Of a stretch of DNA of 60,884 bases, positions 1-60,884 are shown one piece after another; the first letter of the stretch is position 1, and each line of letters opens with the position of its first letter. The position numbers and the translations under genes were made by a program. Source of the stretch: Deltaproteobacteria bacterium (lineage in GTDB: Bacteria > Desulfobacterota > Dissulfuribacteria > Dissulfuribacterales > QOAL01). Location of the stretch: NCBI GenBank assembly GCA_024275145.1, contig JAJRZR010000025.1, positions 1 to 60,884 of the forward strand, given 5' to 3'. Below the pieces are notes generated by a model that saw only the letters and a program-made list of their open reading frames with translations, ran no database searches and had not been told where the DNA came from.

Positions 1-160
1 CAGCTCGCAAGTTTGCCGAAGATGCGAGGCGGATGGCACGCAGACGTACTTTGGTACTTCAAGTGCGCGACAACAAAGCAGATTCCGTAAATTCGCGAGC
101 CCCTTGCGGCTTCAAGTGCCTGAGATATAAAACTGGATGAAGTCGCACCTTTTGGGTGAA
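1..160 (+). repeat. Interspersed repeat family 1, copy A
   Basis: Non-coding stretch that aligns by eye over its whole length, with small gaps, to the reverse complement of 12120-12279. Shared blocks include CTCGCAAGTTTG near the start, GGCTTCAA in the middle and GCACCTTTTGGGTGAA at the end. Identity is roughly two thirds (estimate by eye). The two copies are in opposite orientation and bracket the zra-to-pckA segment. The copy may extend beyond the left edge of the window. Positions 161-273 hold nothing else that I recognise. Confidence 0.7.
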
Positions 161-273
161 CAGGTTTGTCGGATAAATTGCAGTTAACCATCGAATTATT
201 CAGACAAAATCTTCTTCTCGGGCATTTGAAGTGCATAATCTGGGTTGAAGGGCCTCCGGGTAGTTAGTGCCAT

Positions 274-825
274 CTATAGGGTAGAGGCTCTTTTTCGTTC
301 TTCAGGTGTCAGGATTCTTCTGGCATCAACGACAGCCTGTGTGGCGGTATCAAGGAGATCCTCCATGGCCTTTGAGACTTCTTTTACACGTGCTTTGACA
401 GATGCGGCTTCTGGCATGTCCGAATTTATAAGATTTTTCAACCGGATAACCGCTATCTTCATATCAGCCTTTTTCTTGATGATATTCGTTTCAAGCCTTT
501 CATTAATTGCCTTGAGCTGTTTGATCTGTTCTTCGTTCAGACCGATTTTTTCAGCATTTGAGAGATATTTGCGAATTTCAAGCACTGCCTGCCTTGCAAT
601 CATTCCCGGTTTTGGGCATCCAGCCATCATGCCATGATCCTGCATCCCTCCTGTACCCCTTTTCATCATATTCATCATGCCTTGTTTGTTAGGGCAAGAG
701 CCCATCATCATACCGGTATCTTTATCTTGATTTCCCTTTTCAGGGGCATTGGCAAAGGCATAGGTGCATGTAAGGCCAATGGTCAATAGGATCGTTAACG
801 TCAATAACAATTTCATATTACCCAT
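274..825 (-). CDS. Spy/CpxP/ZraP-family periplasmic metal-stress protein
   Basis: Protein of 183 aa with an N-terminal signal peptide (about residues 1-25). A segment rich in Met, Cys, Gly and His follows (about 38-78, with several MM and GMM clusters). The C-terminal half is helical and carries the LTxxQ-like signature of the family as LNEEQ near residue 98. Family members are periplasmic zinc-binding or chaperone proteins induced by envelope or metal stress. The Met/Cys-rich segment is unusual and could suit copper or other soft metals (inference). The start is supported by AAGGAG about 10 nt upstream. The gene lies 32 nt behind the small secreted protein gene, so the two are probably co-transcribed, and it is divergent from a ZraSR-type two-component system. 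Confidence 0.85.
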   Translation of the reverse strand: MGNMKLLLTLTILLTIGLTCTYAFANAPEKGNQDKDTGMMMGSCPNKQGMMNMMKRGTGGMQDHGMMAGCPKPGMIARQAVLEIRKYLSNAEKIGLNEEQIKQLKAINERLETNIIKKKADMKIAVIRLKNLINSDMPEAASVKARVKEVSKAMEDLLDTATQAVVDARRILTPEERKRASTL

Positions 826-857
826 AATTAATACTCTCCTTAAGAGGTTGTTTTTGA

Positions 858-1139
858 TTATCTACAGCAATATCCTGGCCTCACGCCTTGTCCAGCCTCA
901 TTTCTGTAATCGTTCATACGTCCGTTCCAGGAATTACCCATATAGTGCCGGGATTGTCGTTCATTATCCATACACTGTTCATGGTTGCAATGCCTGTCCA
1001 TCCCGCAGTGGGTACATATTCTATGGGCCCGCCCTGGATTGCCATTCTTAGAATTGCCCGCTACCTGTGCAAATAATGAGCCTGTACCGATGGCCAGCGT
1101 TGCTGCTAACATGGTGCCAATAAATACCTTTTTGATCAT
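858..1139 (-). CDS. Small secreted His/Cys-rich protein, unknown
   Basis: Protein of 93 aa, not recognised as a known family. Residues 1-25 form a clear signal peptide ending near AQVAG. The mature part is small and rich in Cys, His, Asn, Met and Arg, including HRICTHCGMDRHCNHEQC at about residues 40-57 and a terminal GYCCR. The paired Cys/His residues suggest metal binding in the periplasm (inference). A strong Shine-Dalgarno (AAAGGAG) sits about 9 nt before the ATG. It is the first gene after a sigma54-type promoter and precedes the ZraP-like gene, which suggests the ZraSR-type system controls it. Confidence 0.7.
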   Translation of the reverse strand: MIKKVFIGTMLAATLAIGTGSLFAQVAGNSKNGNPGRAHRICTHCGMDRHCNHEQCMDNERQSRHYMGNSWNGRMNDYRNEAGQGVRPGYCCR

Positions 1140-1345
1140 TTTCTTGTTCTCCTTTCTTTAAAATCTCAAAGGTTGATCTGGAATCTTCTTCTGCCTACAT
1201 GTCTGGACACGTGATCGGATAGACAGGGGGGATGCCCCTGGTAATCAAATTTACGGACTCCAATAAGAGTCTTGGTTGAGGCCTTCTGATGATCCGTCCT
1301 CCTTGTAAAGCGATCATTTAGGAATCCTCTTTGCTAAGTAAAGAG

Positions 1346-1362
1346 AGCATAGATCGTGCCAA
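1346..1362 (-). promoter_or_regulatory. Sigma54 (-24/-12) promoter for the secreted-protein pair
   Basis: Read on the minus strand the site is TTGGCACGATCTATGCT. The GG at 1360-1359 and GC at 1348-1347 are exactly 10 nt apart, and TGGCACG matches the sigma54 -24 element. Transcription would start near 1335 and give a leader of about 195 nt before the gene at 1139. A ZraR-type sigma54 activator encoded next to it makes the assignment coherent. Confidence 0.7.
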
Positions 1363-1501
1363 TGGGTGCGTTTGTGAAGTAACCTGCTTAAATAAAAAAG
1401 TTTTTTTAATTTGCGTCCTGATAATTGAATGTATCGTATATTGTCGTCCAAACAAAACTGGATAAAAATTATCCACTTCGATGTCATTAATATGGTTTTG
1501 T

Positions 1502-1529
1502 GGGTAATATGTATCCATACCCCATACCC
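1502..1529. promoter_or_regulatory. Possible upstream activator site
   Basis: Contains the imperfect palindrome GGGTA-N11-TACCC (1502-1522) and a second TACCC at 1525-1529. It lies about 170-190 nt upstream of the predicted sigma54 start, a distance normal for enhancer-type sites of ZraR/NtrC proteins. The assignment rests only on symmetry and position. The rest of the 1140-1594 gap is AT-rich and shows no convincing gene. Confidence 0.3.
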
Positions 1530-1594
1530 ATATGGCATGAAAATCCAGCCTAAGATCAAGGGCATATTTTCACGGTGAATTAAGTAGGTGACGT

Positions 1595-3328
1595 GTGGAA
1601 AGAACAAGAAACAATAGTGGAAGGATCTGGTTTTCTCCCTGGATGATCATTGGATCTGTATGCATCCTTGCAGCAATTCTGTTTTTTCTTGCAATCAAGA
1701 ACGTGCATAGGGAAAAACAGTTTATGCGCCGTTCCCTGATAGCCCAGGCAAACGGCCTCATCCTGTCCATGGAAGCTGGTACCCGAACGGCCATGATGGG
1801 AATGATGGGGTGGGGCAGGAAGCAATTGCAGTTGCTGGTTACAGAGACTGCCCAGCAACCAGGGGTAATGTACGTGATGTTGGTACAGGCAGATGGCCTG
1901 GTTGTTGTGGATAGCCGTAATGATGCGATGAAGAGGATAGAGCCCTTTCCCATTCCGGAGGTCGGCAAGACCCGGTCGCGGATGATATCCGGGCGGCAAC
2001 AGGCATTTCAGGTTATAAGGGCCTACAGGCCATGGTTTGGATGTAATTGCCGCAGGGCCATGGTACAGACACACCATGTATCCGAATTGCCTGACGACCT
2101 GTACGTAGTTGTAGGAATGGATCCATCACCATTCCAAGGGGCATTGGCCCAGGACATGCGCCAGACGATTTTTTTGTTCGGAATGATGTTTTTGGTGGGG
2201 GCTTCGGGCATCGTCTCCCTTTTCTGGGCCACCCATTACCGGATGGCAAGGCGTTCTCTTAAGGATATCAGGATACTTACATCCACCATCCTGGATCAGA
2301 CCCCGGTGGGCCTGATAGCAACGGATTCAGAATTTAAAATACGGCAGGCAAACGAGGCAGCGAGGGGCATTTTGTTGCAGCAAAATGAACTCAAGGGAAG
2401 CATCAAGGAAATCTCTTGTCTTGTCCCCATTTTCAGTGAACTCAGTTCCGGTGCACAAAAGGTTGAGAAGGAAATTTGCTGTCAGTTTTTTGGGACAAGG
2501 CAGATTCCCCTGCTGATCAATGCATCGGTTATACCGGGTGAAGATGGATATCCTGCTGGCTATCTTTTTGTCTTGACCGATATGACCAGGATAAGGGAAC
2601 TGGAGGTGGAGCTGAGACGTAACGAGCGTCTCGCCTCCCTGGGGCGTCTGGCCGCAGGTATTGCCCACGAAATCAGGAATCCCCTTAGCTCTATAAAGGG
2701 GTTTGCAGCTATTCTGGGTAACAAGGTCAATGAGGATGAAAAGGCAAAGGAGATAGCCCTAGTGATGCAGAGGGAGGTGGAAAGGCTAAATCGGGTAGTT
2801 TCTGGATTACTGGAATTTGCAAGGCCCCCGATTCTGAAAAAAAAGAGGGTATCGTTATCTGACATCGTCAACCACTCTATCAGTCTTGTAGAGGACGAAG
2901 CCAGAACAAGGGGAGTGGAAATAAGGTTCAAAGAGGAATCGAAGGAAATCGTTGTGGAGGTTGACCCGGATCATTTTGCCCAGATCCTTTTGAATCTTTT
3001 TTTGAACGCCTTGCAATCCATGGAAAACGGGGGAATCCTTAAGATCAGGGTACACGAGCATGCAGGTAAGGTAGGTGTTTTGGTGGCAGATACAGGGCCT
3101 GGGATTCCTCCTGATCAGCTTTCGAGGATATTCGATCCCTACTTCACCACCAAGTCCACAGGTGTTGGTCTTGGGCTTGCCATAGTCCACAAGCTTGTGG
3201 AGGCCCACGGTGGCAGCATACGCGTTTTCAGTTCACCGGGAAGTGGCACCAGATTTCTCATACGCATTCCAGGTGTTGGAACAGCAGGCCATATTCCTGG
3301 CCAGGGACTCGATAAGAAATGGCAGTAG
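1595..3328 (+). CDS. Two-component sensor histidine kinase, ZraS/HydH type
   Basis: Membrane kinase of 577 aa with a GTG start. Transmembrane segments at about 12-34 and 191-214 enclose a periplasmic sensor domain that contains a Cys pair (C150, C152) next to HTHH-like residues, a plausible metal-sensing feature. A PAS-like domain follows (about 225-340). The HisKA domain has its phospho-acceptor His at 358 in AHEIRNPLSSIKG. The ATPase domain shows an N box (NLFLNALQSM, about 467-476), DTGPGIP at 499-505 and GVGLGLAI near 533. The architecture and the linked ZraP-like gene argue for ZraS-type sensing of zinc or another metal, but the ligand is unproven. It overlaps the regulator gene by 10 nt, so both are translated from one mRNA. 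Confidence 0.88.
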   Translation: MERTRNNSGRIWFSPWMIIGSVCILAAILFFLAIKNVHREKQFMRRSLIAQANGLILSMEAGTRTAMMGMMGWGRKQLQLLVTETAQQPGVMYVMLVQADGLVVVDSRNDAMKRIEPFPIPEVGKTRSRMISGRQQAFQVIRAYRPWFGCNCRRAMVQTHHVSELPDDLYVVVGMDPSPFQGALAQDMRQTIFLFGMMFLVGASGIVSLFWATHYRMARRSLKDIRILTSTILDQTPVGLIATDSEFKIRQANEAARGILLQQNELKGSIKEISCLVPIFSELSSGAQKVEKEICCQFFGTRQIPLLINASVIPGEDGYPAGYLFVLTDMTRIRELEVELRRNERLASLGRLAAGIAHEIRNPLSSIKGFAAILGNKVNEDEKAKEIALVMQREVERLNRVVSGLLEFARPPILKKKRVSLSDIVNHSISLVEDEARTRGVEIRFKEESKEIVVEVDPDHFAQILLNLFLNALQSMENGGILKIRVHEHAGKVGVLVADTGPGIPPDQLSRIFDPYFTTKSTGVGLGLAIVHKLVEAHGGSIRVFSSPGSGTRFLIRIPGVGTAGHIPGQGLDKKWQ

Positions 3329-4746
3329 GTATTTCTCCACCGTTGATACTCGTAGTCGATGACGATCCGGCCCACCGGTTGATGTTGAGGACCCTTTTGG
3401 ATGATTGGGGTTACAAGGTGGATGAGGCCGGTGATGGATTGGCAGCTGTGGAATATTGCAGGAAATCACCCCCAGACCTTGTGCTCATGGATGTGCGGAT
3501 GCCGGGAATGGATGGAATGAAGGCCGCTGCCGATATTCATGGTTACAATCCTGCTGTTCCAATTATCATAATGACCGCCTATTCCTCTATATCCTCCGCG
3601 GTAAAGGCCTTAAAGGGCGGCGCCTATGACTATCTGACAAAGCCACTCGATTTTGATGCATTAAGGCTGACTATCGAAAGGGCTATGGAACATAGACAGC
3701 TCAAGGAGGAAAACAAGGAGCTACGGGAACAGTTGGTCAGGTTGAGGCTTCCCGAGATACTTGGCCGAAGCCCTGCAATGGACAGGCTGGCGGAGATGCT
3801 GACAATGGTGGCTCCTTCCGAGGCAACGGTGCTCATCACTGGCGAAAGCGGTACAGGCAAGGGTCTTGTGGCCAGAGCCATCCATGCCAACAGTGGTCGC
3901 ACAAGGGGTCAGCTTGTTGAGGTCAATTGTGCAGCCATACCTGAAACTTTGGTTGAATCGGAGCTTTTTGGCTACGAGAAAGGTGCATTCACCGGGGCTG
4001 ACAGGCGTAGGAAAGGACGTTTTCTGAGTGCCAACAAGGGTACGATCTTTCTTGATGAAATCGCTGAATTACCCCTCCTTACGCAGGCAAAATTGTTGAG
4101 GGTCCTTCAGGATGGTGTAATCCAACCAGTGGGTAGTGATACCACGATAACCGTGGATGTAAGGGTGGTTGCCGCAACCAACCAGGATCTCAAGCAGATG
4201 GTGTCAGAAGGACTTTTTCGGGAAGATTTGTATTATCGTCTGAATGTGGTTGCCATCGAGGTTCCTCCCCTTCGGGAGCGCAAGGACGACATACCTATGC
4301 TGGCCGAACATTTCTGGAGGCATTTTTCTGAAAAAAACAGGAAACCTGTAAGGGGGATGAACCCTAGGGCCATGGATATCCTATTGAAATATACATGGCC
4401 TGGAAATGTAAGGGAGTTGGAAAACGTCATGGAAAGGGCGGTAATACTGCTACAGGGGGAATTTATAACCGAAAAGGAATTACCCCTTAATCTGAAGAAG
4501 CAGGTTGCCGAAGATACCGGTATCGAGGAGATGCCTGTGCACATATCCCTTGAGGATGATATGGCCGGATATACCTTGGCTGACATGGAGAAAAGAATGA
4601 TTTTCCATGTCCTGGAGGCAACCGGTGGAAACAAGAGCGCGGCCGCCAGGCGTCTTGGTATAACAAGGAGGACCTTGAAGTTGAAGCTGAAGAAATATGC
4701 CTTGGAGGACAGCCCTTTCGTATCCAGAAAGGAAGAAGACCAATAA
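3319..4746 (+). CDS. Sigma54-dependent response regulator, ZraR/HydG type
   Basis: Protein of 475 aa with the full NtrC-class architecture. The receiver domain (about 8-120) has acidic residues D14-D16 and phospho-acceptor D58. The AAA+ domain has Walker A GESGTGKG at 175-182, an intact GAFTGA loop at 222-227 and the DEI motif of Walker B. A Fis-type helix-turn-helix lies at about 440-465 (AARRLGITRRTLKLKLKK). It is translationally coupled to the kinase upstream. It most likely activates the sigma54 promoter at 1346-1362 and hence the two secreted proteins. Confidence 0.9.
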   Translation: MAVGISPPLILVVDDDPAHRLMLRTLLDDWGYKVDEAGDGLAAVEYCRKSPPDLVLMDVRMPGMDGMKAAADIHGYNPAVPIIIMTAYSSISSAVKALKGGAYDYLTKPLDFDALRLTIERAMEHRQLKEENKELREQLVRLRLPEILGRSPAMDRLAEMLTMVAPSEATVLITGESGTGKGLVARAIHANSGRTRGQLVEVNCAAIPETLVESELFGYEKGAFTGADRRRKGRFLSANKGTIFLDEIAELPLLTQAKLLRVLQDGVIQPVGSDTTITVDVRVVAATNQDLKQMVSEGLFREDLYYRLNVVAIEVPPLRERKDDIPMLAEHFWRHFSEKNRKPVRGMNPRAMDILLKYTWPGNVRELENVMERAVILLQGEFITEKELPLNLKKQVAEDTGIEEMPVHISLEDDMAGYTLADMEKRMIFHVLEATGGNKSAAARRLGITRRTLKLKLKKYALEDSPFVSRKEEDQ

Positions 4747-4778
4747 CCATAATGAATCCTGTCTCTTGTGAAATGGAA

Positions 4779-4842
4779 GGGGCTATTCCCAGGGTCAAAA
4801 TATGTATTACGAAAAAACATGGACATACAGGGAATAGCTCCC
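4779..4842. repeat. Inverted repeat between the regulator and smr genes
   Basis: GGGGCTATTCCC (4779-4790) is nearly the reverse complement of GGGAATAGCTCCC (4830-4842), separated by 39 nt that themselves contain short self-complementary parts (ATGT with ACAT). It could fold as a long hairpin in the 124-nt spacer. No U-tract follows, so a simple intrinsic terminator is not supported. Confidence 0.45.
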
Positions 4843-4870
4843 GAAGAAAAGTGAATGACGGACAGCCACG

Positions 4871-5653
4871 GTGTATAAGATCCCTATGGAGAAGCAAAAA
4901 TATGCCAGGTTCAAGGATGGTATTTCGGATTCAATCGATACCTTGAAGGACCGCCCCTTCTTGGATCTTAAGAGAAGACTCGATTCAATGGATAAGAAGC
5001 GCGCGGATCAGGTACTTAAAGATTCCTCCAGGCTTTCGGAAAAAGAAGGCGATGAAGACGGGGAAACGCTCCTTTTCCTGAAGGCCATGAAGGGGGTCAG
5101 GCCTCTTAACAAGGACCGTGGACCCAACCTGGTCGCCAACAGGGCAACAGGAAGCAGGTCACATGTCGATGGGGAAAGCCAGGATGCGTTAAGGCAGCTT
5201 AAGGAATTGGTGGAGGGCGCAAGGCCCATTCCAGTGAATCAGACACCTGAGTACGTACAGGGTCCTGATAATACAGGTGAAAATGAACTTGCGTTAAGGC
5301 TTCACAGTGGCGCCTTTGCCATACAGGCATACTGTGAGCTTCACGGCATGGATTCCCTCACGGCCCTGGAGAGATGTGAGACCTTTACACGTCGGGCCAT
5401 TATGGAAGGGAAACGTTGCGTGGCATTTATCCATGGCAGGGGTCTTTCTTCAAAAAACACCCCGGTGCTGAAGGAATTGGTGAGAAACTGGCTGAAAAGG
5501 GGCACGTTCCGCAGGTATGTTGTGGCCTTTAGCAGTGCACCGATCTGGGATGGGGGTGCCGGGGTCACCTATGTCATGTTCAGGTCCAGGCCGGCAAAAA
5601 GACAGAGAGTAAAGGGGCTCAGACACAGACTCTGGGACAGGGATGGGATATGA
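4871..5653 (+). CDS. Smr/MutS2 C-terminal domain protein
   Basis: Protein of 260 aa. The N-terminal 130 residues are charged and low in recognisable motifs. The C-terminal part (about 150-250) is an Smr domain with LHGMDSLTALE in place of the usual LDLHG and with the HGRG motif (AFIHGRGLSS). Smr domains act as nucleases on nucleic acids or nick branched DNA, and the substrate of stand-alone versions like this is not established. The GTG at 4871 and the ATG at 4886 are both possible starts, and neither has a strong ribosome site. Its stop overlaps the start of the thymidylate kinase gene by 4 nt (ATGA), so the two genes are coupled. Confidence 0.8.
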   Translation: MYKIPMEKQKYARFKDGISDSIDTLKDRPFLDLKRRLDSMDKKRADQVLKDSSRLSEKEGDEDGETLLFLKAMKGVRPLNKDRGPNLVANRATGSRSHVDGESQDALRQLKELVEGARPIPVNQTPEYVQGPDNTGENELALRLHSGAFAIQAYCELHGMDSLTALERCETFTRRAIMEGKRCVAFIHGRGLSSKNTPVLKELVRNWLKRGTFRRYVVAFSSAPIWDGGAGVTYVMFRSRPAKRQRVKGLRHRLWDRDGI

Positions 5654-6297
5654 TGGATTCCAAGGATGCCATACCGCATAAGCGCGGAAGGTTACTGGTA
5701 ATAGAAGGCATAGATGGGACAGGTAAGACGACCTTTTCAAGGAACCTTTATGATCGGCTTCAAAAAATGGGTATTCCTGTGATCTTGACCTTCGAGCCCA
5801 CCATGGGAACCTATGGAAGGAGATTGAGGGATAGTTTTTCCAGGACATCCAGGCTTGATCCCAAGGATGAGCTGGAATTATTCCTCAAGGATAGGAAAGA
5901 GCATGTTTCAACCCTCATTCGTCCGGCCCTTAAACAGGGAAAATTCATCGTGTGTGACCGGTATTATTTCTCTACGATAGCTTATCAGGGAGCCAGGGGC
6001 ATTGATCCAGGCCATATAAGGGAAATAAATGAGGCCGTTGCACCGGTGCCGGACGTGGTATTTCTTCTGGAGCTTGCACCGGAAAAGGCCCTATGTCGGA
6101 TAAGGCATGGGCGGAATCAGATTCCAAACAATTTTGAAGAGCTTGATTATCTAAGGAAGGTAGACGCCATTTTTCATCTTCTCAAGGAGCCCTTCATAGT
6201 CCGTTTGGATGCCAGTCAGCCCCCGGAAAGGCTCGTAGATGAGGCAATCAAGAGGATATCAAACCCTCCTTTTAATTTCATTTCCAGCACCGTATGA
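5650..6297 (+). CDS. tmk: Thymidylate kinase
   Basis: Protein of 215 aa, normal for the family. It phosphorylates dTMP to dTDP for DNA synthesis. The P-loop is EGIDGTGKTT at about residues 20-29, FEP is near residue 45 and the DRY motif is CDRYYFSTIAYQGARG (about 101-116). The lid region (ICRIRHGR-like stretch, about 150) is Arg-rich. The ATG overlaps the smr stop codon. The 3' end overlaps the convergent M20 peptidase gene by 20 nt. Confidence 0.92.
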   Translation: MMDSKDAIPHKRGRLLVIEGIDGTGKTTFSRNLYDRLQKMGIPVILTFEPTMGTYGRRLRDSFSRTSRLDPKDELELFLKDRKEHVSTLIRPALKQGKFIVCDRYYFSTIAYQGARGIDPGHIREINEAVAPVPDVVFLLELAPEKALCRIRHGRNQIPNNFEELDYLRKVDAIFHLLKEPFIVRLDASQPPERLVDEAIKRISNPPFNFISSTV

Positions 6298-7412
6298 TTT
6301 CAAGGACCAGTTCAGCCGATGCAATCATATCCTCAAGCCTTATGAATTCCTCGGTAGTGTGAACCCGCTGCATACCTATTCCAAGTATGGCCGTGGCAAT
6401 CCCTTTTCCATTCAGGATGTTTGCGTCACTACCACCACCTGTCCGGTCAACCTGAAGGTTTCTTCCAAGATTCCTGGCTGCATTACAAGCCGTAACTATC
6501 ACCGGATGTTCCTTTGGAATCGACATCAATGGGTAGTCGTTCTCCACAAGGCTTTGAATGAACGGGGGGCAAGGAGTATTGTTCCACCTGTTTTCGGTCT
6601 TGTATTGGTTCGTTGCCTTATGAAAGCCAGCCAGGATTTCATCCTGTATCCTCTTGAGTGACTGTTCATTGTGGCTTCGTACCTCGCCTTCAACCGTGCA
6701 ATCTTCGGGTATAATATTGGTGGCGTTACCGCCATGGATTATGCCAATGTTGGCCGTGGTTTCGTGATCGATACGTCCTTGTGGCACCATGGAAATGGCC
6801 GTTGCCGCCACCCTTATGGCGCTTATTCCATGTTCGGGGTTTATACCGGCATGCGCCGCCCTTCCCTTTATGTTTACCCTGAATCTGATGGCGGCAGGAG
6901 CCTGGCTGAAAAGAATATCCGGGTCCGTGGAATCCAGGGAATATCCAGCCTTGGATTCGAGCCTTGATGTGTCGAGTGCCTTAGCACCTAGCAGTCCTAT
7001 CTCTTCACAGACAGTAAATACAAGTTCCAAGGGAGGGTTATTCATGTTGCATTCCCTCAATATCCTTGAGACCTCGATAAGGATCGCCACAGCGGCCTTG
7101 TCGTCTGCACCGAGGATGGTATCGCCGGATGAACGAAAGGCCTCCCCATCAAATACAGGCCTGATACCCATTCCAGGTTCGACCGTGTCCAGATGGGCAT
7201 TGAAGAAGATCGGGGGGCGTGACGGGTCTCCGGAAAGGCGTACCAGTAGATTCCCTGTATCCGAGCCGGTTTCTCCCGTTGAATTGTCCGTATGTGTACT
7301 CGCCTCTAGTTCTTCCCTGAAAATGGATTCTATATAACGGGCTACCCTTCCTTCATGGCGGGAGGGGCTGTCAATAGTAACCAATTCCTCGAACGTAGAC
7401 CTCAGACGTTGT

Positions 7413-9875
<2,463 letters not shown>

Positions 9876-9904
9876 CTATTGATCATGACAGTACGACCCG
9901 TTCA

Positions 9905-9922
9905 TAGTGTGTTTTTACACTA
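9905..9922. promoter_or_regulatory. Palindrome upstream of lon
   Basis: TAGTGT and ACACTA are perfect 6-nt arms around a 6-nt centre, located 30-47 nt before the lon start. It could be an operator or a small hairpin in the lon leader. No heat-shock consensus (CIRCE or sigma32) was recognised. Confidence 0.3.
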
Positions 9923-10131
9923 AAGCTTCTGTAGTCCATGACCTGATACCCTGCCCTGGACGTGGATCCAGATTATGCACTTAAACAGAGGCTATCCCGC
10001 AAACTGGCAAGCCGCATAATCCGGTATAATCACTAATAGGATATCTTGTGTATGGTAGCCGCGATTTGATGTTTGCAGGACAGCCTCCGATACGGACCTA
10101 AATGGTACTTTGAGATCCTGTGCGCCCCTTC

Positions 10132-11799
10132 CTATTCCATCAAACCAAGATGGGCATCTCCACCTTTCTGGAATACCTGATCCTCCCTGTAAGGCAGGGA
10201 TTCCCTTATGTTTTCCGGTATCTCGCCATAAACAGCCTGGAATTCCCTGAGGTGTTCTGCCCTCCCCTTCAAGAAATCCTTGACCTTCTTCTTAAGTAGT
10301 TCTTTGTCAGGGAATAGCGGTTCCGCCCGCATGTAATCCATGTTTGCCCGGTCGGATTTGATCGGAAAATAGTAACCAAGGAAGTCAGGCTCAAAGCTGA
10401 ACCTCAATTGTACCCTAGTGAGGTCGTTGTAAATGGCCAGGGATTGTCTCAATGTCACATTTATTTCGTCTTGGCCGATCGTGCCCGTGTTGGCAAGGTA
10501 ACACTTGATCCTGTTCCTCTTTATTATGTCATAAAATATTATGGCATGTTCAAGCCTGTTGCCACACATGAACGGATCAAGAAAGAAGACCCTTTTGAAT
10601 TTTCCAGCCTCTTCAGGGTTTCCTCCTGAACTTTCGATTGATTCGCCGTATATGAACTGCATAGTCGCCTGTTCGGGTGTGAGCTTGTTGATGGCATTGA
10701 CCAGGGGATTCCTTGTGAGCATTATGATGTAATCCAGCCGGTCTGCCCGAAGGGAAGGGCTTGCTATTTCCAGGTTTTGACGGCTTATGATAGCCCTTCC
10801 ATTGGCGGTTTTTGATATGTCCTGGAAGTCCGGCATGTAGGGATACTTGCTGATCGCCACGTTTTCCAGGAATGCTTCTCTTGATTCAGCCGCTCTAAGT
10901 ATTTCTGGCTGGCTGGCGTCGAGCCCCTCGGTTTTTACATAGAGGCCACCGTATTCAAAGGCTGAGTAGCTACCATCGTGTCCAAGGGTTCCACCATCGT
11001 CTCCAATCATCTCTGATTGTTCTTTCGGTAGTTTGGCAAATTTTCGGCAGAGGGTGGTGGTTTTTCCTGTTGCTGTCAGCCCTGATACACCGGTTACTAC
11101 CTCTTTCAGTTCAGGCCGCTCTGTCTCCAGGTCATAGATCCACAACCAGTCCCTGCGGGCACCTGCATGGAGGAAGATACCGGTCTTGTCTATGGCCTTG
11201 ACCCTCCAGTCTTCGAATTGGAAAACGCCTTTCTTGCCTTCACCTAGGTACACGCTATTTCTGCAGATCTTGACCTGATCTCCCCTTTTTTCTCCCATCC
11301 AGAGGCGTATGGTTATATCTTTGTCGATCAACTTCTTGTTTTTGTTGTGGCTGAATGCCTCGTCGGTGAAGAATATTATGGTATATGTAGGGTCTTCTAC
11401 TACCCTGGCAGCGGGCTGGTCCATCAGGAGTTTCAGGCCATAGGCGATCTGGGAATAGGCTTCCGGAATGAGAAAACGGGTGGTTACACCGTCTCTGCCA
11501 TCACCGACTATCGTGTCGATGCTTACGATTTTTTCCCGGCTGAGATATTCTATTGCTTCAAGGGCAAGTTGTTCCTCATCTTCGCCAAAGGGATGGTCTA
11601 TATTATTGTGTGTATGGGGTGCAGACCTCGACATTGGCTCGGAGTCTGCCGCTACAGACCCAATCTGGGTCTGGACGACTCCGTCTTGTCTCAATGCAAG
11701 ATCCTTTAACTGATCCAAGGTCAGGCCCTCTATCAACCTGCCATCCGCCTTTGCGTCTTCATATATCTTGATAGCGGCCTTTTTAAAATAATTTTCCAT
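10132..11799 (-). CDS. Divergent ATP-type phosphoenolpyruvate carboxykinase
   Basis: Protein of 555 aa. Landmarks of ATP-PEPCK are in order. GEGKKGVFQF corresponds to the YAGEMKKG segment, GLTATGKTTT is the kinase-1a P-loop (canonical GLSGTGKTTL), and MIGDDGGTL is the kinase-2 metal-binding motif. FEYGGLYVKTEGL then matches FNFEGGCYAKTI, followed by LTPEQATMQFI and YLANTGTIG. It interconverts oxaloacetate and PEP in gluconeogenesis or anaplerosis. The motifs differ enough from classical PckA that cofactor and direction are uncertain. The start at 11799 is fixed by GGAGGAG just upstream; an in-frame ATG at 11901 lacks such support. It stands alone, with a 256-nt gap before lon. Confidence 0.8.
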   Translation of the reverse strand: MENYFKKAAIKIYEDAKADGRLIEGLTLDQLKDLALRQDGVVQTQIGSVAADSEPMSRSAPHTHNNIDHPFGEDEEQLALEAIEYLSREKIVSIDTIVGDGRDGVTTRFLIPEAYSQIAYGLKLLMDQPAARVVEDPTYTIIFFTDEAFSHNKNKKLIDKDITIRLWMGEKRGDQVKICRNSVYLGEGKKGVFQFEDWRVKAIDKTGIFLHAGARRDWLWIYDLETERPELKEVVTGVSGLTATGKTTTLCRKFAKLPKEQSEMIGDDGGTLGHDGSYSAFEYGGLYVKTEGLDASQPEILRAAESREAFLENVAISKYPYMPDFQDISKTANGRAIISRQNLEIASPSLRADRLDYIIMLTRNPLVNAINKLTPEQATMQFIYGESIESSGGNPEEAGKFKRVFFLDPFMCGNRLEHAIIFYDIIKRNRIKCYLANTGTIGQDEINVTLRQSLAIYNDLTRVQLRFSFEPDFLGYYFPIKSDRANMDYMRAEPLFPDKELLKKKVKDFLKGRAEHLREFQAVYGEIPENIRESLPYREDQVFQKGGDAHLGLME

Positions 11800-12119
11800 T
11801 GTCTCCTCCAGATAACGAATTCTCCGTATCCGGCAAGGCGTTTTTTCCATGTGGTTTTTATGGACAGAATCGAGCAATCTGTTGCCCTTGCCGGATGTCA
11901 TCCTTTTCGTGGGAAAAAGGATGCCTTATTTGAAAAAGGACCTCCTAAAAATTGCCCTTTTGTCCAACAGCTTCGTTGCATTTAAGGGATAATCTTTGAA
12001 ATATCAAGAAGATGTCTGCGGTTATTTCTTTCATCCCGGATTATGTACTTCAAATGCTGAATAAATAGAATTGTGTTTAAAATTACAAGATGTTACAAGC
12101 AAATCTGTATCCTCTTCGG

Positions 12120-12279
12120 TTCACCCAAAAGGTGCATCAACTTCTCAACGAAATCATCCAGCATTTGAAGCCACAAGAGAGTCGTAATTTCGCCGAATTT
12201 GCTGTATTGTCGGGAAGTTGAAGTGTACAAGTAAGTCTTATGTGTCCTCCGCCTTGCTCTTCGACAAACTTGCGAGTTG
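12120..12279 (-). repeat. Interspersed repeat family 1, copy B
   Basis: The reverse complement aligns to window positions 1-160, both copies being 160 nt with small internal gaps. The ends are the best conserved (CTCGCAAGTTTG and GCACCTTTTGGGTGAA). It lies in a gene-free stretch of about 1.2 kb (11800-12989) and is in the opposite orientation to copy A. Confidence 0.7.
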
Positions 12280-12323
12280 CATAATCCGGGTTCATGCGTC
12301 TCACCCCCTTGAATAAAATTGCC

Positions 12324-12392
12324 AATTTATCGTGAAAACATATCCCGCCCTTGGGCCGCGGCGTCAACGTTACGGACCACATGAAGGCTTTT
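12324..12392 (+). repeat. Interspersed repeat family 2, copy 1
   Basis: Begins AATTTATCGTGAAAACATAT, continues through CCCGCCCTTGGGCCGC and ends with CACATGAAGG. The first half is nearly the same as 19616-19660. The element is intergenic and has no coding frame shared between copies. Confidence 0.6.
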
Positions 12393-12798
12393 TAGAGATA
12401 CCCAGGGTCATGGCGCCTGCCCGAAACCTTTACACGGCCTGTAACCTGCTGCAGTATCCCTGGTGAAAATACGGTCCTTGAGATGGGGATGTGTCCTTAC
12501 AGCAACTTGGTTTAAAGGCATAATCCCGGTCCAATGTCTTGGACGGATGCGCGGGAAGGTCTTGAACACGCCAAGCCGCTACTCTCCTGTTGTTTTCCTG
12601 GCCGATTCATCCTGTTCATGGAGCAGTCTCGTCGGCTATGATATGGGTATATTACGGAGGGGAGCAGGCCGGTTTCCAAGCGTTGATGGAAAGTATGTCC
12701 ATTAAGGGATTGTGTTTTTTTCATACCCAGGGCGTCAGCCTACCAGGCAATCCCAAGCCTCAGATCTTACCTTAACAAGATATACCTTTTAAAGTAAG

Positions 12799-12896
12799 CT
12801 TACCGTGAAATATATCCTTACATGGGGCTGTATCTTCTCATGCCCAGAAGATGGCATTAAGGTATACGAACCCCATGAAAGTTTACCTTGAAAATA
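12799..12896 (+). repeat. Interspersed repeat family 2, copy 2 (divergent)
   Basis: Begins TTACCGTGAAATATATCC, has CTCATGCCC in the centre and CCCCATGAAAG, then TTTACCTTGAAAATAG at the end, matching the outer parts of the other family members. Between 12393 and 12798 I see no gene and no clear signal. Confidence 0.45.
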
Positions 12897-12989
12897 GAAA
12901 AGCTCAAGGTCAAATAGAGGATACAGGATTTTTCCAGGTAACAGAAGGGGAAACTAGCGATAGTAGCCACTAAGAGGCAGGCTATACCT

Positions 12990-13940
12990 GTGAGAATGTT
13001 CGCTTCCTGGCCCAAGTCCATTGTCAGGCTTACATTGTCCCTAGCCATTGTCTTTCTTTGTCCTGTTTTGGGGCAAGCGGCCAGCTTTCGGATGATATTA
13101 CATCAAACCGTATATGGGGGTGTTAGGGAGGTAAGGATCCATGGCGACGAGAACCTCCTTGACCTGGCAAGGGAATACGATCTTGGCTACAACCAGATAG
13201 TAGCCGCCAATCCAACGTTGGATCCGTGGATACCTTCAAGGGGAGACAAAGCAGTCATCCCTTCGATGTACGTTCTGCCGACTACGGGCTTTGCCAGTGG
13301 TATTATTATTAATTTGGCGGAGATGCGCCTGTATTATTTTTATAGGGATCCTGTCAAAACAGTCGATATGGTCTCTACCTTCCCCATCGGTGTGGGCAGA
13401 AGCGGGTACAGTACAGGCTTGGGGGTTTATACCATATATAGCAAGGCAAAAGATCCTGTATGGGTTCCCCCTCCCTCGGTGAGAAAAGAGGAACCAGATA
13501 TACCAGTGAAGGTACTCCCAGGTCCGGACAATCCCCTTGGGGGGTTTATCCTGCGTTTTTCCAGGAACGCATATGGTATTCATGGCACCAACAGGCCCTG
13601 GGGGGTTGGAAGGCGTGTGAGTCATGGCTGCATAAGGCTCTATCCAGAGGATATCGCAAGGCTTTATTATCTGGTGCCAGTGGGTACGTTGGTCGAGGTC
13701 ATTTACAAACCGATCAAGGCAGGCAACAGGGACGGTGTCTGTTTCCTTCAGGTATACGAGGATTTTGAAAACAGGATCAAGGATCCGTTTTCCACGGCCC
13801 TGATGGAGATCTCCAGGTGCCAGCAAACAATCGGACCAATACATGTGGATTTGAACAGGGTCAAAGAGGCCATCAGGGAACATTCCGGTATACCCATCGC
13901 TGTGGCCTGGAAGGAGAAGGGCAGGGAGAGCAGGCCCTAG
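12990..13940 (+). CDS. L,D-transpeptidase with LysM-like domain (ErfK/YbiS/YcfS/YnhG)
   Basis: Protein of 316 aa. Residues 1-30 form a signal peptide. A LysM-like peptidoglycan-binding segment follows (about 45-90, DENLLDLAREYDLGYNQIVA). The YkuD catalytic domain (about 100-250) ends in HGTNRPWGVGRRVSHGCIRL, which holds the catalytic Cys in SHGCIR. Such enzymes form 3-3 crosslinks in peptidoglycan or attach proteins to it. The GTG at 12990 and the ATG at 12996 are both possible starts, with GAGG about 12-18 nt upstream. It is monocistronic. A weak hairpin (AACGGCCT with AGGCCGTT, 13956-13989) follows and may end transcription. Confidence 0.9.
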   Translation: MRMFASWPKSIVRLTLSLAIVFLCPVLGQAASFRMILHQTVYGGVREVRIHGDENLLDLAREYDLGYNQIVAANPTLDPWIPSRGDKAVIPSMYVLPTTGFASGIIINLAEMRLYYFYRDPVKTVDMVSTFPIGVGRSGYSTGLGVYTIYSKAKDPVWVPPPSVRKEEPDIPVKVLPGPDNPLGGFILRFSRNAYGIHGTNRPWGVGRRVSHGCIRLYPEDIARLYYLVPVGTLVEVIYKPIKAGNRDGVCFLQVYEDFENRIKDPFSTALMEISRCQQTIGPIHVDLNRVKEAIREHSGIPIAVAWKEKGRESRP

Positions 13941-14109
13941 TCTCAAATTTTCATGAACGGCCTCTCTTTGTATGTGGCCACAGGCCGTTTATCCGTTGGC
14001 CCTGCCAGGAGGATGAACATGGCGTCTGCCTTGTAACCCTATACAAGGCAGTAACTACTTTTCACGATTTTCAACGCCAACCCGGTGATCAGTTGGGTTT
14101 CTTCGTCCG

Positions 14110-14478
14110 TCATTTCATGAGTGTTCTTTCAAATATCCTTTCTGTTTTTTTTGCGGTCCTTTCCGCCTTTTTGGCAGCCTTCTCTGCCCTTGCCGTTGCC
14201 TTGTCTGCCCGTTCTACAGCCGCCTTTGCCTCTTTGGCCGCCTTTTGAGCATCCTTTGCCGCTGCATCCAACCTGGCTGCGATGTTCTCCAATCGTGAAG
14301 CAGCCGCCTCTGCCCTGGCCGCAGCCGCCTTTGCCTCTTCAGCGGCCTTGATGGCCTCTTTCATCTGCGCTTTATCCTGTTGGCTGGGTCCGCAGGCCGG
14401 TAGGCAGACAAGAAAAAAGGCTGCCAGAATACATGGAATCAAGAATCTGAGACGTCTGATGGCAGGTAGTTTGTGCAT
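14110..14478 (-). CDS. Alanine-zipper outer-membrane lipoprotein (Lpp/OprI-like)
   Basis: Protein of 122 aa. It starts with a lipoprotein signal peptide and lipobox (LPACG, Cys near residue 29). The rest is a long Ala/Lys/Glu/Arg-rich helix in which Ala recurs in heptad spacing (for example AAKDAQKAAKEAKAAVERA), the hallmark of alanine-zipper coiled coils. It ends in RTLMK, with a terminal Lys as in Lpp proteins that are bonded to peptidoglycan. Proximity to the L,D-transpeptidase, a class that makes this bond, is suggestive. ATG 14478 is preferred because GAGG lies 9-12 nt before it; the upstream GTG at 14490 lacks this. Confidence 0.8.
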   Translation of the reverse strand: MHKLPAIRRLRFLIPCILAAFFLVCLPACGPSQQDKAQMKEAIKAAEEAKAAAARAEAAASRLENIAARLDAAAKDAQKAAKEAKAAVERADKATARAEKAAKKAERTAKKTERIFERTLMK

Positions 14479-14708
14479 CTTGCACCTCACTTTTTGAGCG
14501 AATATAACCTGATGACTATTGTCTCTCTAGCCTATTCCTTTCATGGGAGGTTGGCATCAAATAAAAAAGATAATATAACAATCAGGAATTTGAAACAATA
14601 TTTACAGGTAGGGGCCCCTGATTCTGGAATGTCTGTTTGGTCCTATCGCTGAGGGGGTCCAAAAAAGAGCGGGTGATAGAGCCCGAGATGTGGATGTTTC
14701 TTAAATAT

Positions 14709-15332
14709 ATGCCTATGTCCCTGGATGCCAGATTCATAATTCCTTTATGCGCCTATCTGCTTGGCTCGATACCTTTTGGCCTTTTAATTGCTAGGACAAG
14801 GGGAATAGATATAAGAGGCAAGGGCAGCGGCAATATCGGGGCAACGAATGTAGCACGGGTGGTTGGAAAGGTATGGGGTTTTTTTACCCTGTGCCTGGAT
14901 CTCCTGAAGGGATTGCTGCCTGTGCTGGTCTACAAGGTATTGTTCCAGGAAGGCCCAGACGATGTTCTGTTTCTTGCAATTACCGGTTTCATGGCGGTTG
15001 CCGGGCACTGCTATTCTATTTTCCTCAGGTTACATGGAGGTAAAGGAGTGGCTACTGCCGCTGGGGTGTTCCTTGGGCTATGTCCTTATGCGGTCCTACT
15101 GGCTGCAATAGTCTTTTTCCTGGTGTTTAAAAAATGGGGCTACGTCTCCTTGGGTTCATTGACGGCAACCATCACTTTGCCTGTATTTTTTCATTTTCTG
15201 TGCAGGTCACCGTACCTTGAGGCCATGGCCTGGGCCGTTGCCATAATCATATGGATAAAGCACAGGGATAACATAAGGCGACTGATTAACGGAGAAGAAA
15301 AGGGGTTCAAGGTTCAAGCCCAAGGGCCTTGA
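14709..15332 (+). CDS. plsY: Glycerol-3-phosphate acyltransferase PlsY
   Basis: Integral membrane enzyme of about 207 aa that transfers acyl groups from acyl-phosphate to glycerol-3-phosphate, the first step of phospholipid synthesis. Signature segments are AYLLGSIPFG at the first helix, GSGNIGATN and GHCYSIFLRLHGGKGVAT. Several hydrophobic helices span the rest. Starts at 14637 (TTG), 14688, 14709 and 14715 are in frame. I prefer 14709 or 14715 because family members begin shortly before the first helix. The 3' end overlaps the convergent ntrX by 26 nt. Confidence 0.93.
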   Translation: MPMSLDARFIIPLCAYLLGSIPFGLLIARTRGIDIRGKGSGNIGATNVARVVGKVWGFFTLCLDLLKGLLPVLVYKVLFQEGPDDVLFLAITGFMAVAGHCYSIFLRLHGGKGVATAAGVFLGLCPYAVLLAAIVFFLVFKKWGYVSLGSLTATITLPVFFHFLCRSPYLEAMAWAVAIIIWIKHRDNIRRLINGEEKGFKVQAQGP

Positions 15333-16695
15333 TCTTTCTGTGCAGATGCCTTCGTTCGATGCCGATAGCCTCTGCTGTCTTTTTGATATTGCCGTGATGC
15401 TCTGCAAGCCTTTTCTCCAGGTACTGTCTCTCGAACAGGGCCTTGGCCTTGCGGAAATCTCCACAGGTGAAACACGGTGCCTCTTCGACAGCTTCGAGAG
15501 TCGTGGCGCCCCCATCCGATGGGAGTGCCCTGGTGAAGGTGGGTGGCAGGTCCCCGATATCGATTTCAGGCCTTCTGGAAAGAATTACCAGCCGTTCTAT
15601 CATATTCCTGAGTTCCCTTACATTACCCGGCCAATCGTATGCCTTGAAGGCCTCAAGTGCCCTGGAGGTTATAGCCTTCTTTGGACCCATGGGTCCTCTC
15701 CCTGCGAATTCTCCAAGGAATTCATCGACCAGAAGAGGGATGTCGTCCTTACGTTCCTTGAGGCTGGGTACCTCGATAGGGATTACGTTCAGCCTGAAAT
15801 AAAGGTCTTCCCGGAAGGCTCCCTTCCTAATCTCTTCCTCCAGATCCTTGTTGGTGGCGGCAATGATTCTGACATCCACCTTTATGGTCTTGTTGCCTCC
15901 TACCCGTTCAAATCGTTGTTCCTGAAGTATGCGGAGAATCTTTGCTTGTGTTTTCATGCTCATGTCTCCGATTTCATCCAGGAATAGGGTCCCACCGTTT
16001 GCAAGATCGAACTTACCCCTCTTCATTGAGGTGGCGCCAGTAAAGGCCCCTTTTTCATGGCCGAAGAGTTCGCTCTCTATTAGGTCTTCCGGGATGGCGG
16101 CACAGTTTACCTCCATCATGGGTTTCCCGCTTCTTTTGCTCAGGCGGTGGATGGTTTGGGCAACCAGTTCTTTACCGGTTCCATTATCTCCCTGTATTAG
16201 GACCCATGCGTCGGTAGGGGCCACGATCGCGATCTGTTCCTTGAGGCGCCTCATGGGTTCGCTTTCCCCGGTAAGCTCCCTGCTAGGCTGGGTCTTTGCC
16301 TTTAATAGTACATTTTCTTCCTGGAGGTCACGGTATTTGAGGGCATTTTGGATGGTAAGGACAAGTGGTTCATAGGAAAGAGGTTTTTCCACAAAGTCAA
16401 AGGCCCCGAGTTTAGTAGCCTTTACAGCAGTCTCGATTGTTCCATGGCCGGACATGATTACAACCGGTATGAAAGGCCATTCCTGCTTTATCCTTTTCAA
16501 CACCTCAAGACCATCCATGCCCGGCATCCATATATCCAGAAGCACAAGGTCGGGTAGATCATCACCCATCAGTTGCAGGCACCTTTTGCCATTGAGCGCG
16601 GTAATTACTTGAAATCCCTCGTCTTCAAGGATGTCAGTAACCGAATCCAGGATCGTTTGTTCATCATCTACTATAAGTATTTTGGAATTCATCAT
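15307..16695 (-). CDS. ntrX: Sigma54-dependent response regulator NtrX
   Basis: Protein of about 462 aa. The receiver domain holds phospho-acceptor Asp 54 in VLLDIWMPGMDG. The AAA+ domain has Walker A GDNGTGKE (Asp-Asn instead of the usual Glu-Ser), an intact GAFTGA and FLDEIGDM. A Fis-type helix-turn-helix closes the protein (KTAEAIGIERRHLHRKIK). GDNGTGKE and the GIERRHLHRKIK ending are typical of NtrX. The gene follows ntrY after a short gap, forming the NtrYX pair linked to nitrogen, redox or envelope control. The adjacent ATGs 16695 and 16692 are both plausible starts. Confidence 0.92.
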   Translation of the reverse strand: MMNSKILIVDDEQTILDSVTDILEDEGFQVITALNGKRCLQLMGDDLPDLVLLDIWMPGMDGLEVLKRIKQEWPFIPVVIMSGHGTIETAVKATKLGAFDFVEKPLSYEPLVLTIQNALKYRDLQEENVLLKAKTQPSRELTGESEPMRRLKEQIAIVAPTDAWVLIQGDNGTGKELVAQTIHRLSKRSGKPMMEVNCAAIPEDLIESELFGHEKGAFTGATSMKRGKFDLANGGTLFLDEIGDMSMKTQAKILRILQEQRFERVGGNKTIKVDVRIIAATNKDLEEEIRKGAFREDLYFRLNVIPIEVPSLKERKDDIPLLVDEFLGEFAGRGPMGPKKAITSRALEAFKAYDWPGNVRELRNMIERLVILSRRPEIDIGDLPPTFTRALPSDGGATTLEAVEEAPCFTCGDFRKAKALFERQYLEKRLAEHHGNIKKTAEAIGIERRHLHRKIKALGLEP

Positions 16696-16733
16696 GCCCT
16701 GTATCCTATCGCCAGACAATTCCGGATCATGTT

Positions 16734-18980
16734 TCAGATGGGAAGCCTTATTACGAACCTGGTACCCTTGGGTCTGTTTTCTTCCACCGTAATTGTTCCA
16801 TTATGATCCGAAATAATAGAGTTGACAATTGCAAGCCCAAGACCTGTTCCTCCCTTCCTTTTTGAAAAGTATGGTTCAAATAGTCTGGAGCGGTCGGATG
16901 CATCGATGCCCACCCCGGTATCACATACCTCCAGTACAAGTTGGTCGGCTTCATCATTGGTAGTTATGAGGATCTTGACACGTCCTCCATCGGGCATGGC
17001 CGATACAGCATTTTCCACCAGGTTGACAAGGACCCTTTTTATTTGGTCCGGGTCCACCTTGATCCTCGATAGATCGGGGTGGGCATCGATGCTGAATTCG
17101 ATAGCGGGATTGCCCTCCCGGTACATGGAAATCACCTCGTCAGCGAGTTCCCTAAGATCGGTAAGCATCATTCTGGGAGCGGGCATCCTGGCAAATCTCG
17201 AGAATTCGTCTACCAGTCTTCGAAGTTCTTCCACCTGACTGATAATGGTATTGGTGCATCTTTCGAGGACCTTTTGTCCGCCGGTGTCCAGTTTGTCCAT
17301 GTATTTTTTCCTGAGCCTTTGGGCCGAAAGCTTGATGGGGGTAAGGGGGTTTTTTACCTCGTGTGCTATCCGTCTGGCCACCTCCCGCCATGCGGCAATG
17401 CGTTGTATCCTTTCGAGTTCTGTAAGATCATCAAAAACTACGACTACGCCGAGAGACCTGTCCTCTTGATCCCTGAGGACCGTGAAGTTGACCACCAGGG
17501 AAAGCGTTTTGTCTCCGACCGTAAGCCGTATGGGGCGTTGAAGCGTGCCCTTTGCCGATTCCAGCAACTCCTGTCTTATCTCCTCAAATTCCTCGGCTTG
17601 GGCAGGGGTGAGGATTTCCTTGTAGGGCTTTCCAACAAGCTTGGATGCAGGTATCGAAAGGATCTCTTCGGCAGATCGGTTAACCGTGGTAATGGCCCCT
17701 TTCCTGTCTATTGAGATCACCCCTGTGGTTACATTCTGAAGAAGGATCTCCATATAGCGTCTTCGATGTTCCAGTTCGGCATAACTGCTTAGTAGTTGGC
17801 GGGAAGCGTCCTCTGCACGACGTTTTGCCTCCTTGAGATCCTGGGTCATGGTATTGAAGGCGCGTACCAGAGAGCTAAGCTCATCCCTTCCCTGAACCTC
17901 AAGGCTGAAATCAAGGTCTCCCTGGGCGATCCTGTGTGTGGCATCTGCCAGCATCTGGACCGGCTCGGTTATACCCCTTGCCAGCCGAAAGCCAAACCAG
18001 ATGGATACGAAGAGAATCAACAAGGTGATCAGGAACAGTGTTATAAGCAGTGTGACCTTTATGGGGTCTTGAAACAGCTTTAGTTGTCGATAATCTTCAT
18101 ATCCAGAGCGGATTTCTTCGAGTAACTGGCCCATGTCCTGAGGGATCAGCCTTCCAAGGCAAAGATATGCCACGACCTGACCCTTTGTATTCTGTAACGG
18201 CCTTACGACCCTTAGCAATTCACCGTTTTCCAGGACGCTGGTGAAGACCCCATAATCCTGATCCGTCAATTTCTGAGCCATGGCCGAGGCGGAGATCATA
18301 GGTGGGCTGCCAACCATGGGAAGCCAGGTTTTTACGTATATGTTTTCAAGGGCTGGCCCAAGGACCTCTACCGAACTCAATGGCAACATATCCCACAGGG
18401 CCTGCCTGCCCGGAAGCAGTGGAGCCGGGTTGATGAGATCCTCAAGACAGGATCGGCTGATCCTGCCGGATTCGTCGATACATTTCATGCTTACGGCCCT
18501 GCCAAGGGCCTGTGATACCCTTTTCAGCTCACCAACCTGATCCTTGTAATATATTTTTCCCACGGTTAGCGCATTGTTAAGGGAACGTTCCACCTTTACG
18601 TCAAACCAGTATTCCAGGCTCGTACGCAGAAACTGGAACGATACAAAAAACAGGACAAGGGTTGGAATAAGGGAAAGGGAGACAAAGGCAATGACGAGTT
18701 TTGTCCTGAGCTTGGCCCCAAGGAGGTTTTTGCGGTCTTCAAAGACCAGCTTCACAAGGTTTCTTACCACCAGGAAACTCAAGACCAGGATGAGCAGGAT
18801 ATTCAGATTTATGACTGCAAATATCAAGACGTTGCTGCTGGTAGGCAGTGGGGCTGCATGGGAAATAAGAAAGTATTCCGCAAGGGAAAGCAGGCCTATT
18901 AGCACCCCTGCTGCCAGCATGAGAACACGTTCTCTCTTGCGGCGGATGGATTCCTTATCAGTACGTAAAGCGGATTTCAT
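16734..18980 (-). CDS. ntrY: Sensor histidine kinase NtrY
   Basis: Protein of about 748 aa. N-terminal transmembrane helices (several hydrophobic stretches in the first 110 residues, another near 300-325) flank a large extracytoplasmic region. A HAMP linker (RGITEPVQMLADATHRIAQG), a PAS domain (ITTVNRSAEEIL), HisKA with AHEVKNPLTPIKLSAQRL and an ATPase domain with DTGVGID and GGTGLGLAI follow. This matches NtrY. ATG 18980 is preceded closely by AAGGTG; a TTG at 18995 is the alternative. The start lies inside the 3' end of the DUF4390 gene, so the three genes form one operon. Confidence 0.92.
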   Translation of the reverse strand: MKSALRTDKESIRRKRERVLMLAAGVLIGLLSLAEYFLISHAAPLPTSSNVLIFAVINLNILLILVLSFLVVRNLVKLVFEDRKNLLGAKLRTKLVIAFVSLSLIPTLVLFFVSFQFLRTSLEYWFDVKVERSLNNALTVGKIYYKDQVGELKRVSQALGRAVSMKCIDESGRISRSCLEDLINPAPLLPGRQALWDMLPLSSVEVLGPALENIYVKTWLPMVGSPPMISASAMAQKLTDQDYGVFTSVLENGELLRVVRPLQNTKGQVVAYLCLGRLIPQDMGQLLEEIRSGYEDYRQLKLFQDPIKVTLLITLFLITLLILFVSIWFGFRLARGITEPVQMLADATHRIAQGDLDFSLEVQGRDELSSLVRAFNTMTQDLKEAKRRAEDASRQLLSSYAELEHRRRYMEILLQNVTTGVISIDRKGAITTVNRSAEEILSIPASKLVGKPYKEILTPAQAEEFEEIRQELLESAKGTLQRPIRLTVGDKTLSLVVNFTVLRDQEDRSLGVVVVFDDLTELERIQRIAAWREVARRIAHEVKNPLTPIKLSAQRLRKKYMDKLDTGGQKVLERCTNTIISQVEELRRLVDEFSRFARMPAPRMMLTDLRELADEVISMYREGNPAIEFSIDAHPDLSRIKVDPDQIKRVLVNLVENAVSAMPDGGRVKILITTNDEADQLVLEVCDTGVGIDASDRSRLFEPYFSKRKGGTGLGLAIVNSIISDHNGTITVEENRPKGTRFVIRLPI

Positions 18981-19557
18981 ACCACCTTGTCTCAATTCCC
19001 CATGAGGAAAAGATTTCCATCAATCTCTTGAATGGCAGGGATGATTCCATCTTTTCCACCCTTGCCCTTACCCTGAGCACATAGTCTGTTCTTTGCTCCG
19101 GCAGCCTGGACAGGGCAATGACCGGTACGTCGTTTATCTCAAAACCTATTTTTTCTGCTTCTTCAAGGGTCCTGACACTTATGACCCTGGGTTCATCAAG
19201 ACCAAAACCTATCCGGTATTCCCCCTTGAGATTGTCGAAGGTCAGGATCCTGACCACCTTTTGACGTGCAAGGGTCTTGTCGAGCAAGAAACGGTGTACC
19301 TTGAGTTCCAGGTCGAAGGTGTATTTGACCGGAACACCGGTGGCAAGGACCTTGTAGATAATGGGAGGACAGCCGTTTTTAAGGGAAAAATAGGCCAGCA
19401 ATTCCTTGTCGGAGCTTGCCAAGGTCAACCCATAGATTTTGGGGTTGATTGCTTCCGGGTCCTGACACCAGGCAGTAGCAGGCTGCATGAACCATGATAA
19501 GATGTGCAGGAAGACCAGTAACAATGCTGTGGTTATCCGATAGCTTGTTTGCGTCAC
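18958..19557 (-). CDS. DUF4390 protein, secreted
   Basis: Protein of about 199 aa with a hydrophobic signal segment (ITTALLLVFLHILSWF) and a predicted exported domain rich in beta structure. The pattern fits DUF4390 proteins, which in many Desulfobacterota precede ntrYX; their function is unknown. The frame stays open to an ATG at 19653, but that part runs through an intergenic repeat, so I prefer the GTG at 19557, which leaves a normal signal peptide. No clear ribosome site was seen at either start. It overlaps ntrY by about 23 nt. Confidence 0.75.
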   Translation of the reverse strand: MTQTSYRITTALLLVFLHILSWFMQPATAWCQDPEAINPKIYGLTLASSDKELLAYFSLKNGCPPIIYKVLATGVPVKYTFDLELKVHRFLLDKTLARQKVVRILTFDNLKGEYRIGFGLDEPRVISVRTLEEAEKIGFEINDVPVIALSRLPEQRTDYVLRVRARVEKMESSLPFKRLMEIFSSWGIETRWYEIRFTY

Positions 19558-19615
19558 GGATGATATCAAATTACAATAAAAGAAGTTGTGCAAGGGGCAT
19601 GTGAAGGCACCAGAA

Positions 19616-19670
19616 ATTTTACCGTGAAAACACATCCTGCCATCGGGCCGCATGAAGGTTTGTTCGAAAA
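19616..19670 (+). repeat. Interspersed repeat family 2, copy 3
   Basis: Contains TTTTACCGTGAAAACACATC, then CTGCCATCGGGCCGCATGAAGG. It is the clearest copy of the family and matches 12324-12360 almost base for base. A shorter related piece (TTTTTACCGTAAAGGTATATCC) starts near 19928. Confidence 0.6.
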
Positions 19671-20021
19671 TACCAGCTCCATGTGACTGTTCACATCATT
19701 TATTGCACCTGGCACTCGGGTGATGCCCTTCCATTGCCACGAAAGGGTTACGACGGCACGACGAAAACGGTACGCTTTCCTCTTGCAGGTCTTCTGGTTC
19801 GAGATGAAGGGTTGTGGAAAGGGATCTTGGACAGCATGGTGTCCATTAACTTCCTTTACGTTCAATGTGCAGGTCCAGTTCTACATTTTTGAAGCAGGCC
19901 GCAATAAAAATACCTCCGCAATAAAAATTTTTACCGTAAAGGTATATCCTTAACCAGGGTAGATGGGTTATGTGGGTAGATTTTCATACCTGTCCAACCC
20001 AAAAAAGTTTTTAAAACTCTA

Positions 20022-20050
20022 TTGACACCCTGTCCTAAAAGATTTATATA
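20022..20050 (+). promoter_or_regulatory. Sigma70 promoter of the candidate small RNA
   Basis: TTGACA at 20022-20027 is a perfect -35 box. TATATA at 20045-20050 is a good -10 box. The spacer is exactly 17 nt. Transcription should start near 20057. No protein gene lies downstream on this strand before a terminator. Confidence 0.75.
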
Positions 20051-20056
20051 TGCACA

Positions 20057-20168
20057 TACAAAATCGACATAACAGTTGCCCCTGCTGGCCCTCTGTACCA
20101 TCTCCAACAAAGACGACCAACATACCCACCTCCATCCTTCTTTGAACCAGCAGGGGCATTTATTTTTT
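20057..20168 (+). ncRNA. Candidate small RNA with C-rich loop and intrinsic terminator
   Basis: The predicted transcript is about 112 nt. TGCCCCTGCTGG (20077-20088) pairs perfectly with CCAGCAGGGGCA (20147-20158), and TTTATTTTTT follows at once (20159-20168), as in a Rho-independent terminator. The 58-nt loop (20089-20146) is very poor in G and rich in C and A. It contains CCCACCTCCATCCTTCTTT, which is complementary to ribosome-binding sites (CCTCC core). This is the design of trans-acting small RNAs that block translation. I do not recognise a known family. The end overlaps the last codons of convergent mltA. Confidence 0.65.
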
Positions 20169-21398
20169 GTCTGTATTGGATTCCCTTGGAACAAAAACGA
20201 ATAACTCTCCTGGCCTTTTTAGGGTACTGGCAATCTTTCCTGCTTTTTCACCTGTCCCACAGTAGAGATCAAGTCGGTATGGACCCTTGATGGCACCTCC
20301 CGTGTCCTGCGACAGGACAAGGCCGGAGAAGGACTGTAGCCCCTCTTGAACGTCTGAGGTGTCAGCCGGGGCAGGGATATCGAGGAAATAGAGTCCTCCC
20401 AGGGGATAAATCCCCTGGTCCAGGGCTACCGAGGTCATTGGCACCAGTACCTGTCCGGTTTTGCCAACCGGCCCGTGTTCTTCCCATCTGAAGAAGATAT
20501 ATCTTGGGTTGATGCGGCATGCCTCCTGGAATTGTTCCGGATGCCTTTCTGCCCACCGTCGTATTCCTGGCCAATGGGCGTCGGATGGCTTCAATATGCC
20601 TTTGTCAATCAACCAGCGTCCCATGCTGTGATATGGGCGCCCATTGCTGGCAGCATAATGAATAAACCTTTTGGAACCATCAGGGAATTCCAATATGCCC
20701 GAGCCCTGGATGTGGAGCAAGAGCCCGTCTACGGGTGATTTCAACCAGGCAAGTACCGGGGTGTTTTTCAGGGGATTCCGATAGTCAATCTCCCATCTCG
20801 TATAATATGGGACCATGTTGTGGCCATTGATACGGCCCCATAGTACCCTGTCCGGCAGAGTGTCATCAAACTCCCTCAGGTTGATACGGACCAAATCGGC
20901 CGGAATACCATAAACTGGATAGGGATAATGATTGGTCCGTCTGGGGGATGCCTTTATTTCCGGTTCAAAATAACCTGTAACCAACAAGGATCCACGTTTC
21001 ACGTGGAACCCTTCAACATGATTGTTGAGTCGGTAAATACGAAAGGTTTTCTGGATCACCTCATGGAGTTCTCCTGGGGCCATGCCATGGCCTATACATC
21101 GTTTAAGCCTTAAGAGTGCCTGGCGCATGGCAGGGACCGGGATGGTATCCTTTCCGAAATGCATCCGTTCATTGTCGGCCCTTGTTGCCAGAAAGGCGAT
21201 ACTCCTGTCCAATGCCTGTTGTAACCTTTCCGGCCTTTCAGGGAGCAAGGGGCCGGGCAAATCCTGTAATCTGACCTCGGTAAAGAGCGTGGGCTTTCGG
21301 GAGGGCAGCTCGAATTTGATAAACCAGAACAGGATGGCGATCGATGCCGCCAGTATCAATATCCAATAGCGGCTGTTGCGGAATCCAGTACCCAGCAT
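20160..21398 (-). CDS. mltA: Membrane-bound lytic murein transglycosylase A
   Basis: Protein of 412 aa. One N-terminal membrane anchor (about 12-28) is followed by the MltA domain (VTGYFEPEIKASPRR near 140) and the C-terminal 3D domain with DTGGAIKGPYRLDLYCG, which contains the catalytic Asp. It cleaves peptidoglycan glycan strands to anhydromuropeptides in the periplasm. No lipobox is visible, so it is anchored by a helix rather than lipid. It starts 3 nt after the malate dehydrogenase stop, so the two genes are co-transcribed. Confidence 0.93.
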   Translation of the reverse strand: MLGTGFRNSRYWILILAASIAILFWFIKFELPSRKPTLFTEVRLQDLPGPLLPERPERLQQALDRSIAFLATRADNERMHFGKDTIPVPAMRQALLRLKRCIGHGMAPGELHEVIQKTFRIYRLNNHVEGFHVKRGSLLVTGYFEPEIKASPRRTNHYPYPVYGIPADLVRINLREFDDTLPDRVLWGRINGHNMVPYYTRWEIDYRNPLKNTPVLAWLKSPVDGLLLHIQGSGILEFPDGSKRFIHYAASNGRPYHSMGRWLIDKGILKPSDAHWPGIRRWAERHPEQFQEACRINPRYIFFRWEEHGPVGKTGQVLVPMTSVALDQGIYPLGGLYFLDIPAPADTSDVQEGLQSFSGLVLSQDTGGAIKGPYRLDLYCGTGEKAGKIASTLKRPGELFVFVPRESNTDKK

Positions 21399-21401
21399 AC
21401 C

Positions 21402-22352
21402 TTATAATCCGGTGGCCTTTACCTGTCTTTTTACCGCCTCTACCGATTGATCCAGGGCCTGTTTTTCTTTAGAGGTAAGCTCAAATTCCAGAATCCTTTC
21501 TATCCCTTTCTTACCCAATACTACGGGAACCCCCATAAACAAACCATTTACCCCGTATTCACCCTCTAGATAAGCCGCACAAGGCAGCACCCTCTTCTTG
21601 TCCTTTAGTATTGCTTCAGCCATCTCAATCGCTGCCAGACCAGGGGTGGAAAAGGCACTTCCCGTCTTCAAGTATTGAACGATTTCTGCCCCGCCCTCCC
21701 TGGTACGCCGAATAATTTCTTCAAGCTGGTCTGGTGATAGCAGTTCCTTCACGGGGACACCTCCGACACTGGCAAGCCTGACAAGTGGCAGCATATTGTC
21801 TCCATGTATTCCCATGACAAGGGCAGATACATCCGAGGGAGAGACCCCGACTGCCTTGGCAATAAGGGTACGGTATCTGGCAGAATCCAGGACCCCGGCC
21901 ATACCAATGATCCGGGTCTTGGGAAACCCTGAGACCTTGAATACGGTATAGACCATTGCGTCTATCGGATTGGTTACAACGATTATACATGCATTGGGAG
22001 AGTTGGCGGCCACCTGTTTGGTAACGGATTTTATGATCTGGACGTTTTTTTCCAGCAGGTCGTCCCTGGTCATTCCTGGTTTCCTGGCAAGGCCGGCAGT
22101 GATTATGACTACATCGGAGCCGGCCGTATCGGCATAGTCGTTGGTTCCGATTATTGTTCCACAAAAACCGCAAAGCGGTGCAGCCTGGGACAGATCCAGC
22201 GCCTTGCCCTGCGGGATGCCGGATACCACGTCCAAAAGTACAATCTCTTGGGCGATGGCCCTGCTGACAGCCCATTGTGCAGCAGAGGTTCCTACGGCAC
22301 CTGCGCCTATGATACTGAGTTTGTTTGCTGATTGGTTTCCTTGTTCGTTCAT
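21402..22352 (-). CDS. mdh: Malate dehydrogenase, lactate-dehydrogenase-like type
   Basis: Protein of 316 aa. The NAD-binding loop is GAGAVGTSAAQWA. ARKPGMTRDDLL carries the substrate-selecting Arg typical of malate rather than lactate enzymes. VTNPIDAMVY and the catalytic His in MGIHGDNMLPL follow. It oxidises malate to oxaloacetate in the TCA cycle. Together with the PEP carboxykinase in this window it connects the cycle to gluconeogenesis. It is the first gene of a pair with mltA. Confidence 0.94.
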   Translation of the reverse strand: MNEQGNQSANKLSIIGAGAVGTSAAQWAVSRAIAQEIVLLDVVSGIPQGKALDLSQAAPLCGFCGTIIGTNDYADTAGSDVVIITAGLARKPGMTRDDLLEKNVQIIKSVTKQVAANSPNACIIVVTNPIDAMVYTVFKVSGFPKTRIIGMAGVLDSARYRTLIAKAVGVSPSDVSALVMGIHGDNMLPLVRLASVGGVPVKELLSPDQLEEIIRRTREGGAEIVQYLKTGSAFSTPGLAAIEMAEAILKDKKRVLPCAAYLEGEYGVNGLFMGVPVVLGKKGIERILEFELTSKEKQALDQSVEAVKRQVKATGL

Positions 22353-22513
22353 GGTGTCTCCTTTAAGTCCATTGAGTTCCTTGCGTGCTTGGTTATAACC
22401 ATTCGCAGGGTTATACTAAAAATTGTGAAAAGTTTCCGATCCCTATGCGGTCACAGGGTAGGATGCACACAACAGACGGAAGGCACGAAGGCGGCTTCCT
22501 TCCCTGTAATCAG

Positions 22514-23425
22514 CTACCTTATGCGGTTGATTGGGTACTCTTTGGGTCGTATGGTTTGATTGCCTTTTCGTCCAGCGAAATTGTCAATCTTGTCTGATCG
22601 ATCCTTCTGGCCATATGTATAGTAATACCCCATGGCCTCTGGCAACAGGGCCTTGATTCTGGCAATCCTGGATGAATCCGAGGGGTGCGTGCTGAGGAAT
22701 TCAGGGGGCGCCCCCTTATCTGAATCAAGTGCCATCATCCTTTCCCAGAAACCTAGGGCTTCTCTGGGATCATAACCTGCCATGGCCATGAAAATAAGGC
22801 CGAGGTGATCGGCCTCCTCCTCTTGGATCCTGCTGTATGGCAAAAGCAGCCCGATTTGGGCGCCAAGGCCGTATGCGGCCATAAACAACCGGCGTGTCGA
22901 GTCGCCATCCTGTTCCAATGCAGATGAGAGTGCCATGCCGCCGAGTTGAACTGCAAGTGCCTGGCTCATACGTTCAGCCCCATGGTTGGCTATGGCATGG
23001 GCTATTTCGTGTCCAAGGACCACGGCAAGCCCGTTGTCATCCCTGGCAACCGGTAAGAGGCCCGTGTAAACGACCACCTTGCCGCCTGGCATGCACCATG
23101 CATTCATTGCCTTGTCTTCAACCAGGTTAAATTCCCAGTGATAACCTGTTATAATATGGGCCATGTTCCTTCGTCTCAGGTAATCTTCCACGGCACGTTT
23201 GATGTTTTCACCAACACGCCTGACCATGGCCGCCTTTACAGGATCATGAGAAATCCTGTGTTTCTTCAGGAAATTCTGATAGGATTGGAAGCTCATGGCC
23301 ATTAGTTGGTTTCGCGGTACAAGGTTGAGCTGGTGGCGTCCGGTTATAGGAACCGTGGTGCATGCGGCCACAATGAGGGTTAGCAGGGGTATAATGGATG
23401 GAAATTTCGGGAATCTGGACATCAC
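22514..23425 (-). CDS. M48-family metalloprotease lipoprotein
   Basis: Protein of 303 aa. A lipoprotein signal ends in LIVAAC (Cys 22). The zinc site is HEIAHAIANH at 139-148, with a third ligand in QEEEADHLGL (about 205). It belongs to the LoiP/BepA type of periplasmic proteases that clear misfolded outer-membrane proteins. No C-terminal TPR region is present, so it is closer to LoiP than to BepA. It lies 161 nt upstream of mdh on the same strand. Confidence 0.87.
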   Translation of the reverse strand: MMSRFPKFPSIIPLLTLIVAACTTVPITGRHQLNLVPRNQLMAMSFQSYQNFLKKHRISHDPVKAAMVRRVGENIKRAVEDYLRRRNMAHIITGYHWEFNLVEDKAMNAWCMPGGKVVVYTGLLPVARDDNGLAVVLGHEIAHAIANHGAERMSQALAVQLGGMALSSALEQDGDSTRRLFMAAYGLGAQIGLLLPYSRIQEEEADHLGLIFMAMAGYDPREALGFWERMMALDSDKGAPPEFLSTHPSDSSRIARIKALLPEAMGYYYTYGQKDRSDKIDNFAGRKGNQTIRPKEYPINRIR

Positions 23426-23473
23426 GATAGCGAACTAAACGGACTCAAGTATAGAATATCCCTGTTAAATCTT

Positions 23474-23554
23474 TATGCGGCCCGTACTCTTTACGCCGCA
23501 TGAAGGGGCATGAAAATTCGGCCCGAGGGAAGGTTGTATTTTCAAGGTAAAATT
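23474..23554 (-). repeat. Interspersed repeat family 2, copy 4
   Basis: On the minus strand it reads AATTTTACCTTGAAAATAC, then CTTCCCTCGGGCCGAATTTTC and ATGCCCCTTCATGCGGCG. It lines up with copy 3 in its first half and with 57225-57303 throughout. It sits in the 330-nt gap between two divergent genes, where nothing else is evident. Confidence 0.6.
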
Positions 23555-23755
23555 GACAGAAATTTTTCTTTAATTAATATCCATTTCATGGGCAGATTGC
23601 CATGTATTTTTGTATTTGATCCAGGGTCGTGCTGAAATTTGTGAGAATTTCCCGACCGTAGTTACAGGGCATGCACCAGAGGGTATTTTCCCGCTGAGAG
23701 CCGGGCCCTTTCGAGTGCATCCCTGCTGCTTCCGTCTTTATAAAGAATCGCAATA

Positions 23756-25942
23756 ATGAATAATGCTTTTCGTCCAAAGGCAAGTCATGGGTCCAATGCC
23801 TCATTAAAGTGGCACCAGGGACTCAACAGGATATATGATGATATCCTTCGCACCGATGATCTGCACCAGCGTCTCAGCATAATCACCCAGGGGATAGTAG
23901 ACACCTTTGATGCGGATTTCTGCCGTATCTGGATAATTAAACCAGGTGACATCTGTGGTGATGGGTGCATCCATGCAAAGGTGGCCCGGGCAATCCATCC
24001 ATGTCTGGACAGCTCAAAATGTCTGCACCTTGCGGCCAGTTCAGGAAGGTATACCAGTATCCAAGGATCACACAAAAGGGTTCCTTTTGGGTATTATAAG
24101 ATAGGACGCATAGCCTCTGGCCTTGAAAAGAAGTTTCTCACGAACAATGTGACCTCTGACCCCAGGGTTCATAATCACGAGTGGGCCGAGAGGTTGGGGC
24201 TGAAGGCGTTCGTGGGTTACCAGTTGAGGGATAGCATGGGTGGTACCATAGGGGTGTTGGCCCTTTTTTCCAGGCACACGATATCCCAGGACGAATATGC
24301 CATACTGGAAAACGTTGCCAATACAACCGGCTATATAATCCAGGCTGGATTTTCTGCCGAAAGGTTGACAAGGGAGATAGAGGAAAGGAGACGTCTTCAA
24401 AATTTTTTCAGGCAGATCTCTGCGGAACAAAAGACGATCCTGCAAAATGTAAATTTAGGCATCATAAGGGAACAAAACGGATATATCGTATGGAGTAACG
24501 ATCCCCTTGGTAAGATCATGGGATGTAAGTCCCACGAGATCATCGGTCATCCCATAGAAACCCTTTTCCAGCCTGGTGACGAGGTTTCCAATGTTCTCAA
24601 GGAATTGAGGTCAATGGCAAGGTATGGGTTTGGGGACAGTAGGGAGATATTGATTCATAACCGGTTCGGCAAGGAGCTATGGTGCCGCCTGTCTGTCTCC
24701 CTCATAGATATCGATGATGCCCACAAGGGATCTATTTGGATACTTGAGGATACAACCCAGGCCAGGAAGGCTGAAACCGAACGCAAGGAGATCAAGAAGC
24801 AGCTTCAACAGGCCCAAAAGATGGAGGCACTTGGTACATTGGCCGGTGGCACTGCCCATGAATTCAATAACCTGCTACAGGCCATTTCTTCCTATACCTC
24901 CTGGCTTCAAAACAATAACAAGGATCCGAAGTTTTCCAAGTACCTTTCGAGGATACAAAACAGTGTGAAAAATGCAGCAGGCTTGACGAAGAGTCTATTG
25001 TCCTTTGCCAGGACAAACGACGGAAAGAAGACCACGGTCTTTCCAAAGACAATCGTCAAGGAAATTGCCATACTTGTAAGACATAGCTTTGATCGAAAGA
25101 TAACCGTGGATGTCAAATTACCCGATGACTTGTGGCCAGTCAGGGCCAATGCCCAGAAGATACACCAGGCATTACTCAACCTGTGCCTTAACGCCAGGGA
25201 TGCCATGCCCGATGGCGGCCGTCTCTTGATAGAGGCGGCCAATGTCACCTGGCCAGACGGATCAGGACCGGCTTCCATAATTCTTCCACCTGGCAAATAT
25301 GTCTCGTTCCGCGTGAAGGATACAGGGTGTGGCATACCAGATGAGTTGAGACAGCATGTGTTCGAACCCTTCTTTACCACCAAGGAAACGGGTAAGGGAA
25401 CAGGCCTGGGGCTTGCGGTGGTATACGGGATTGTAAAGGCCCATAGAGGGGCAGTGCATTTTGACAGCGAGCCCGGTATTGGAAGTTGTTTCCAATTTTT
25501 CATCCCGGCAACCGAGATAATCGTGCCAGGGTTCAAAAGGACGGAGCGACAGGTCAAGGGAGAGGGAACGATCCTGCTCATAGACGACGAAAAAGACGTA
25601 AGAGAAAGCCTGAAAAAGATTATCGAGATGCTGTGTTACAGGGTGCTGGTGGCTGAGGATGGGCAGAAGGGCCTCGAAATGTACGCAGCCAGGCGTGGTG
25701 AAATCGATCTCATCATCCTTGACATGATTATGCCCAAATTGAATGGGTCAGAGGTGTTGAATCGTCTTCAAGCCATGGGTAATCAAGCCCCTGTGATAAT
25801 TCTTACCGGCCACATGACAGAGGCAGATATGTACAATTTTCTTTCACCGCGGCCAAGAAAGATCCTGGAAAAACCGGCTGATCTACCGCGTCTAGCTGAA
25901 ACCATTCACGAGATTCTCAAAGGTTCCCGGACGGCACATTAA
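23756..25942 (+). CDS. Hybrid histidine kinase: GAF-PAS-HisKA-ATPase-receiver
   Basis: Protein of 728 aa with no transmembrane segment, so probably cytoplasmic. A GAF-like N-terminal domain (about 25-205) contains a Cys cluster (C67, C71, C83, C89). A PAS domain follows (about 220-345). The HisKA domain has GTAHEFNNLLQ, with the ATPase domain (DTGCGIPD, GKGTGLGLAVV) after it. A C-terminal receiver (ILLIDDEKDVRES to EKPADLPRL) holds the phospho-acceptor Asp in LIILDMIMPKLNG. The Cys cluster may bind metal or sense redox (inference). No partner regulator is adjacent, so it is an orphan. Confidence 0.9.
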   Translation: MNNAFRPKASHGSNASLKWHQGLNRIYDDILRTDDLHQRLSIITQGIVDTFDADFCRIWIIKPGDICGDGCIHAKVARAIHPCLDSSKCLHLAASSGRYTSIQGSHKRVPFGYYKIGRIASGLEKKFLTNNVTSDPRVHNHEWAERLGLKAFVGYQLRDSMGGTIGVLALFSRHTISQDEYAILENVANTTGYIIQAGFSAERLTREIEERRRLQNFFRQISAEQKTILQNVNLGIIREQNGYIVWSNDPLGKIMGCKSHEIIGHPIETLFQPGDEVSNVLKELRSMARYGFGDSREILIHNRFGKELWCRLSVSLIDIDDAHKGSIWILEDTTQARKAETERKEIKKQLQQAQKMEALGTLAGGTAHEFNNLLQAISSYTSWLQNNNKDPKFSKYLSRIQNSVKNAAGLTKSLLSFARTNDGKKTTVFPKTIVKEIAILVRHSFDRKITVDVKLPDDLWPVRANAQKIHQALLNLCLNARDAMPDGGRLLIEAANVTWPDGSGPASIILPPGKYVSFRVKDTGCGIPDELRQHVFEPFFTTKETGKGTGLGLAVVYGIVKAHRGAVHFDSEPGIGSCFQFFIPATEIIVPGFKRTERQVKGEGTILLIDDEKDVRESLKKIIEMLCYRVLVAEDGQKGLEMYAARRGEIDLIILDMIMPKLNGSEVLNRLQAMGNQAPVIILTGHMTEADMYNFLSPRPRKILEKPADLPRLAETIHEILKGSRTAH

Positions 25943-26169
25943 AATTTTCTTGAAATTCAGGTTTGACCATCCTCTCCGGCCGCGGCGGGATTTTGAAGGC
26001 TTTCAGCGTGGCCCAGTTGGCGCAGTGTCATGTATCTGTACCAAGCGTGCCCATTAAACCTGACAAGGCTGCTGGCTGACAGGACTATATTACTAGTGGA
26101 CTTGGTGGGGACAAGCAGGGTATGTTCCCGTTTTCTCTTCATGGGTGGGGGGCCACGTGAAGGTTCAAT

Positions 26170-27294
26170 ATGCAAAAAGTTTATTCTAATTGGGTGGAAA
26201 TAGATCTTTCTGCCATCAGACACAACATCCGCGTGCTTCGGGCTATTGCCCTAAAATCCGGCGCACAATTGATGCCGGTTATAAAATCCGAGGCATATGG
26301 CCATGGTCTGGTGGAAGTTGGCAGGCTGCTGGACCGGGAAGGGATATGGGGGCTTGGAATCTCAGAGATAGAAGAGGCCCACATGCTCAGGCAAGCAGGT
26401 GTGAACAGCCCCCTTTTCCTGCTTTCAGGATTTCCTCTTGATGCCGTCAGGGAGATAGTCGGATTGAATTTGATCCCTGGCATATGCCGTATCGAGGAGT
26501 TGAATACATTGAACAGCTACTGTTCCAGGGAAGGGATGAAGAGGCAACCTGTTCACCTCAAGGTGGATACTGGCATGGGGCGTCTAGGGTTTTCAAGGTC
26601 CAGACTCCTTGAAATCGTGAAGATGAAGGCTTCATGGCCCGCGTTGGAATTTTCAGGTATCTATTCCCACATGCCGGTGGCAGATACGCCCTCAGACCCT
26701 TTTAATAGGCTTCAACTTGAGAGCTTTGATTCCATACTGGCAGATGTCGTCAAGGCAGGTTGGCATTTCAGGTGGGTCCATATCGCCAATTCTGCGGGCC
26801 TCATACATTTTGAAATGGCAAGATATAATCTGGTGCGTCCAGGACTGGGTATTTACGGGGTCTATCCAGACAGGTCCGGCCGGGATATACTTGACCTGAG
26901 ACCTGCCATGGGTTTTAAGAGCAGAATAGTGGACATACGTTGTGTACCATCCGATACCGCCATCGGTTATGGGCACAGCTTTTATACGAAAAGGCAGTCA
27001 AGGATCGCTGTCGTTCCTGTGGGATATGACGATGGCTTCATTAGGAGTTTATCAAACAAGGCAGAGGTTCTTATCCATGGAGTCCGATGTCCTGTGGTAG
27101 GCCGGATATGCATGAAGGCATTGATGGTAGATGTTTCGTGCCTTGCATCGGCCGGTTCTGGAGACGAGGTGGTTCTTCTGGGATGCCAGGGAGACGAGAG
27201 TATCACGCTTGATGAGCTTGCCCAGAGGGCTGGTACGATAAGCTACGAATTGATGTGCCTTTTGGGAAGGTTGAACTTCAGAAGGTATCTTTAA
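26170..27294 (+). CDS. alr: Alanine racemase
   Basis: Protein of 374 aa, normal length. It is PLP-dependent and makes D-alanine for peptidoglycan. K39 in VIKSEAYGHG is the cofactor lysine; the usual motif is VKANAYGHG, so the Ser-Glu variant is slightly unusual. HLKVDTGMGRLGF and the catalytic Tyr region AIGYGHSF are present. The gene is followed closely by tatB, whose start is 11 nt downstream of the alr stop, so alr, tatB and tatC form one unit. Confidence 0.94.
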   Translation: MQKVYSNWVEIDLSAIRHNIRVLRAIALKSGAQLMPVIKSEAYGHGLVEVGRLLDREGIWGLGISEIEEAHMLRQAGVNSPLFLLSGFPLDAVREIVGLNLIPGICRIEELNTLNSYCSREGMKRQPVHLKVDTGMGRLGFSRSRLLEIVKMKASWPALEFSGIYSHMPVADTPSDPFNRLQLESFDSILADVVKAGWHFRWVHIANSAGLIHFEMARYNLVRPGLGIYGVYPDRSGRDILDLRPAMGFKSRIVDIRCVPSDTAIGYGHSFYTKRQSRIAVVPVGYDDGFIRSLSNKAEVLIHGVRCPVVGRICMKALMVDVSCLASAGSGDEVVLLGCQGDESITLDELAQRAGTISYELMCLLGRLNFRRYL

Positions 27295-27305
27295 GGATTG
27301 AAAAA

Positions 27306-27812
27306 ATGTTTGGTATTGGGCTTCCTGAACTAATTCTGATCATGGCCCTGGCATTAATCGTGCTGGGGCCCGATCAGCTTCCCAAGGTAGCGAAGCAGCT
27401 TGCCCGTTTTGTGGTGGATCTTAAGAAGGCCTCGGAGGAATTCAAGCAACAGCTGGACCTGGAAGAATTCAAAGAGATCAAGGAACTCAAGGATCTCAAG
27501 AATCCCCTTTCATGGGATCTTGGCCCTGGTGCCCACAGGGAAGGGCATGTATCAGAAGGCGCTGCTGGTCCTGGCGGGAAAGATGAGACAACCAGGGGCA
27601 ATCCTGGGGGACTGGGGCCTGAATGGCGCGAGGCCTCAGGCCCGGCTGCATCCGACAAGGGGCGAGGAACACCTGAAAAGAGGGATAACGCAGCGGACCT
27701 GGAGGAATGGGAGAAGGACGTGGTTTCACCGGCAGGTACATCAGAGAAGGAAAAGGATGGGCCAGAGGAACCACGAAAGACCAGCGATCAGGCCGAGGAA
27801 ATGCCCAAGTAG
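27306..27812 (+). CDS. tatB: Twin-arginine translocase subunit TatB
   Basis: Protein of 168 aa. The N-terminal MFGIGLPELILIMALALIV helix ending in GPDQLPKVA is diagnostic of TatA/TatB. The long charged tail (amphipathic helix with EFKEIKELKDLK, then Gly/Pro/Glu-rich) favours TatB over TatA. The start at 27306 has AAGGA just upstream, although the frame is open further upstream into alr. It forms the substrate-binding complex with TatC, encoded immediately downstream. No separate tatA is seen in the window. Confidence 0.85.
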   Translation: MFGIGLPELILIMALALIVLGPDQLPKVAKQLARFVVDLKKASEEFKQQLDLEEFKEIKELKDLKNPLSWDLGPGAHREGHVSEGAAGPGGKDETTRGNPGGLGPEWREASGPAASDKGRGTPEKRDNAADLEEWEKDVVSPAGTSEKEKDGPEEPRKTSDQAEEMPK

Positions 27813-28544
27813 ATGTCCCTGGACACCCTTCCCTTTCAGTCGCATCTGGGTGAGCTAAGACGGCGGCTTATTACCTGCCTTGCAGCCTTTTGCATTGCCT
27901 TCATTGTCTGCTACGCCTTTTCCAGACCCCTTGTAGCGATACTGTTCTATCCGGTCAGGCAGGCCCTGCCCCCTGACAGCTCCCTTGTTTTCACTGCCCT
28001 GACTGAAGGGTTTATGACCTATATCAAGGTGGCCTTCTGGAGTGCCCTCATCGTATCAACCCCTGTGATACTGTATCAGATATGGGGATTTCTGGCGCCA
28101 GGCCTGTATGAAAACGAAAAGCGGATCCTGAAAAAGATTATTTTCTTGGGACTGGGTCTCTTCCTGGCTGGAGGGATATTCGGCTACTGGATCATAATGC
28201 CAGCGATACTCACCATAACCCTGGGATACGCAAACCAGGGCCTTGAGGCCCTGCCCAGGCTCCAGAATTATCTGCTGTTTGCCTTGAAGACCATATTTAT
28301 CTTCGGGTTGATCTTCGAAATACCCTTTCTCATGGCCATTGCTGGTCGAAGCGGTTTGATAGGGAAGGACTATTTCAAAAAAAATCGCAAGTTGAGTTAT
28401 CTGGCCCTGTATATTCTCGCGGTCGTGATAGTGCCCACGGATCTCTTTTCCCAGCTTTTGCTCTTTGGGCCGTTGGTTGCCATGTTTGAGATAGGTATAT
28501 GTTTGACCGATTGGTTCATAAGTGAAAAATCTAAGTCGGAATAA
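27813..28544 (+). CDS. tatC: Twin-arginine translocase subunit TatC
   Basis: Protein of 243 aa with six predicted membrane helices. Typical landmarks are FQSHLGELRRRL at the N-terminus, TEGFMTYIKVAFWSA, FLAPGLYENEKR and FGLIFEIPFL. It recognises the twin-arginine signal and exports folded proteins. Its start directly abuts the tatB stop. The 3' end overlaps the convergent peptidase gene by 14 nt. Confidence 0.95.
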   Translation: MSLDTLPFQSHLGELRRRLITCLAAFCIAFIVCYAFSRPLVAILFYPVRQALPPDSSLVFTALTEGFMTYIKVAFWSALIVSTPVILYQIWGFLAPGLYENEKRILKKIIFLGLGLFLAGGIFGYWIIMPAILTITLGYANQGLEALPRLQNYLLFALKTIFIFGLIFEIPFLMAIAGRSGLIGKDYFKKNRKLSYLALYILAVVIVPTDLFSQLLLFGPLVAMFEIGICLTDWFISEKSKSE

Positions 28545-29961
28545 GATCTACAGGGAAATCAACAGGCAAGCCTTTCATGAATGCATCGGGTGTCAGGGGC
28601 CCTTTGCAAAATTTTTCAAGGAAGTCCAGCAGATCGTACCTGTTTCCATTGCGCCACCAGTCCTTGAGGATGGTAAAGACCTTTTTATCAAGTACCCAGT
28701 TTTCACCCAGTTGCGCAACCAGATATTCCCACATGCACGATGCGCCCAGAAATGCCGTAAAGTAATCCATGGCATAAAAATCTGGCATGAGATCGAACAG
28801 GTACGTCTCTGGATCATACGAGAAACCTGTCTCCTGTTTCAGGATCCGGGCATACAGATCTTGCCCCCTTTGTATCCATCCCCTTGAAAAATTTTCAAAT
28901 TCTATAATAGACTTGGCAGCGTATCTCCTGGCAAGTATTAATAATTTTGCGCCATGTACCTGGGATATCATTTCAGCCATTGCGCGTTTGAGCCCAAGTA
29001 CCTCTGTAAGGAAATACCTGGACATGCACAGCCTCTGCAAAAGGAAGGCAAAGGATTCTGAAAGGGCAAGGGACTGGTAGAAGTCCTTGTATTTCGGCGC
29101 AAGTCCCTCATCGGTATAGATAAGGCTGAGCGCATGTCCAAGTTCATGGAACAGGGCTTCAAGGTCCAGCCACCCCAAGCCTGGCCCTATGATTATATGG
29201 ATATCCCTGGGGATCCTTATCGGCATACAGAATGATTGACTACCGGATGTCCTGGCTGCATGGATAGTTAGCCTGGAATTATTGAAAATTTCAATGCCTG
29301 AGCGCGAAAAATATTCCCTTATTGTCTCCTTGAGATCACTGCGCGGGAAATATTGATCCAGGTATCTCAGGCCCAACAGATATATTGCATCGAACCTGAT
29401 GGCCGCATCCAGGCTCAGACCAGTGGCGGCCTCAAGCCAGGGAGATATGAGCTTATGGTATCGATAGCTTGTAATATCAAGAAATTGCCTGGCAAGTCTT
29501 GCTACATCCTCGAGGGGTTTCCCCCTCTTTGCCTGGCAGTAAGTCGGATAGTCCCGGTAACCAAGGTCTTCTCCCACGGCAGCAAGCATCGCCTGCCAGG
29601 TGGCATGGCTGAACGGGGCAAGGAACCTGCAAAGGGACCTGATTTCCTTTGCAAGCAATCTCCTGGCCTCCTGCTCCGGTTGTTCCTGGCACCAGGTTAT
29701 TACCCTTGAAAAGGGGATGTCTTTTCCCATCACCTGTGCCTTGGCACCAGACATCCAGGTGGTGAACATGGCCTGGGCAGGTTCTACCCGCTGGCGTACA
29801 TAGAGGTCCATGGCCTGGTAAAGGGTTTCGCTGGGACATTGATTGTTGGAAAGTGCCTCTTTGATGGACGAAATCTCAGATAAGCTCAAGTGGGTTGGAG
29901 GACCGCCTTCCTGGTTGCAGTCTTGTCCGTCAAGCTGGAGCAAGAGGTCCCTTTTTCTCAT
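28531..29961 (-). CDS. M3-like zinc metallopeptidase (gluzincin)
   Basis: Protein of 476 aa. The zinc site FHELGHALS is at 271-279 (H272, E273, H276), and a Glu about 26 residues downstream (LALSESFAFLL, E302) can be the third ligand. This is the gluzincin pattern of M3 oligoendopeptidases, but the protein is shorter than typical M3 enzymes (about 560-680 aa). No signal peptide is seen, so cytoplasmic peptide turnover is likely. The exact subfamily is uncertain. Other peptidase genes lie nearby. Confidence 0.75.
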   Translation of the reverse strand: MRKRDLLLQLDGQDCNQEGGPPTHLSLSEISSIKEALSNNQCPSETLYQAMDLYVRQRVEPAQAMFTTWMSGAKAQVMGKDIPFSRVITWCQEQPEQEARRLLAKEIRSLCRFLAPFSHATWQAMLAAVGEDLGYRDYPTYCQAKRGKPLEDVARLARQFLDITSYRYHKLISPWLEAATGLSLDAAIRFDAIYLLGLRYLDQYFPRSDLKETIREYFSRSGIEIFNNSRLTIHAARTSGSQSFCMPIRIPRDIHIIIGPGLGWLDLEALFHELGHALSLIYTDEGLAPKYKDFYQSLALSESFAFLLQRLCMSRYFLTEVLGLKRAMAEMISQVHGAKLLILARRYAAKSIIEFENFSRGWIQRGQDLYARILKQETGFSYDPETYLFDLMPDFYAMDYFTAFLGASCMWEYLVAQLGENWVLDKKVFTILKDWWRNGNRYDLLDFLEKFCKGPLTPDAFMKGLPVDFPVDLIPT

Positions 29962-30186
29962 GGCAATGGTAAGATCAAGGATGTGACGTGTTATTGTGTC
30001 CAGAGTCCCGTCCTCCTCGTATGTTGTTGCTTACAGGGTACTGTCATCTACAGCGTTGCCGGGTGCAACGGGGTTAGAAGGACTGCATCCCTTGTATATA
30101 CCATGCTGGCGTTCTTTAGGGGCTTAAGCAGATACGAATAGATAGATTAACGTCAAGGCACCGGTGATTTGGCCTGCGCACAGCCC

Positions 30187-31092
30187 TTATGTTTGCCAGG
30201 TGGATACGTCGAGTATTGCCCGACTGATTCCATCTACCACCTTGGCAGCCCTTTCAAAGTCGATCGTATCCGGGAGATCGGATGGGCGGTGGTAGTGTGG
30301 ATTCCTGTAGAATGCAGTGTCTGTAACCATGACCGCCGGGTAACCCATTTTATAGAATGACCAGTGGTCGGAGAAATCTATCCCGATAACCAGCCACGGT
30401 GCATTCAGACTTTCTGCAGGCAGATCCGTGCCCCTGGAAAAACCATCCTTGATTCGATTGGTCCAGGATGTGGATCTCTTATTACCTACCAGGGCGATAA
30501 AGTTTCCTGTATCCGGATAGATACGATTCATAAAGAACAGGGGGAACCTTTGGCTGTTTGGCCTGTCAGAAAAATATCCTATCATCTCCAGGCATATCAT
30601 GCCCATTACGTTGGCAGATGACCTTTTGAGTTTTTGGGCATAGTGGTAGCTTCCCATGTTCCTGGTGCGGAAGGCCGGTGGTTCTTCAAGGGTAAATGTA
30701 ACAAGCCTCAGGCCCTCAGGGGGCGAATTGGCCAGGATACGGGCGACCTCCATGACCCCAGCTATGCCACTGGCATTGTCGTCGGCCCCGGGGGAGCCGG
30801 AAACCGTATCGTAATGCGCCCCTACTATCACAAGGGCCTTTTCCCTGGATATCCCGGTGCCATTTAGATGCCCTGGTGCGGCGATGACATTGCAATAGGT
30901 TGCGTTTTTATACCGAAATGGCTTAAATTCTACCTTGTAGCCCAGCTCGCTGAACCTATCTGCCAGTATCCGGGCCACCTTGTCCAGGGTTTCGGGGATG
31001 CTGCAAGGTCTTGGCCCTATCTTGTCTGCAAGGAGTTCTATCCAGTAACGTATCTGTGACGGGTCGGCCTTTGGAACACGGTGACTTGCCAT
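30187..31092 (-). CDS. M28-family zinc aminopeptidase
   Basis: Protein of 301 aa. AHYDTVSGSPGADDNASGIAG carries the His and bridging Asp zinc ligands, and FTLEEPPAFRTRNMGS carries the Glu pair region. ICLEMIGYFSD and, near the C-terminus, SDHWSFYKMGYPAVMVTDT follow. Family members cleave N-terminal amino acids or cyclise glutaminyl peptides. No clear signal peptide is present at the ATG used. The 225-nt gap upstream of it (29962-30186) shows no gene. Confidence 0.86.
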   Translation of the reverse strand: MASHRVPKADPSQIRYWIELLADKIGPRPCSIPETLDKVARILADRFSELGYKVEFKPFRYKNATYCNVIAAPGHLNGTGISREKALVIVGAHYDTVSGSPGADDNASGIAGVMEVARILANSPPEGLRLVTFTLEEPPAFRTRNMGSYHYAQKLKRSSANVMGMICLEMIGYFSDRPNSQRFPLFFMNRIYPDTGNFIALVGNKRSTSWTNRIKDGFSRGTDLPAESLNAPWLVIGIDFSDHWSFYKMGYPAVMVTDTAFYRNPHYHRPSDLPDTIDFERAAKVVDGISRAILDVSTWQT

Positions 31093-31455
31093 TTTTTCTA
31101 TTTCACCGATAGGTAATGAATAGTTGCGGGCATGATATCCTGGTCTGAAAATACATTATCCATGCGGATAATTTCTGCAGGAGGCATTCCCTGTTCGTCC
31201 CTGTTTTTTGGGGGATACATGTCTTGCTTTCCTCTTCGGCCATGAATCCAAACCTCTTCGGCTCGTATCTTTGACGCTGCAGCTCAGGCCATGACAACGG
31301 GGCCCAGGCCGCAGAAGGTTTACGTACAGACATTATTATATTTATCTTATTTGTCGATTATAGAACCTAAGCACCAGGAATGAAAAGGACAAGCAAGGAA
31401 TGATTTCCGGTGTACGGCCGCATGGAGGTTTTGGGGAAAAGGTAGATTTGCGGGT
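31093..31455. other. Gene-free gap between M28 peptidase and radC
   Basis: This 363-nt divergent gap holds no convincing coding frame. Its right end contains GGCCGCATGGAGGTTTT (about 31414-31430), which resembles the right part of repeat family 2. A short AT-rich stretch near 31330-31365 could hold promoters. Confidence 0.4.
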
Positions 31456-32184
31456 ATGAAAAAAAGGGATTGGCAAAAGAAGGTGGATGGTCACAGGCAG
31501 CGTCTCCGGGAAAGGTTTTTGGAATATGGGCTTTCCTCCTTTACCGATGATGAGATCCTGGAATTACTTCTAAGCCTTGGAACCCCAAGGCAGGATTGCA
31601 AGGAAAGGGCCAGGGCCGCCAGAAAACATTTTGGTTCCCTTGCCGCAGTTCTGGAGGCGCCCGATCAGGAATTGTTAAAGATAAAGGGCATAGGGCCCAA
31701 TAACATCTTTGCGCTGAAGTTTATCCATGAGGTTGCCAGGAAGTTTCTCCGTTGCAGGCTTGAGGGGAAGAATTACATCAAGGCCGCTTCAGACATGGCT
31801 GAATACCTTTGGCATTCTCTATCGTTCAAGGAAAGGGAGGTTTTTGTAGCGGCATTTCTCGATGCAGCCCACGGTATCATAAAAGTGGAAGAACTTTTTG
31901 AGGGTAGCCTTACCGCCAGTGTAGTATATCCACGGGAGGTTATAAGGAAGGCCCTGGATTACCAGGCCGCTGCCCTTGTTTTTGCTCACAACCATCCCTC
32001 AGGCAACCTCAAGCCATCCAGGGCGGACCATGCGGTGACTAGACGCCTGTTCCTTGGGGCAAGGCTCCTCGATATACAGGTACTCGACCATATTATCATA
32101 GGGGGGCCTGGAAGCTATTTGAGCTTTGCAGAGGAGGGGTGGATGGAGGAGATGGGACGCGAGATGGCAAATATACTCCGGTAG
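31456..32184 (+). CDS. radC: RadC-family JAB/MPN domain protein
   Basis: Protein of 242 aa. Helix-hairpin-helix segments lie in the N-terminal half (LLKIKGIGPNNIFALK). The JAMM metal-binding motif HNHPSGNLKPSRAD lies in the C-terminal half (about 178-191). The family was named for a supposed repair role that has not held up; a metal-dependent hydrolase activity is assumed. It starts with MKKRDW after a weak AAGG. The tadA gene follows 32 nt downstream, so they may be co-transcribed. Confidence 0.92.
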   Translation: MKKRDWQKKVDGHRQRLRERFLEYGLSSFTDDEILELLLSLGTPRQDCKERARAARKHFGSLAAVLEAPDQELLKIKGIGPNNIFALKFIHEVARKFLRCRLEGKNYIKAASDMAEYLWHSLSFKEREVFVAAFLDAAHGIIKVEELFEGSLTASVVYPREVIRKALDYQAAALVFAHNHPSGNLKPSRADHAVTRRLFLGARLLDIQVLDHIIIGGPGSYLSFAEEGWMEEMGREMANILR

Positions 32185-32216
32185 GCTGATGTGGTCCTGA
32201 AAAATTTTTCATCTAG

Positions 32217-32690
32217 ATGGCTTGTAACGATATCTATTACATGAATGTTGCCCTTGAGCAGGCAAGGCTTGCCAGGCTGAAGGGCGAGGTCCCGGTGGGT
32301 GCGGTATTGGTCTCTGGAACAGGGAAGATACTGAGCAGGGCCTATAACAGGCCCATTGGCCTGAACGATCCCACTGCACATGCAGAGATCCTTGCACTTA
32401 GGGATGGAGGGGCGCTTCTTGGAAACTACAGGCTGACCGATGCGACTTTGTATGTTACATTGGAGCCATGTGTAATGTGTGCCGGTGCCATGGTCCTTGC
32501 CCGGATAAAGAGACTTGTTTTTGCTGCCAGTGATCCTAAAGCCGGTGCATGTGGTAGCGTATTCAATATTCCAGATTGTAACCGACTTAATCACAGGGTG
32601 GCGGTCACCAAGGGAATACTGGCAGGGGAAAGCAGGGCGTTGCTTCAGGCATTTTTCAGGGAAAGACGGGGCAATCGTCCATTTGCCTGA
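32217..32690 (+). CDS. tadA: tRNA-specific adenosine deaminase TadA
   Basis: Protein of 157 aa. The zinc deaminase motifs are HAEILAL (catalytic Glu) at about 57-63 and PCVMCAGA at about 87-94. RIKRLVFAASDPKAGACGS and a Phe/Arg-rich end match TadA. It converts A34 to inosine in tRNA-Arg so that it can read several codons. It is followed closely by a tRNA-Ser gene on the same strand. Confidence 0.94.
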   Translation: MACNDIYYMNVALEQARLARLKGEVPVGAVLVSGTGKILSRAYNRPIGLNDPTAHAEILALRDGGALLGNYRLTDATLYVTLEPCVMCAGAMVLARIKRLVFAASDPKAGACGSVFNIPDCNRLNHRVAVTKGILAGESRALLQAFFRERRGNRPFA

Positions 32691-32767
32691 AGGGTAACCA
32701 ATCACAGGATTGTTGTTGAAAATTGCGGAAATCCTTGATTGGTATACCCATGGAGGTCATGGCCAGC

Positions 32768-32861
<94 letters not shown>

Positions 32862-32926
32862 ATTTTTGTTGCGAAGAAACAACCTGAATGCGTATATCGA
32901 GCGATACTCCCATATAAAGGTTTGTG

Positions 32927-32955
32927 TTGACTAATATGGTATTATAAGAGTATAC
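32927..32955 (+). promoter_or_regulatory. Possible promoter between the two tRNA-Ser genes
   Basis: TTGACT (32927-32932), a 17-nt spacer and GTATAC (32950-32955). It would drive the second tRNA-Ser and the SRP RNA with a leader of about 200 nt. The -10 box is weak. The rest of 32862-33161 shows nothing else. Confidence 0.3.
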
Positions 32956-33161
32956 AGTGACGCTGATTATGCGTATAGTAAATCGGTTTTTACCGTATCT
33001 GCATCCATGGCCAGCAGGTATTTATCTACCATTGAGTTATACGGAACGGCCGGGCCCAGCTTTGTATTCAGAGGCGTGATTGTATCAGGGCTATGGTCGG
33101 AGTAAAGGCCCTGGATGGATACATGCAGGAAAAGACGCCCTCCAAATGGGATTGATAAATA

Positions 33162-33254
<93 letters not shown>

Positions 33255-33280
33255 TAAAGAAATGTGTTAGCTCAGACCTT

Positions 33281-33384
33281 TGATAGCCGGGTCCTGCGCA
33301 ACGAAACCCTGCGAACCCCGCCAGGTCCGGAAGGAAGCAACGGTAGCAGGGCCCTTCGTGTGCCGCAGGGGTGCCTGGCTATCA
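33281..33384 (+). ncRNA. ffs: Signal recognition particle RNA (small bacterial type)
   Basis: A hairpin of about 104 nt is closed by TGATAGCC and GGCTATCA. The conserved apical domain has CAGGTCCGGAAGGAAGCA, including the GGAA tetraloop, and the facing GGTAGCAGGG. Seven T residues follow directly (33385-33391) and form the intrinsic terminator. It binds Ffh to target membrane proteins. It lies between tRNA-Ser and dnaX, a common bacterial position. Confidence 0.96.
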
Positions 33385-33498
33385 TTTTTTTGTTGGGGCT
33401 ATTCTTCTACGCCCGATAGGCATCCTCATGCATAGAGGTTGCATGATGGTTAAAGAATTCCACAAACCCCTAGATCCTGTCTTGCGCTTTTACCTATC

Positions 33499-35340
33499 AT
33501 GTCCTATCTAGTCTTGGCTCGAAAATGGCGTCCGCAGACCTTTGAAGAGGTAGTCGGCCAGAGCCACGTTACCTCTACCCTCAAGAATGCCTTGGAAGGG
33601 GACCGGTTGGCCCACGCCCTGATCTTCAGCGGGCCAAGGGGAATCGGTAAGACCTCTGTTGCCAGGATATTGGCAAAGGCTATGAATTGCGAGAAAGGAC
33701 CTGCCCCTGATCCATGTAATGCCTGTGGTATATGCAGGGAGATAACTATTGGTTCCTCAGTGGATGTCCAGGAGATAGATGGTGCATCTAATAGGGGAAT
33801 CGACGAAATCAGACAGCTCAGGGAGAATTGCAAATTTCGGCCTGTAAGGTGTCGATTCAAGGTCTACATAATCGATGAGGTACACATGTTGACCAAGGAG
33901 GCGTTCAATGCACTCTTGAAGACATTGGAGGAACCGCCCCCCCATGTGTTCTTCATCTTTGCCACCACGGAACCCGGCAGAATACCAGCTACCATTCAAT
34001 CCAGGTGCCAACATTATGAATTCAGAAGGCTGGGCACCTCGAGGCTTGCCAGTTACCTGGATTGGATAGTGCAAAAAGAGGGCATGAACGTCTCAAGGAA
34101 GGCAACACTGGTACTTGCCAAGGAGGCCGAGGGCAGCGTCAGGGATGCATTGAGCCTGCTGGATCAGATCGTTGCCTATGGGGCAAGCAGCCTTTCAGAG
34201 GTGTGTGAGGCCTTGGGTATCGTGGGTACGGATACCTTGGCAGACCTTTCTCTTGCGATATTGGAGGGCAATCTTAAACAGGCCCTGACCATCGTCAACG
34301 GTATCTATGGCCTTGGGGGAGATCTTCAGAAATTCACATCTGATCTTGTATATTTCTTTCGCAACCTGGTTATGTTGACTGGCCTTGGTGTGGATGGTTC
34401 ACTGGAGCTCCTGGATATGGACAGGGAGCAGGCAGAAACCTTGTATGACAGGTTCGCAGGATTTGGCCAACAGGGCCTTTTGCAGGTGCTGGAATGCCTG
34501 ATGAAGGGCCAGGAGGCGATTGCCAGGAGTTCCACTCCAAGGCTTTCCCTTGAAATACTCATCGTAAGGCTGTGCAACCTGAAGCAGATTGTGCCCCTGG
34601 AAGAATTGATCACCCGCCTTGACAAATTGATAGAGGCAGGTGCTGGGGGGGCGGATGTCACCGACAGGTTGGCCTTGTCCAATGGAAAGGAGACAGGGGG
34701 CAAGATCCCTGAAGAGATACGGGAAGAGCATGGGAACGAATATCCTGTGCCACCTGCTTCTGTTTCAGGACACGGATCGTATTCCCTTACGTCTGGCAAG
34801 GAGACGGCATGCCTTGATCAGGCTGGCCGTCCAGACAAAGGGGAGAGACCGGATTTTTCAGGGGATGATGCCCATAAGACAGGAATAGAGAACAGTACAC
34901 GTGGCCAGGCCTTGGGGGAAAACGCCCCTTCAATGGATGCAATGCCACTTACCCATAAGGACTGGAACAGGTTTCTGGAATTCATTCAAAGAAAAAGACC
35001 CTCGCTTGGTTCCTGCCTTTCCTGTTGTAATGTGGTGGAGATATACCCTGAGAAAGACACGGTACTCGTTGAATGTTCCGATAACATACACTACGACATG
35101 CTTTTGGACAGAGAGAACCGGGCCAGACTCAGCGCACTTGCCACGGAATGCCTGGGGAGGAAGCTGGCCATCATAGTGGATCGCTGTCGTAAGAAAAAAA
35201 GTAGAAATAGCCGTGTTGGCTCCCAAGGGATGAGCAATAAGGAGGCATTGCTACAGGCGCCGTTGGTTCAGGCGGCATTGGAGATTTTCCATGCAAAGAT
35301 ACGCAGCGTTGAGATGTTTTCCCGGAAGGGTAGCAATTAA
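33499..35340 (+). CDS. dnaX: DNA polymerase III subunit gamma/tau
   Basis: Protein of 613 aa, the clamp-loader ATPase. The N-terminal AAA+ module has SGPRGIGKTS (P-loop, about 44-53), a zinc module with four Cys (CEKGPAPDPCNACGIC, about 64-79), DEVHML (Walker B) and SRC (sensor 1). The linker from about 380 to 480 is variable, and a tau-like C-terminal domain follows. An A7 run at 35194-35200 covers codons 566-567. A -1 slip there would give AAG then TAG, making a product about 45 residues shorter. That position is far later than the classical gamma site. It precedes ybaB and recR in the usual order. Confidence 0.95.
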   Translation: MSYLVLARKWRPQTFEEVVGQSHVTSTLKNALEGDRLAHALIFSGPRGIGKTSVARILAKAMNCEKGPAPDPCNACGICREITIGSSVDVQEIDGASNRGIDEIRQLRENCKFRPVRCRFKVYIIDEVHMLTKEAFNALLKTLEEPPPHVFFIFATTEPGRIPATIQSRCQHYEFRRLGTSRLASYLDWIVQKEGMNVSRKATLVLAKEAEGSVRDALSLLDQIVAYGASSLSEVCEALGIVGTDTLADLSLAILEGNLKQALTIVNGIYGLGGDLQKFTSDLVYFFRNLVMLTGLGVDGSLELLDMDREQAETLYDRFAGFGQQGLLQVLECLMKGQEAIARSSTPRLSLEILIVRLCNLKQIVPLEELITRLDKLIEAGAGGADVTDRLALSNGKETGGKIPEEIREEHGNEYPVPPASVSGHGSYSLTSGKETACLDQAGRPDKGERPDFSGDDAHKTGIENSTRGQALGENAPSMDAMPLTHKDWNRFLEFIQRKRPSLGSCLSCCNVVEIYPEKDTVLVECSDNIHYDMLLDRENRARLSALATECLGRKLAIIVDRCRKKKSRNSRVGSQGMSNKEALLQAPLVQAALEIFHAKIRSVEMFSRKGSN

Positions 35341-35364
35341 CCTGAGCAGAAAGGAGATAATATA

Positions 35365-35679
35365 ATGCAGCCCAACATGAAAGAGATGATGCGTCAGGCC
35401 CAGCGCCTGCAAAATAAGATGATGAAGTTACAGGAGGATCTTGCAAATAGAACGGTTGAGGTCTCGGTTGGTGGTGGAATGGTAAAGGCCGTTGCCAACG
35501 GGAAACCGGAAATCGTTTCACTTACTATTGAAAAGGAGGTCGTGGATCCCGAGGATGTAGAGATGCTCCAGGATCTGGTTGTCGCTGCCGTGAATGAGGC
35601 ACTTGCAAGATCAAAAGAGATGGTGGATGGTGAAATGGCAAAGCTTACAGGTGGTCTCAAGATGCCAGGGATGTTTTAG
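35365..35679 (+). CDS. YbaB/EbfC nucleoid-associated protein
   Basis: Protein of 104 aa, normal for the family. It starts MQPNMKEMMRQAQRLQNKM and contains VEVSVGGGMVKAVANG and EMLQDLVVAAVNEAL, all typical. It binds DNA as a dimer and acts as a nucleoid organiser or regulator. A GAAAGGAG ribosome site lies upstream of the ATG. It lies between dnaX and recR, the most conserved context for this family. Confidence 0.94.
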   Translation: MQPNMKEMMRQAQRLQNKMMKLQEDLANRTVEVSVGGGMVKAVANGKPEIVSLTIEKEVVDPEDVEMLQDLVVAAVNEALARSKEMVDGEMAKLTGGLKMPGMF

Positions 35680-35686
35680 ACAGGTC

Positions 35687-36292
35687 ATGTCCTCTGCCTT
35701 TCCTCCAGCATTAACCAGGCTTATAAAGAATCTTGGTCGGCTTCCGGGCGTTGGTGAAAAGACCGCTACGCGCATGGCCTTGCAGATCCTGAGGTGGCCG
35801 GCCCCTCAGGCCAGAGAGCTTGCCGGGTCAATAGGTGAGCTCCATGAAAAGATAAGACTTTGTTCTAGGTGCTTTACCTTCTCCCAGGAGGATCCATGCC
35901 CCATATGCTCAGACAGCAGGAGGGATTCGTCCATAATATGCGTGGTTGAAGACCCTGGTGACCTGTTGGCAATAGAGAAGGCCGGTGCCTTTCGGGGGCG
36001 CTACCATGTTTTGCATGGCGTGCTTTCCCCAATGGATGGTATCGGGCCTGAACAACTGAGGATTTCCCCCTTGCTCGAAAGGATAGGAAGGGAAGGGGTG
36101 GAGGAGGTCGTCCTGGCCACTAGCAGTACCGTGGCCGGTGAGGCCACGGCCACCTATCTTTCGGATCTCCTCCAGGACCGGGGGGTCAGGACCTCGCGTA
36201 TTGCATGTGGTATCCCCATGGGCATGGATCTTAAGTATGCAGACAAGATGACACTGCAGAGGGCACTGGCCGCGAGGGTTTCATGTTCATAG
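35687..36292 (+). CDS. recR: Recombination mediator RecR
   Basis: Protein of 201 aa. A helix-hairpin-helix (LGRLPGVGEKTATRMALQIL) is followed by a four-Cys zinc finger (CSRCFTFSQEDPCPIC) and a Toprim domain (CVVEDPGDLLAIEKAGAFRG, then HVLHGVLSPMDGIGP). It works with RecF/RecO to load RecA at gaps. The start at 35687 lies 7 nt after ybaB and gives the normal length; the frame is open upstream within ybaB. It overlaps convergent hisD by 6 nt. Confidence 0.95.
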   Translation: MSSAFPPALTRLIKNLGRLPGVGEKTATRMALQILRWPAPQARELAGSIGELHEKIRLCSRCFTFSQEDPCPICSDSRRDSSIICVVEDPGDLLAIEKAGAFRGRYHVLHGVLSPMDGIGPEQLRISPLLERIGREGVEEVVLATSSTVAGEATATYLSDLLQDRGVRTSRIACGIPMGMDLKYADKMTLQRALAARVSCS

Positions 36293-37594
36293 GTTTTTTC
36301 CCCGGACCTTTACAGAAAGTGCGTGGGCCGAAAGCCCTTCGGTCTCTGCAAGCCGTATTATGTCATCTGCATCCCGCTTGAACGCCCCTTCGCTATAAGA
36401 GATCAGGCTTGAACGTTTCAGGAATGTCTCTACCCCCAGAGCGGATGCGAAACGTGCGGTCCCCATAGTTGGAAGTACATGGTTAGGACCGGCTATGTAG
36501 TCCCCTACAGGCTCCGGTGAGTAATGCCCCATGAATATTGCGCCAGCGTGGCGGATCATCGGCAGTAACCCCCAGGGATCTTCAACTAGCAGCTCGAGGT
36601 GTTCTGGGGCTATTGTATTGGCCAGTTCGGCTGCCGATATCAGGTTTTCTACTACGAACAATGCCCCATTGTCTTCAAGGGCCTTTTGGGCGGTTTCCCT
36701 CCTCTCCAGGCCGTTCAGTAGCCTTCCCAGTGCCTTCGAAACGGTTTCCGCAAGTTCAGCAGAGGTGCTGAGCAATACGACGGTTGCCATGGGGTCGTGT
36801 TCTGCCTGGGAGAGAAGATCAGCTGCCACATACTCTGCCGGTGCCGCTGTATCTGCTATCACGAGCACTTCACTGGGGCCTGCGACCATGTCTATACCAA
36901 CGGTTCCAGAGACTATCCTTTTGGCAGCCGTTACAAAGATGTTTCCTGGACCCACTATCACATCTACCGGTTTTATGGTCTTGGTCCCGTATGCCATTGC
37001 ACCTATGGCCCAGGCACTTCCTACCTTGTATATCTCCTTGATTCCTATCCTGGCCGCTGCAACCAGCAGGTATGGACTGACGGATTTGTCACCACACGGA
37101 GGGGTGGTAAGTATTATTCTCTTTACACCTGCAAGTACTGCTGGTATTCCGTTCATCAATACAGAAGAAACCAAGGGGGTCTTTCCACCCCTTCCACCAG
37201 GGACATAGAGCCCTGCTGCATCCACCGGTTTGACCATCTGGCCCAGGATGCTGCCGTCTTCCCTGGTCATTATCCAGGACTTAGGTACCTGTGCCTTGTG
37301 AAATTCCTTGATGTGTTCTACGGCTTTGTCAATGCTTCCGATGAATTCTTCTCCTACTTTGAGATAGGCATCTTCCATCTCCTGGGCCGTGACCCTTATG
37401 TTACTTGTATCAAAATCCGGGCAGTCAAACCGTCTTGTAAGATCCACGATGGCCCTGTCTCCCTCCTTGCGGACCCTTTCCAGTATCTCCATTACCGGTT
37501 CTTCATATTTCCTGGAGACGGTAAATTTGCGATCAAGAAGTTCATTGAAGCGCTTTTTTCCCTCTTTTGTATTTAGAAGTAGTGGTGTTAACAT
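36287..37594 (-). CDS. hisD: Histidinol dehydrogenase
   Basis: Protein of 435 aa, normal length. It carries out the last two steps of histidine synthesis (histidinol to histidine). Landmarks are the PVDAAGLYVPGGRGG segment, DMVAGPSEVLVIAD, LLSQAEHDP and TIAPEHLELL, which holds the catalytic Glu-His pair. The C-terminal SVKVRGKNL end is shorter than in enteric enzymes. It stands alone here rather than in a his operon, which is common outside enterics. Confidence 0.96.
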   Translation of the reverse strand: MLTPLLLNTKEGKKRFNELLDRKFTVSRKYEEPVMEILERVRKEGDRAIVDLTRRFDCPDFDTSNIRVTAQEMEDAYLKVGEEFIGSIDKAVEHIKEFHKAQVPKSWIMTREDGSILGQMVKPVDAAGLYVPGGRGGKTPLVSSVLMNGIPAVLAGVKRIILTTPPCGDKSVSPYLLVAAARIGIKEIYKVGSAWAIGAMAYGTKTIKPVDVIVGPGNIFVTAAKRIVSGTVGIDMVAGPSEVLVIADTAAPAEYVAADLLSQAEHDPMATVVLLSTSAELAETVSKALGRLLNGLERRETAQKALEDNGALFVVENLISAAELANTIAPEHLELLVEDPWGLLPMIRHAGAIFMGHYSPEPVGDYIAGPNHVLPTMGTARFASALGVETFLKRSSLISYSEGAFKRDADDIIRLAETEGLSAHALSVKVRGKNL

Positions 37595-38065
37595 TGTAAT
37601 TTCCTGATTTATCTTAAAAATATATCTTGGCCATTAGATGCTGGCATAAATGGGTTGAAGGGCACTGATGCCCAGAAGAATCATGGCGAATTGAACGTTT
37701 CATATATTACACGAATCAATCCCTTGCAGCGATAGATCTGTATAAATTTCCCGTAATCCCTTTGGCCTCCGTATCATACCGTTTCCAGATATGAATTCGG
37801 ATCATGAGCCCGCAAGTCTTCAGAAGGTGCAAAGTCTATACCCTATGGGTGTGTAGTTCATTTCCAACAGTTTCAAGGGGCCTCCATGCAAGGCCAGGGG
37901 GTTTTGTATGTGTTTGCGATGATAACTAGTTGATATCATAGAATAAATAGTTGGTGGCATGGTGCTTGCTCTTTAGACTAAGCAGATAAAATAATGCCGG
38001 TGGCCGGTAGAATCGCAAAAAGGCAGACCTGACGAGGTCTTCAGAAATTGAAAGGAGTCTGAAAG
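37595..38065. other. Gene-free gap with a leader hairpin before the EF-hand gene
   Basis: This 471-nt gap is mostly AT-rich with no convincing frame. AGACCT (38025-38030) and AGGTCT (38035-38040) form a perfect small hairpin about 14 nt before the AAGGAG of the EF-hand gene and might affect its translation. A second short palindrome (ACCCTATGGGT) lies at about 37841-37851. I see no recognisable riboswitch. Confidence 0.35.
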
Positions 38066-38338
38066 ATGTCTATAAAAAAATACCTTATCGTAACTACCAT
38101 CTTTTTGCTCGCAGGCACGGGCATGGCCTGGTCTGGAGGGCAGCATCGGCCGGTTGATAACCTTCATAAGGATTTCACCATGCTTGATAAGAATAAAGAT
38201 GGCTTCATTAGCAAGGAAGAGGCCGTGCAAGACAAGGATCTGGGTTCCCAGTTTGAAAAGGCCGATTTAAACAAGGATGGCAAGTTGAGCATCGATGAAT
38301 TCGTGGCTGTAAGATCTGGGGAGAAGGAGACAAAATAG
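38066..38338 (+). CDS. Small secreted EF-hand calcium-binding protein
   Basis: Protein of 90 aa. It has a signal peptide of about 22 residues ending near AWS. The mature protein holds two EF-hand loops: DKNKDGFISKEE at about 40-51 and DLNKDGKLSIDE at about 67-78. Both have the expected Asp/Asn/Gly/Glu ligands, so calcium binding is likely. It resembles small periplasmic calmodulin-like proteins; the partner is unknown. AAGGAG lies about 9 nt upstream of the ATG. A GC-rich hairpin at 38359-38391 follows the gene but lacks a U-tract. Confidence 0.85.
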   Translation: MSIKKYLIVTTIFLLAGTGMAWSGGQHRPVDNLHKDFTMLDKNKDGFISKEEAVQDKDLGSQFEKADLNKDGKLSIDEFVAVRSGEKETK

Positions 38339-38535
38339 TTCAAACGACGTAACCAGGCAGGGGCGGCTTGCATCAAGTGCGGGTCGCCCCTGGTATTTCC
38401 ACGACGGACGTTATGGGTCGCACTGTTTCTCTGGACCTGATCCCTTTACATAGTCCCTGGTCTTGGTGACTGCTGCCTAGGACATGCAATGAAAACACGA
38501 TCCAGGTGAAAGATATATGTTTTCGAAGTAAATAG

Positions 38536-38567
38536 AAAGGCCTTCTGCCATGAAACAGAAGGCCTTT
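38536..38567 (-). terminator. Hairpin terminator downstream of the cytochrome gene
   Basis: AAAGGCCTTCTG (38536-38547) pairs perfectly with CAGAAGGCCTTT (38556-38567) around an 8-nt loop. On the minus strand a T-rich stretch (TTTCTATTTA) follows, so it should end the cytochrome transcript. It could also act weakly on the plus strand. Confidence 0.75.
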
Positions 38568-38614
38568 TCATCGTCTTTATCAAGGTTATAAGGGTGATTT
38601 CACCCCCTTTCTTT

Positions 38615-39712
38615 TTACTGGTCTTTGGTGGTGTGGCATACGTAACAACCACACGTGCTTGGACTGCCTGTTCCGGCATTGCATGTTGAATAATCCCACC
38701 TCAACATGTCGTTGTAGGGGGTTCCATGGGCCCTATGACAAGAAAGGCACATGACCTGATCTCCATCAGTAGTTCCTACAGCTACATACACGTTTGCATC
38801 GGGGCCTGTCATCGAGGCCAGACGGTCAGGATCCCTGGCAACCGGGGCAAAGGGTGAGTAGCCATTGCCATCATTGTAATTGTGGTATTCCTTCCCGGAA
38901 TCCGTGTCGGCCAGGGCAAGGTGGGTGGGGTGCAGGAACCAGGGATTGTGATTGTCGGCCACAACGGATCCGTTTGTATCCGTATAGTTTATGCCGTGAA
39001 ATTTGTAGTGGCAACCGGCACAGTAATTGCTCATGGAATTGTCATTGTTGCCATAGGGATTGTTACATCCCATATATTCGTTATGGTCACTACTGCTCCT
39101 GGTGTATTCCCAGTCATCGTCCTCGATGCCCTTTACACCCGTAAGGCTTGATCCATGATATTCTGAATTCAAGAATCTGTACCATCCTCCAGATTCTCCT
39201 ACCACTGGTGTTACTGTATCATCGGCGTGGTGTGCTGGCTTATGGCAACTCTCACAGCTTTCGATACGGTCATGGCACTTGGCGCATTGAACGCCCGATG
39301 CAGAATCCGGCTTACCAGGCGCCTGGGTCAGATATGGATCAGGTTGCATACCGGGTATGGTCAAGCAGTTATGGCCTTTGGTGGCATTGCCAGCCTGGAC
39401 CCAGTAAAAATTACCCGCAGCCAGGGTGTCAACCCCGTAGGTTGGTTCGGTTGTACTATTGACAAAGGGTATGGTACCGGTGGAACTTCCACCACCTATG
39501 TTGGTCCCTGTATGACAGGCGGCACACGGGTCACTGCCTACGTTTAAGAGATACTTGTTTGGACCGTTTACATCTACTGGTTGGCCATTTTGAGAATTGT
39601 GCATGGTGTGGCAGTTCACGCAGGGTCCGGATACCCTAGCATTTATGGGCAGACAGAGTCCTGCCAGAAAAACTGGAATGATGATCAATGAAAAACACAG
39701 CTGTCGAAACAT
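38615..39712 (-). CDS. Multihaem c-type cytochrome (seven CxxCH)
   Basis: Protein of 365 aa with a signal peptide (about 1-26). It has seven haem-binding CxxCH motifs: CVNCH, CAACH, CAKCH, CESCH, CAGCH, CLSCH and CYVCH, the last close to the C-terminus. Additional His residues (HH near the fourth motif, and several single ones) can serve as distal ligands. Periplasmic electron transfer is expected. The cytochrome class (c3-like, doubled-CxxCH or other) cannot be fixed by eye. It is monocistronic, with an AT-rich region upstream and a strong terminator downstream. Confidence 0.9.
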   Translation of the reverse strand: MFRQLCFSLIIIPVFLAGLCLPINARVSGPCVNCHTMHNSQNGQPVDVNGPNKYLLNVGSDPCAACHTGTNIGGGSSTGTIPFVNSTTEPTYGVDTLAAGNFYWVQAGNATKGHNCLTIPGMQPDPYLTQAPGKPDSASGVQCAKCHDRIESCESCHKPAHHADDTVTPVVGESGGWYRFLNSEYHGSSLTGVKGIEDDDWEYTRSSSDHNEYMGCNNPYGNNDNSMSNYCAGCHYKFHGINYTDTNGSVVADNHNPWFLHPTHLALADTDSGKEYHNYNDGNGYSPFAPVARDPDRLASMTGPDANVYVAVGTTDGDQVMCLSCHRAHGTPYNDMLRWDYSTCNAGTGSPSTCGCYVCHTTKDQ

Positions 39713-40233
39713 TTGTTTCCCCCCTGGTAAATGACCAAATCGCGTCCCTTTATTATTTTTATACCATATGCATTCTGAGTCAAGTTTTTTTGTACATTTT
39801 TACAAAAACGGTTTAAGGAAATGATAGAAAGTGCCGATAAAAAATGGCCTTACAGGTTGTAATACCGTTTCGGACAGCACTTAAAAAATTTAAGTCAGTG
39901 TTTTTTTGTATTTTAAAAAATCAGTAAATTTTTTTATTAAATTAGAGGTTGTTTTCGCTGAGCATGGTCTAAACCATCTAAACATACCTTGAAGAGGGCA
40001 AACAAGGAATGCTTCCATCCTGGCGTGGTTGGTTGTATGTTGAGGTTCTTAGAAAGACTCCATGTATTCTGTTTCCTCCAAGTATCTGTATGCAGTCACA
40101 GGGTATGTATCTGCTGCGTTGCCAGGCACTTGAAGTAAAGGGATGGGATCACGTTCTGTGCCCTCTGCCTTGTATGCACAATACCCTGTGCCGTATAGAC
40201 AAAAGTTGAAGACACACCCTCAGAGGTTTCACG
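39713..40233. other. AT-rich gene-free region between cytochrome and SurA-like genes
   Basis: This is a 521-nt divergent gap, very AT-rich between 39740 and 39960 with several runs of six to eight T. A possible promoter for the cytochrome gene (TTGACT on the minus strand near 39781, with TATAAA further downstream) has poor spacing. The right half is of normal composition but has no convincing gene. Confidence 0.4.
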
Positions 40234-41835
40234 ATGTATGATAGGAAAGGCTTTGTTTTAATATGCTTGATGATGGTCTTGAGCCTTTTTCTTACGGCTC
40301 GGGCCATGTCTTGGCCCTGGGCAGACAGGGTACTGGTCACGATAAATGGTCAGAATTACAGCGCCGATGACTTTAGGCACTGGTGGTCGAATTGGAAGGA
40401 TAAGGATAGCCGGTTGCCCCAGTCCCCTAGACCCTTTGTGGATTGGTTCCTTCTGGTCCAGGAGGCAAATCGTATGGAATTGTATACGGACCCGGACTAC
40501 CGTCACAAGGTTATGACCTTCTTGAAATCAAGGGCGCTCATGATGCTGAAGGGGGAAGAGGTGGATTCCAAGGTAAGAATAACAGAAGATAGGCTAAGGG
40601 CTGTCTACCATCATGATTATTCCCCGAGGCGGCTTCTAGGTATTTTCTATTTCAGGGACAAGGGAGAGGCAGAAAGGATGTGCCGGAAGTGGACTGGTAA
40701 GAGCTACCATGATACGGCACAGGACAGGCAGAAAGGAATCTCCAGTGAAAGGCGCTGGTTGAGGCCGATTGCACTGCCGGCCACCTGGAAGGCCGCATTA
40801 AAGGGCCTTGAGCCCGGCCATGTCACTGATCCCTTTAAATGGGAAAAGACGTATATGTGTCTTTCATTAATTGAAGAGAAAGGCCCTGAAGATGTTGATT
40901 ACAGGAGGGTAAAGGGGGATATCAGGCAAAGGCTGCGTAAAAGGGAGGAGACAAGGCTTACCGCGGAACTGGTTACGAGGTTGCGAGAAAAGTACCACGT
41001 GAAGGTGAACAAGGACCTGCTCGATGCCATTGATCCTCTGCACGTGCCCGAAGGGATGATGGGCAGGCCCCTTATAATCACCGACAAGGGTAATGTTTCG
41101 GTCGGATTCTTCGTAAGGCAGGTAAACAGGGAAATCAAGGCGAACAGGGGGCTGGCCTCATCCAAAAAGGGCATAGAGAGGATAAAAACCGGCCTGCTGG
41201 AAGATATGATTTCCCAGACATTGATCTCTTGGGAATCCCTGGACAGGCATTACGAGAGGCGGCCTCCTTTTAAGTGGGTTTATAGGTATTACTGTCAGCA
41301 CAGGTTGATAAGGTCCTTGGAAGACAGGCTTTTTAAGCCCAAGATAGAGGTCTCCAGTAAGGATGTTAAGCGGTATTATCTTGGCCACCTCCAGGATTTT
41401 ACCAGACCTGGCACAGTAAGCCTTGCCCTTGTCAAGGCCGACTCGAAACAAATTGCCGGTCTATGGAAGGAGGTTTCCCTTGGTGCCGATCTGTTAAAGG
41501 TCGCCCGGGCACGTTCTCTGGATTATGTGCCTGTACACAATGTGCCTGTAAACCGGCTTCCGTTGGCGATAAGAAAAGAGATCGAACAACTTTCTCAGGG
41601 AGAAACCAGCCATCCATTTAAAATGGATGGTGAGATGGCCGTGCTCAAGCTGTTGAGGCGGAGCCCTGCCAGGCCGTTTCCCCTGGTGACGGTCCGGGAA
41701 AAGATCCGTCGGCGTTTGGTGGACGAGAGGCTCAGTGCTCTGAAGGCGGACTACCTTAAAAGATTGAGGGAAAGATCCAAAATAAAGGTCAACCACCGGA
41801 TATGGAGAAAGCTCCAGAGCGAATTAACCGCATGA
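40234..41835 (+). CDS. SurA/PpiC-like periplasmic folding factor
   Basis: Protein of 533 aa. A signal peptide or single N-terminal helix (about 6-24) is followed by a SurA-N-like helical region (RVLVTINGQNYSADDFRHWW). Two parvulin-like segments follow: about 130-230 (RRLLGIFYFRDKGEAE, LKGLEPGHVTDPFKW) and about 385-490 (RPGTVSLALVKADS, LSQGETSHPFKMDG). Both are divergent from active PPIases, so chaperone use without isomerase activity is possible. It overlaps the lipoprotein gene downstream by 4 nt (ATGA), so the two are coupled. Confidence 0.7.
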   Translation: MYDRKGFVLICLMMVLSLFLTARAMSWPWADRVLVTINGQNYSADDFRHWWSNWKDKDSRLPQSPRPFVDWFLLVQEANRMELYTDPDYRHKVMTFLKSRALMMLKGEEVDSKVRITEDRLRAVYHHDYSPRRLLGIFYFRDKGEAERMCRKWTGKSYHDTAQDRQKGISSERRWLRPIALPATWKAALKGLEPGHVTDPFKWEKTYMCLSLIEEKGPEDVDYRRVKGDIRQRLRKREETRLTAELVTRLREKYHVKVNKDLLDAIDPLHVPEGMMGRPLIITDKGNVSVGFFVRQVNREIKANRGLASSKKGIERIKTGLLEDMISQTLISWESLDRHYERRPPFKWVYRYYCQHRLIRSLEDRLFKPKIEVSSKDVKRYYLGHLQDFTRPGTVSLALVKADSKQIAGLWKEVSLGADLLKVARARSLDYVPVHNVPVNRLPLAIRKEIEQLSQGETSHPFKMDGEMAVLKLLRRSPARPFPLVTVREKIRRRLVDERLSALKADYLKRLRERSKIKVNHRIWRKLQSELTA

Positions 41836-42695
41836 AAGGCAGGCTCGCCCACCTTTTTCTTGCTGTCGCGTTGTCTGGCCTGCTTTTCCTTGCTGGATGC
41901 GTTGGCATGCATAGGCCTGTGCCAGGGCCTGGATATCTGCCGTATCCTACCAGGGCCAAGGGGCTTGATGCCCTGAAACAAATCTCCAAGGATATATCCC
42001 ATCTAAATGCCGATGCCAGGTTGAGGCTTACAGTAGGCGGCAAGAAACAGCCCGGCATGAGGTGCAGGATATATTACGTCCTGCGGGATGGGCATGAATT
42101 CATACGCGCAAGCGGCCTTGGCCCCTTTGGCCTGATTCTCTTCGATTGTCTGGTAACGGACAGAGAGATATTTTTGTATCTGCCCTCAAGGCAGGTAGTC
42201 TACACGGCGGGTACAGGTGATAGGTTGGGAAATCGTCTCAGAATGGACAAGATTATAAAGGTGGCCTCCCTGGTGCTGAATCCATGGCTTGTTGCCGCTG
42301 TTGGGCCAGCCACGCAGATTCCTTGCCAAGACATTATCCTCCCTGCACAAAAGGCCATGGTCCATAGGATATGTGGAGCCGTGCAAGAAGGATGCATGTG
42401 CCTTAATTTTCACCCCTTTCATGGAGTTGGGTACGCCGTTTTTGGTAAACGGAGCCTTGATCCCCTACTCCTGGATACACTGGATTTTGACGTCATCTAT
42501 CACAACGATCCTGCCAGGGGAGGAAAAATCATCCCTTACCCCCTGGGAGCCTCCATAGGTTTTAAAGATATGGCATTGGCCATTGAGATAAAATTTACAC
42601 GTGTAAGCCTTGACAAGGCGGTTGCAGAGAACGAATTATTTGACAAGAGGATCTTTTCTTCCATGCCTATGCGGCCATTGGAAACCCTTTTGTGA
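41832..42695 (+). CDS. Outer-membrane lipoprotein, LolB/DUF4292-like
   Basis: Protein of 287 aa from the ATG at 41832, which overlaps the preceding stop. The lipoprotein signal ends in LFLAGC. The mature region starts with a helix (ALKQISKDISHLNADARLRL), followed by alternating beta strands (RIYYVLRDGHEFIRASG, FDCLVTDREIFLYLP, KIIPYPLGASI). This is reminiscent of LolA/LolB-fold proteins such as DUF4292. The assignment rests on pattern only. It is coupled to the SurA-like gene, which suggests outer-membrane biogenesis. Confidence 0.6.
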   Translation: MKGRLAHLFLAVALSGLLFLAGCVGMHRPVPGPGYLPYPTRAKGLDALKQISKDISHLNADARLRLTVGGKKQPGMRCRIYYVLRDGHEFIRASGLGPFGLILFDCLVTDREIFLYLPSRQVVYTAGTGDRLGNRLRMDKIIKVASLVLNPWLVAAVGPATQIPCQDIILPAQKAMVHRICGAVQEGCMCLNFHPFHGVGYAVFGKRSLDPLLLDTLDFDVIYHNDPARGGKIIPYPLGASIGFKDMALAIEIKFTRVSLDKAVAENELFDKRIFSSMPMRPLETLL

Positions 42696-42727
42696 TCTTT
42701 TGACAACTGTATGTGAGGAGGAACGAC

Positions 42728-43069
42728 ATGAACATCTTGCTTATCGGGTGTGGGGCCTATATGGATCAGGGTTACGGTTGCCCTGGTGAATATAAGTGCC
42801 TGAACGCAGTGCGGGAAAAAAATGGTATGTTTTCCGGGTACGAAGATCCCAGGGTGGTAGGTTTCCTTAGATGCAAGTGCCCCGGCAGGGCCACTATTGC
42901 CAATATCGGGATGGTCAAAAAGAACGTTCACATCGACGCGGTGCATCTGAGTAACTGTATGGTAAAGGCCCAGCCCATGTGCAAGAACCACGATTTTGAC
43001 AAATTTAAGGAAATGGTCGAATCAAAGTTCGGGGTAAAATGTGTACTGGGCACCCATGCCTATGATTGA
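42728..43069 (+). CDS. CGGC-domain protein
   Basis: Protein of 113 aa. It begins MNILLIGCGAYMDQGYGCPG and has many Cys residues (about ten), with RCKCPGRAT, HLSNCMVKAQPMC and a closing KCVLGTHAYD. This spacing fits the small CGGC domain family, thought to bind metal; the function is not known. A strong GAGGAGG precedes the ATG at 42728. It lies 32 nt after the lipoprotein gene and may belong to that transcript. Confidence 0.75.
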   Translation: MNILLIGCGAYMDQGYGCPGEYKCLNAVREKNGMFSGYEDPRVVGFLRCKCPGRATIANIGMVKKNVHIDAVHLSNCMVKAQPMCKNHDFDKFKEMVESKFGVKCVLGTHAYD

Positions 43070-43163
43070 TCCATGAGTCCGACAGCCTTGTTTGGTGACC
43101 GGTCACAGGGTTAGGCAGGCGGTTTTTTCCTAGGATCCCTGTTCTTGTTTAGGAGGTGGTGCC

Positions 43164-43859
43164 ATGGCCGCCAAATTGTTCGAAATAAAAGAATTAAGAA
43201 ACAAAAAGTTTGTATTTGAAGACAGGGTGGATGCCGCTCAATGGCTTGCAAGGATCCTGTTACCCCGTTACGACAAGGCGAGCGATACGGTGGTCTTTGG
43301 CATTCCGTCTGGTGGCGTCCCTGTCGCCGTGGAGATTGTAGAGGCGCTGAACCTGCCCTTTGATCTTATCATAGTAAGGAAGATACCGGTTCCTGGAAAC
43401 ACTGAAGCAGGCTTTGGAGCGGTAACCCTGGACGGGCGTGTAATCATAAATCAAGATCTGGTGACCTATCTCCATCTTTCCCCCGATGTGATCGAGCGTC
43501 AAATTGCATCGGTCCGGGCCGAGCTTGAGGAGAGAAACCATATATTTAGACAGGACCGGCCCCTGCCTGACATGTCAGGCAAGACCGCTATATTGGTGGA
43601 CGATGGTCTGGCATCGGGTTTTACCATGCTGGCGTGTGTGGAAACCGTGGAAAGGCTTGGTGCCAGTAAGAAGGTGGTGGCCGCGCCCACGGCATCAGAG
43701 GCTGCCTTGGGTCGAATTGGTAAAAGGGTAGACGAGATCTTCTGCCCCAATATAAGAACCGGCCCCTATTACGCGGTCGCCGAGGCCTACAGGCATTGGC
43801 ACGATTTGAACAGGCAAGAGGTCCTGAGCCTGCTTGAATCCGCAGGTTTTATTCAATAG
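43164..43859 (+). CDS. Type I phosphoribosyltransferase-domain protein
   Basis: Protein of 231 aa. The PRPP-binding motif is TAILVDDGLASGFTM (about 144-158). VFGIPSGGVPVAVEIVEAL and FDLIIVRKIPVPGNTEAGFGA are typical of the group often found beside stress or hydrolase genes. The base substrate is unknown. It has a clear TAGGAGG ribosome site about 11 nt upstream of the ATG. It is followed by a convergent Usp gene. Confidence 0.85.
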   Translation: MAAKLFEIKELRNKKFVFEDRVDAAQWLARILLPRYDKASDTVVFGIPSGGVPVAVEIVEALNLPFDLIIVRKIPVPGNTEAGFGAVTLDGRVIINQDLVTYLHLSPDVIERQIASVRAELEERNHIFRQDRPLPDMSGKTAILVDDGLASGFTMLACVETVERLGASKKVVAAPTASEAALGRIGKRVDEIFCPNIRTGPYYAVAEAYRHWHDLNRQEVLSLLESAGFIQ

Positions 43860-43922
43860 GGTTGGGATGATATCTGCCTTCCGGCAGGTCCTGGTAAACA
43901 GCGTTGAGGGTTTTTCCCCTGA

Positions 43923-44375
43923 TCAGTTTCCTGCAACCAGTACCGGGATCCTGGCAAATTCAATGATCCTTTCTGCCACGCTTCCAAGAAGTATTCGGCT
44001 GACCCCTCTCTTACCCAGTTTTCCAATAACTATCAGGTCCGCGTCCCAATCCCCGGTCTCACCCAGTATCACCTCGTGGGGCGATCCTTCTTTCAATACC
44101 GTAGAGACAGGGACACCGGCCTTTCTGACCTGGCTGGCCATGTCGTTTAAAAAGGCATGACCACTTTCTTTCAGATTCTCCCGCACCTTTTCAAACGGTT
44201 CCTGGCTGAATTTGCACAACTGGTGCAACACAACCGTATCCGCTACGTGGACGAGACGAATCTCAGAATCGTGGATCATGGCCATTTTCTCCGCCAGTTC
44301 AACGGCTTTCATACTGAACCTGGAGCCATCGACTGGTACTAGGATCCTGGAAAACAGACCGTTACCATGTCTCAT
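43923..44375 (-). CDS. Universal stress protein (UspA family)
   Basis: Protein of 150 aa. It begins FSRILVPVDGSRFSMKAVELA and ends with the nucleotide-binding signature G-2x-G-9x-G-S (GKLGKRGVSRILLGSVAE), followed by RIPVLVAGN. It is therefore the ATP-binding type of Usp. Its role in stress tolerance is not defined. It lies downstream of the ATPase operon on the same strand, after a 76-nt gap, and could be co-transcribed. Confidence 0.9.
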   Translation of the reverse strand: MRHGNGLFSRILVPVDGSRFSMKAVELAEKMAMIHDSEIRLVHVADTVVLHQLCKFSQEPFEKVRENLKESGHAFLNDMASQVRKAGVPVSTVLKEGSPHEVILGETGDWDADLIVIGKLGKRGVSRILLGSVAERIIEFARIPVLVAGN

Positions 44376-45031
44376 GCGAAGGATTCTCCTTTTCTATCCC
44401 CCTTATCGAAGATGCCTGTTCCGAAAGGGATACGGCGGCAAGTGTATGAACCTATGAAAATTTGCCAGGCATTTTGCGTCTCATGCATTTTAGTTGAAAC
44501 AGTGCCTCCCGTTCCTTCTCCTCAAGGGTCTCTTCCATGGCCTTGACCGTGATACGGTATGATGGCACGTATATGTGTTCAAGCGCGTTGATCCTCTTGA
44601 GTGTCTTTTTCAGCTCGGCCATCAGGCGTTTGACCCCCACCTCCAGTTCCGCAAGTTCTGCCAGGGTTTCCAACGCCCTGTGGATGTCCTCGGCCGTTGC
44701 GTCCATGGACTTGCCGGTACCGAAAAGACCGTATCCGGGCCTGTGCGGAGGAAGTTCCATCTCTACGAGGGGTAGGATTACACCCATGAGTGTCCTTTCC
44801 TTGATCTCTATATCCTCTCCTGCCTTCACGCCCAGCCCTGCGGCTTCAACCGTTGCCCGACCAAAGTCAAGTATGGCATCCTCCAGATGGGCGTAGGCGG
44901 CTGTAAGGGCCTTGTTTACCTCCTCCCTTACATAGTCGGCCTTGGAAGCCAGCAGGTTGATCTGGCTTATGAGGATTTCCTTCTTCTGGTCCAGCAACTC
45001 AAGGCCGTCCCTGGCAAGGTCAAGTTCTTCC

Positions 45032-46497
<1,466 letters not shown>

Positions 46498-46498
<1 letters not shown>

Positions 46499-48345
46499 TA
46501 GGCCGCTCCCGTAGTGAATGTCGTGTACGATTTACTCGCCTGTTTTTTGAGAATTTTTTCTATTTCTTGATCTATCCGGGATTCCAGGTCCTTGAATGGC
46601 CCAGGATCGTCCCCTTTATAGACGAATTTCATACGGTGAATCTCGCTAACCACTGGAAGCTCCATTGCCTTGTACAGTGGGACCCTAGCCTCGATAATAT
46701 CCTTGAGTCTGCGGATAAAATGCATGATGGTTTCAAGCATGAGGTATTGTTTTTCCGGATTGGCATAGGTGTCTATCGGGTCGAAGGCACTTTGTTGGAG
46801 AAAGTCGTCCTTTATCAGCCTTGCAGATTCAATTATCCTCTTCTGGTCATCGGGCAGTGCCTCTTCACCAAGAAGTTTTACGATGTTTTGCAGTTTTGCG
46901 TCCTCCTGAAGTATTTCCATGGCCTCGCTCCTCAGGCCCTTCCATTCCCCCCCAACCCGCTTTCCCCACCATTGTTCAACCCTCGAGACATAGGCTGAGT
47001 AGCTCTGGAGATAATTTATTGCCGGAAAATACCTGGCGCTGGCCAGTTCCTTGTCCAGTGCCCAGAAGCACTGAACGAAACGCTTGGTATGCATGGTTAC
47101 GGGCTCGGAAAAATCCCCACCCGGAGGCGAAACTGCGCCAATCAGGGTGACCGAACCCCTGTGGTCACCCAGGGTCGTCACCTGTCCACCCCTTTCGTAG
47201 AATGCAGCCAGCCTGCTGGCAAGATAGGCAGGGAATCCCTCTTCTGCTGGCATCTCTTCAAGGCGGCCGGATATCTCCCTGAGTGCTTCGGCCCATCTGG
47301 AAGTCGAGTCCGCCATTAGTGCCACGTCGTATCCCATATCCCTGTAATATTCTGCAATAGTGATCCCGGTATATATGCTTGCCTCCCTGGCAGCCACCGG
47401 CATGTCCGAGGTGTTCGCTATGAGGATGGTCCTTTCGATCAGTGGGCGTTGGGTCCGTGGGTCCAGAAGCTGGGGAAAATCCACCAGGACTCCGGTCATT
47501 TCATTGCCCCTTTCACCACAGCCTATGTAGACTATGATGTCGGCATCGGCCCATTTTGAGAGTTGGTGCTGGGTAACGGTTTTCCCTGTACCGAAGCCGC
47601 CTGGTATCGCGGCAGTTCCCCCCTTTGCCAACGGGAAAAAGGTGTCTATGACCCTCTGCCCGGTTATGAGCGGTTCCGATGGCATCAATCGTTCCTTGTA
47701 TGGGCGGAGTTTCCTGACCGGCCATCGGTGATAGAGTTTGATCCTGTAGGTCTGTCCCTGGTGGGATTCTATCTCTGCTATTACATCATCCAACGTGTAA
47801 CTGCCGCCATTTGCAATCCATTTGAGCCTGCCTTTTACCTCCACAGGGACAAGGATAAAGTGATCCACTCCCTTGGATTCCGGGACCTTGCCAAGCCTTT
47901 GGCCCGGGCTGACATCGTCTCCGGCCTTCAATATGGGTTCAAAGGACCATACCTTTTCCCTGGGAAGGGCTGTACCGATCTTTCCTCGGTGGATAAAATC
48001 ACCCCATCTTTCCCGGAGTACCTTGAGGGGCCTTTGAATCCCGTCAAATATCTCACCAACGAGGCCCGGACCGAGCTCCACGAAGAGCGGAAGTCCCTGG
48101 CCAAAAATCGGGGTTCCTGGTTGGATACCGGTTGTATCTTCGTACACCTGTATCGTGGCGATCCCCTTTTCAAGGCCGATGACCTCACCCGCAAGTCTTT
48201 CTTCGCCTACCTCCACCATTTCATTCATGGAAAATTTTTCTGCAGGCACGGCTTTCACCACAGGGCCGCTTACAAGAACAATCCTTGCGATCCCCTCCCG
48301 TTTCTTTGATTTGCCTCCCGGTGTACCGGATTCATCCGTTTTCAC
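46498..48345 (-). CDS. atpA: A/V-type ATPase catalytic subunit A
   Basis: Protein of 615 aa. The catalytic P-loop is [17 protein letters not shown], with [12 protein letters not shown] and [21 protein letters not shown] following. The bulge (non-homologous) domain between about 115 and 190 is present, so this is an A/V type and not an F type. The start is the GTG at 48345, supported by AGGAG about 10 nt upstream; the frame is open upstream to 48483, which overlaps subunit E. It overlaps E by 14 nt. Confidence 0.95.
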
Positions 48346-48955
48346 TGGTAACGATCTCCTGTGAAAGAATCTTGCGCAGAAAGGGTTCACTCCTTTCAAG
48401 GAGGACGTCAAAGTAAAAATCGACAAAGATACGTCTATCCTTGCTGAAGGCGAGGCATCCTCCTGAGATATCCGCTGGTTCATCCAACAACATTACGTTT
48501 TTTCCAGATTCTCTTGAAAGTTCAAGCAGTGTTTCCATGGAAAAGACGGCCATGTCTTCCCGCCTCACCTGGACCCAGCAATCGTCTGTGGGTAGGGCAG
48601 CCACGGCACGTAAGGTTAGCAATTTCAGTATGTTGGTGTAGTCATGGGTCTGTCTAAGGGCCAAAAGTCTTTTCCTGCCTTCCCTGAACAATTCCTCAAG
48701 GATTTCCTGCCTGGCAGCCATTACCTGTTGCTTGGCCTTGAGTTCTGCCCCATCTATTATTCGTCTGGCCTCCTGATACGCCTTCTGCCTATTCAGTGCA
48801 AGCTGGCGTTCAAGGTTTCGCGCCGTGGTTTCCCTGGCCTGTTCCAGGATCCTTTCGGCCTCGGACCTTGCCTTCGAGAGGATATCCCTAGCCTCGCTCT
48901 GTCCCTCTTTCCTTATGGCCCGGCAAAGCATTGCTGTCTGGTCTGGAAGTGGCAT
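48332..48955 (-). CDS. atpE: A/V-type ATPase subunit E (peripheral stalk)
   Basis: Protein of 207 aa. The N-terminal half is a long charged helix (EARDILSKARSEAERILEQA) that would pair with the G/H subunit. The C-terminal half is mixed alpha/beta, ending near DVLLERSEPFLRKIL. The length and operon position fit subunit E, although sequence conservation in this family is low. Confidence 0.85.
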   Translation of the reverse strand: MPLPDQTAMLCRAIRKEGQSEARDILSKARSEAERILEQARETTARNLERQLALNRQKAYQEARRIIDGAELKAKQQVMAARQEILEELFREGRKRLLALRQTHDYTNILKLLTLRAVAALPTDDCWVQVRREDMAVFSMETLLELSRESGKNVMLLDEPADISGGCLAFSKDRRIFVDFYFDVLLERSEPFLRKILSQEIVTSENG

Positions 48956-48969
48956 CCTGAAACGATCTC

Positions 48970-49269
48970 CTATTTTCCCATTAGGGCAACCATACGCTCC
49001 TTCGTGGATTTCCTGCCTGGAACTGGCCCCCCCGTGTCGGGTATTTCCAGTAGGAGAGGCAAGGATGAACCCAGGACGATGCTGTCTACCTGGTCGCGGA
49101 TGGCATCGGCAATCCTCTCTGTTATCAAGATGAGCCCTATGTCCTTTTCTGCCTGCAGGGCCTTAAGTACCCTGGATGCCTCTTCCGCTCCCTTGACCGG
49201 TTTCGTGTTTATACCGCCAAGCGAAAAGGCCAGGCATGTCCTGTAATCGGCTATTACTTTTATCCTCAC
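48970..49269 (-). CDS. atpF: A/V-type ATPase subunit F
   Basis: Protein of 99 aa. It begins with a GTG at 49269 (VRIKVIADYRTCLAFSLGG), preceded by GGGA. The middle has ALQAEKDIGLILITERIADAIRD, typical of the Rossmann-like F subunit (fits KDIGLILITE), and PLLLEIPDTGGP follows. The frame is open far upstream through the K gene, but only this part resembles subunit F. It binds the central stalk and regulates rotation. Confidence 0.88.
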   Translation of the reverse strand: MRIKVIADYRTCLAFSLGGINTKPVKGAEEASRVLKALQAEKDIGLILITERIADAIRDQVDSIVLGSSLPLLLEIPDTGGPVPGRKSTKERMVALMGK

Positions 49270-49280
49270 CGTTGGTATCC

Positions 49281-49598
49281 CTATATCTTGCCCAGGATCA
49301 TGATGGCCACGATAAGCCCATATATGGCAATACCCTCGGCCAATCCAAGGAATATCAGGGCCCGTCCGAGTATCTCGGGCCTTTCGCTGACTGCACCCAT
49401 GGCCGCAGAGCCCACCATGGCGACGGCTATTCCTGCTCCTATGGTGGAACATCCAACCGCCAGTGCAGCCCCGATATAACCCCAGTTTGCCGAGGCAACC
49501 GGCGTACCTGATCCGGTCGTCTCCTGGGCAAGGGCCAGGGAAGGTATTGCCATCATCAATGAGGTGAAAAAACCCGACAAGAGACCTTTCATGTTCAT
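49281..49598 (-). CDS. atpK: A/V-type ATPase proteolipid subunit K (c)
   Basis: Protein of 105 aa. A signal-peptide-like leader (about 1-25, SLALAQ) is followed by one helical hairpin: TM1 about 40-68 (GYIGAALAVGCSTIGAGIAVA) and TM2 about 79-102. The ion-binding carboxylate is Glu 88 in LGLAEGIAIYG. It has two transmembrane helices, not four, so the ring has one carboxylate per hairpin as in synthases. The coupling ion cannot be decided from sequence alone. The start at 49598 has GGGAGG seven nt upstream. Confidence 0.92.
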   Translation of the reverse strand: MNMKGLLSGFFTSLMMAIPSLALAQETTGSGTPVASANWGYIGAALAVGCSTIGAGIAVAMVGSAAMGAVSERPEILGRALIFLGLAEGIAIYGLIVAIMILGKI

Positions 49599-49684
49599 TT
49601 GTATCGCCTCCCAAGGTTTGTTTTGCATACCGCTACACACTTGCATCCGCATCAAGCCCGCGGGCTGCATGATCCAGTTTTTGT

Positions 49685-51673
49685 CTATCCGGCCTTTTCT
49701 CCCAAAAGCGGCCTGAACGGCTTGCCGCCGCCCCGGAAGAACCGGCTGAAAAATTCGTAATATTCAAGCCTGAGTGTTTGGATGGATACCACCATCCCCT
49801 CGAGGAGTATGATCACCAGGTTCCCAGCAACAATGATTAGCCAGTACGAAAGGCCCTGGCCTTGTGCTGTTCTTACCATGTCCGCCAGGGAAAAAACTGC
49901 CATGAACAGGGCGACATGGGTGAGCCCAAAGGCGGCAACCCGGACGAACGACACGGTGTTTGCCATGTATCTCAGGATATCGTCCAGTACCTCGATAAGT
50001 GATTCAAACAGGGTAATGCCGATGCCCTTTGGCAGCCTGTGTCGTTTGTCTCCCTTCCTCAGGTGGAAGAACAGGCGTCTTACGGGTTTCTGGAAAAGCA
50101 TTATTATGAAGAGCGAGATGGCCGAAACCTTGGCAAACAGTATCTCGGCCGGGCTGACATTCTCTGAAAATATATAACGGATACCAAGGCCTGCCAGGAG
50201 CCAGTAAAATAGGGCACCTGCCAGGCCAGAGGCGGAAAAAAGGTCTCCGTATCTTTTCTGTCTCAGGAGGTTTATGAGGTTTAACAGGAAACCAAGGCTG
50301 ATGATTGAAATCCCCAGGAGGATCGAGACCTTCATAAAGTGGTCAATATGCCTCATTGGGTGCATCCATAGAGCGGGTATAAGGTCCTCGAAGCCGAAGA
50401 CGCTTCCGTATAACAAGCCGAATATCATGGAAGAGACACCACACTCCATAAGTATGACCCCATAGTCCATGAAGCGGAACATCTTTCTGAATACATAGTA
50501 GCCGGTTGCAAAGAGTAGCGCCCCCTGGCCCACGTCCCCAAACATCATTCCAAAAAGGACAAGGAAGCTTATGGCCAGGAATACAGTGGGTTCCACCTCT
50601 TTGTAGGAAGGTGTTCCATAAAGAGTGGTGAGCCTTTCAAATGGCCTGATCAACAAGGGATTGTTAAAGAGTATAGGTATCTTGAGTATCCCTGCGCGGA
50701 CCTCCCTGATATGTTCAGGGTCCACACGGTCGATCAATGCCTTACCCCTTGTGGCCTCAATGATCCTTTTCTTCAGTTCGTTGAAGAGATCGAAAGGCAG
50801 CCATCCAGTAATGATGTAGGTATGATCTATTGCCCCGAACTTTTTCTGGGCCCTTAAAAGTTGGCTGCAAAGCAAGATGATCTCTCTTGTCTCCAGTAGC
50901 TGGGCCCCATATCTTTCACCAAGTACCTTTCGCTGTTGGTCCAGTTCTGAAAGCTTGATCCTGAGCCCTTCCAGGGCCTTGGAGGTACGTCGGGTCACCT
51001 CGTAGATAGTTCCCTTGAGGTCGCCTGGCAGTTCTATAGGATCCCAGAATGCACTCTTCAGCGCACGGTGCAGCACGTCTTCATCGTCCCTAAGCGACAT
51101 TGCAAAAAGTACCACCTTGCCCGCTTTCCTGAATACGGGGATCAACGCATGGTATACATCCGAAAGGCTTTCCTCGAGCCTGTCAAGGTTTTCTTCAGGT
51201 ATGAGACCGGTCATCCAGGTGGCATATTTCAAGGGGCCCAGCCTGTCAAAATCGAGCTCGGCAGGTTCAAGGAGTTTGAGCCTATCGAGTAACGCCTGGT
51301 CACGGGCTATCTCCTGCCATGTCTTTTCCCTTTTTTCCAGTACGGGGAGTGCCTTCTCCTCGATCCTGGTGATTACCTCCTTGAGACGAAATATTTCCCG
51401 GTCCGGCCTGGGAATCTTTGTTATAGAGGGCATGGGCTGGGTAGGGCTCAATCCGTCTATCAGCCTGTTTGTCCTGGAAAGTAGTGAGTCGTAATGATCG
51501 AGCAGTTTCCTATCCACCTGGGCCACGTAACCCAGCTTGCCAAGATGGGTCTCTTCGATCCTTATTAGGTGGAGGAGACGCATGTTTCCCAGGACAGCCA
51601 TGACAGGGGAGATCTGTTCCTCAGGGCACTGGATGGTAACCCGTGTAAGCTTCACTGCCTTAAACATGGGCAA
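49685..51673 (-). CDS. atpI: A/V-type ATPase subunit I (a subunit)
   Basis: Protein of 662 aa. The large N-terminal cytoplasmic domain (about 1-340) has the usual TRVTIQCPEEQ start and coiled coils. The membrane domain (about 350-640) has VFLAISFLVLFGMMFGDVGQGALL, which is diagnostic. The C-terminal part has SFVRVAAFGLTHVALFMAVF, carrying the essential Arg that interacts with the proteolipid ring. It forms the stator ion channel. Confidence 0.94.
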   Translation of the reverse strand: MPMFKAVKLTRVTIQCPEEQISPVMAVLGNMRLLHLIRIEETHLGKLGYVAQVDRKLLDHYDSLLSRTNRLIDGLSPTQPMPSITKIPRPDREIFRLKEVITRIEEKALPVLEKREKTWQEIARDQALLDRLKLLEPAELDFDRLGPLKYATWMTGLIPEENLDRLEESLSDVYHALIPVFRKAGKVVLFAMSLRDDEDVLHRALKSAFWDPIELPGDLKGTIYEVTRRTSKALEGLRIKLSELDQQRKVLGERYGAQLLETREIILLCSQLLRAQKKFGAIDHTYIITGWLPFDLFNELKKRIIEATRGKALIDRVDPEHIREVRAGILKIPILFNNPLLIRPFERLTTLYGTPSYKEVEPTVFLAISFLVLFGMMFGDVGQGALLFATGYYVFRKMFRFMDYGVILMECGVSSMIFGLLYGSVFGFEDLIPALWMHPMRHIDHFMKVSILLGISIISLGFLLNLINLLRQKRYGDLFSASGLAGALFYWLLAGLGIRYIFSENVSPAEILFAKVSAISLFIIMLFQKPVRRLFFHLRKGDKRHRLPKGIGITLFESLIEVLDDILRYMANTVSFVRVAAFGLTHVALFMAVFSLADMVRTAQGQGLSYWLIIVAGNLVIILLEGMVVSIQTLRLEYYEFFSRFFRGGGKPFRPLLGEKAG

Positions 51674-52733
51674 CCTCCCCTAACAATTCCATTGGCACAT
51701 GTCGTGCGATGTCCTTAGGGGCTATCTTTTGTTTCTTCGATTCCATTGTGGCAATGAGCGCCTGTACCTCTAATTCCTTTTCAAGGAGATAGCCTGCTTC
51801 CACCCCTATATGGAAGGGAAAGGATGCTAAGACCTTCCTCAAGAGCCTTAGCAGCAACGAGGTGAATGCAGGACGAAAATCCGACCATTCACGTACCATT
51901 GTCAGCTTTTTTGCCATGGTTTCCGGGATGTTTTCCACGAATTCAGAGGTGGTCTTGGATTTTGCCAGCAGGTGAAGTCTCTTGAGTGTGATGTCCATGC
52001 CTCCTGGAAGACTGTAGTTCACTATTTCTTCCGGGCTCATGTTGAAATGTAGCCTTAGGCGAGTGATCCATAAACAGTTCAATATGTCCACGTATCTTCC
52101 AAGTACATTGCGGGCCTCATTTTTGTCCCTTTTGCCTGAAAGCCTGCTTGTTGCCTCAGCCAGCCACCTGAAGGCAGCAAGGTCAAGGGCCACCTCTATC
52201 GGGAATGTCCGTCCTTGCGCCTCGAATTGAGGCAGCGCATGCCTGATTGCCAGGCCAAAGACGGAACCACGCAATACCTTTGCAAGCCCTGCGGGATCCT
52301 TACAATTCCATAGGTCGTCCCAGGGGAGCCTGGTAAGGCTTCCCAGTGGGTACAGGAGATGCGAGACCAATGATCGGTTTTTCCCCAAGACAATGGAGCG
52401 GAGAATGATTTTCAGATTCTCCGCCTCGAAACGGGAATACAGGGCTAGTATGACCTGGCGGCTTCCTGGATTTTTGAGCGCCTTCGCAATTTTGCGATAT
52501 TCCTTAAATAACGGTGCGTAAAGACTGCGTTCAATGGATTTAATCGATGTGCCGCCACCGATGTTTTTGCCTGAAAGTATATCCTGGTAGGATGTGGTCG
52601 CCAGGTAGGCGAAGAAACCCGAAAGGTCTCTTGCCTGGATCAAAAAGTGAAAGTCTTCAGGGGTGAGCCTTCTAGCCCTGAGTGCCCTGACCTTGGCGTT
52701 TGCGAAGGAATATCTGGCGGCTAAGAGCAACAT
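51660..52733 (-). CDS. atpC: A/V-type ATPase subunit C
   Basis: Protein of 357 aa, mostly helical. It begins with YSFANAKVRALRARRLTPEDFHFLIQARDL, cut here as YSFANAKVRALRAR, which is the subunit C signature. It couples the central stalk to the membrane ring. It overlaps subunit I by 14 nt. The subunit is poorly conserved, but operon position and the N-terminus agree. Confidence 0.9.
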   Translation of the reverse strand: MLLLAARYSFANAKVRALRARRLTPEDFHFLIQARDLSGFFAYLATTSYQDILSGKNIGGGTSIKSIERSLYAPLFKEYRKIAKALKNPGSRQVILALYSRFEAENLKIILRSIVLGKNRSLVSHLLYPLGSLTRLPWDDLWNCKDPAGLAKVLRGSVFGLAIRHALPQFEAQGRTFPIEVALDLAAFRWLAEATSRLSGKRDKNEARNVLGRYVDILNCLWITRLRLHFNMSPEEIVNYSLPGGMDITLKRLHLLAKSKTTSEFVENIPETMAKKLTMVREWSDFRPAFTSLLLRLLRKVLASFPFHIGVEAGYLLEKELEVQALIATMESKKQKIAPKDIARHVPMELLGEVAHV

Positions 52734-52755
52734 GGCATCTGTTTTCGGTCATGAT

Positions 52756-53112
52756 TCAAGGGAACTCATGCGTACTTATCCTTCGTTGCCTGGAAGCTCC
52801 GGTTCCTTCCAGGACGGCCTTGAGAAATTCATCCAGGATACGGCCTTTCTTCAAGGCAATCCCTGAACGTAACCTCCTGACGTAGTCATCTGCCTGCCGG
52901 ATTCGTTCATCCGCTTGCCTTTTTGCCTCTACCAGGATGGGCTTGATCTCGGCCTTCTCTACCTTGGCAAGCCTCTCGTGTGCGGAATCCATGATGGCTT
53001 TTGCTTCGGCCTTGGCCTTTTGAACCAGGCGGTCTGCTTCTTTCTTGGCGTTTTCTACGTCGATTCTGGCGGCCTCGTCACTTGCAACTAGTTGTTCAAT
53101 CTCTGCTTTCAT
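52756..53112 (-). CDS. atpH: A/V-type ATPase subunit G/H (peripheral stalk)
   Basis: Protein of 118 aa. It is almost entirely a charged helix (VENAKKEADRLVQKAKAEAK), as for the stalk subunit that pairs with E. The start at 53112 (MKAEIEQLVASDEA) gives the normal length, although the frame is open to 53250. No strong ribosome site is seen. It is the first gene of the ATPase operon, 22 nt before atpC. Confidence 0.85.
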   Translation of the reverse strand: MKAEIEQLVASDEAARIDVENAKKEADRLVQKAKAEAKAIMDSAHERLAKVEKAEIKPILVEAKRQADERIRQADDYVRRLRSGIALKKGRILDEFLKAVLEGTGASRQRRISTHEFP

Positions 53113-53137
53113 GGATTTTATGGCGGATCGGTAAAAG

Positions 53138-53182
53138 GTGCGGCATAGAAATTCGGGCCGCGTAGACGTTTGTTTAAAAAAA
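53138..53182 (-). repeat. Possible family 2 repeat remnant
   Basis: On the plus strand GGCATAGAAATTCGGGCCGCG corresponds, with three differences, to the GGCATGAAAATTCGGCCCGAG region of the copy at 23474-23554. Only the central part is recognisable. It lies in the leader of the ATPase operon. Confidence 0.35.
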
Positions 53183-53195
53183 TGGTTGTGCCACA

Positions 53196-53223
53196 ACGAT
53201 AAGTACAGATGCACCAGTGTCAA
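53196..53223 (-). promoter_or_regulatory. Possible sigma70 promoter of the ATPase operon
   Basis: On the minus strand TTGACA (53223-53218), a 16-nt spacer and TATCGT (53201-53196). The predicted start near 53189 gives a leader of about 77 nt before atpH. The -35 box is perfect and the -10 box only fair. Confidence 0.5.
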
Positions 53224-53265
53224 TCCACATGACCACCAGGTTGGCTCCACAAGTATGGCACATTA

Positions 53266-55074
53266 TTACGTGCCCTCAGGATGTTCCCTTCGGTATATAA
53301 CCTGATCATATGCCTTCAGTATATCGGCCCTGCTCAACACACCTGCCACCTCTTTTTTGGGCTCTTTCCCGGCAAGGACCACCAATTCATCGGCCCCGGT
53401 CTCTGCCATCTTGGTCAGGGCTGAATCAAGCGGCTCCCAGGAATAGACAGTGTCCAGTTCTTCGACCAGATCCTGTGCCTTTATGCCAGGATCAAGGCCC
53501 CTGGTGGAGACGGCATTTCTTACCCTTACTGCAGATACCACGCCGAGATAATTGCCTTCTTCATCTACCACCGGGAACACGGTCTGCGGATATTGGGCCA
53601 TCACCTTGAGGATTTCCGGAAGTGGGATATCCTTTTTGAGGGGTTCGGGTTGATATGTCCTGTATCTCTTCAACAGTTCATGCACGGTCAGCCTGCCAAG
53701 AAGCCCTAACAGGAAATCGGCATGGTGGATCGGGGTATCAAATCTGGTGGTGAGTTGTTTTTCATAGATGCCCTTTTTCCCCCTGAAAAGAAACGCCAGG
53801 GTCGATACCCATACGGCGGGCATGAGGAGTTCATAATTCCCCGTCATTTCACTTACCATGATAACAGTAGAAAAGGGGGTGCTTGCCGCAGAGGCAAAGA
53901 AACCGGCCATGCCTACCACTACATAGGCCTCTGGGCTGGGGACGAGGTTTGGCCATATGCCTTGGAGCAGCTTGCCTATAGCGCCGCCAAGGGTGCCGCC
54001 GATGACCACGGAGGGACCAAATACACCGCCGCTTCCACCAGATGCAATACTGAAGGCCGTAGTGAAGACCTTGCCCAGGGCAATGGCCAAGAGCACCCCT
54101 ATGGCGAGCTTTCCATAAAATGCCTGCTGAAGGACACCGTATCCTGTATAGATGGCCTCGGGCAGGAAGAAGCCGACGACACCGGTGAGAAAACCACCTA
54201 TCGCCGGTTTGAAATGAGGAAGGACAGGGAGGCTGACAAAGGCGTCCCTGATCTTATAGAATGTTCGTGAGTACAGATTGGCTGCTGCCGCCACTACTAT
54301 TGCCAATATCGTATAAGGCCACAATTCGCTGACGTGTACAAACTTGATGGATGGCGTGACGAACAGGGAGCCGAAACCGAAAAACAGGGCAAATATACAG
54401 TAGGCCACTACAGAGGTGATGGCACTCGGTACCAGTAGTTCGTATTCCATGTCTATATCCCGATAGAGGATCTCTGCGGCAAAGATGGCCCCGGCCATTG
54501 GGGCGTGGAATATCGAGCCTATACCGGCACTCATTCCTGCCATCATGAGTATGCGTCTTTCCACCTCGGTAAGGCCCAATCTCTGGGCGATGACCGATCC
54601 GAAACCTGCGCCTATCTGGGCAATGGGACCCTCCCTTCCCCCTGACCCGCCAGAACCTATGGTAATTGCCGAGGCAATGGTCTTTACCAGCGGTACCCTT
54701 GCCCTGATAATGGCATGTTTGAAGTGGTAGCCCTCCAGTGCGGCATCGGTTCCATGCCCTTCTGCCTCGGGGGCAAAGGTGTATATGATCCAACCTGATA
54801 TTATACCACCAAGGGTGGGTACTACCATGAGCATCCAGCGGACGAACGGCCTGGCTGGAAGATGAAACAGGGGATGTTCTCCTCCTGGTCCTGCCGGGCA
54901 ATAACCTGCTAGGTACTCCAGAAAGAATGCGTGAGAGAGATCGAGGGCCGAATAGAAGAATACCGATCCAAGCCCTGCTATGATTCCTGTGGGGACAGAT
55001 AAGAGCAGGACCCTTCTCAAGCGGAACCATAGCTTGAAATGATAAGAAAATTTTTTATAAAAATCAGGCCACAT
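53266..55074 (-). CDS. ClC-family chloride channel/transporter with CBS pair
   Basis: Protein of 602 aa. The ClC domain (about 20-440) has the GREGP motif with the gating Glu at 148. The anion-selectivity segment is GHGT at 106-109, in place of GSGIP. GGVFGPSVVIGG lies in the C-terminal half. The site of the inner proton Glu (AAEILYRD) appears to be Ile 202 next to Glu 201. Two CBS domains follow (about 460-600), which probably bind nucleotides. It follows nagZ after 9 nt. Whether it is a channel or exchanger is open. Confidence 0.9.
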   Translation of the reverse strand: MWPDFYKKFSYHFKLWFRLRRVLLLSVPTGIIAGLGSVFFYSALDLSHAFFLEYLAGYCPAGPGGEHPLFHLPARPFVRWMLMVVPTLGGIISGWIIYTFAPEAEGHGTDAALEGYHFKHAIIRARVPLVKTIASAITIGSGGSGGREGPIAQIGAGFGSVIAQRLGLTEVERRILMMAGMSAGIGSIFHAPMAGAIFAAEILYRDIDMEYELLVPSAITSVVAYCIFALFFGFGSLFVTPSIKFVHVSELWPYTILAIVVAAAANLYSRTFYKIRDAFVSLPVLPHFKPAIGGFLTGVVGFFLPEAIYTGYGVLQQAFYGKLAIGVLLAIALGKVFTTAFSIASGGSGGVFGPSVVIGGTLGGAIGKLLQGIWPNLVPSPEAYVVVGMAGFFASAASTPFSTVIMVSEMTGNYELLMPAVWVSTLAFLFRGKKGIYEKQLTTRFDTPIHHADFLLGLLGRLTVHELLKRYRTYQPEPLKKDIPLPEILKVMAQYPQTVFPVVDEEGNYLGVVSAVRVRNAVSTRGLDPGIKAQDLVEELDTVYSWEPLDSALTKMAETGADELVVLAGKEPKKEVAGVLSRADILKAYDQVIYRREHPEGT

Positions 55075-55083
55075 AGAAGTTCC

Positions 55084-56145
55084 CTAGGGGTTACTGTCTC
55101 TGCGAAGTCCCAGGCGTGTTTTCACAGATAGAATACGCTTGGCCGATTCATTAAGCCTATGGGCATCGATTCTTCCGTTTCTCATTGCCTCTGCAAATAC
55201 CTGGAGGCATTTTTTTGTCTTGCCAGGCGTGTTGCAAAGTAAGACTATATCGTGCCCTGCAACGAAAGCCTTTATCGCGGCCTCTTCCATGGATCCATAC
55301 CTGGTTACTCCGCCCATTTCCAGATCATCGGTTACCAGTATCCCAGGGAAGCCTATTTCTTTCCGGAGCAGTCCGGTTGCAATTCTCTTTGAGAAGGTGG
55401 CCGGGCCAGTACTGTCCAGGGCCGTGTATATTACGTGTGAGGTCATCATGGCAGTAACGTCTACCAGGTTTGCCCTCCTGAAGGGTTCCATTTCCTCAAG
55501 GATGGTTTCAAGGTCTGCCTCTACCACGGGTCGTCTTTTATGCGGATCCTTCCCCACCCGGCCGATTCCGGGAAAGTGTTTTGCCGTGGCCCCTATACCC
55601 CATCTCTGCAATTCCTCGATATATTGTGCGCCCAGGGAGGCTATTTGTCCAGGATCATTACCATAACATCGGTCTTTAAGGACGCTGTCAGTGTGTGGTC
55701 CTGATACATCAAGGACAGGGGCAAGGTTGAGGTTTATACCTGTCCGTATCAGGGTTTTGGCCGCAATCCTTGCCTGAGTTCGTACCGCCTTTTCTGGTGA
55801 TCTGGAACTGCCGGCCTCTTTGTTGGAAACAAGGGGAGGCCACTGCGGAGGAGCTAGCCTCTGGACAGCCCCCCCCTCCTGATCCACTGCGATGAATGGA
55901 TCTGGCAACCCATTCTTGAGACAGGCATCCCTGATATCCGTACAAAGCCGTCTGAGGCCGGCGGGCCCGCCCTTGATATTTCTGCCGAAGATTATAAAGT
56001 TGCCCACTCCGTATTCCTGCATTAATGAAAGGATTGACGGATCGAGATCAGGGCCTGGAAGGCCGATCATGAAAAAAGTGCCGGGTAAAGGCCCCTTTGA
56101 TAACCTGTTGTCGAACGGTGTGGCGGCTTGGATTGTCTTTCTCAT
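55084..56145 (-). CDS. nagZ: Beta-N-acetylhexosaminidase NagZ (GH3)
   Basis: Protein of about 353 aa. It has VDQEGGAVQRL, then AKHFPGIGRVGKDPHKRRP with the NagZ-specific His/Asp loop, and the catalytic Asp in VTDDLEMGG. The enzyme releases GlcNAc from muropeptides during peptidoglycan recycling in the cytoplasm; no signal peptide is evident, which fits. The ATG at 56145 is preferred, and an ATG at 56169 is also in frame. It probably forms a pair with the ClC gene. Confidence 0.92.
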   Translation of the reverse strand: MRKTIQAATPFDNRLSKGPLPGTFFMIGLPGPDLDPSILSLMQEYGVGNFIIFGRNIKGGPAGLRRLCTDIRDACLKNGLPDPFIAVDQEGGAVQRLAPPQWPPLVSNKEAGSSRSPEKAVRTQARIAAKTLIRTGINLNLAPVLDVSGPHTDSVLKDRCYGNDPGQIASLGAQYIEELQRWGIGATAKHFPGIGRVGKDPHKRRPVVEADLETILEEMEPFRRANLVDVTAMMTSHVIYTALDSTGPATFSKRIATGLLRKEIGFPGILVTDDLEMGGVTRYGSMEEAAIKAFVAGHDIVLLCNTPGKTKKCLQVFAEAMRNGRIDAHRLNESAKRILSVKTRLGLRRDSNP

Positions 56146-56415
56146 GTATTTGCCTTGGGCGCCAATCATTTATAACGGCCCCGGATAGCCTGATTAAAAT
56201 ATCTGGTAATATCTGAGCGGAATCGCAATCTATGACTCCTTGTGGACAGTCGATCAAGGAGACATGGCATAGTCCCTGGTTGTTTCGGTTCCAACAACAA
56301 ACAATATTATCCGGATCTTGCAAGACCAATTTTGGCTTCAAGGGACAGAGATAGATAATTTTCCCAGGACTAAGGTCAGTGGAATCCGGAAATGTAGAAC
56401 AGGAGCAGGTTGATT

Positions 56416-57216
56416 ATGACTGGTGTCGACGCAGTATTCCTAGGGGTGCTACAAGGGGCAACCGAATTTCTTCCCGTATCGAGTTCAGGCCATTTGATAT
56501 TGGCAGAATATTTTTTAGGACTTACCGATACCTCCCTGGCCTTTGACGTCACGTTGCATCTTGGAACCCTTTTGGCAGTATTTTCTTATTTCTGGAAGGA
56601 TTGGTTCGGCATGGCAACCGCTCTCTTGCCTGGTGGACACGGGGACCTTAAAGACAGGAGGCTCCTTTTTTTTCTGGTGGCAGGAACGGTTCCTGGGGCC
56701 GTGGCAGGATATCTTCTTGAAGGCATTGCTTCTACGGTCTTTCGCTCGCCATGGATAGTTGTGGTGACCCTTTCAGGCGTTGCCCTTCTTCTCTGGCTGG
56801 CAGAGAAGGTGGCAAGCCAGCAGTTTGATCTTTCAAGTATTACCCTCAAAGGTGCCTTGCTGATCGGCGCCGCCCAGGCCCTTGCTATAGTACCCGGCAC
56901 CTCTCGTAGCGGGATTACTATTACAACAGGGTTGTTTCTGGGTTTCAACAGACGTGCTGCCGCCAGGTTTTCCTTCCTGTTATCAGCACCCATAATTGCC
57001 GGTGCAGGTCTTTATGAAGGGCTCAAGCTTTGGAAGACCGGTTTTAGCTGCCTGGGGCCGTATTATCTATGGGGGTTTCTAGCATCACTCGTATCGGGCT
57101 ATGCCGTTATTGCCTTCCTCATGAGGTACTTGGTACGCCACACATTCTATCCCTTTATATATTACAGGCTTGTTCTTGCGTCCGTCGTGGCGGTGGCCCT
57201 GCTTACTGGTACGTAG
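56416..57216 (+). CDS. uppP: Undecaprenyl-diphosphatase UppP (BacA)
   Basis: Integral membrane protein of 266 aa. The two family motifs are LQGATEFLPVSSSGHL (about 12-27) and PGTSRSGITITTGLFLG (about 160-176). It recycles undecaprenyl pyrophosphate for cell wall synthesis and confers bacitracin tolerance when abundant. The ATG at 56416 is supported by AGGAG about 10 nt upstream; an in-frame TTG lies two codons earlier. The 246-nt gap before it shows no gene. Confidence 0.95.
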   Translation: MTGVDAVFLGVLQGATEFLPVSSSGHLILAEYFLGLTDTSLAFDVTLHLGTLLAVFSYFWKDWFGMATALLPGGHGDLKDRRLLFFLVAGTVPGAVAGYLLEGIASTVFRSPWIVVVTLSGVALLLWLAEKVASQQFDLSSITLKGALLIGAAQALAIVPGTSRSGITITTGLFLGFNRRAAARFSFLLSAPIIAGAGLYEGLKLWKTGFSCLGPYYLWGFLASLVSGYAVIAFLMRYLVRHTFYPFIYYRLVLASVVAVALLTGT

Positions 57217-57224
57217 AGGATTTG

Positions 57225-57303
57225 TGTGGCCCCTACCCTTAACGCTACACCCGGGACATGAAAAAACGGCCAGGGCAGAATGTGTTTTTTATGATAAATA
57301 AAA
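57225..57303 (-). repeat. Interspersed repeat family 2, copy 5
   Basis: On the minus strand it reads AAAAACACATTCTGCCCTGG, then CCGTTTTTTCATGTCCCGGG and TGTAGCGTTAAGG. It lines up with the copy at 23474-23554 across its length. It lies just upstream of the HtrA-like gene. Confidence 0.55.
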
Positions 57304-57325
57304 AGTTTATATATGGAGGCTAGTT

Positions 57326-58435
57326 GTGTTCAAGGAAAACGGAGGGTTGTCAAGCAACAGGGCACACTGCAAAGCTAGAATCCTGATGCTCATGTCTTTT
57401 TCGGCACTTGTGATGCTCATGGTCTTTCCTTGCATAGTGCGTGGGGAAGGGCACACGGTTAGCCTGGTCAGGAAGATCAGCAGGGGTGTTGTTGCTGTCA
57501 ACAGTCTGCCCACATCGTCAAAGGACCTGTTTTCACCGGTTCCCCATAAAGGGATTGGCTCGGGATTCATAATCGATAAGGCAGGGCATGTCCTTACGAC
57601 CGTGGATGCCCTTGTAGATCTTTATTCCATTGAGGTGACATTGGCTGACGGTGTGAGATGGCCTGCCAGCTTGAAGGGTATGGATGAAAAGACCGGGCTT
57701 GCGGTCATAGAGATCCAGTCTCCCCCGGATGTCTTGGCCAGGCTTAGGCCCCTTGAGTTCGATACGAAAAGGCCGCCTGCAACGGGTCAGGACGCCGTAG
57801 CTTTGGGCAGAACGATCCTGGCGCGACCGATAGCAATCAAGGGGATAATAAGCGCGGTTGATCGTTCGGTAGCAACTTCCAGAGGCAGGATAATGGGTGG
57901 AATTCTTCAGACCTCCTTCGTTATTGCCTCAGGCCTCAATGGGGCCCCGTTGTTTGATCTTTCCGGTAAGGTCATAGGGGTATGTACACGCATGTTTACT
58001 CCTTCCCCTATGGTTTCCGGGGCGGGGTTTGCCATTCCAGCAGGGATAGCCAGGTGGGTAAGTGCCCAGCTCATAGAGAATGGGGAGGTGGAAAGGGCCT
58101 GGCTGGGTATCGGGCTTCAGGCAGTTGGACCTGCCTTGCAAAACCTCCTGGATCTTCCGGTTACCAAGGGTGCAATGGTGACGAAAGTAGCCCCTGGTGG
58201 CCCTGCCTATAAGGCGGGGCTGCGTGCAGGTAACAAGAGCGTCCGCGTGGGTAACAGGATACTCCGGGTGGGCGGAGATATCATAGTGGCAATAAACGGT
58301 GCTCCGGTGGCCTCCGAGGCCGACGTATTAAAGATATTGAGGCACAAGAAGCCGGGGGATGAACTCCTTGTCTCTATATACAGGGGTAATCGGCTTAGGC
58401 GGGTGAGGATCAAACTGGAGAGGCAGAAGGATTGA
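57326..58435 (+). CDS. Secreted HtrA-like protein without catalytic triad, one PDZ domain
   Basis: Protein of 369 aa, GTG start with GGAGG six nt upstream. An N-terminal signal segment (about 18-40) is followed by a trypsin-like domain (about 45-255) and a PDZ domain (about 265-365, AWLGIGLQAVG to RRVRIKLERQ). Aligned by eye with DegS, all three catalytic residues are replaced. The His site (TNKHV) is TVDAL, the Asp site (LTDLAV) is KTGLAV, and the Ser site (GNSGGAL) is GLNGAPL. The fold landmarks GSGFIIDKAG and GFAIPAGIA remain. It is therefore a probable binding or scaffold protein, not a protease. A convergent gene follows. Confidence 0.85.
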   Translation: MFKENGGLSSNRAHCKARILMLMSFSALVMLMVFPCIVRGEGHTVSLVRKISRGVVAVNSLPTSSKDLFSPVPHKGIGSGFIIDKAGHVLTTVDALVDLYSIEVTLADGVRWPASLKGMDEKTGLAVIEIQSPPDVLARLRPLEFDTKRPPATGQDAVALGRTILARPIAIKGIISAVDRSVATSRGRIMGGILQTSFVIASGLNGAPLFDLSGKVIGVCTRMFTPSPMVSGAGFAIPAGIARWVSAQLIENGEVERAWLGIGLQAVGPALQNLLDLPVTKGAMVTKVAPGGPAYKAGLRAGNKSVRVGNRILRVGGDIIVAINGAPVASEADVLKILRHKKPGDELLVSIYRGNRLRRVRIKLERQKD

Positions 58436-58448
58436 CTTGTGCCCCTCA

Positions 58449-59972
58449 TCAGTACCATTGCCAGATCGGTCCTTGTCGATCCTGATTCGTGGATGTCTGC
58501 GACGCACTTTCCCTCCCAGGCCCCATGACGCCGTACCCAGAAGGGGTTGCATGCTTCGAGCCTGAAACCGTAGTGCCTGGTGATTCAACCGGTTTCTTGC
58601 TGGACGGCCGTCTTAACCAGCTGAACCAGCCTCCCTTGCCAGCCGTCTGCCTTGAAGCTGGAATAGCTTTTGCCGGGGTTGGTTGGTGTTGGTTCCCGGA
58701 CAGTGTGACGCTGTTCGTCGTGGAGGCGGGAGCCAGCGCTCCTGTGGTATCTGAATCGATATCTACTGGTGGTGGGAAGGGCAGTTCCCGCCTTGAGGTT
58801 ACAATGATGGTCTTTTGCCTCTCTGATTTCGCACGCTTTTCCCATGGTGCCTTCAACCAGCCAAGCCATCCCCTTCTTTCCTGTTTATGCATTTCCTGTA
58901 CAGGGGTTATTACCGGTGTCCGGGGCACACCAGCCTTGCCCCCGCCTTTTACTTCCTGCTCCCCCGGTGGATAATCTGGTGTCCAGGTGTCTTCTTCACC
59001 ATTCTCCTGATTCTCTGCAGCCTTTGATCCTGGGGCAACCTTTGCGTGCGATTCTTCGATCTCCGGTGGATAATCTGGTGTCCATTCACCCTCGTCAATA
59101 CTTTTGGCTGTGTGATCGTGTCCTGTAGTAATTGTTTCATGCTGGCCATGGTTGGTGGTAACGGGCCTTCCGGGAGGTTGGGCTTGGGCGGATTTCGTCG
59201 GTTCTCCCACAGGAGTGGTACCCGGTACCTTTATAGGCTCCCGCAGGAGCTTGTCCGGATGGATCTTGGCCAGAAGGAGATCCCCTGTTTCAGGAAGTCC
59301 TTCCTGATGTACGGTACCTTGATTGGAACCTGCTTCATCCAGGCCGTGGGCTGAGGTTCCGGTATTGAGAGGGTTGGTTACGTATGTCTGGATCTTGTCA
59401 GCCAGTTGCCGCGAGATATCCTGTATCTTCAAGGCAAGCTCATTCTTGGACGCTGCCTTGATATCCCGGCTTAACAAGGGGGTGATCGTTCCCCTCTTGA
59501 ATAGGCCAATATCTACGGCCAGCCCCTTTGGCGAGGCCTTGATCGTACCCTTGATCGTGAACTCAGTGTTGGGTCCAGGGGCCGCGGATTTTTTTGCGCC
59601 CTCGTTTCTGAAATATGCAGGATCCATGATCGGTATACCAAGGGAGGCCAGATCACCGGACAATATTTCTTCCACGGCGTTGCCAAGGTAGGATTGTGAA
59701 GGGGGTTCCGTGTCGAATGGAAGTACGGCCACATTGGCCTTGATCCCAATGGATTGCGCGTTTGCGGGAATCTGTGAGTGGGCCATGGACAGGACGATCC
59801 CCAGGATGACAACGGTTGCGAGGCCTTTCAATGGCGGTTTTTTAGGGCCTGTTCCACCGTTACCTGTCAAAAGATGGAATGATTGCCAGCCAAGGGCCTC
59901 GATTACATGCTGGAAGTGGTCTGCCAGACCCTTGAGGCCCGAAAGCGGATACCTGTTTTCGTTGAGAAACAT
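58449..59972 (-). CDS. Membrane protein with TolB-N-like domain and peptide repeats, unknown
   Basis: Protein of 507 aa, not recognised as a whole. One hydrophobic segment (about 53-70) may be an anchor or signal. The region about 75-200 (NVAVLPFDTEPPSQSYLGNA, then FTIKGTIKASPKGLAVDIGL) resembles the N-terminal fold of TolB/FlgO-like proteins. The rest is low-complexity and Pro/Thr/Ser-rich, with two imperfect copies of WTPDYPP and two of a GW-x2-WL-x(1-2)-P unit (GWLGWLKAPW, GWFSWLRRPS). The start abuts the stop of the sigma54 activator gene, with GAGG upstream. Confidence 0.6.
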   Translation of the reverse strand: MFLNENRYPLSGLKGLADHFQHVIEALGWQSFHLLTGNGGTGPKKPPLKGLATVVILGIVLSMAHSQIPANAQSIGIKANVAVLPFDTEPPSQSYLGNAVEEILSGDLASLGIPIMDPAYFRNEGAKKSAAPGPNTEFTIKGTIKASPKGLAVDIGLFKRGTITPLLSRDIKAASKNELALKIQDISRQLADKIQTYVTNPLNTGTSAHGLDEAGSNQGTVHQEGLPETGDLLLAKIHPDKLLREPIKVPGTTPVGEPTKSAQAQPPGRPVTTNHGQHETITTGHDHTAKSIDEGEWTPDYPPEIEESHAKVAPGSKAAENQENGEEDTWTPDYPPGEQEVKGGGKAGVPRTPVITPVQEMHKQERRGWLGWLKAPWEKRAKSERQKTIIVTSRRELPFPPPVDIDSDTTGALAPASTTNSVTLSGNQHQPTPAKAIPASRQTAGKGGWFSWLRRPSSKKPVESPGTTVSGSKHATPSGYGVMGPGRESASQTSTNQDRQGPIWQWY

Positions 59973-60884
59973 CTAACCTGCCTCTACCTTTGCCGTCTTT
60001 TTTCCCTTCTTTGGGGCCTTTGCCTTTGGCAGCATCAATTTTTGTTTTTTCATTTTTTCAATCAATGTGGTCCTGTTCATATGGAGCAGTTTCGCGGCCC
60101 TGTTTTTTACCCAGCCTGTTTTGTCAAGCGCTTGAATTATAATGGATTTTTCAAATTCTTCTACTGCTGCACTCAATGAAAAGCCTTCCGGGGGGATCAG
60201 CGGGGCAGGAGGAATATGGACAGGCGCCGATTTATGCCCCACCTCTTTGAGGATCATTTCCGGCAGGTCCTTTACGGATATCATCGGTCCGTTTGCTAGG
60301 ATGACCAGACGTTCTATGATGTTTTCGAGTTCCCTTACATTTCCAGGCCACCTGTATCTTACCAGGCAGTCCATGGCCTCGTCATCAATCCCCTGGATGA
60401 AGCTCCTCTTTCCAATACAAAATTGCTTCAAGAAGTGCTTGACCAGAAGGGGGATGTCGGATTTCCGTTCCCGGAGTGGTGGCACATGCACTGGTATCAC
60501 GTTTAACCGGTAGAACAGATCCTCCCTGAAGCGGCCTTTGGCCACCGCATCCTGTAGATCTATGTTGGTAGCGGCGATTACCCTTATGTCCACCTTTATG
60601 GTCTTTATTCCCCCGACCCTCTCGAATTGCCTTTCTTGCAGGACCCTGAGCAGCTTAACCTGAAGGGATGGGCTCATTTCCCCTATTTCGTCCAGGAATA
60701 TCGTTCCCTTGTTTGCCAGTTCGAACCGGCCTATCCTCGTGCGGATTGCATGGGTAAAGGCACCCTTTTCGTGACCAAAGAGCTCGCTCTCAAGGAGTTC
60801 CGCAGGGATAGCGGCACAATTGACCGGGATAAACGGACGCTCGGCCCTTCCGCTGGCGAAGTGTATGGCATGGGCGATCAGTTC
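59973..60884 (-). CDS. Sigma54-dependent activator, FleQ-like (5' part beyond window)
   Basis: The last 303 residues are visible; the gene continues past the right edge. The AAA+ domain shows [19 protein letters not shown], then GAFTHA (60748-60765) in place of [16 protein letters not shown] (Walker B) and [21 protein letters not shown] Fis-type helix-turn-helix ([19 protein letters not shown]) is followed by a Lys-rich tail. The context [11 protein letters not shown] resembles FleQ-type flagellar regulators (inference). It is directly followed by the TolB-like gene. Confidence 0.85.

Follow-up and report, generated by a model that had tools for sequence, protein, structure and literature searches.

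A predicted C-rich non-coding RNA with a strongly conserved loop in two classes of Thermodesulfobacteriota

The window (the whole stretch of 60,884 nucleotides analysed here, from a vent-type sulfur bacterium) carries a promoter, a long stem-loop and a U-rich tail on the + strand, located between the convergent mltA gene, which ends at 20160, and a DUF4390 gene that is followed by a gene for an NtrY-like kinase. Only the final few bases of mltA overlap with it, and no gene lies downstream in the direction of the RNA. Elsewhere in the window, positions 32768-33383 hold two tRNA-Ser genes and then a small SRP RNA, all on the + strand. The features of the locus are as follows.

20022-20050, + strand: sigma-70-type promoter as a whole, identified from the sequence and the conserved -35 box in homologues
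20022-20027, + strand: -35 box TTGACA, from the sequence
20028-20044, + strand: promoter spacer of 17 nt, from the sequence
20045-20050, + strand: -10 box TATATA, from the sequence
20057-20168, + strand: predicted transcript of about 112 nt, its ends inferred from the promoter and the U-rich tail, its strand from the G-U pairs of the stem
20077-20088, + strand: 5' arm of stem P1, TGCCCCTGCTGG, from the fold and compensatory changes
20089-20146, + strand: C-rich, G-poor loop of 58 nt, from the sequence and the identity between families
20096-20108, + strand: loop block 1, the ACCATCTCCAACA region, from alignments; its CUC.A core is invariant in 32 sequences
20113-20137, + strand: loop block 2, ACGACCAACATACCCACCTCCATCC, from the alignment; its 3' part, AUACCCACCUCCAYCC, is common to both clades
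20127-20133, + strand: anti-Shine-Dalgarno heptamer CACCUCC, inside this 3' part of loop block 2
20147-20158, + strand: 3' arm of stem P1, CCAGCAGGGGCA, from the fold and compensatory changes
20159-20168, + strand: U-rich tail TTTATTTTTT adjoining the stem and resembling a terminator, although the loop has 58 nt, from the sequence

The initial annotation spoke of a textbook sigma70 promoter. TTGACA, the 17-nt spacer and TATATA are indeed present, but the description is slightly overstated: the -10 box is missing the usual last T, which leaves 10 of 12 consensus matches and is the reason why a strict consensus scan did not list the promoter. An exact TTGACA was found upstream of 33 of 43 homologues and, by alignment, upstream of the G001 copy too. 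The full 12/12 consensus occurs in two of the 43 homologues, and in 18 of them the complete promoter outscored shuffles of the same composition (p <= 0.05). A conserved element like TTTTAGTTATCGAGTCAAAATT, possibly a regulatory site, was observed upstream of the RNA in Thermodesulfatator-like genomes (L109-L111, L128-L134).

The perfect 12-bp pairing of stem P1 and the scarcity of G in the 58-nt loop (24 C, 17 A, 13 T and 4 G) had been noted before, and both were confirmed at the coordinates listed above. The folding energy of the predicted 112-nt transcript was -25.9 kcal/mol (z = -4.3), with none of 200 shuffles as good, and the predicted probability of being unpaired was at least 0.9 across CCCACCUCC in the loop. 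A loop of 58 nt is an unusual size for an intrinsic terminator. The U-rich tail is kept within the order to which the window belongs and is weaker in a second class of the phylum.

A BLAST-type search detected one copy of the RNA in each of 28 out of 60 related genomes. A covariance model built from 23 of these 28 copies recovered the full-length RNA from 28 of the 46 genomes in the window's order, plus three further matches there that are short terminator-like hairpins, and also reached four genomes of another class of the phylum. With a second model that took in these four, 15 full-length copies were found among 41 genomes of the second class, together with one weak additional match without the loop motif. 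In one family (f2), no member gave a convincing match, even at permissive settings, so its genomes appear to have lost or replaced the RNA, to lack it in their assemblies, or to carry a diverged form. Public contigs with matches belong mostly to metagenome-assembled genomes of Deltaproteobacteria, Thermodesulfobacteriota, Desulfobulbus and Thermodesulfatator, alongside scattered matches in other phyla. The latter, and a match in one viral contig, lie inside long open frames and share the loop motif only, and we regard them as chance; ordinary terminators account for the short matches, about 48 nt long, in other genomes. Searches of phage, plasmid and E. coli collections gave no match. Judged by its distribution, the RNA family has been passed down in two or more classes of Thermodesulfobacteriota (Desulfobacterota), and the single-contig genomes of some carriers point to the existence of cultured strains. 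The covariance-model search in related genomes had been proposed in the initial annotation, which had made its case depend on the conservation of promoter, stem and loop in relatives; this conservation proved to be strong.

The locus also bore out the earlier impression that the RNA belongs to no known family. At the gathering cut-offs of Rfam 15, no family was found in the window at the RNA or at five homologue loci; a mir-133 match in a permissive scan (14.6 bits against a cut-off of 55.5) was dismissed as chance. Searches of an open-access collection of papers turned up no description of the RNA. As far as these searches show, the family is previously undescribed, and the small RNAs of Thermodesulfobacteriota have been little studied.

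The sequence of the loop is far better conserved than the neighbouring proteins. Nucleotide identity of the loop between families of the order is mostly 80-95%, reaching 93-95% between the families nearest in loop sequence and falling to 60% in the most distant one (G028), while identity between families is 37-49% for the adjacent MltA proteins and 27-55% for those of DUF4390. Where the loop reaches 93-95%, MltA identity is only about 39-49%. In the same genomes, the 12 bases 5' of the stem are only loosely conserved. The core kept across both classes comprises CUC.A and AUACCCACCUCCAYCC, from which two or three copies depart slightly, and the heptamer CACCUCC is present in 32 of 32 aligned sequences. 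An internal UCU/AGA mini-hairpin was considered as a general feature of the loop and was not supported; an extra hairpin of 7 bp is clear in one genus-level group.

Could the stem-loop have arisen by chance, or be a by-product of a gene for a small protein? Short open frames do exist, since C-rich sequence has few stops: an ATG frame at 20050-20145 opens upstream of the predicted transcription start, and a TTG frame at 20076-20204 has no ribosome-binding site. However, loop lengths among homologues range from 53 to 63 nt in steps that are not multiples of three, which excludes a coding frame on either strand, and ATG is absent from nearly all homologues. The initial annotation, which saw no reading frame here, was thus right in substance. 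The stem covaries as well: among 32 distinct sequences, compensatory changes on both sides were observed in 8 of 11 counted stem pairs, pairing was maintained in 99.7% of alignment cells and dropped to 44-61% when the arms were slid against each other, and the covariation score was reached by none of 500 shuffles. Deviations within the stem are G-U pairs, which would appear as A-C mismatches on the opposite strand; therefore, the RNA is on the + strand. With a covarying stem at a single conserved locus, a protein gene or chance hairpin has a negligible probability in our judgement, and we are nearly certain that the RNA gene is real.

Another reading makes the hairpin a cis element, either an mltA antisense RNA or terminator, or a leader (attenuator) of the downstream gene. 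Its position gives this reading some appeal: in most families of the order the RNA occupies the place it has in the window, where mltA ends convergently; several genera of the family to which the window belongs have it immediately before a gene read in the same direction, whose product we take, from its sequence, to be a DUF4139-type protein; and in three of the four genomes of the second class examined it precedes a DnaJ-type gene (dnaJ). Yet it is the neighbours that differ between clades, whereas promoter, stem and loop are constant, which argues for an independent gene and not for an mltA antisense element. An antisense RNA of mltA should lie opposite mltA wherever it occurs, but this RNA has other neighbours in a number of genera as well as in the second class. 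In the window, moreover, no gene of the same direction follows and the RNA shares only a few bases with mltA, and thus the earlier suggestion that the RNA may act on mltA mRNA was not sustained; since the RNA adjoins different genes in different clades, such action is not its general role. We consider a cis element very improbable. On sequence grounds, the locus is a gene in its own right: intergenic, present once per genome, equipped with a putative promoter and 3' end, and encoding a non-coding RNA of about 110 nt.

No Hfq match was obtained in any of 51 genomes from both clades (G000 and 50 others), although control genomes including those of E. coli and B. subtilis matched. Hfq thus appears to be missing from both clades, and any action of the RNA would have to be independent of it. 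The initial annotation had called for target prediction against mRNA start regions. Three genomes were sampled for this in stretches of 60 to 200 kb (samples of 49-162 genes), and the pairing energy of the loop was better with gene starts than with gene interiors. Shuffled loops were equally good, however, and global anti-Shine-Dalgarno pairing did not rise above their level. Searches for the complement of loop block 2, with up to 2-3 mismatches in 14 genomes, and of loop block 1 in 12 genomes revealed no extended target shared between them. Matches to the complement patterns were mainly the opposite strand of the gene itself, and the scattered rest lay mostly inside or antisense to coding sequence. 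A single extended mRNA target was accordingly discarded, there being no near-complementary site common to the genomes searched. The start of an open reading frame for an MscS-like (mechanosensitive-channel-like) protein in G243 (L242:564-592, GATGGAGGTGGGTATG) pairs with the loop at 15 of 16 positions; this match is isolated, with no counterpart seen in the other genomes searched.

The best single hypothesis, which we put forward tentatively and which may well be right, is that the RNA is an unreported Hfq-independent, C-rich trans-acting sRNA that blocks ribosome-binding sites. We favour it because CACCUCC, complementary to Shine-Dalgarno sequences, is invariant and predicted to be unpaired, because no Hfq gene was found in the 51 genomes, and because there are precedents for such action without Hfq: the C-rich loops of sX13 block ribosome-binding sites (PMC3771888), and the C-rich sRNAs RoxS/RsaE act on them (PMC4409812). 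The long loop, poor in G and unable to pair internally, would be held open by the strong stem, with AUACCCACCUCCAYCC and the UCUCCA block staying single-stranded. Once the RNA is transcribed, the most likely partners of both segments would be G-rich ribosome-binding sites in a number of mRNAs, where translation initiation would be blocked without Hfq. Of the original proposal of a trans-acting sRNA with an anti-Shine-Dalgarno loop, the RNA gene and the invariant, probably unpaired segment thus stand, while no conserved extended target was found to go with them.

Identity over some 45 bases of the loop exceeds what short seeds or generic anti-Shine-Dalgarno pairing need, and this counts against the sRNA that blocks ribosome-binding sites broadly; a partner that is a protein or part of the ribosome, or a small set of gapped targets, therefore has to be weighed against it. 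The main rival, possible though distinctly doubtful, is a protein- or ribosome-binding decoy, whose loop would copy the 3' end of 16S rRNA (CACCUCC) and titrate a factor reading that sequence, for example Era or the 30S platform, or some other binder of C-rich RNA. The agreement between families over about 45 loop bases is rRNA-like, and the failure to find an extended mRNA target, together with the equally good pairing of shuffled loops with gene starts, fits a decoy. Era contacts GAUCACCUCC of 16S rRNA (PMC6738653), and the RNA keeps CACCUCC. Era is thus a concrete candidate partner, by seven shared bases only; the AUCA part of the site is missing, the decoy has no known protein partner, and chance could account for such a heptamer in a loop rich in C. 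The most far-reaching version, that a loop of about 45 nt under rRNA-like constraint mimics the 16S rRNA 3' end, has the small subunit or a ribosome-assembly factor as its binding partner, and serves as a general translation regulator in Hfq-less thermophilic sulfur bacteria, strikes us as quite improbable. Rather unlikely, too, is a trans-acting sRNA whose specific targets would be a single mRNA or a handful, with each pairing spread over several short stretches separated by gaps, in place of a broad anti-Shine-Dalgarno regulator. The two or three separate invariant blocks of the loop would suit such pairing, as would the G243 channel-like start, but that candidate was seen in just one of the genomes searched and no common target emerged with up to 2-3 mismatches.

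Trans-acting sRNAs normally evolve fast. A loop that is nearly unchanged across families whose neighbouring proteins are under half identical, in two classes without Hfq, points to strong constraint, and the identity of its partner would reveal either sRNA regulation in Hfq-less bacteria or a new contact with the translation machinery. The closest parallels are sX13, RsaE/RoxS and the 3' end of 16S rRNA. The RNA resembles sX13 of Xanthomonas in its C-rich loop within a stable stem and, presumably, in not needing Hfq, sX13 pairing with G-rich motifs near start sites (PMC3771888); unlike sX13, which consists of three short stem-loops, two of them with CCCC, it has a single long stem closing one loop of 58 nt, and its invariant sequence is far longer. 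RsaE/RoxS of Staphylococcus and Bacillus direct C-rich regions against Shine-Dalgarno sequences, are conserved between distant genera and depend little on Hfq (PMC4409812), whereas the RNA described here has no Rfam match, another architecture and another phylum as its home. With the anti-Shine-Dalgarno 3' end of 16S rRNA it shares CACCUCC, but these seven bases are all that the two have in common, and the RNA is not a ribosomal RNA.
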